From positions 1-21,339 of IMG/VR virus record IMGVR_UViG_3300009164_003561: a DNA stretch of 21,339 nt; one strand, given 5' to 3'. This stretch comes from a virus. The translations under genes were made by a program, and so were the position numbers. Under the pieces are notes generated by a model that did not search any database, was not told the DNA's origin, and was given only the letters and a program-made list of their open reading frames with translations. Below are positions 1 through 21,339 of the stretch, in pieces. Position 1 is the first letter of the stretch; every line of letters begins with the position of its first letter.

Positions 1-156
1 ATTGAAGTGCATTTTAGATACAATGATGACTTTGCCAATCATAATGCCACAACCATTATACCGGTTTGGCGTGACGAGTTTTACTCCAGCCCTGCAGGCG
101 ATAGACTGGGATTTATATTAAAAGATAACACGGAATTAACAAAAATAGGAAATTAA
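1..156 (+). CDS. C-terminal end of an unidentified protein (partial)
   Basis: Frame 1 is open from the window edge for 51 codons and stops with TAA at 154-156, directly abutting the nrdB ATG at 157. The visible tail (IEVHFRYNDDFANHNATT... ending ELTKIGN) is mixed charged and hydrophobic and has no motif I recognise. It does not look like an NrdA C-terminus, because the paired cysteines expected at the end of class I alpha subunits are absent. The zero-gap junction suggests co-transcription with nrdB. The 5' part lies outside the window, so length and function cannot be judged. Confidence 0.6.
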   Translation: MEVHFRYNDDFANHNATTIIPVWRDEFYSSPAGDRLGFILKDNTELTKIGN

Positions 157-1257
157 ATGTCAACACAACAATACAACTTAACAACAAAAACAGACTATCT
201 AAGTCGTAAGATGTTTCTGGATCCACAGGGTCCGGTTACTATTCAACGATTTGAAGAAGTAAAATATAAAAAGATTGCAGACTACGATAGCACTGCTCGT
301 GGCTTTTTTTGGCAACCGGAAGAAGTAAGTCTCACAAAAGACAGCAACGATTTTAAAGAAGCCAGCGATGCAGTTAAACATATCTTTACCAGCAATTTGC
401 TTCGTCAAACTGCTCTAGACAGTTTACAGGGCCGCGGCCCTACACAGGTATTCACTCCTGTTTGTAGTTTGCCTGAAGTCGAAGCATTGATGTACAACTG
501 GGGATTCTTCGAAACAAATATCCATAGTAAATCATACAGTCATATTATTCGTAATATCTACAATGTACCTAAAGATGTTTTCAACACAATTCACGATACT
601 AAAGAAATTGTGGACATGGCTGCAAGTGTTGGCAAGTATTATGATGCACTACATTTGGTCAACTGCCGCAAGGAAGTGGGAGAAGTAATTGACGAGCATG
701 AACATATACGAGCAATCTGGATGGCACTCAATGCAAGTTATGCATTAGAAGCCTTCCGCTTTATGGTATCATTCGCTACATCGTTAGCAATGGTTGAGAA
801 TAAAATCTTTATTGGTAATGGTAACATTATCAGTTTAATCCTACAAGACGAGTTGTTGCACAAAGGCTGGACTGCTTACTTGATCAATCAAGTGGTCAAA
901 GAAGATCCTAGATTTGTAAAAGCCAAAGCGGAGTGTGAAGCAGAAGTATATCAACTATATATGGATGTTATCCGTGAAGAAAAGTCTTGGGCGGATTACT
1001 TGTTCAAGAAAGGACCTGTGATTGGATTGAATGCCAACATCTTAAAGGATTTTGTTGATTATACAGCAGTAAACGCATTAAAGGAGATAGGCATTAAATA
1101 TCAAAGTCCTGCACCCAAGTCAACTCCTATTCCTTGGTTTAACAAGCACAGTGATACCAGTAAGAAACAAACGGCTTTGCAGGAAAACGAAAGCACCAAT
1201 TATGTTATTGGTGTGATGAGCGAAAGCATTGACTACGATGCACTACCTATGTTATAA
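157..1257 (+). CDS. nrdB: Class I ribonucleotide reductase beta subunit
   Basis: This is the radical-generating small subunit (R2) that works with NrdA to make deoxyribonucleotides in the cytoplasm, a common phage function for boosting dNTP supply. The 366 residues match the family length. The order of motifs follows E. coli NrdB: FFWQPEEV near 50-57, LDSLQGR with metal ligand D88, IHSKSYSHIIRN with ligand H123 and radical tyrosine Y127, LEAFRFMVSFA with E198, and QDELLH with E232 and H235. The C-terminal half keeps WADYLF, GLN and PIPWFN. One oddity is that the glutamate before the histidine is spaced E119-T-N-I-H123, one residue longer than the usual E-x-x-H. No nrdA is visible; glutaredoxin lies three genes downstream. 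Confidence 0.95.
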   Translation: MSTQQYNLTTKTDYLSRKMFLDPQGPVTIQRFEEVKYKKIADYDSTARGFFWQPEEVSLTKDSNDFKEASDAVKHIFTSNLLRQTALDSLQGRGPTQVFTPVCSLPEVEALMYNWGFFETNIHSKSYSHIIRNIYNVPKDVFNTIHDTKEIVDMAASVGKYYDALHLVNCRKEVGEVIDEHEHIRAIWMALNASYALEAFRFMVSFATSLAMVENKIFIGNGNIISLILQDELLHKGWTAYLINQVVKEDPRFVKAKAECEAEVYQLYMDVIREEKSWADYLFKKGPVIGLNANILKDFVDYTAVNALKEIGIKYQSPAPKSTPIPWFNKHSDTSKKQTALQENESTNYVIGVMSESIDYDALPML

Positions 1258-1258
1258 T
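1229..1258 (+). promoter_or_regulatory. Possible sigma70 promoter inside the nrdB 3' end
   Basis: TTGACT (1229-1234) and TATAAT (1253-1258) are separated by 18 nt, inside the last codons of nrdB. The expected start point falls at or next to the ATG at 1264, so transcripts from it would be nearly leaderless. It could be a chance match in AT-rich coding DNA. Confidence 0.35.
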
Positions 1259-1263
1259 ATATT

Positions 1264-1866
1264 ATGAAAATTAACGAACTAACCCTAAATGAACAAGCAA
1301 TAACTCAGCAAGAGTTATCGCAGTTATATGTAAAAGGAAAGCCAATGAGTTTTATTAAAAATACTCCTGTGGCTTTGGTTCCTTTTGCGAACCTTGAAAA
1401 ATTATTTGGTCCTGAAAAAGCTCAGGAAATTGCCGGGCTGGCTGGATCGGTAGATAAAACAAGTTATAGCCAAGCATACCAACAAAATGGATATGTGGTG
1501 TTTCAATGGAACAGTAATGAAAATGCTCCTGACATTTATATTGCTAATCCAGAAGTAGTATCTAGCAAGTATGAAAAATTTACTGGTCAATTACCCACTG
1601 ATCCCAAAGGAAGAAGTAAGGTTCCTTCGTTGGTAGTATTGGACAAACTAGGTTTAGATGCCAATCGTGTGCCTTTCTTTGTTAAGAAGGTTCCCACTGA
1701 AATGATCGGCGCAGACAGTGTTGGACTAGCTGGAAAAGTTATTCAAACGTCCTGGGGTGAACAAACTGTACAACAGGGCGGATTTATTGTAAAAGAACCA
1801 AATGGACACATCTATACTGTGGCACCAGATGCCAAAGGATTACCCATTGGATATATTAGGGCATAA
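1264..1866 (+). CDS. Hypothetical protein with an internal duplication
   Basis: This 200-residue soluble protein has no signal peptide or membrane segment, and I do not recognise a family. It contains two copies of one module about 96 residues apart: GLAGSV (58-63), TSYS (66-69) and GYVV (76-79) recur as GLAGKV (154-159), TSWG (162-165) and GFIV (173-176). Both copies are followed by a short IY[IT][AV] strand. The opening MKINEL is a common start in proteins of T4-like phages. It sits 6 nt after nrdB with no clear Shine-Dalgarno sequence and is followed 1 nt later by the Cys-rich mini-gene. A virion or core protein is possible, but that is a guess from context. Confidence 0.75.
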   Translation: MKINELTLNEQAITQQELSQLYVKGKPMSFIKNTPVALVPFANLEKLFGPEKAQEIAGLAGSVDKTSYSQAYQQNGYVVFQWNSNENAPDIYIANPEVVSSKYEKFTGQLPTDPKGRSKVPSLVVLDKLGLDANRVPFFVKKVPTEMIGADSVGLAGKVIQTSWGEQTVQQGGFIVKEPNGHIYTVAPDAKGLPIGYIRA

Positions 1867-1867
1867 T

Positions 1868-2032
1868 ATGCAAGTAAGAGTAAAAGAACAACAAGAAGAA
1901 TTTGGCGCCTGCGGTTGCGGCCGTAGCCCAACTGGTAAGTGCTGTGGTTGGCATGGTCTAACTGAAGAACAGTACCAAACAGCACTGGAAGAATACGAAA
2001 AGAATTTATTTGAAGATGGAGCAGGAATATGA
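1868..2032 (+). CDS. Mini Cys-rich protein, CDGSH-like metal site
   Basis: This is a 54-residue protein starting MQVRVKEQQEEFGACGCG. The start at 1868 is chosen because an upstream in-frame ATG at 1802 lies inside the preceding gene. The core CGCGRSPTGKCCGWH (about 14-28) resembles the iron-sulfur CDGSH signature (C-x-C, then S/T, then C-x-G-x-H) but is one residue shorter between the Ser and the third Cys, and lacks the Asp of C-D-G. It is therefore either a degenerate CDGSH [2Fe-2S] site or a small zinc site. The acidic helix LTEEQYQTALEEYEKNLFE follows. It overlaps glutaredoxin by an ATGA, suggesting translational coupling and perhaps a joint redox role. Confidence 0.7.
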   Translation: MQVRVKEQQEEFGACGCGRSPTGKCCGWHGLTEEQYQTALEEYEKNLFEDGAGI

Positions 2033-2268
2033 AAGTAGAAATTTATACCAAGGATCAATGTCCTTATTGCGTACAAGCAAAGAATTTGATGAGCAGTAAA
2101 GGCTGGGAATTTACCGAGTATTATATTAACAACGAAACAAGAGAAAGATTGTTAGAAGAAATGACAACAAGAATCGGAACAATGCCACGCACTGTTCCGC
2201 AGATCTTTATTGATGACGTATCAATCGGTGGGTTCACCGAATTGGCAGCTTGGGTAAAAACACAATAA
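2029..2268 (+). CDS. Glutaredoxin
   Basis: This 79-residue thiol-disulfide oxidoreductase is the right length for phage glutaredoxins. The active site CPYC is at 11-14 in the context KDQCPYCVQAK. The cis-proline motif TVPQIFID (about 55-62) and the glutathione-binding GG in SIGGFTEL (about 65-72) are both present. In T4-like phages glutaredoxins reduce the phage ribonucleotide reductase, and the nearby nrdB fits that role. It starts inside the stop codon of the Cys-rich mini-gene (ATGA at 2029-2032). Confidence 0.92.
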   Translation: MKVEIYTKDQCPYCVQAKNLMSSKGWEFTEYYINNETRERLLEEMTTRIGTMPRTVPQIFIDDVSIGGFTELAAWVKTQ

Positions 2269-2274
2269 TTTAAT

Positions 2275-2583
2275 ATGTTAAAAGAAAATAAAATCGGAAA
2301 AACAGTGAGCATGAAACTTTCCAGCGGTGATGAAGTCGTTGGTAAAGTAACAGGACAGAACGCTGATGGTATTACGATCAGTAAACCAGTTATACTGGCG
2401 GCTAGCAGGGAAGGACTACAAATGGTTCCTTTTATGATGACAGCCAGTCCCGACGGTGAATATTTGTTCAAAACGCACAACATCATGTGTATAGTTGACA
2501 CGGGTGATCAAGTTGCAGATGCTTATCTTGAAAGTACCACAGGCATTAAGCCTGTTAGAAACTCCAGCAGTATTATAATATAA
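2275..2583 (+). CDS. Sm/LSm-like phage protein
   Basis: This 102-residue protein has an N-terminal segment GKTVSMKLSSGDEVVGKVTG with the strand-turn-strand look of an Sm1 motif (V-x-L-x-G-x-x-x-x-G). It is followed by a variable stretch and a second block near NIMCIVDTGDQV. Sm-like proteins of cyanophage origin with this layout are known and form ring oligomers; RNA or protein binding in this one is inferred. The C-terminal tail is polar and probably disordered. It lies between glutaredoxin and the PAAR gene and ends 1 nt before the latter. The alternative is a generic small beta-barrel. Confidence 0.7.
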   Translation: MLKENKIGKTVSMKLSSGDEVVGKVTGQNADGITISKPVILAASREGLQMVPFMMTASPDGEYLFKTHNIMCIVDTGDQVADAYLESTTGIKPVRNSSSIII

Positions 2584-2584
2584 T

Positions 2585-2854
2585 ATGAGAGAAGTACACA
2601 GGTTATATGACCCCAACGAAGATGGTGCAATCATTGAAGAAGTCATACAAAGCACAGTTTTTGCTAATAACCTGTTGGTAAGTGTTGACGGTAGCCCAGT
2701 TCAAGAGCATGGACTAGGCGAGCATGATAGTCCTGTGACTGCCAATGGCAGTACCACAGTGTTTATCAATGGGATTCCTGTGAACCGCCGTGGAGATCCA
2801 GATAGCTGTGATCACCCCAGGGCACAGGGTAGCCCAGATGTATTTGTGGAGTAG
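2585..2854 (+). CDS. PAAR-domain spike-tip protein
   Basis: This 89-residue PAAR-type protein would sharpen the central tail spike of a contractile-tailed phage, the equivalent of T4 gp5.4. It shows the family pattern of short Gly/Pro-rich repeats: VDGSPVQEHGLGEHDSP, TVFINGIPVNRRGDPD, then SCDHPRAQGSPDVFVE. Candidate zinc ligands are H42, H47, C75 and H77. The family binds Zn at the cone tip. The gene ends just before a late promoter and a large virion protein, consistent with a baseplate/tail module. Its start lacks a strong Shine-Dalgarno sequence and lies 1 nt after the previous stop. Confidence 0.9.
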   Translation: MREVHRLYDPNEDGAIIEEVIQSTVFANNLLVSVDGSPVQEHGLGEHDSPVTANGSTTVFINGIPVNRRGDPDSCDHPRAQGSPDVFVE

Positions 2855-2855
2855 C

Positions 2856-2863
2856 GATAAATA
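2856..2863 (+). promoter_or_regulatory. T4-type late promoter
   Basis: GATAAATA (2856-2863) differs from the T4 late consensus TATAAATA at the first base, and a second CTAAATA lies a few bases on (about 2865-2871). The virion protein ATG follows at 2884. The position right before a structural gene fits late expression. Confidence 0.6.
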
Positions 2864-2883
2864 TCTAAATACAACGGATAATT

Positions 2884-5013
2884 ATGGCCAGCCCACTAAA
2901 AATAACATTTCCCACTAATCTACCTAAGAACGAAAAAGATCTTATCTGTATGCTACTAGCAGGCAGATTAAAAGACCTATTCAAAGGTAGATTAGTCTGC
3001 GCCCAACTTGCTATCGACGACTTGATTAAAGAAACAACTGGCGTCAGTGCCCTAGGTTCTTTACGTGATTCGCTAGTTAGCATGAGCTCGGCGATTAATG
3101 GTTTAAAAGCAGCCACTGGTTACAATGCAATATTGAATGGTGTTAATCAAGCACTGGGGCAAGTTAATAATGTTTTTAGTCTCGGTGGTTTATGTCCTAG
3201 TCCAGTACGTGCTCCGCAGATACCCGACCTACTGGGCAAGTTAAATGCAAACCTATTTGGCCAAGCAAATAATATATTGAATTCTCTGGGCAAAGCAATG
3301 AATCCTAGTATGTGTCTTGGTGGCGGCCCTGGTGGTTTTGGGATTAATTGGAATAGTTTTCCTGGAGATTTAAAAAATCTAAAAAATTCTATTCAACAGT
3401 TTAAAAATAACCCTGCAGGATTTAACAGTACTATATCTGCCTTTGAGAAAAATATAAAATCACAGGTAGCGAGAATGAATTCGGAGATTAAACGTCTCCA
3501 ACAAAATTTAGCAGACCCACTAGGTCTTAATAATAAACTTAATACATCTAGATCACTGCAACGTGCAAAGAATAATACAGATGGTTACCCAGTTAAAGAT
3601 GCACAGGGAATATTGCACAACAATGCCCTACGTTCCATGGTTACGGCAGATGTGGAAGCAGTAATAGACAATGGTGATAAATCCATAATTACGTATAAGA
3701 CTGTGCCAATATTAAATTATTGCGGTGACGTAGAAGGCTATAAACGTGTTGCAGTGTCAGGACCACTGGAATATGCTGGCTGGGATCCTAATAACCCAGC
3801 ACTAAACCAAGATAATCCTACTGTAAATCCTCAGGCGACGTACCTGAACTATGATTATCTATTCAAGGAAGAATCCAACGTCATAAACATATATGACAAA
3901 ACAGGTGCAGTCGTAACTGACATCAATATTGCTAGAGGTAATGCATATAGATTTGGATTTGAATTATCTACTACACGAATCAAATTTTATTCAGACAGTA
4001 GCCATACAACTTCATGGACAGAAGGGTTTACGTTTAGTAAAACACCAGATGCCGGCGGCGACCTGGAAATATTATATCCAGACTCTACTGTATCATTTGA
4101 ACGTGGCGATTTAGATTGGCGTGTACTCATAGAAAATCCAACTACCCCCAACTCACTATATTGGCGAGCAACCAACAACCAACAGGGTAATATCAGTGTT
4201 GATGTCAGTAGTCCCACAGTAGTACCAGAAGAAGATAGAACATATGATATTGCTATGGCAGTTAAAAAGGCTTGCCTACACTTAGTAACGGATTCTGAAG
4301 CCATACCGGGTACATCTTCAACAGTAAAGTATGATAGATTCTATGGATCAGGCACAACAACACAGAGAAAATACAACGCAGTGGCCAAGGTGTTTAATAG
4401 TACTGGCAGCGAGTTGGGTTCTATAACTGTTAATAATGTGGCGGTGGAGACCTACGATACTACAACGTATAATGATGGTGCCATTACAACTGTCACTCAG
4501 ATTGCCAATGGTTTATATTTAATATATAAACGTTATGTCAGCATAGAAAATGGCTTGGAATTCAGTCAGATACATTTTTATATTTCCAGTTCTGCCAGTG
4601 AAGACGATGCCACAGAATGTTTATTGTTGAAATTTACAGATCCCATTACATTGCAGAATTCCACTAAACTTCCATATACAGACACTTATTCTTATAATGT
4701 AACTGTTACACAAAAAGATGGCAGTGGTAATTTTGTACCAGTAACCACTCCTATAACAAACTCTGATCAGGTAAAGTTTGAATTATACAAAAATGGTAGT
4801 AGACAGTTTATTCGTTTTAATTTAACATCCAACACAGAAGCCAATAAATTTAATACTCCGAAAAATGAATTCGTACTACAAACTGATATAGAGATAGATC
4901 CCAATGATGTCAGCAGAACGTTTGTTAATTCTGATCCCATTGAGTATAGAACATACATTTATGTAAAGACCAATGACGGTAATGGCATAGAATTAGTACT
5001 CACTTTGGTTTAA
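2884..5013 (+). CDS. Large virion structural protein (baseplate or fibre)
   Basis: This 709-residue protein is not assigned to a named family. Residues 1-100 are helical, with VCAQLAIDDLIKE. Residues 120-165 are Gly/Pro-rich with scattered Cys (GGLCPSP, MCLGGGPGGFG). A helical, coiled-coil-like stretch follows (about 165-215, ending SEIKRLQQNLADPL), and then a long beta-rich C-terminal half full of Thr, Asn, Asp and Tyr, typical of stacked beta-sandwich or fibre domains. There is no signal peptide. The location after the PAAR gene and under a late promoter supports a tail or baseplate role. It is followed by a new promoter, so it closes this late unit. Confidence 0.75.
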   Translation: MASPLKITFPTNLPKNEKDLICMLLAGRLKDLFKGRLVCAQLAIDDLIKETTGVSALGSLRDSLVSMSSAINGLKAATGYNAILNGVNQALGQVNNVFSLGGLCPSPVRAPQIPDLLGKLNANLFGQANNILNSLGKAMNPSMCLGGGPGGFGINWNSFPGDLKNLKNSIQQFKNNPAGFNSTISAFEKNIKSQVARMNSEIKRLQQNLADPLGLNNKLNTSRSLQRAKNNTDGYPVKDAQGILHNNALRSMVTADVEAVIDNGDKSIITYKTVPILNYCGDVEGYKRVAVSGPLEYAGWDPNNPALNQDNPTVNPQATYLNYDYLFKEESNVINIYDKTGAVVTDINIARGNAYRFGFELSTTRIKFYSDSSHTTSWTEGFTFSKTPDAGGDLEILYPDSTVSFERGDLDWRVLIENPTTPNSLYWRATNNQQGNISVDVSSPTVVPEEDRTYDIAMAVKKACLHLVTDSEAIPGTSSTVKYDRFYGSGTTTQRKYNAVAKVFNSTGSELGSITVNNVAVETYDTTTYNDGAITTVTQIANGLYLIYKRYVSIENGLEFSQIHFYISSSASEDDATECLLLKFTDPITLQNSTKLPYTDTYSYNVTVTQKDGSGNFVPVTTPITNSDQVKFELYKNGSRQFIRFNLTSNTEANKFNTPKNEFVLQTDIEIDPNDVSRTFVNSDPIEYRTYIYVKTNDGNGIELVLTLV

Positions 5014-5029
5014 ATCGGTTATCAACCAT

Positions 5030-5058
5030 TTGACATTAAATCAGTTTTAGCATATAAT
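5030..5058 (+). promoter_or_regulatory. Consensus sigma70 promoter
   Basis: TTGACA (5030-5035) and TATAAT (5053-5058) both match consensus exactly and are spaced 17 nt apart, in the only intergenic gap of this area. The cupin ATG follows at 5080 with AGGAG upstream. It implies early transcription by host RNA polymerase of the 5080-8645 block. Confidence 0.8.
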
Positions 5059-5079
5059 TAAGCACTAGGAGTAATTCTG

Positions 5080-5550
5080 ATGCTTAGACAAATTGTCAAC
5101 TTCCTTACCAAAATTGGTAGACAGCGTATTATTTTAGACAGGGAAAGTAACGAACCTTATTTGGAACGTTATTATATCTTTTTAAAAGAACGTAAACTAT
5201 TTCCATTTAATATTTTCTTACACAAGTTTTTGAAATCAGATCCAGACGATGTGCATGATCATCCCTGGCCCTATGCAACATTAATTTTAAAAGGTGGTTA
5301 TTATGAATGGACTCCAGAATTTGATAGCAATGGTACCAAGATCAGTGAAACACGGCATTGGCGTGGTCCTGGGCACTTTCGTTTTTGCAGTGCTAATAGC
5401 TATCACCGTATTGAACTTAAAGTAGATGTAGACTGCTGGACAATGTTTATGCCCGGACCACAGAAACGTGAGTGGGGTTTTTTAGTTAATAATAAATGGA
5501 TACACAATGACGAATACATTAAGCAACGTACTGCTTCAGCCAAGCAATAA
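5080..5550 (+). CDS. Cupin-fold metalloprotein
   Basis: This 156-residue protein has the cupin metal-site signature: DDVHDHPWPY (H59 and H61), then GGYYEW with E76, and a second-motif histidine near SYHRIEL (H109). PGPQKREWGF closes the fold. Single-domain cupins bind Fe, Mn or Zn and act as dioxygenases, isomerases or sugar-binding proteins; the substrate here cannot be told. Similar small HDHPW cupins occur in marine T4-like phages. The start is supported by AGGAG 10-14 nt upstream and by a consensus promoter at 5030-5058. It heads a run of plus-strand genes. Confidence 0.75.
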   Translation: MLRQIVNFLTKIGRQRIILDRESNEPYLERYYIFLKERKLFPFNIFLHKFLKSDPDDVHDHPWPYATLILKGGYYEWTPEFDSNGTKISETRHWRGPGHFRFCSANSYHRIELKVDVDCWTMFMPGPQKREWGFLVNNKWIHNDEYIKQRTASAKQ

Positions 5551-5559
5551 TACTTAGAC

Positions 5560-6006
5560 ATGAAAAAATATTATTTTGCCTATGGCATGAATACTAATCT
5601 CAGTGAGATGACCATGCGCTGTCCTGGTGCGGTTAATCTAGGTCATTGCACATTAACAGGATTTGAACTAAAGTTTAGACTTCATGCTGATATTGATCGC
5701 AGTGAAGGACATGTAATGGAAGGTGTACTTTGGGAAATTACCGCTGACTGTGAACGTGCCTTGGATCGTTTAGAAGGTTATCCTTTTTACTATGACAAGA
5801 TTGAAGTAGTAGTTAATCCAACTACTACGGTAGATAGAATGACGCATATCGTTGCCATGGCTTATATTATGAACACCAAAGGCCAAGAAGAGGCTCCAGG
5901 TGCAGGTTACAAGCAATGTCTAATCGAAGGCTATACTGCAAATGGATTAAATGTCGATAAGTTGACAGAAAAAATTAATTCAATTACAATTAAAGAACAT
6001 GCATAA
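5560..6006 (+). CDS. Gamma-glutamylcyclotransferase-like protein
   Basis: This 148-residue GGCT-fold protein has the N-terminal YFAYGMN (5-11), matching the family glycine-rich loop Y-x-Y-G-x-N. Next come GVLWEIT (55-61) and RALDRLEGYPFYYDK (66-80), in which E72 is the expected catalytic acid. Family members release 5-oxoproline from gamma-glutamyl peptides or amines. Phage homologues are of unknown substrate; a link to glutathione turnover or to removing gamma-glutamylamine groups would be inference. It overlaps the next gene by 8 nt. Confidence 0.82.
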   Translation: MKKYYFAYGMNTNLSEMTMRCPGAVNLGHCTLTGFELKFRLHADIDRSEGHVMEGVLWEITADCERALDRLEGYPFYYDKIEVVVNPTTTVDRMTHIVAMAYIMNTKGQEEAPGAGYKQCLIEGYTANGLNVDKLTEKINSITIKEHA

Positions 6007-6289
6007 CGATCAAGTCCTGCTAGATTATAAGATCACCGTTACCGGTACTAAAATTAAGCGACAACGTTATATCAATCCATTTACACATGTTAACCCAAGT
6101 TGGGATGACAATCCATTCATTGAAGATAGAATAGAAGATGTACAGATGATTACAGCAGATATTCCAGAACGAGAATTTATCGCAATGTTAGATGCATTGG
6201 GTGAAATAAGAGATCTGATGAGAAACCCAGAAACAGCAAGATTGTTAATGGAAGCAAGGTTTATAAATAGATTAAAAGGTAGTAGATAA
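5999..6289 (+). CDS. Hypothetical phage protein, 96 aa
   Basis: This soluble, charged 96-residue protein has an N-terminal beta segment (LLDYKITVTGTKIKRQRYINPF), an acidic centre (FIEDRIEDVQM) and a C-terminal helical part (FIAMLDALGEIRDLM, then ARLLMEARFINRLKG). I do not recognise it. It starts within the last codons of the cyclotransferase-like gene (ATGCATAA overlap) and ends 1 nt before the next ATG, so it is probably translationally coupled to both. Confidence 0.65.
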   Translation: MHNDQVLLDYKITVTGTKIKRQRYINPFTHVNPSWDDNPFIEDRIEDVQMITADIPEREFIAMLDALGEIRDLMRNPETARLLMEARFINRLKGSR

Positions 6290-6290
6290 A

Positions 6291-7130
6291 ATGGCACAGC
6301 ATACAAATTATTGGAGTTGCAGTACTTTTGCAGATTGGATTCGTGGCACTAACAAACTTAAAATGGGTACCAGCGAGGAATGGGATGCTTGGCACACGCA
6401 AGCAACAAAAGCGCATCCTATTCGTTATTGGCTCGCTGATACTGCCCTAGATAATCTGCAAGACTTTGTAACTTGGCCTGTAAGGAAATTACATGACATC
6501 AAATACTATATTAACAACCGTTGGGTTACTCGCACTCATAGCCTTACTGCTCATGCCCAAGACATCAAACCCGGTCAGTGGCAGGATGTGGGTAATCGCT
6601 TTTTGCCTTGCCTATTTAATGAGCTTGTGGACTTTGTCGAGATAGAAACAGCCTGGAGTCACATCGCTTGGAGTGACAAAAAAGATACTGAAAAATACAA
6701 TCCTCCTTTCTATGCCAGTGGTTGGTGGCGTTGGAGAACATGGCGTTGCCCGCAGGCTGGTTTAGATCATCTTGATTGGGCAATGAGTTTAACTAACACT
6801 GACTGGTGTGAACCAGATCATCCTGATTATGGTAAGCCTACACTACAAGCAGTTCGTGCTCGAGAAATTAAAGAACTGTACCTATGGTGGACTGAAACCT
6901 ATCGCAATCGTCCCGACCCGCACGATGCAAGTGGATGGAGTGCATATTGTGAAGCCTCACGTCTAACCAATGGTGGTAAGTTATTCTTTGGCGCAGATAA
7001 AAGTCCCGAGCTTAAAAAGCAAAGCGATAAAGCTCATAAGCTATTACAAAAGATAGAAGCAGCCTACGAAAAAGAAGATGAGGCAATGATGATACGTTTA
7101 ATCAAAGCAAGGGATAGTCTATGGACTTAA
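6291..7130 (+). CDS. Conserved phage protein, Trp-rich, 279 aa
   Basis: This is a cytosolic protein unusually rich in tryptophan (about 20 Trp), with motifs such as NYWSCSTFADWIRGT, HPIRYWLADTALDNLQDFVTWP, YYINNRWVTRTH and GNRFLPCLFNELVDFVEIE. I associate this pattern with a hypothetical family of T4-like marine phages of unknown function. There is no catalytic motif I can name. The C-terminal 40 residues are a charged helix (KKQSDKAHKLLQKIEAAYEK). Its end overlaps the zinc-ribbon mini-gene by 10 nt. Confidence 0.75.
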   Translation: MAQHTNYWSCSTFADWIRGTNKLKMGTSEEWDAWHTQATKAHPIRYWLADTALDNLQDFVTWPVRKLHDIKYYINNRWVTRTHSLTAHAQDIKPGQWQDVGNRFLPCLFNELVDFVEIETAWSHIAWSDKKDTEKYNPPFYASGWWRWRTWRCPQAGLDHLDWAMSLTNTDWCEPDHPDYGKPTLQAVRAREIKELYLWWTETYRNRPDPHDASGWSAYCEASRLTNGGKLFFGADKSPELKKQSDKAHKLLQKIEAAYEKEDEAMMIRLIKARDSLWT

Positions 7131-7294
7131 CTGGTAATGTATGCAAATGTGGCAAAGAACCACAATATTCCCAAGATTACGATGCTTACTATTGCGGGCC
7201 CTGTAATGTATGGGCAGAAGACAAATGTGATGATCCAATATGTGAATTTTGCACGAATCGTCCCAATGTACCTGTAAACGAAACCGGCCCCTAA
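7121..7294 (+). CDS. Small zinc-ribbon-like protein, 57 aa
   Basis: A short ORF MDLTGNVCKCGKEPQ... of 57 codons ends with TAA at 7292-7294. It carries seven cysteines as C8-K-C10, C25-G-P-C28, C36 and C41-E-F-C44, i.e. paired CxC/CxxC knuckles that suggest one or two structural zinc sites. The start lies inside the 3' end of the Trp-rich gene in another frame, a typical coupled phage overlap. The function is unknown; small zinc-ribbon proteins of phages often bind nucleic acid or host polymerase. Confidence 0.65.
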   Translation: MDLTGNVCKCGKEPQYSQDYDAYYCGPCNVWAEDKCDDPICEFCTNRPNVPVNETGP

Positions 7295-7323
7295 GACGTT
7301 AAATATAATATAAGGAGAATACT

Positions 7324-7641
7324 ATGAAAAAAATTCTATTAACATTGTCGCTTTTAGCATTAACGGGCTCGGCACTGGCACAACATCATGGACATGGATT
7401 CCGTCATCATGGGCATCACGGTTATTACCGTGGTCCAGGTTTTGGTTGGTGGGTGGCACCTGTTGTTACGGGTGTAATTGGTTATGAAATTGCTAGACAA
7501 CAGCAAGTTATCGTTCAACAACCTCCTGTGGTTGTACAACAGCCTCCCGTAGTTTATCAACCAAATCCTAATTGTACACCGTGGACAGAAACACACAGCT
7601 CAGATGGCACAATTACAAGAACTCGTACTTGTGCCCAGTAA
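7324..7641 (+). CDS. Secreted His-rich protein with signal peptide
   Basis: This 105-residue protein has a textbook Sec signal: MKK, a hydrophobic core ILLTLSLLALTG, and cleavage expected after SALA at 19-20. The mature N-terminus is His/Gly-rich (HHGHGFRHHGHHGYYRG). A short hydrophobic stretch WWVAPVVTGVIGYEIA follows, then the repeats QQPPVVVQQPPVVY, and finally a two-Cys tail CTPWTETHSSDGTITRTRTC that may form a disulfide. The tail resembles small envelope proteins of proteobacteria, so host origin is plausible. It would act in the periplasm, perhaps binding metal. AAGGAG at 7312-7317 is a strong Shine-Dalgarno sequence. The gene lies 17 nt before a radical SAM gene. Confidence 0.8.
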   Translation: MKKILLTLSLLALTGSALAQHHGHGFRHHGHHGYYRGPGFGWWVAPVVTGVIGYEIARQQQVIVQQPPVVVQQPPVVYQPNPNCTPWTETHSSDGTITRTRTCAQ

Positions 7642-7658
7642 TTGAAGCCATGCAATAA

Positions 7659-8645
7659 ATGACAAAATTCTTTTGTCCTGCACCCTGGAAGGCACTGTAT
7701 TCCCATGTTAACGAAATGGCAGTGTGCTGTGCAAGTACACGCAAGTTCAAAATGTCCCCCAGTGAGTTTTTAAACAGTGACTATTTAAAAGAATTAAAAG
7801 AAAAGTTTTTACGTGGTGAAATAGACGACACTTGTTCTTATTGTGTTGATGCAGAAGCTAATAATTTACAAAGTATTAGGCATCACTTCATTGAAAGATA
7901 TGGAGAAGATACAAAAGAAACTCTTTCACATATGGAACTTCGTGCAAGTAACTTATGTAATTTTCAATGTAAGATGTGCGATGCAGATAGTAGTTCGTTG
8001 ATTGCAGGAACGATAAAAACAGTATCCACTGACAATTGGCAAGAAGTATTAGAATTAAGTGAAAATCTAAAATCACTGACGTTAACGGGCGGTGAGCCTA
8101 TGATAATAAAACAATATTATGAATTGTTAGATCACTTAATTGAAAAAAATAAAACAAATATTATTTTACGCATCTATACCAACTGTAGTTCATACAATCC
8201 TATTTTTATAGAAAAAATACTAAAATTTAGAACTGTACTACATCTAAGCATTGACGGAGTGGGCAATACTGCGGAGTTGCAGAGAATAGGAACAGATTGG
8301 AACTCAGTCAATGACAATGTCCATAAGTTTCTAAAATTACCCGTGGGTGTAGTATTTCACACAACGTTTACATCATTGAATATAACTGATGTTTTTTCTC
8401 TGTCTAAATACTATGTAGAATTGAATAAATTAAAATCAAAGTTATTTTTTATGGCACACTCGGTGGCTGGGAACAATGAATTTAATCTAGCAAACATGGA
8501 TGACGCCGCAAAAAAATTAGCCATAGATGAAATAGACAAATCATTGAAAATACTAAATGAAGAATGCCTCCTCAAGTTTAAAGGTGAATTGGTGTCCATT
8601 AAGAAAGTATTAGAAAATACATTAAAAATCCCTGCATCTATGTAA
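7659..8645 (+). CDS. Radical SAM enzyme, phage twitch-domain type
   Basis: This 328-residue radical SAM protein has the [4Fe-4S] motif C100-NFQ-C104-KM-C107 and the GGEP SAM-binding motif at 144-147. The N-terminal part carries further cysteines (C6, CC at 23-24, CSYC at 59-62), as in phage radical SAM proteins with an auxiliary-cluster twitch module placed before the barrel. The LHLSIDG strand near 195-201 fits the TIM-barrel core. The substrate is unknown; relatives modify peptides, nucleotides or sugars. It starts 17 nt after the secreted His-rich gene, and functional pairing is possible but unproven. Confidence 0.85.
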   Translation: MTKFFCPAPWKALYSHVNEMAVCCASTRKFKMSPSEFLNSDYLKELKEKFLRGEIDDTCSYCVDAEANNLQSIRHHFIERYGEDTKETLSHMELRASNLCNFQCKMCDADSSSLIAGTIKTVSTDNWQEVLELSENLKSLTLTGGEPMIIKQYYELLDHLIEKNKTNIILRIYTNCSSYNPIFIEKILKFRTVLHLSIDGVGNTAELQRIGTDWNSVNDNVHKFLKLPVGVVFHTTFTSLNITDVFSLSKYYVELNKLKSKLFFMAHSVAGNNEFNLANMDDAAKKLAIDEIDKSLKILNEECLLKFKGELVSIKKVLENTLKIPASM

Positions 8646-8703
8646 TAATACAGTAACATTATTTTTCTTAAATACAATATCGCTGGTTGGTGGCGTATAA
8701 TAG

Positions 8704-8756
8704 GATAAATAACCAATACTAAGGGCTTATAATGAGCCCTTAGTCTTGGCTAAATA
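8704..8756 (+). promoter_or_regulatory. Leader with two late-promoter-like elements
   Basis: GATAAATA (8704-8711) and GGCTAAATA (8748-8756) both resemble the late promoter motif and precede the small basic gene at 8794. Between them lies a dyad with 9-bp arms CTAAGGGCT (8719-8727) and AGCCCTTAG (8735-8743) whose 7-nt loop is TATAATG. It could be a terminator for the radical SAM gene, although no T-tract follows, or a control element. Confidence 0.4.
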
Positions 8757-8757
8757 A

Positions 8758-8777
8758 AAAACAGTATATACTGTTTT
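8758..8777. repeat. Perfect 20-bp palindrome before an RBS
   Basis: AAAACAGTATATACTGTTTT is a perfect 20-bp inverted repeat. It ends 3 nt before AAGGAGG (8781-8787), the strongest Shine-Dalgarno sequence in the window, which serves the ATG at 8794. It may be a DNA operator or an RNA hairpin controlling that gene. Confidence 0.6.
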
Positions 8778-8793
8778 ATAAAGGAGGTGGGCT

Positions 8794-8952
8794 ATGAAAC
8801 AAAAGAAACTTGTAAAAGAGTTGTACCAGGCTTGCTTCGACCACGACGCTGAAAAGATTGCTGAACTTAAAAAAATTGAGTTCGCTAAAATCGCAAAACG
8901 CCGAGCCGAAGGCAGACCGTTCACAAATCGTTGGACCGTTGTTCAGCTATAA
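8794..8952 (+). CDS. Small basic phage protein, 52 aa
   Basis: This ORF starts [18 protein letters not shown] and ends WTVVQL, with TAA at 8950-8952. It is lysine/arginine-rich and mostly alpha-helical ([23 protein letters not shown], then [13 protein letters not shown]). The near-perfect AAGGAGGTG 7 nt upstream and the dedicated terminator right after the stop indicate a strongly expressed, single-gene unit. The family is not known to me. The basic helical character would suit a nucleic-acid or host-protein binding factor, which is inference only. Confidence 0.72.
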
Positions 8953-8953
8953 T

Positions 8954-8981
8954 AAAAAAGCACCCCCAGGGGTGCTTTTTT
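8954..8981. terminator. Bidirectional intrinsic terminator
   Basis: A-tract, GCACCC / GGGTGC stem (8960-8965 with 8970-8975), then a T-tract at 8976-8981. The A and T tracts make it work on both strands, serving the plus-strand 52-aa gene and the convergent minus-strand gene ending at 8991. Confidence 0.85.
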
Positions 8982-8990
8982 ATGGGCAAG

Positions 8991-9638
8991 TTAATTCACA
9001 AGTTCGTCAACAAATTTTAGCAGTAAATCATGATGATGGCCCTGATGCCAATATTGGTTAATGTACTGTCTAGGCTTTTCATACCAATATTCTTGGCTCT
9101 CAGGATGGCATCCAATTATACCAATTCTGTTTTGTATAATAGCCATGGGATCTCCGTTGGCATAGGTAGCAATAGTTTTGAATTTATTTGTATTACCAAC
9201 TAGGGCACAACCATCATAAAAGAACATCTTTTCCTGCTCTCCTTTCCAGTCTATAGTTGCCACAGTTGAAAAGCTACGTCTAATGTCTGCGCTAGGTCTA
9301 TTGATATATTGTACAGCATCCACATCTTCTAAAATATCAAAGTAATGGCTACCTGCCCAATAGGCACCCATACATATTCCAAGATAATATCCACCACGAG
9401 CAACAAAATCTGCTACTAAGTTTTCCTTTTTCCGTTTGAAAAAGTTATTATAACTTTCACTGTCACCAATGCCTCCGGGAAAGGCTATGATATCAGTTTT
9501 ATCAAGTAAGTCTAGTGTGAGTTCGTTCTCTGAGAATAGCGTGATATTGTATTTGGAAGACAGCGATTGTATCATCCCATCACAGCAGTCCTGCGAACAC
9601 TCGGGATGGTGTCTAAACAATGCTATATTTGGACGCAT
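8991..9638 (-). CDS. BPL_N-like class I glutamine amidotransferase fold protein
   Basis: This 215-residue protein with a GATase1-like fold resembles the N-terminal domain of eukaryotic biotin-protein ligase (BPL_N). Key sites are FPGGIGDSESYN (53-64), the nucleophile elbow GICMGAYWAG with C89 (87-96), and GCHPES with H178 and E180. In the BPL_N family the enzymatic role is not established. Here it stands alone on the minus strand between convergent and divergent plus-strand genes. The start at 9638 has no Shine-Dalgarno sequence; a perfect TATAAATA lies 5 nt upstream of the ATG, predicting a leaderless late transcript. Confidence 0.72.
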   Translation of the reverse strand: MRPNIALFRHHPECSQDCCDGMIQSLSSKYNITLFSENELTLDLLDKTDIIAFPGGIGDSESYNNFFKRKKENLVADFVARGGYYLGICMGAYWAGSHYFDILEDVDAVQYINRPSADIRRSFSTVATIDWKGEQEKMFFYDGCALVGNTNKFKTIATYANGDPMAIIQNRIGIIGCHPESQEYWYEKPRQYINQYWHQGHHHDLLLKFVDELVN

Positions 9639-9643
9639 ATTAC

Positions 9644-9651
9644 TATTTATA
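9644..9651 (-). promoter_or_regulatory. T4-type late promoter, leaderless geometry
   Basis: TATAAATA read on the minus strand matches the T4 late consensus exactly and ends 5 nt before the ATG of the amidotransferase-like gene. In T4 the start point lies about 5-6 nt after this element, so the transcript should begin at or next to the AUG. Confidence 0.7.
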
Positions 9652-9696
9652 AACTCAAATTCTTTTAAGATGTAACGCTTCTGTAATTGAATTTTA

Positions 9697-9704
9697 GGTA
9701 AATA
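9697..9704 (+). promoter_or_regulatory. Late-promoter-like element, leaderless geometry
   Basis: GGTAAATA ends 5 nt before the ATG of the LpxH-like gene at 9710, the same spacing as at three other genes in the window. It deviates from TATAAATA in its first two bases. Confidence 0.5.
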
Positions 9705-9709
9705 TTGGT

Positions 9710-10600
9710 ATGGTAGCTACTAAAACATATCGTAGTATTTTTATCAGTGATGTTCATTTAGGTACTCGTGATTGTAAAGCAGAGCAATTAAATAACTTTT
9801 TAAAGCATAATACCTGTGATACCCTGTACCTAATAGGCGATATAATAGATGCTTGGCGCATACAACAAAATAAATGGCGCTGGAAACAAAGTCATACTAA
9901 TGTTGTTCGTCGTGTACTAGGTCACGCTAAACGTGGCACTAGAGTTGTTTATATAGCAGGTAATCACGATGAGTTTTTACGCCCTATGATACCATATGGG
10001 TTTAGTTTTGGTTCAATCGAGATACATAATCAAACAGAGCACATAGGTGCAGATGGACTACATTATCTTGTTGTTCACGGTGATTTGTTTGATGGCATTA
10101 CTAGGCTAGCACCTTGGTTATCATTTTTAGGAGACAGAGCATATGATATCATTTTATCGCTTAATAGCAAGTTCAATTGGATACGCCATCGCTTTGGTTT
10201 TGGGTATTTTAGTCTTAGTCAATATCTCAAACATCGAGTAAAAAAAGCTATAGACTTTATGTTCAAGTTTGAACAGAATCTAGCAGGCTATTGTAAAAAG
10301 CGTGGCTTCGACGGAGTTATCTGTGGACACATACATCACGCAGAAATAAAAAATATTGATGGGGTAGTATATATGAATGACGGCGACTGGGTAGAGAGTT
10401 GTACTGCACTTGTAGAACATCACGATGGCCGCTGGGAAATAGTTACTTGGACCAAGGAGAAAGACAATGTGGATACTAATACTGATAGCAGTTCACGTGA
10501 ACAACCCCCAGGACGTTCCGGGAAGAATAGAACTGGTATTCAAGGACCGGACCAGTTGCGAGACAACACTGGCGTCAATGAAGTGGCAGCTAAAGTTTAA
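9710..10600 (+). CDS. LpxH-like metallophosphoesterase
   Basis: This 296-residue calcineurin-like phosphoesterase is close to UDP-2,3-diacylglucosamine pyrophosphatases, which act in lipid A synthesis. All five metal motifs are present: SDVHLG (13-18), GDIIDAW (43-49), GNHDE (84-88), HGD (123-125) and GHIHH (206-210), followed by NDGDWVESCTALVE. The enzyme fold seems complete by about residue 250. The last 44 residues (NVDTNTDSSSREQPPG onward) are low-complexity and polar. They coincide with an out-of-frame small ORF (10467-10637), so the tail looks like an overprinting by-product. Substrate could be lipid A precursor or another nucleotide-linked compound. The next gene but one is a GT2 glycosyltransferase. 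Confidence 0.85.
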   Translation: MVATKTYRSIFISDVHLGTRDCKAEQLNNFLKHNTCDTLYLIGDIIDAWRIQQNKWRWKQSHTNVVRRVLGHAKRGTRVVYIAGNHDEFLRPMIPYGFSFGSIEIHNQTEHIGADGLHYLVVHGDLFDGITRLAPWLSFLGDRAYDIILSLNSKFNWIRHRFGFGYFSLSQYLKHRVKKAIDFMFKFEQNLAGYCKKRGFDGVICGHIHHAEIKNIDGVVYMNDGDWVESCTALVEHHDGRWEIVTWTKEKDNVDTNTDSSSREQPPGRSGKNRTGIQGPDQLRDNTGVNEVAAKV

Positions 10601-10637
10601 CAATTTCAAGGTAGAAGGCAAATGTCAAAAACAATAA
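10467..10637 (+). CDS. Hidden 56-aa membrane/exported protein overlapping two genes
   Basis: This ORF reads MWILILIAVHVNNPQDVPGR... and ends KFNNFKVEGKCQKQ, with stop TAA at 10635-10637. It overlaps the last 134 nt of the LpxH-like gene in a +1 frame and the first 16 nt of the GT2 gene. Support: AAGGAG at 10454-10459 is spaced 7 nt from the ATG; there is a clean hydrophobic N-terminus typical of a signal or anchor; and the composition is sensible with two Cys. By contrast the LpxH-like frame becomes low-complexity over the same bases. The pattern (hydrophobic start, NNP.D.PG, VEGKC end) matches small phage proteins I recall only loosely. Confidence 0.72.
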   Translation: MWILILIAVHVNNPQDVPGRIELVFKDRTSCETTLASMKWQLKFNNFKVEGKCQKQ

Positions 10638-11338
10638 GTGAAAAAATTACCATTGTAGTACCTTGCAAGAATGAGGAAAATTACATACACCATTTGTTGG
10701 ATGCTTTACGTGGACAAGACATAGGTGATACTAGGATTATTATTGCAGACTGTTCTACTGACGCGACCAGACGTATTATAGCTGACAATAGTTTTGGATT
10801 GAACATAGAAGTCATTGACGGTGGACCTGTTAGCATCGCCAAGAACAATGGCGCTAGTTTAGTCACTACCCCATACATTTTATTCATTGACGCAGACGTG
10901 CGCTTCTTTAAATACACTGTTATACAAGATGCTGTTAATTTGATTGAGTCTAAGAATTTAGATCTTATTGGACTAAGCATTAAATGTTATGATCGTGACC
11001 CACGAGCACATCTTGGATTCATTATTTTCAATACTATAAATCATGCTATGAAATATTTTTCTCCATTTGCAGTGGGAGCCTTTATGCTGACACGCAGAGA
11101 CAAGTTTGAAGAATTCGGTGGCTTCCCTGAAAACTTTGCAACAAGCGAAGATTACTTCTTATCCCGTAAGTACAATCCAAGAAAGTTTAGAATTATGAGA
11201 CATCATTTTGGACAAGATTCACGTAGGTTTAAGAAGATGGGATATCTTGGCATGGCCAAATATCTGGTCAAGAACTTTGCTAACCGTAACAATAAGAAAT
11301 ATTGGGATAGTTTGGATTCAACCAAATATTGGGGTTGA
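10622..11338 (+). CDS. Family 2 glycosyltransferase
   Basis: This 238-residue GT-A-fold enzyme starts with ITIVVPCKNEENYI (9-22), the classic GT2 nucleotide-sugar strand. It continues with the SIAKNNGAS region (71-79), the metal-binding D-x-D as FIDADV (D90, D92), and a catalytic-type SEDYFLSRK (E176, D177). A short amphipathic C-terminal part (MGYLGMAKYLVKNFANR) may touch the membrane. It would transfer a sugar to a host envelope glycan or to a phage component. It starts inside the hidden small ORF. Its TGA stop (11336-11338) lies within the -35 box of the tmRNA promoter. Confidence 0.87.
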   Translation: MSKTISEKITIVVPCKNEENYIHHLLDALRGQDIGDTRIIIADCSTDATRRIIADNSFGLNIEVIDGGPVSIAKNNGASLVTTPYILFIDADVRFFKYTVIQDAVNLIESKNLDLIGLSIKCYDRDPRAHLGFIIFNTINHAMKYFSPFAVGAFMLTRRDKFEEFGGFPENFATSEDYFLSRKYNPRKFRIMRHHFGQDSRRFKKMGYLGMAKYLVKNFANRNNKKYWDSLDSTKYWG

Positions 11339-11363
11339 CAAATAATAAATACTGTGCTATAAT
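11335..11363 (+). promoter_or_regulatory. Consensus sigma70 promoter of the tmRNA gene
   Basis: TTGACA (11335-11340) and TATAAT (11358-11363) are spaced exactly 17 nt apart, with TGC (11355-11357) making an extended -10. This is a fully consensus, constitutive-type promoter. The expected start is near 11370. A late-like ATAAATAC (11344-11351) lies in the spacer. Confidence 0.85.
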
Positions 11364-11369
11364 ACAAGT

Positions 11370-11718
11370 TATTGCTGTATGAAGCGATGTAAAATAAGTT
11401 CAAGACGCGGGGGCAGTGCCCGCCAGGTCCACCATAAAGCATATTGGTTACTATCTGTGTCCAAGAAGGTAGTGTAATATCGAGAGACACCACTCCAGTA
11501 TGTTTTATAATGGGCCTGACACAGGATCGATTGGGCAAAGAGTAACAGAGTGGACAGCTCGGCAATGTAGAAGCCGTTAGGACAGGGGTAACCCGGTCGA
11601 AGAAGCAAAACAAAGTAAACGCAAACGACTCACAGTTCGCATTAGCTGCCTAAACTCAGCTTAGGGTAAGACATACCTCGTAACAGAAACTCTAGAAAGG
11701 CTCTTCGGAGCCTTTTCT
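11370..11718 (+). ncRNA. ssrA: Circularly permuted (two-piece) tmRNA
   Basis: This transfer-messenger RNA rescues stalled ribosomes and tags the nascent peptide. The gene order is permuted. The acceptor piece comes first: T-stem GCGGG/CCCGC (11407-11411, 11419-11423), acceptor 3' strand CAGGTCC (11424-11430), discriminator A and encoded CCA (11432-11434). An intervening segment follows (about 11435-11511). The coding piece then begins GGGCCTGACACAGGATCGA (11512 on); its GGGCCTG pairs fully with the acceptor 3' strand, including a G3-U wobble, the alanine identity signal. The tag ORF starts at GCA 11621 and reads ANDSQFALAA, with TAA at 11651-11653. The mature 5' end of the acceptor piece and the 3' end of the coding piece are approximate. 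The gene has its own promoter and terminator. Permuted tmRNAs are known in alphaproteobacteria, some betaproteobacteria and cyanobacteria. Confidence 0.93.
11694..11718 (+). terminator. Intrinsic terminator of the tmRNA gene
   Basis: Stem AAAGGCTC / GAGCCTTT closed by a TTCG tetraloop (11704-11707) and ending in a short T-run (TTTTCT). It separates the tmRNA from the methyltransferase gene. Confidence 0.82.
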
Positions 11719-11722
11719 ATTA

Positions 11723-11730
11723 ACTAAATA
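11723..11730 (+). promoter_or_regulatory. Late-promoter-like element, leaderless geometry
   Basis: ACTAAATA ends 5 nt before the ATG at 11736, and no Shine-Dalgarno sequence exists in the gap after the tmRNA terminator. Same geometry as at 9638 (minus), 9710 and 20923. Confidence 0.5.
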
Positions 11731-11735
11731 TCTAT

Positions 11736-12557
11736 ATGATACAATTAAACTATAACTTAAACAACAAGGACGTCTCGATCTCATGGTCGAATAAAGAAGT
11801 TTTTAGGGAGGTGGTTGGACTACAAACAAGTTGGTTTGGATATACCTCAGATGAATTAACAGATGAGATATTGCTGAGTAAATTGCACTCTGAATACATT
11901 GGGTTTATGGAGTCTGTTCTAGAAAACACACGATTACCTGAGAATCCAGTAATACTAGACATAGGATCTGGGAATAGTATTATAGATCTTGCCCTATACA
12001 AATATTTTGATAAAAAAGCAAAATTTTATCTTTTAGATGGCGATAAACTATTCCCTCCACTGTATACTAAAGAAATAAATCTACATGATAGTAACTTTAT
12101 AACATTCAATACCTGGGAGCCTGTATTAGATGCAATTAAAACCAATGACTTCGATGTTAACGACTTTACTTTTTTGGTTCCAAACACAGAATGGAACGGA
12201 GAAGAATACGTACCCTCGAAAAAATCCGATGCCCAATTTGAAAATATTCAGGTTGACATGATCATATCTAAAAGTTCTTGTGGTCTACATTATCCTATTA
12301 ATATATATTGGGAAAAGATCCTGCAGATATTAAAGCCCGGTGGCTGGTTGTATGTTGCTCCTATGATAAACATAGGAAATCAATTTGAATTTGTTTCATC
12401 ACATTTAGGTGAGCCCATAAAAGTTAATACTATGTCCATGGATACAATCAAGAAGGATAGACCCAACGATTTCCTACGTTGGGAAAAATTAATGCCAGAT
12501 GCACATAACCCAAACGCAATCTGGGCATACAATGCTTTGTGGCAACGCCCACTATAA
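11736..12557 (+). CDS. SAM-dependent methyltransferase-like protein
   Basis: This 273-residue protein has a Rossmann methyltransferase core: motif I VILDIGSGNSIID (72-84), an acidic end of strand 2 in FYLLDGD (97-103), and motif post-III LQILKPGGWLYVAP (196-209). The stretch VDMIISKSSCGLHYPIN (173-189) occupies the usual motif IV place. The pattern of an N-terminal 60-residue helical cap and LKPGG suggests the putative sugar or small-molecule methyltransferases of phages rather than DNA methylases; there is no [DN]PPY. The target is unknown. The start at 11736 has no Shine-Dalgarno sequence but lies 5 nt after a late-promoter-like element. Confidence 0.75.
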   Translation: MIQLNYNLNNKDVSISWSNKEVFREVVGLQTSWFGYTSDELTDEILLSKLHSEYIGFMESVLENTRLPENPVILDIGSGNSIIDLALYKYFDKKAKFYLLDGDKLFPPLYTKEINLHDSNFITFNTWEPVLDAIKTNDFDVNDFTFLVPNTEWNGEEYVPSKKSDAQFENIQVDMIISKSSCGLHYPINIYWEKILQILKPGGWLYVAPMINIGNQFEFVSSHLGEPIKVNTMSMDTIKKDRPNDFLRWEKLMPDAHNPNAIWAYNALWQRPL

Positions 12558-12596
12558 TTTATTATTAATTTTTCCTATTGGGTCCATAAGAATATA

Positions 12597-12663
12597 TTAG
12601 CGAAAACACCATTGATTTTGCTGATTATAAAGATATATACTATACACTTAGTGAAAACACTAA
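12597..12663 (+). promoter_or_regulatory. ahpC promoter bracketed by repeated operator-like sites
   Basis: TTGATT (12612-12617) and TATACT (12636-12641) are 18 nt apart. Immediately upstream of the -35 box lies TTAGCGAAAACACCA (12597-12611); immediately downstream of the -10, at the expected start point, lies TTAGTGAAAACACTAA (12648-12663), a perfect TTAGTG-AAAA-CACTAA dyad. The two sites share TTAG[CT]GAAAACAC[CT]A and start 51 nt apart. This looks like a repressor pair flanking the promoter. Confidence 0.55.
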
Positions 12664-12692
12664 TACGAATTTTTAACTTAAAGGAAATCAAA

Positions 12693-13247
12693 ATGAAAAC
12701 AGTTGGAGATAAATTATCCCCATTCGCAGTAACAGGCGTTAACCCAGGTAAAGATGACTTCTTTACTATTACAGAAAAATCATTTGAAGGCAAGTGGAAA
12801 GTAATTGTTTACTATCCAAAAGACTTTACATTCGTATGCCCTACAGAAATTGTAGCCTACGACAAGTTATTCCAAGACTTTGCTGACCGTGATGCAGTCC
12901 TGCTAACAGGTTCAACAGACAATGAGTTTTGCAAACTGGCATGGCAACGTAGCCATGAAGACTTGAGCAAGATCAAGCACATTCAATTTGCCGACACTGC
13001 TCGTCACCAAAGCGGTGAAGAACGTGGTAGCGTGAGCTTAATTGAACAACTGGGCGTGTTCTATGCTCCAGCAGGTGCCGCACTACGTGCCACATTCATT
13101 GTTGACCCAAGCAATGAAATCCAGCACATCACTGTCAACAACTTGAATGTGGGTCGTAACCCAGAAGAAACACTTCGTGTGTTGGATGCGCTACAAACTG
13201 GCGAACTATGCGCCTGTAATCGAACAGTTGGCGGCGAGACTCTATAA
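12693..13247 (+). CDS. ahpC: Alkyl hydroperoxide reductase C, typical 2-Cys peroxiredoxin
   Basis: This 184-residue peroxiredoxin reduces H2O2 and organic peroxides in the cytosol. The peroxidatic cysteine C49 is in DFTFVCPTE, the GSTDNEFCKLAW region follows, and the C-terminal C173-A-C175 is present. The CxC tail resembles AhpC proteins that are reduced by AhpD rather than AhpF, which fits the neighbour. The start at 12693 has AAAGGAAATC upstream and matches family starts; a longer reading from TTG at 12612 would run through the promoter and is rejected. It overlaps ahpD by TAATG. Confidence 0.94.
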   Translation: MKTVGDKLSPFAVTGVNPGKDDFFTITEKSFEGKWKVIVYYPKDFTFVCPTEIVAYDKLFQDFADRDAVLLTGSTDNEFCKLAWQRSHEDLSKIKHIQFADTARHQSGEERGSVSLIEQLGVFYAPAGAALRATFIVDPSNEIQHITVNNLNVGRNPEETLRVLDALQTGELCACNRTVGGETL

Positions 13248-13753
13248 TGGCATTCATTGACGCAATCAAAACTGCGTTGCCAGACTACGCAAAAGATACC
13301 AAGTTAAATCTTGATGCTGTTCTTTTGCGTAGCACATTGGACGCAGATGTAGCCATGGGTTGTGCTGTAGCGGCATTGGCTGCAACCGGCAACGGTAAAG
13401 TATTAAGCATACTATTAGCAGACGGCCCATTACACGCAGAGTCAGCAATGACAGCCGCAAGTATCATGGCACAAAACAACGTTTGGTATCCCTACGTTGA
13501 GATGGCTGATGATCCCAGTCTAAAAGGCCTGCCAGCACAGTTACGTATGAACGCAATCGCAAGCCATGGTGGAACTACCAAGTCAAACTTTGAAGCATTT
13601 AGTTTGGCGGCAAGTATTGTAGGTAAATGTCACTTCTGTGTTAAGGCACACTACGAAACACTCAAGACGGAAGGTTACACCGTAGAGAACCTTCGTGACA
13701 TTGGCAGAATTGCCAGTGTTATGAATAGTGTCGCCAAAGTTTTGAATAGTTAA
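13247..13753 (+). CDS. ahpD: AhpD-type alkyl hydroperoxidase / AhpC reductant
   Basis: This 168-residue AhpD-fold protein has the catalytic constellation E116...C128-HF-C131-xxx-H135, with the same spacings as the characterised AhpD (Glu 12 residues before the CxxC, His 4 after the second Cys). AhpD passes electrons from a lipoyl-protein couple to AhpC and has weak peroxidase activity itself. The start codon overlaps the ahpC stop, so the two are co-translated. A strong terminator follows at 13769. It is an uncommon function for a phage and implies peroxide protection of the infected cell. Confidence 0.9.
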   Translation: MAFIDAIKTALPDYAKDTKLNLDAVLLRSTLDADVAMGCAVAALAATGNGKVLSILLADGPLHAESAMTAASIMAQNNVWYPYVEMADDPSLKGLPAQLRMNAIASHGGTTKSNFEAFSLAASIVGKCHFCVKAHYETLKTEGYTVENLRDIGRIASVMNSVAKVLNS

Positions 13754-13768
13754 GCACAATCTAACCAA

Positions 13769-13795
13769 TAAACCCGCTTCGGCGGGTTTTCTTTT
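13769..13795 (+). terminator. Intrinsic terminator, copy 1
   Basis: Stem AAACCCGC / GCGGGTTT with TTCG loop and a T-rich tail, ending the ahpCD unit. A 29-nt sequence including it (13768-13796) recurs identically at 14828-14856. Confidence 0.9.
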
Positions 13796-13814
13796 GGTGA
13801 AATTAAATGTAAGT

Positions 13815-13830
13815 TGTGCGTCGACGCACA
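13815..13830. promoter_or_regulatory. Perfect 16-bp palindrome upstream of the -10
   Basis: TGTGCGTCGACGCACA is a perfect dyad centred about 41 nt upstream of the start point predicted from TATAAT at 13852-13857. There is no -35 box, and -41 is where class II activators bind. It is GC-rich in AT-rich surroundings. Confidence 0.6.
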
Positions 13831-13851
13831 TATTTTATTAGTAGAAACGTG

Positions 13852-13884
13852 TATAATTACAGAATGTTTAAACTAACTAGTTTA
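13852..13884 (+). promoter_or_regulatory. -10 element and downstream dyad of the DUF4214 gene
   Basis: TATAAT (13852-13857) is a perfect -10. Just after the predicted start, TAAACTA-AC-TAGTTTA (13869-13884) forms a second dyad that may be an operator or a 5' hairpin. AAAGGA precedes the ATG at 13911. Confidence 0.5.
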
Positions 13885-13910
13885 TAAATCATATTATTAA
13901 AGGAAAAATT

Positions 13911-14810
13911 ATGACAACAACAATTACAATCAAAGACAAAGCAGTAAATGCTACATACCAAAATGTCACAGGCTTGACGGGTGGCTCTGGTGATGGTGCC
14001 GCATTTGATGTTACAAAAACCAACGGAGTTTATTCTGTTGTATTAGATTCATTGGCAGCCAGCGCAGGCCGAGGCTATGTTGCTGGGGACACTATCACAC
14101 TTGCTGGTACGGCGTTAGGTGGCACAACAGCTAACAACCTAATCGTTACTGTAGCTACAGTTGGTACACTGGGTAAAATTGCTACATTCGGTGTAGTGGG
14201 CACAGGCCGCATCGGTGATGGTACTGTTGACGTTGTTGTAGATGTTACAGGCACCACAGGTGTTGATACTTATGCAATGGGTGGCGCAAGCACAGAATAT
14301 ACTGTTACTAAAACTGCCGACAACGTAAAGTTAGCAAGTACGTTAGTTAGTAACATGGAATTCAACCTTGCTAACCACGAGCGTGTTGTATTCACTGACA
14401 AAGCCGTTGCTTATGATGCCGCAGGTCGTGCAGGTGATGTATACGCATTGTTGGCAGCCGCACTAGGTACAGCTGATGTTACCAAAGCCTACACCGGTAT
14501 TGGTATTAGTCTTGCTGACGCAGGTTGGACAAACAAGCAATTGGCACAGGCATTGTTGGCCACAGACACTTACAAAACAGACGCAGGTGGTATCAGTGAT
14601 GAAACATTTATCAAGCATGTTTACAAAAATGTCTACGGCGCTGATGCTACACTAACACAGGTCACAGACTACACAGCATGGATGACTAATAGCAAGTTGA
14701 GTCAAGCTGATGTACTAGTTGCTGCCAGTGAATTGGCAGCATTTGAAACAACAATTGGCCTAGTTGGTTTGGCCACCACTGGTATTGAATACACTCCGGT
14801 TACTGTATAA
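13911..14810 (+). CDS. Chimeric surface-type protein: phage Gly-rich module plus DUF4214
   Basis: This 299-residue acidic, Cys-free, Thr/Ala/Gly-rich protein has no N-terminal signal peptide. Residues 15-90 (GGSGDGAAFDVTKTNG, GRGYVAGDTITLAG, GGTTANN) have the pattern of a beta module common in phage fibres and virion proteins. Residues 130-175 lead into ERVVFTDKAVAYD and AGDVYALLAAALG. The C-terminal part FIKHVYKNVYGAD...LSQADVLVAASELAAFE fits DUF4214, found in type I-secreted RTX/S-layer-type proteins. It would be a virion decoration or an exported adhesin. It has its own promoter and terminator, a monocistronic cassette between two identical terminators. Confidence 0.75.
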   Translation: MTTTITIKDKAVNATYQNVTGLTGGSGDGAAFDVTKTNGVYSVVLDSLAASAGRGYVAGDTITLAGTALGGTTANNLIVTVATVGTLGKIATFGVVGTGRIGDGTVDVVVDVTGTTGVDTYAMGGASTEYTVTKTADNVKLASTLVSNMEFNLANHERVVFTDKAVAYDAAGRAGDVYALLAAALGTADVTKAYTGIGISLADAGWTNKQLAQALLATDTYKTDAGGISDETFIKHVYKNVYGADATLTQVTDYTAWMTNSKLSQADVLVAASELAAFETTIGLVGLATTGIEYTPVTV

Positions 14811-14828
14811 CAGTTACAAAAAGTATTA

Positions 14829-14855
14829 TAAACCCGCTTCGGCGGGTTTTCTTTT
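14829..14855 (+). terminator. Intrinsic terminator, copy 2
   Basis: Identical to the ahpCD terminator: AAACCCGC / GCGGGTTT stem, TTCG loop, T-rich tail. It ends the DUF4214 gene and lies just ahead of the desaturase ATG. Confidence 0.9.
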
Positions 14856-14862
14856 GACTATA

Positions 14863-15594
14863 ATGTCTTATGATAAGTACAGTATGACTATATTTCTGTA
14901 CATTTTGATCGTAACACATATTACTATTATTTCGGTGACCCTATTTTTACACAGGGGTCAAGCACATCGGGGATTTGTATTTCATCCCTTGTTAGAGCAT
15001 TTTATGAGGTTCTGGTTGTGGTTAACCACAGGCATGATTACCAAGCAATGGGTGGCAATACACCGCAAACATCACAGATTCAGTGATCAAGAAGGTGACC
15101 CACACAGTCCCGTGGTCTACGGCATAAAAAATATATTTCTACGTGGAGTATATTACTATTATCTTGCAGCCAAAGACACCAGCATATTATTCAGCTATGG
15201 CAAAGGCACACCCAACGACTGGATAGAACGCAGACTCTACACTCCCTATAACAAGTATGGCATATTACTGATGTTGTTGATTGATGTCGTATTATTTGGC
15301 TGGCTGGGATTTGTTGTCTGGGGCATACAAATGATATGGATCCCATTCTGGGCCGCAGGTGTTGTCAATGGTATTGGCCACTGGTGGGGATACCGCAATG
15401 GCGAAACCAAGGACAACAGTAAAAACATCAGTCCCTGGGGTATTGTAATTGGCGGCGAAGAACTACACAATAACCATCACTTAAATCCAGCAAGTCCAAA
15501 GTTGAGTAAATATTGGTTTGAATTTGACATAGGATGGATGTGGTTTTGTGTATTTAAATTTTTTGGCCTTGCTAAATTAAGATCTGCTGATTAA
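14863..15594 (+). CDS. Membrane fatty-acid desaturase
   Basis: This 243-residue di-iron membrane desaturase belongs to the acyl-CoA/acyl-lipid delta-9 type. Histidine boxes: HRGQAH (30-35), HRKHH (67-71) and HNNHH (202-206), plus NGIGHWWGYRN (169-179). Hydrophobic segments lie at about 9-29, 46-60, 130-150 and 153-170. It would introduce double bonds into membrane lipids and alter envelope fluidity. The length is at the short end of the family but the boxes are complete. The ATG at 14863 is used; M8 (14884) is an alternative, and no strong Shine-Dalgarno sequence is seen. A longer reading from 14764 would run through the terminator and is rejected. Confidence 0.88.
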   Translation: MSYDKYSMTIFLYILIVTHITIISVTLFLHRGQAHRGFVFHPLLEHFMRFWLWLTTGMITKQWVAIHRKHHRFSDQEGDPHSPVVYGIKNIFLRGVYYYYLAAKDTSILFSYGKGTPNDWIERRLYTPYNKYGILLMLLIDVVLFGWLGFVVWGIQMIWIPFWAAGVVNGIGHWWGYRNGETKDNSKNISPWGIVIGGEELHNNHHLNPASPKLSKYWFEFDIGWMWFCVFKFFGLAKLRSAD

Positions 15595-15749
15595 TACGGA
15601 TTGGGAATATCAAAAGTCCATTTCTCAAAACTTTCTGTCTGTACTCCCCTATAATTACTTACGGGGTTTTAACATTGATTAGTGTATACTGTACGTGGGT
15701 AGTGGTCATGACAATACATATTAAATATAATTACATTGAAAGATTAATT
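15595..15749 (+). promoter_or_regulatory. Intergenic region with possible promoter
   Basis: A weak CCCC/GGGG hairpin (about 15645-15667) could end the desaturase transcript. TATAAT (15726-15731) with TGGTCA (15703-15708) 17 nt upstream could serve the SGNH gene. Neither is strong. Confidence 0.35.
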
Positions 15750-16145
15750 ATGTTAGAATGTTTGGTAATTGGTGACAGTATAGCTGTGGGGACTCAAATG
15801 TTCCGACCAGAATGTGTGTTAGTAGGCAAAGGTGGTATCAATACCTGGCAGTTTAATAAAAACTATGCCAAGAAGATAGAGCCTGCTAATACAGTTATCA
15901 TTAGCCTTGGCTCAAATGACCATGATGGAGTAAACAGTTTTAAAGAACTGTTGGCCATGCGCCAGCAAGTTGAAGGCAAACAGGTATATTGGATACTACC
16001 TGCTATTAAACCACACATACAGGATATGGTGCAGATCATTGCAAGAAACTTTGGTGACACGGTACTACCTATCACTAAGTTACAGCCCGACAAGGTACAC
16101 CCGACATGGGCGGGTTATAAAGATCTTGCAAATAATACAAAGTAA
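15750..16145 (+). CDS. Small SGNH/GDSL-type hydrolase
   Basis: This 131-residue protein has the GDSL hydrolase blocks: LVIGDSIAVG with the nucleophile S10 (block I), GKGGINTWQF with the oxyanion Gly (block II), ISLGSNDHDG with N56 (block III) and DKVHPTWAGYKDLA with D114 and H117 (block V). Family members are esterases, often O-acetylesterases acting on polysaccharides or peptidoglycan. It has no signal peptide and is smaller than most bacterial members, as expected for a minimal phage version. The ATG at 15750 is chosen because block I begins at once; a longer reading from 15675 adds a non-conserved leader. Confidence 0.82.
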   Translation: MLECLVIGDSIAVGTQMFRPECVLVGKGGINTWQFNKNYAKKIEPANTVIISLGSNDHDGVNSFKELLAMRQQVEGKQVYWILPAIKPHIQDMVQIIARNFGDTVLPITKLQPDKVHPTWAGYKDLANNTK

Positions 16146-16151
16146 CGATCA

Positions 16152-17000
16152 ATGTACAGAGAAACTTTTATAATATCATTTCCTCCTGGTAGTTCTGGAA
16201 AATTCTTAGCCAACATCATTTGGGATATGCATCAAGATTTACCAGCCGCTTCTACCCAAACTATGTTTAATTCTTGGCACGGAAACGCTAATTTTTATTA
16301 TACCACCAACGAACTGGCACATTATAAGTACAGTGAAATAAATTATAAAACTATCAAATGGCGACCATATGGAATAGATAATGACCCAAAGCATAACCCC
16401 GCCAACATAGGTTTATTTTATACACATACCTTTCCAATAATCGATGACATACAGAATAACAGTATGTTAGATGATACAAAATTTATCCTAATAAGCCCCT
16501 GTTATAATTCTTTACTTGAAATAATTGGCAACGCAACATATAAAAATGAGATACAAATTTATCTTGGCGGCAACGTTAATTTTGGTAACATAGGACACGA
16601 CTGGTTATACCGTAATTATGTAGAAGAATTTGGCTACGTGCATGAAAAAGACTTTAAGAATATACTACAAACTGACAAAGATGGGATACAGGTCTTAATA
16701 AAAAACATATACGATTACACTTTAGATACTATGCAACAGGGGCAAGACATACCTCCTCACCGACTTAGTTTTTTAAATTGTAATATACCTGAACAAATTA
16801 AAGACAGAACATTGGTCATTGATTACTTAGATCTATTTCAGAAAACAAATACAGGATATCTTGCACTTGATCAGCTAGAAAAATTTATCAATAAAAAAGC
16901 CAGCGATCAAATAAAATTTAGATATGAAGAATACGTAAACGGTAGAACACAGTTCATAAAAGACTATCTGTATAATCTAGTACCCTTGCTTTTAGAATGA
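16152..17000 (+). CDS. P-loop, sulfotransferase-like protein
   Basis: This 282-residue protein opens with FIISFPPGSSGKFLANII, a strand-loop-helix like the 5'-phosphosulfate (PAPS) loop of sulfotransferases or a Walker-A variant. The C-terminal third (RTLVIDYLDLF, then LEKFINKKASDQIKFRYEEYVNGRTQFI) resembles the 3' part of sulfotransferase folds. No membrane segments are seen. The sulfotransferase assignment is tentative; a kinase-like P-loop protein is the alternative. It sits 6 nt after the SGNH hydrolase, so both may act on a surface glycan. Its end carries the -35 box of the next promoter. Confidence 0.5.
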   Translation: MYRETFIISFPPGSSGKFLANIIWDMHQDLPAASTQTMFNSWHGNANFYYTTNELAHYKYSEINYKTIKWRPYGIDNDPKHNPANIGLFYTHTFPIIDDIQNNSMLDDTKFILISPCYNSLLEIIGNATYKNEIQIYLGGNVNFGNIGHDWLYRNYVEEFGYVHEKDFKNILQTDKDGIQVLIKNIYDYTLDTMQQGQDIPPHRLSFLNCNIPEQIKDRTLVIDYLDLFQKTNTGYLALDQLEKFINKKASDQIKFRYEEYVNGRTQFIKDYLYNLVPLLLE

Positions 17001-17014
17001 GAATACTATATAAT
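16986..17014 (+). promoter_or_regulatory. Sigma70-type promoter
   Basis: TTGCTT (16986-16991) and TATAAT (17009-17014) are spaced 17 nt apart. Downstream, two copies of the self-complementary TGTACA (17017-17022 and 17033-17038) lie 16 nt apart in the leader and may be regulatory. Confidence 0.5.
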
Positions 17015-17061
17015 AGTGTACAGACAATAGTTTGTACATTACACACATAGAGAGAAATATT

Positions 17062-17292
17062 ATGAGCACAAATGGCTACGAAATTCGTCTTGAACTACTC
17101 AAGATGGCAAAAGAAATGCTAGAGCAAGACTGGCATGCACAGCGTGATGCTGTTATGACTGATTATCATACTAAAGCATCGAGGGATGAAAATTTTATTC
17201 CTGCACCTCCAACCTTTAAATCTTTTCCTACAGAGGAAGAGATTATTAAGAAGGCCAAAGTGTTAAACGAGTTTGTTGCCCAAAAGGCATAA
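17062..17292 (+). CDS. Small conserved phage protein, 76 aa
   Basis: This helical, charged protein starts MSTNGYEIRLELLKMAKEML and ends with FPTEEEIIKKAKVLNEFVAQ. I recall this two-part pattern (N-terminal EIRL...MAK helix and C-terminal FPTEEEII.KA..LN) from small hypothetical proteins of cyanophages and related T4-like phages; the function is unknown. The ATG at 17062 is preferred over the in-frame TTG at 17032, which lies in the leader. It has its own promoter and a strong terminator, so it is a single-gene unit. Confidence 0.78.
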   Translation: MSTNGYEIRLELLKMAKEMLEQDWHAQRDAVMTDYHTKASRDENFIPAPPTFKSFPTEEEIIKKAKVLNEFVAQKA

Positions 17293-17300
17293 CATAACTA

Positions 17301-17327
17301 AAAAGCCCGAGTTACTCGGGCTTTTTT
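17301..17327 (+). terminator. Intrinsic terminator
   Basis: AAAAGCCCGAG / CTCGGGCTTTT stem with a TTA loop and a T-tract, directly followed by a late-promoter-like GATAAATA. Confidence 0.9.
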
Positions 17328-17335
17328 GATAAATA
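17328..17335 (+). promoter_or_regulatory. Late promoter with leader
   Basis: GATAAATA sits 22 nt before the ATG at 17358; AAAGGAG lies in between, so this late transcript would carry a normal ribosome binding site. Confidence 0.5.
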
Positions 17336-17357
17336 AACAAACAAAAGGAGATCCATT

Positions 17358-17567
17358 ATGGCATTAGTTGTAAAAAACAAAGACACAAACGAGAATGTAA
17401 TCACAGTAGAGGAATGGTTAGCAACAGCCAACAATCCTGATTATACAGAAGCGTGGTCTGTGGGAAGCAAAGTAACAGATGGCACATGTATTCTAAATTT
17501 TGATCATATGTGGAATGCATATATGGCAGCAGTTAACGGAGTAATGGTAGAAGAACCTGTTATTTAA
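17358..17567 (+). CDS. Small hypothetical protein, 69 aa
   Basis: This acidic, single-domain protein (MALVVKNKDTNENVITVEEW... ending GVMVEEPVI) has the look of a small alpha/beta fold and contains no Lys/Arg-rich stretch or Cys pair. I do not recognise it. AAAGGAG upstream supports the start. It lies between two strong terminators and has a late-promoter-like element, so it is probably an independently expressed late gene. Confidence 0.68.
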   Translation: MALVVKNKDTNENVITVEEWLATANNPDYTEAWSVGSKVTDGTCILNFDHMWNAYMAAVNGVMVEEPVI

Positions 17568-17585
17568 TTGGTAAAATTAACTACT

Positions 17586-17623
17586 AAAACGGTAAGATGC
17601 ACTATTGCTCTTACCGTTTTTTT
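17586..17623 (+). terminator. Intrinsic terminator with embedded -35 box
   Basis: AAAACGGTAAG (17586-17596) pairs with CTTACCGTTTT (17610-17620), followed by T's. The inner part GCA/TGC extends the hairpin. TTGCTC of the next promoter lies at 17605-17610 within it. Confidence 0.85.
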
Positions 17624-17633
17624 ATTGTATAAT
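17605..17633 (+). promoter_or_regulatory. Sigma70-type promoter overlapping a terminator
   Basis: TTGCTC (17605-17610) and TATAAT (17628-17633) are spaced 17 nt apart, like the TTGCTT promoter at 16986. It drives the HTH gene at 17689. Confidence 0.55.
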
Positions 17634-17688
17634 AGTCACACGTTGTTAAAATTAACAGCGACGAGTTAATATTTAAAGGAAACTTAAA

Positions 17689-17952
17689 ATGAGCGTTACT
17701 ACTACAAAATCAGGCAAATTGCTAACAGCTTTGCAAGCTGGTGAGAAGTTGACTTCTGCACAAATCGCCGCACGTTTCGGTATCAAGAACCCACGTGCAA
17801 CTGTAAGCGATCTCCGCTTCCAGGGCTATGCAATTTATGCTAACCAGCATAAAGATACTAAGGGTCGTGAGACTACAAAGTATCGCTTGGGCAACCCAAG
17901 CCGTCGCATCGTAGCCGCCGGCTACCGCGCCATGGCACTTGGTATCGTTTAA
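17689..17952 (+). CDS. Small winged-helix-like DNA-binding protein
   Basis: This basic 87-residue protein has a helix-turn-helix in residues 21-48 (LTSAQIAARFGIKNPRATVSDLRFQGYAIY), then a short wing-like hairpin (ANQHKDTKGRETTKYRLG) and a C-terminal helix (RRIVAAGYRAMALG). This matches small regulators I recall from cyanophages and pelagiphages. AAAGGAAAC gives a good ribosome binding site. Codon use (CGC, GGC, GCC near the end) is slightly more GC-rich than in neighbours. It could be the regulator acting on the dyads elsewhere in this window, but nothing proves it. Confidence 0.75.
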   Translation: MSVTTTKSGKLLTALQAGEKLTSAQIAARFGIKNPRATVSDLRFQGYAIYANQHKDTKGRETTKYRLGNPSRRIVAAGYRAMALGIV

Positions 17953-17974
17953 ACTTTAGTTTAGACAGCTAAGT

Positions 17975-18001
17975 AAAAGGGTACGCAATGTACCCTTTTT
18001 T
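17975..18001 (+). terminator. Intrinsic terminator
   Basis: AAAAGGGTAC / GTACCC stem with GCAAT loop and six T's, ending the HTH gene. Confidence 0.9.
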
Positions 18002-18013
18002 CATGAGTGCAGT

Positions 18014-18538
18014 ATGGATATTAAACAGGTAATAAGAACAGTAGACGACTTCCCCAAGCCAGGGGTCAAATTTCTTGACGTCACAAGTATTTTAGAAGAT
18101 ACAAGCGCATTTAGAAAAACAATAAATTGGTTAGTCAAACAAAGTGCAAGACATAATACAGACTGTATTGTTGCCATAGACGCACGTGGTTTTATCTGGG
18201 GTTCTGCCCTGGCATCGGAAATACAAGTGCCATTATTTCTAGCACGTAAACCAGGTAAACTTCCTGGCAATGTTGTAACCAAAGAATACGACACTGAATA
18301 TAGTACGGCAAGTTTAAGTATGCTCAAAGACAGCGACATACATGGCAACGTAATGATAGTTGATGATATTCTTGCCACCGGAGGAACATTAAATGCTGTG
18401 GGATCTATGTTAACTGAGCATTGGGATATAGAACCTAATAAACAAACCCATTGTGTAATTGCCAATTTAGATTTCTTACCGGGAAAAAAACGGCTGACAA
18501 CAGCGGGCTATAAACTAGAGTACATGGTGGAATATTAA
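18014..18538 (+). CDS. apt: Adenine phosphoribosyltransferase-like protein
   Basis: This 174-residue type I phosphoribosyltransferase is close to bacterial Apt (adenine + PRPP to AMP). Apt hallmarks: DDFPKPGVKFLDVTSIL (11-27), IDARGFIWGSALA (55-67), ARKPGKLPG (77-85), and the PRPP loop VDDILATGGTLNA (116-128), where both acidic residues are kept. In this role it would salvage adenine released from host nucleic acid. The gene overlaps its paralogue by TAATG. There is no obvious promoter between the terminator at 17975 and the ATG; the start is weakly supported by a GAG upstream. Confidence 0.9.
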   Translation: MDIKQVIRTVDDFPKPGVKFLDVTSILEDTSAFRKTINWLVKQSARHNTDCIVAIDARGFIWGSALASEIQVPLFLARKPGKLPGNVVTKEYDTEYSTASLSMLKDSDIHGNVMIVDDILATGGTLNAVGSMLTEHWDIEPNKQTHCVIANLDFLPGKKRLTTAGYKLEYMVEY

Positions 18539-19068
18539 TGAACATAGATCCATTAGTAAAAGTTGTTTATGACTTTCCTTATAAAGGAAAAATCACCATG
18601 GATATGTCTCCACTGTACACGACACCCGAAGCATTTAATTTTTGTGTAAGTTGGTTGACAGAATTGGTGAAGTCAAATAACATAGAACATATAGTTGCCA
18701 TAGAAACACGTGGTTTTTTGGCGTCTGCCGCAGTGGCCTATGAAACAAAACTACCATTACACCTTGCACGTAAGACTATATTAATGCCCGGCGAATTTGT
18801 AACCAAAAAATTTACCCAAAGAGACAAACCCTATGTATTATCTTTGTCAAAGACGATGCCTATATCCGGCAATGTAATGATATTTGATGATATCGTGGCA
18901 TCTGGCGCAACACTTAACGCAGTGGGAGAAATGTTAACCGAGCATTGGAATATAGCACCAAAAAATCAACTACATACGGCATTGGTATATTCAGTGGCGT
19001 CACAGGGAGAACAAATGCTGTTGGATGCTGGTTATATGATGTCTTATCTAGCTAAGATTAATTGTTAA
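18538..19068 (+). CDS. Divergent Apt paralogue
   Basis: This 176-residue protein aligns with the preceding Apt from end to end almost without gaps; for example GNVMIFDDIVASGATLNAVG (111-130) lies at the same positions as GNVMIVDDILATGGTLNAVG, and both continue with MLTEHW. Adenine-site signatures are altered: FPKPG has become FPYKG, ARKPGKLPG has become ARKTILMPG, and the PRPP loop reads ASGAT. It may have a different substrate or be a regulatory subunit forming a hetero-oligomer with its neighbour. It is translationally coupled to apt (TAATG) and converges with the minus-strand radical SAM gene, their 3' ends overlapping by 11 nt. Confidence 0.85.
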   Translation: MNIDPLVKVVYDFPYKGKITMDMSPLYTTPEAFNFCVSWLTELVKSNNIEHIVAIETRGFLASAAVAYETKLPLHLARKTILMPGEFVTKKFTQRDKPYVLSLSKTMPISGNVMIFDDIVASGATLNAVGEMLTEHWNIAPKNQLHTALVYSVASQGEQMLLDAGYMMSYLAKINC

Positions 19069-19945
19069 CTCTAATCCTAGTACGATCACTTTCGTGCATA
19101 CACTGGAACATGGGGCAAGCGAAACTGGTATCAGGTGCTTGCCAGTCATTTTTAAATACATTACCTAGGTCCCTGCCACCGCAATCGCTGGCACTGGCAA
19201 ATCCCTTGGCACCAATATATAGATAATCAACACCGGCAAAACATTGCTTACCAGTGTAAACCCATTCTGGATCTTTAATTATTGACGGGTCTACCCAGTT
19301 TGGATCAGGTAATGATGGATCTGCAATTGGTATTGGTGGCTCAACATAATCTTCTGGCCTACCCATTATTAAATTGACATCACGCATACTATAACCATGC
19401 CACCAGTCGCCTTTTCTAGCATCATTGTATAATATTAGATCGTAGGCTTCTACACCAGCGTCTAATAATTCCTGAATATAAGTTCTGCCCTCTAATATTT
19501 TACCTGGCATTAGTGGAACAACTACGCTTAGGCGCTTGCCTTCATCTTTGCAAAAGTCTATGGCAAAATTTAGAACACTGGGATTCTGCCAACTGTGTTG
19601 TGTAAACTTTATATGGTCGAACATGTCCTTGATGGCCATTATATCAAACCATGTCTCACCACCACTGGTGTCTAGTCTAACATAGTTTGGTTTACTTCTG
19701 ATAGCGTTTAATAAAATACCCAAACCTGGAAACTGTAATGGCTCACCGCCACCAAGTTTCCAATGTATGGATTCTGCATTTTTATATCTAGAATCCTGAA
19801 GTTTTCTAACTACAGATAGGTATTCTTCTATGTTTCTACTTGCAGTGTTACCGCTGTATTTTGTTGGGCAATAACTACAGCCCATTGTACAATTGTCATT
19901 GAGTTGCCAATGAACTTCTGCTTTATTAATCAAATGAACCACCAT
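19058..19945 (-). CDS. Radical SAM protein with SPASM-like C-terminus
   Basis: This 295-residue protein has the cluster motif C19-TMG-C23-SY-C26 and the SAM motif GGGEP (65-69). The C-terminal region C235...C255-GGR-DLGNVF...C277-PMFQ-C282 resembles a SPASM or twitch auxiliary-cluster domain, which in known enzymes handles peptide or protein substrates. The insert PEDYVEPPIPIADPSLPDPNW (197-217) is proline-rich and unusual. The start overlaps the end of the fibre gene by 20 nt with no Shine-Dalgarno sequence, implying translation by coupling to the fibre message. The 3' end overlaps the convergent phosphoribosyltransferase gene. Confidence 0.85.
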   Translation of the reverse strand: MVVHLINKAEVHWQLNDNCTMGCSYCPTKYSGNTASRNIEEYLSVVRKLQDSRYKNAESIHWKLGGGEPLQFPGLGILLNAIRSKPNYVRLDTSGGETWFDIMAIKDMFDHIKFTQHSWQNPSVLNFAIDFCKDEGKRLSVVVPLMPGKILEGRTYIQELLDAGVEAYDLILYNDARKGDWWHGYSMRDVNLIMGRPEDYVEPPIPIADPSLPDPNWVDPSIIKDPEWVYTGKQCFAGVDYLYIGAKGFASASDCGGRDLGNVFKNDWQAPDTSFACPMFQCMHESDRTRIRVNN

Positions 19946-20777
19946 CTAAACTTGCATCAGCCAGTACCGCAGTAACACTAGCACCAGGTACCCAGTTTGA
20001 TCCGTCCCACACCAGTGCTTCGCCTACTACGGGTATTCTGGTTGTTGTGTCAACGTCAGACAAGGAATTTATATTTGCAACAGGCGCAGTATAACTGATA
20101 ATACCCTGTTCACTGTCATAACTCAAAGAACCAGTTACGCTGATTGCGTCCCTTGCACGGGCATCTGTATAATATAAATTGGAACCTTCATTTAAATTTG
20201 TAGTTGATTTGGTAGCAAGACGGTTATCAAAACGTGCGTCGGTGTAATATAAATTTGTGCCTTCTGCTAAGTTACTTGTTAATTTGGTGGCTAAACTTGC
20301 ATCAAAATCGCTGTTAGCACGAGCACTTGTGTAATATAATCTAGATCCCTCTGGTACATCGTCTGTTGAACTTACAGCAACACTGTTGGTTGCATTGTCC
20401 ACATACTCTTTGGTAGCGGCACCCATGGCCACTACTGGACTGTTGTTTAATATCAATGTACCAGTTAATGTACCACCGGAGAGATCAAGTTTATTTGATA
20501 ATTGACTAATTACAGCATTACCAAAATTTGCATCATCATTAATCGCTTGTGCTATTTCATTTAATGTATCCAATAATTCAGGTGCACCACCAACCAGGTC
20601 GGATATCTTAGTATCAACGTAACCTTTTGTGGCTCCATCCCAGGGTTCGACAGGCAGGGCAATGCCGACAATTTTGTTGAACTCACCACTTGGGCGCAAT
20701 CGCGTAGTGCTTGTCCCTAATTGAAATGTAATGTCTTCTGTGGAATTGGTTGCTTTAGAACGTATATAGGTACTCAT
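19926..20777 (-). CDS. Fibre-like virion protein with YYTDAR repeats
   Basis: This 283-residue phage tail-fibre/appendage-type protein starts MSTYIRSKATNSTEDITFQLGTS and has GATKGYVD (48-55) and GAATKEYVD (119-127), repeats typical of fibres. It also has LSGGTLTGTLIL (99-110) and three copies of EG[ST][NR]LYYT[DS]AR (143-153, 172-182, 197-207), each followed by a short helix. The C-terminus has the WDGSNWVPG motif seen in marine phage fibres. A perfect late promoter TATAAATA lies 18 nt upstream, with AGGATG as ribosome binding site. It ends inside the radical SAM gene start. Confidence 0.85.
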   Translation of the reverse strand: MSTYIRSKATNSTEDITFQLGTSTTRLRPSGEFNKIVGIALPVEPWDGATKGYVDTKISDLVGGAPELLDTLNEIAQAINDDANFGNAVISQLSNKLDLSGGTLTGTLILNNSPVVAMGAATKEYVDNATNSVAVSSTDDVPEGSRLYYTSARANSDFDASLATKLTSNLAEGTNLYYTDARFDNRLATKSTTNLNEGSNLYYTDARARDAISVTGSLSYDSEQGIISYTAPVANINSLSDVDTTTRIPVVGEALVWDGSNWVPGASVTAVLADASLDGGSFD

Positions 20778-20795
20778 TTTTTCATCCTGTTGTGA

Positions 20796-20803
20796 TATTT
20801 ATA
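20796..20803 (-). promoter_or_regulatory. T4-type late promoter
   Basis: TATAAATA on the minus strand matches the late consensus exactly and precedes the fibre gene by 18 nt, leaving a short leader with AGGATG. Confidence 0.75.
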
Positions 20804-20820
20804 TAAATTTTACTATACGG

Positions 20821-20848
20821 TTGACAAATTCTGCGTTTAATGTATAAT
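20821..20848 (+). promoter_or_regulatory. Sigma70 promoter
   Basis: TTGACA (20821-20826) and TATAAT (20843-20848), both exact, with a 16-nt spacer and TG directly before the -10. It points to the membrane protein gene at 20923, divergent from the fibre late promoter. Confidence 0.7.
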
Positions 20849-20909
20849 GTTAAATAGAAAAGTGTATGTTTAATCAGTACTTTCTACGGATACCATATGA
20901 GCCGTATCC

Positions 20910-20917
20910 TATAAATA
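20910..20917 (+). promoter_or_regulatory. T4-type late promoter, leaderless geometry
   Basis: Exact TATAAATA ends 5 nt before the ATG at 20923. A 6-bp dyad GGATAC...GTATCC (20888-20909) abuts it on the 5' side. Confidence 0.65.
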
Positions 20918-20922
20918 AATTA

Positions 20923-21339
20923 ATGTCTACCTTATTATTTTTAACAGCCTTTGTCCTTAGCGGCATTGCGGCTTATTACAGCGTTATCGGCTTAATTGCA
21001 ATCTTCTCTGCGGCAGTAATTCCTGTGGCAATTATGGGTGGCAGTTTAGAAATGGCCAAACTAGTTGTTGCTAGTTGGTTATACCGATACTGGAAGAGTG
21101 TTCCTTTCTTAATGAAAGCATACTTCACATCAGCATTGGTTATTCTTATGCTGATCACAAGCATGGGTATCTTTGGTTTCCTGAGTAAAGCACACAGTGA
21201 TCAAAGTTTAGTCAGTGGCGATGTAACTGCAAAAATTGCAGTCTACGATGAGAAAATTAAAACAGCGAAAGAAAACATAGATGCAAATCGCAAAGCACTC
21301 AAACAGATGGATGAATCGGTGGACCAAGTTATGGGTAGA
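20923..21339 (+). CDS. Membrane protein with coiled-coil, partial at the window edge
   Basis: An open frame runs for 139 codons to the window end without a stop. Two hydrophobic segments lie near residues 3-40 (LLFLTAFVLSGIAAYYS, VIGLIAIFSAAVIPVAIM) and one at about 66-88 (YFTSALVILMLITSMGIFGFL). These are followed by a charged helical stretch (about 105 on: VTAKIAVYDEKIKTAKENID) likely to form a coiled coil. The motif SLEMAKLVVASWLYRYWK between the membrane segments recalls a conserved hypothetical membrane protein of T4-like marine phages. The function is unknown. It has both an early-type (20821) and a late-type (20910) promoter. Confidence 0.8.
   Translation, partial: MSTLLFLTAFVLSGIAAYYSVIGLIAIFSAAVIPVAIMGGSLEMAKLVVASWLYRYWKSVPFLMKAYFTSALVILMLITSMGIFGFLSKAHSDQSLVSGDVTAKIAVYDEKIKTAKENIDANRKALKQMDESVDQVMGR

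Follow-up and report, generated by a model that had tools for sequence, protein, structure and literature searches.

A circularly permuted tmRNA gene in a fragment most likely derived from a T4-like jumbo phage, and probable protein genes in the spacers of related phage tmRNAs

The stretch of viral DNA that was analyzed (21,339 nt, called the window below) contains a complete circularly permuted tmRNA gene at positions 11370-11718 of the plus strand. Its features are listed in Table 1. The first-pass annotation had proposed a search with tmRNA covariance models, and three models gave scores above their cut-offs. The model RF04321 (tmRNA_permuted) matched 11373-11653(+) with 99.8 bits (cmscan, E 1e-18, cut-off 47), and the match was full length, i.e., model positions 1-213 were complete. 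The two subtype models also matched, RF01850 (beta_tmRNA) at 11321-11718 with 86.3 bits (cmscan, E 4.7e-25, cut-off 84) and RF01849 (alpha_tmRNA) with 78.7 bits (cut-off 50), and thus the gene mixes features of both subtypes. ARAGORN run on the window did not report the tmRNA gene. The T-loop GGCAGUG was considered as the cause and was rejected, because ARAGORN does find two genes with the same loop (L344 and L404).

Table 1. Features of the permuted tmRNA gene, in window coordinates.
Feature	Position	Strand	Evidence or remark
Sigma-70 promoter, TTGACA-17-TATAAT	11335..11363	+	12/12 consensus matches
Acceptor piece, 5' end approximate, encoded CCA at its end	11370..11434	+	Conserved among 14 aligned phage tmRNAs
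T arm GCGGG-GGCAGUG-CCCGC, non-standard T-loop	11407..11423	+	GGCAG loop type also in SAR11 ssrA
Acceptor 3' strand CAGGUCC (11424-11430), discriminator A, CCA (11432-11434)	11424..11434	+	
Intervening sequence, 77 nt, hairpin, no spacer-filling ORF	11435..11511	+	Fold -19.2 kcal/mol, z -2.65
Predicted RNase P site	just before 11512	+	
Acceptor 5' strand GGGCCUG	11512..11518	+	7/7 pairs with 11424-11430, third pair G3-U70
Coding piece, 3' end approximate	11512..11698	+	beta_tmRNA match, phage alignment
D-loop region ACACAGGAUCGA, co-varies with T-loop type	11519..11530	+	
Tag frame ANDSQFALAA and stop	11621..11653	+	GCA AAC GAC TCA CAG TTC GCA TTA GCT GCC TAA
Terminal hairpin AAAGGCUC-UUCG-GAGCCUUU, short U tract	11696..11715	+	Sequence; inside the beta_tmRNA model

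The permuted order that had been read from the sequence before was confirmed, i.e., the acceptor piece ending with CCA precedes the coding piece, and the acceptor stem is completely paired with G-U as the third pair. The pair G3-U70 is the signal for alanyl-tRNA synthetase. The tag frame was also found as claimed, with the resume codon GCA at 11621 and the terminal Ala-Ala present, and the promoter does match the consensus at every position. It overlaps the stop codon of the glycosyltransferase gene that lies upstream, and transcription presumably starts near 11370. The terminator held up in part: the UUCG hairpin is real and lies within the beta model, but it has only a short U tract, and a terminator scan of the window did not call it, and thus it is a probable terminator.

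The acceptor stem was compared among viral contigs of the same gene type, in which the two strands were located independently of their pairing. They paired at 7/7 positions in 42 of the 46 distinct combinations, which included 10 different types of the 3' strand. When a strand of another type was swapped in as a control, complete pairing was seen in only 13.5%. The G3-U70 pair was retained across all standard stem types. In an alignment of 14 phage relatives hardly any variation was seen in the two mature pieces, whereas the spacer is free in length and sequence, as would be expected for a spacer that is excised. Because the spacer is hypervariable in comparison to the conserved pieces, we infer that the RNA would mature into two pieces with loss of the spacer.

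The elbow of the RNA (T-loop GGCAGUG, D-loop AGGAUCGA) is of the type found in ssrA genes of SAR11 and other alphaproteobacteria. The T-loop is unusual but it is matched with a D-loop AG, as in the SAR11 genes. In viral and bacterial genes taken together, the bacterial part of the sample having been picked for the GGCAG loop, a T-loop U55 occurred with a D-loop GG in 22 of 25 cases and G55 with AG in 107 of 110. This association reads as covariation of the 18-55 elbow contact, and positions 11412-11418 and 11519-11530 are an example in the window. The view that the GGCAGUG loop is a phage novelty or a sign of decay was rejected, because a genome scan finds it in ssrA genes of SAR11 and others.

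Dozens of viral contigs have conserved the metallophosphoesterase-glycosyltransferase pair that lies upstream of the tmRNA gene, and a permuted tmRNA above the cut-off was present in 18 of the 20 related viral records that were searched, several of which measure 229-353 kb. The records that contain a relative of the glycosyltransferase or of the tmRNA, T4-like contigs included, reach 229-364 kb, and a T4-type portal was found in 12 of 15 such records searched. Records with this portal include G003, G004 and G005, which share window genes and the tmRNA. In the window, a 21-kb fragment, a portal gene was looked for and not found. Because the related records are large and mostly contain the tmRNA as well as the T4 portal, the window is most probably a genome fragment from a T4-like jumbo phage. 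From the relatives we infer a freshwater habitat, which the records themselves do not state. An SmpB gene was found in none of 12 related phage records, and therefore the RNA would rely on the SmpB of the host. For the ORF downstream of the tmRNA gene (11736-12557) no relative was found in viral contigs. Further downstream, the window encodes an adjacent AhpC-type peroxiredoxin and AhpD-family protein (12612-13753), an oxidative-stress pair that is unexpected in a phage, a DesA-family fatty acid desaturase (14764-15594; NCBIfam E 3e-118, slightly under the curated cut-off), and two tandem related phosphoribosyltransferases (18014-19068).

The first-pass annotation had regarded the ALAA tag as a pointer to the host. 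Tags of the form AND..FALAA are indeed present in 81 of 399 sampled genomes from the order of a beta-type reference, mostly as ANDERFALAA. The form with Q at position 5, ANDEQFALAA, occurred in one of the 399 genomes, the tag ANDSQFALAA itself in none, and AND.QFALAA was absent from a wider sample of 398 genomes. The RNA thus mixes features, i.e., the FALAA tag is Burkholderiales-like and the elbow is of the SAR11 type, and therefore the tag on its own is not sufficient to identify the host. The pointer is weak, host prediction from the tag was dropped, and no host is named. Also the proposal that the phage supplies a tag with altered proteolysis was not supported: it is unlikely because the C-terminal LAA degron is retained.

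Two-piece tmRNAs in phages have already been published for the OM43 phage Melnitz (PMC9004378), so that a phage two-piece tmRNA as such is not new, and the gene in the window joins an already known kind. Compared by its published description, Melnitz is likewise a T4-like aquatic phage with a permuted two-piece tmRNA, and its ssrA is SAR11-related though the host OM43 belongs to a beta-derived clade (PMC9004378). It differs in its 141 kb genome and in the linkage of ssrA to a glutamine riboswitch, whereas an Rfam riboswitch search of the window gave no match. With Burkholderiales ssrA (RF01850) the gene shares the permuted form, the AND..FALAA tag, the 3' domain and a match over the cut-off, but its score is barely over that cut-off, in contrast to 251.5 bits for a genuine bacterial gene, and its GGCAG T-loop and its tag, which was not in the sample, set it apart. 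With SAR11 and alphaproteobacterial ssrA (RF01849) it shares the permuted form, the T-loop GGCAG, the D-loop AG..UCGA and the match to the alpha model. In this case the differences are the SAR11 tags, such as ANESYALAA or ANDKFALAA, and the spacer, which has a median of 12 nt in 106 bacterial genes versus 77 nt in the window.

Searches of annotated phages by blastn with the whole window gene gave no matches. A short query gave weak T-arm matches, and five of the six that were followed up are permuted tmRNAs; a weak T-arm match in Phaeobacter phage MD18 is not. Permuted tmRNAs without a tmRNA annotation were found in Xanthomonas phage X1, Caulobacter phage CcrPW, Mesorhizobium phage Cp1R7A-A1, Erythrobacter phage XM05 and Stenotrophomonas phage QDWS359; in the last one (L482) the annotation has a hypothetical CDS that overlaps the tmRNA on the opposite strand. 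The cultured phage X1 (OQ427096) carries its gene at about 121009-121337 (L478 6970-7298), about 3-5 kb from the ribonucleotide reductase genes nrdA/nrdB, and its nrdB is the closest phage nrdB to that of the window (62%). Its tmRNA scored 76.6 bits and differs by a standard UUCGAUU T-loop and by a tag that ARAGORN reads as ending with ANDADYSVARYA.

Taken together, the sequence anatomy, the covariation of the acceptor strands and the conservation of the two pieces relative to the spacer are established for this gene type. The gene is likely to be a working phage ssrA of the permuted form, by which a T4-like jumbo phage would supply trans-translation, because the models matched over their cut-offs, the strands covary, the pieces are conserved, a promoter is present, the gene recurs in relatives and SmpB is absent. 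The GGCAGUG T-loop argues against this in departing from the usual TPsiC loop, but SAR11 ssrA has the same type. As the first-pass annotation had proposed, a ribosome-rescue RNA supplied by the phage would be the simplest reading of a phage-borne permuted tmRNA with its own promoter.

According to this proposal a single transcript would start near 11370, the RNase P of the host would cut before 11512, 3' processing would expose the CCA at 11434, and the 77-nt hairpin spacer would be discarded after the cuts. The two pieces would be held together by the acceptor stem and a helix formed by 11374-11378 and 11554-11558. The AlaRS of the host would charge the RNA with alanine through G3-U70, and together with host SmpB and EF-Tu it would enter ribosomes stalled on broken mRNA. 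Translation would resume at the GCA at 11621, the protein would be freed with the tag ANDSQFALAA, and host proteases of the ClpXP type would degrade it. During infection the phage may benefit because the rescue capacity would be topped up while host mRNA is cut and the ssrA of the host is no longer made.

It is unlikely, although conceivable, that after maturation and charging the main role of the RNA is to compete with the host tmRNA or to serve as a decoy for it, rather than to add rescue capacity, which would shift trans-translation or tagging in favor of the phage. Such a role would fit the absence of the tag from the 399 genomes of the beta-type order, and according to the 2025 tmRNA database paper a phage tmRNA that lacks a tag is reported to inhibit the tmRNA of the host (PMC11915505); in contrast, the intact tag frame and the conservation of its LAA end in many relatives are what full trans-translation predicts. 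It is very improbable that the gene is a captured fragment of a host ssrA or a transducing remnant without function. Prophages often carry ssrA fragments from imprecise excision (PMC9004378), but the gene in the window is complete, has a perfect promoter and compensatory changes, and is conserved in many viral contigs, and its tag is not among the sampled host tags. An assembly chimera of phage and host DNA, which the first-pass annotation had raised and which might be suspected for a 21-kb metagenomic fragment, is for all practical purposes excluded, as L024 and L025 align over 955 bp from the glycosyltransferase into the tmRNA (10643-11582), continuous across the junction, and in L422, which is part of a 229-kb contig, the tmRNA adjoins the same phosphoesterase-glycosyltransferase pair.

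The reading as a working phage ssrA includes a spacer that is discarded, and the spacers of this gene family are of interest in their own right. In the window the spacer is a non-coding hairpin in which a long stem joins the two ends. End-to-end pairing is also common in other non-coding phage spacers, with a median of -13.1 kcal/mol versus -5.3 kcal/mol for shuffled ends. A hairpin nearly identical to that of the window was seen in L154 (reverse strand) next to an acceptor piece that belongs to a different subtype, and this suggests that spacers may recombine as modules.

In relatives, the spacer is very likely a site for protein genes, with a Shine-Dalgarno sequence after the CCA and a stop codon at or near the RNase P site, so that one transcript would yield a two-piece tmRNA as well as an mRNA. 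In 106 phage spacers of at least 70 nt, gathered without selection for ORFs, 24 were filled by an ORF with a Shine-Dalgarno sequence, while 1.9 were expected from dinucleotide shuffles, which were used as control. For spacers of at least 150 nt the numbers were 10 and 0.03, respectively. A scan for CCA followed by UAAGGA gave 80 spacers of at least 70 nt, a set thus selected on Shine-Dalgarno, and 59 of them had an ORF with 20 codons or more that ended at most 15 nt from the predicted RNase P site. The exact position of the stop before the cleavage site was dropped as sole evidence, because a constant UGAU at this place partly explains it. Among 106 bacterial permuted genes, mostly from SAR11, AGGA after the CCA was found in only two.

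Several of the encoded proteins belong to known families. The spacer ORF of L525 encodes a thioredoxin (PF00085, E 4.1e-21), and the tmRNA models match across this insert with 136 bits over 512 nt, as they do across others. DUF2061 membrane proteins are encoded in the spacers of L404, which lies in a 320-kb record (E 3.5e-20), and L526 (E 3.7e-21), the ORF of L584 has a weak HNH match slightly under the cut-off, and many ORFs encode hydrophobic peptides of 21-30 residues, i.e., small membrane peptides. Spacers with nested ORFs were also seen in L333, L408, L344, L540, L565, L575 and others. Homologous spacer ORFs had 109, 60 and 223 differences at codon positions 1, 2 and 3, respectively, counted over pairs that are not independent, and this bias would be a mark of selection at the protein level. 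What the spacers contain seems to move in the form of cassettes, because homologous ORFs occupy tmRNAs with different T-loops (L565 versus L540 and L575; also L406, L127 and L132). The window gene 1264-1866 and the spacer ORFs of L333, L408, L536 and L575 share the N-terminal pattern M(K/R)I.E(L/I), which often precedes an L.E-like motif. By analogy to the internal proteins of T4 this pattern is possibly a capsid-targeting leader.

The 2025 tmRNA database paper covers 97,179 sequences. In the passages found there on intervening sequences, a tRNA gene is described in one of them and a repeat element in another, and no protein gene is mentioned (PMC11915505). Literature searches of incomplete coverage gave no description of a protein gene within the spacer of a permuted tmRNA, so that novelty is unproven.

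With the gene in the window, a presumably freshwater lineage of T4-like jumbo phages would join the phages known to supply ribosome rescue of their own. It is easy to overlook such genes: ARAGORN did not report that of the window, and those of X1 and other phages are unannotated. The wider point beyond the window is that the spacer of a permuted tmRNA can carry protein genes. If these are translated, the precursor of a stable RNA would also serve as an mRNA, and the maturation of the tmRNA could be linked to the translation of the gene nested in it.
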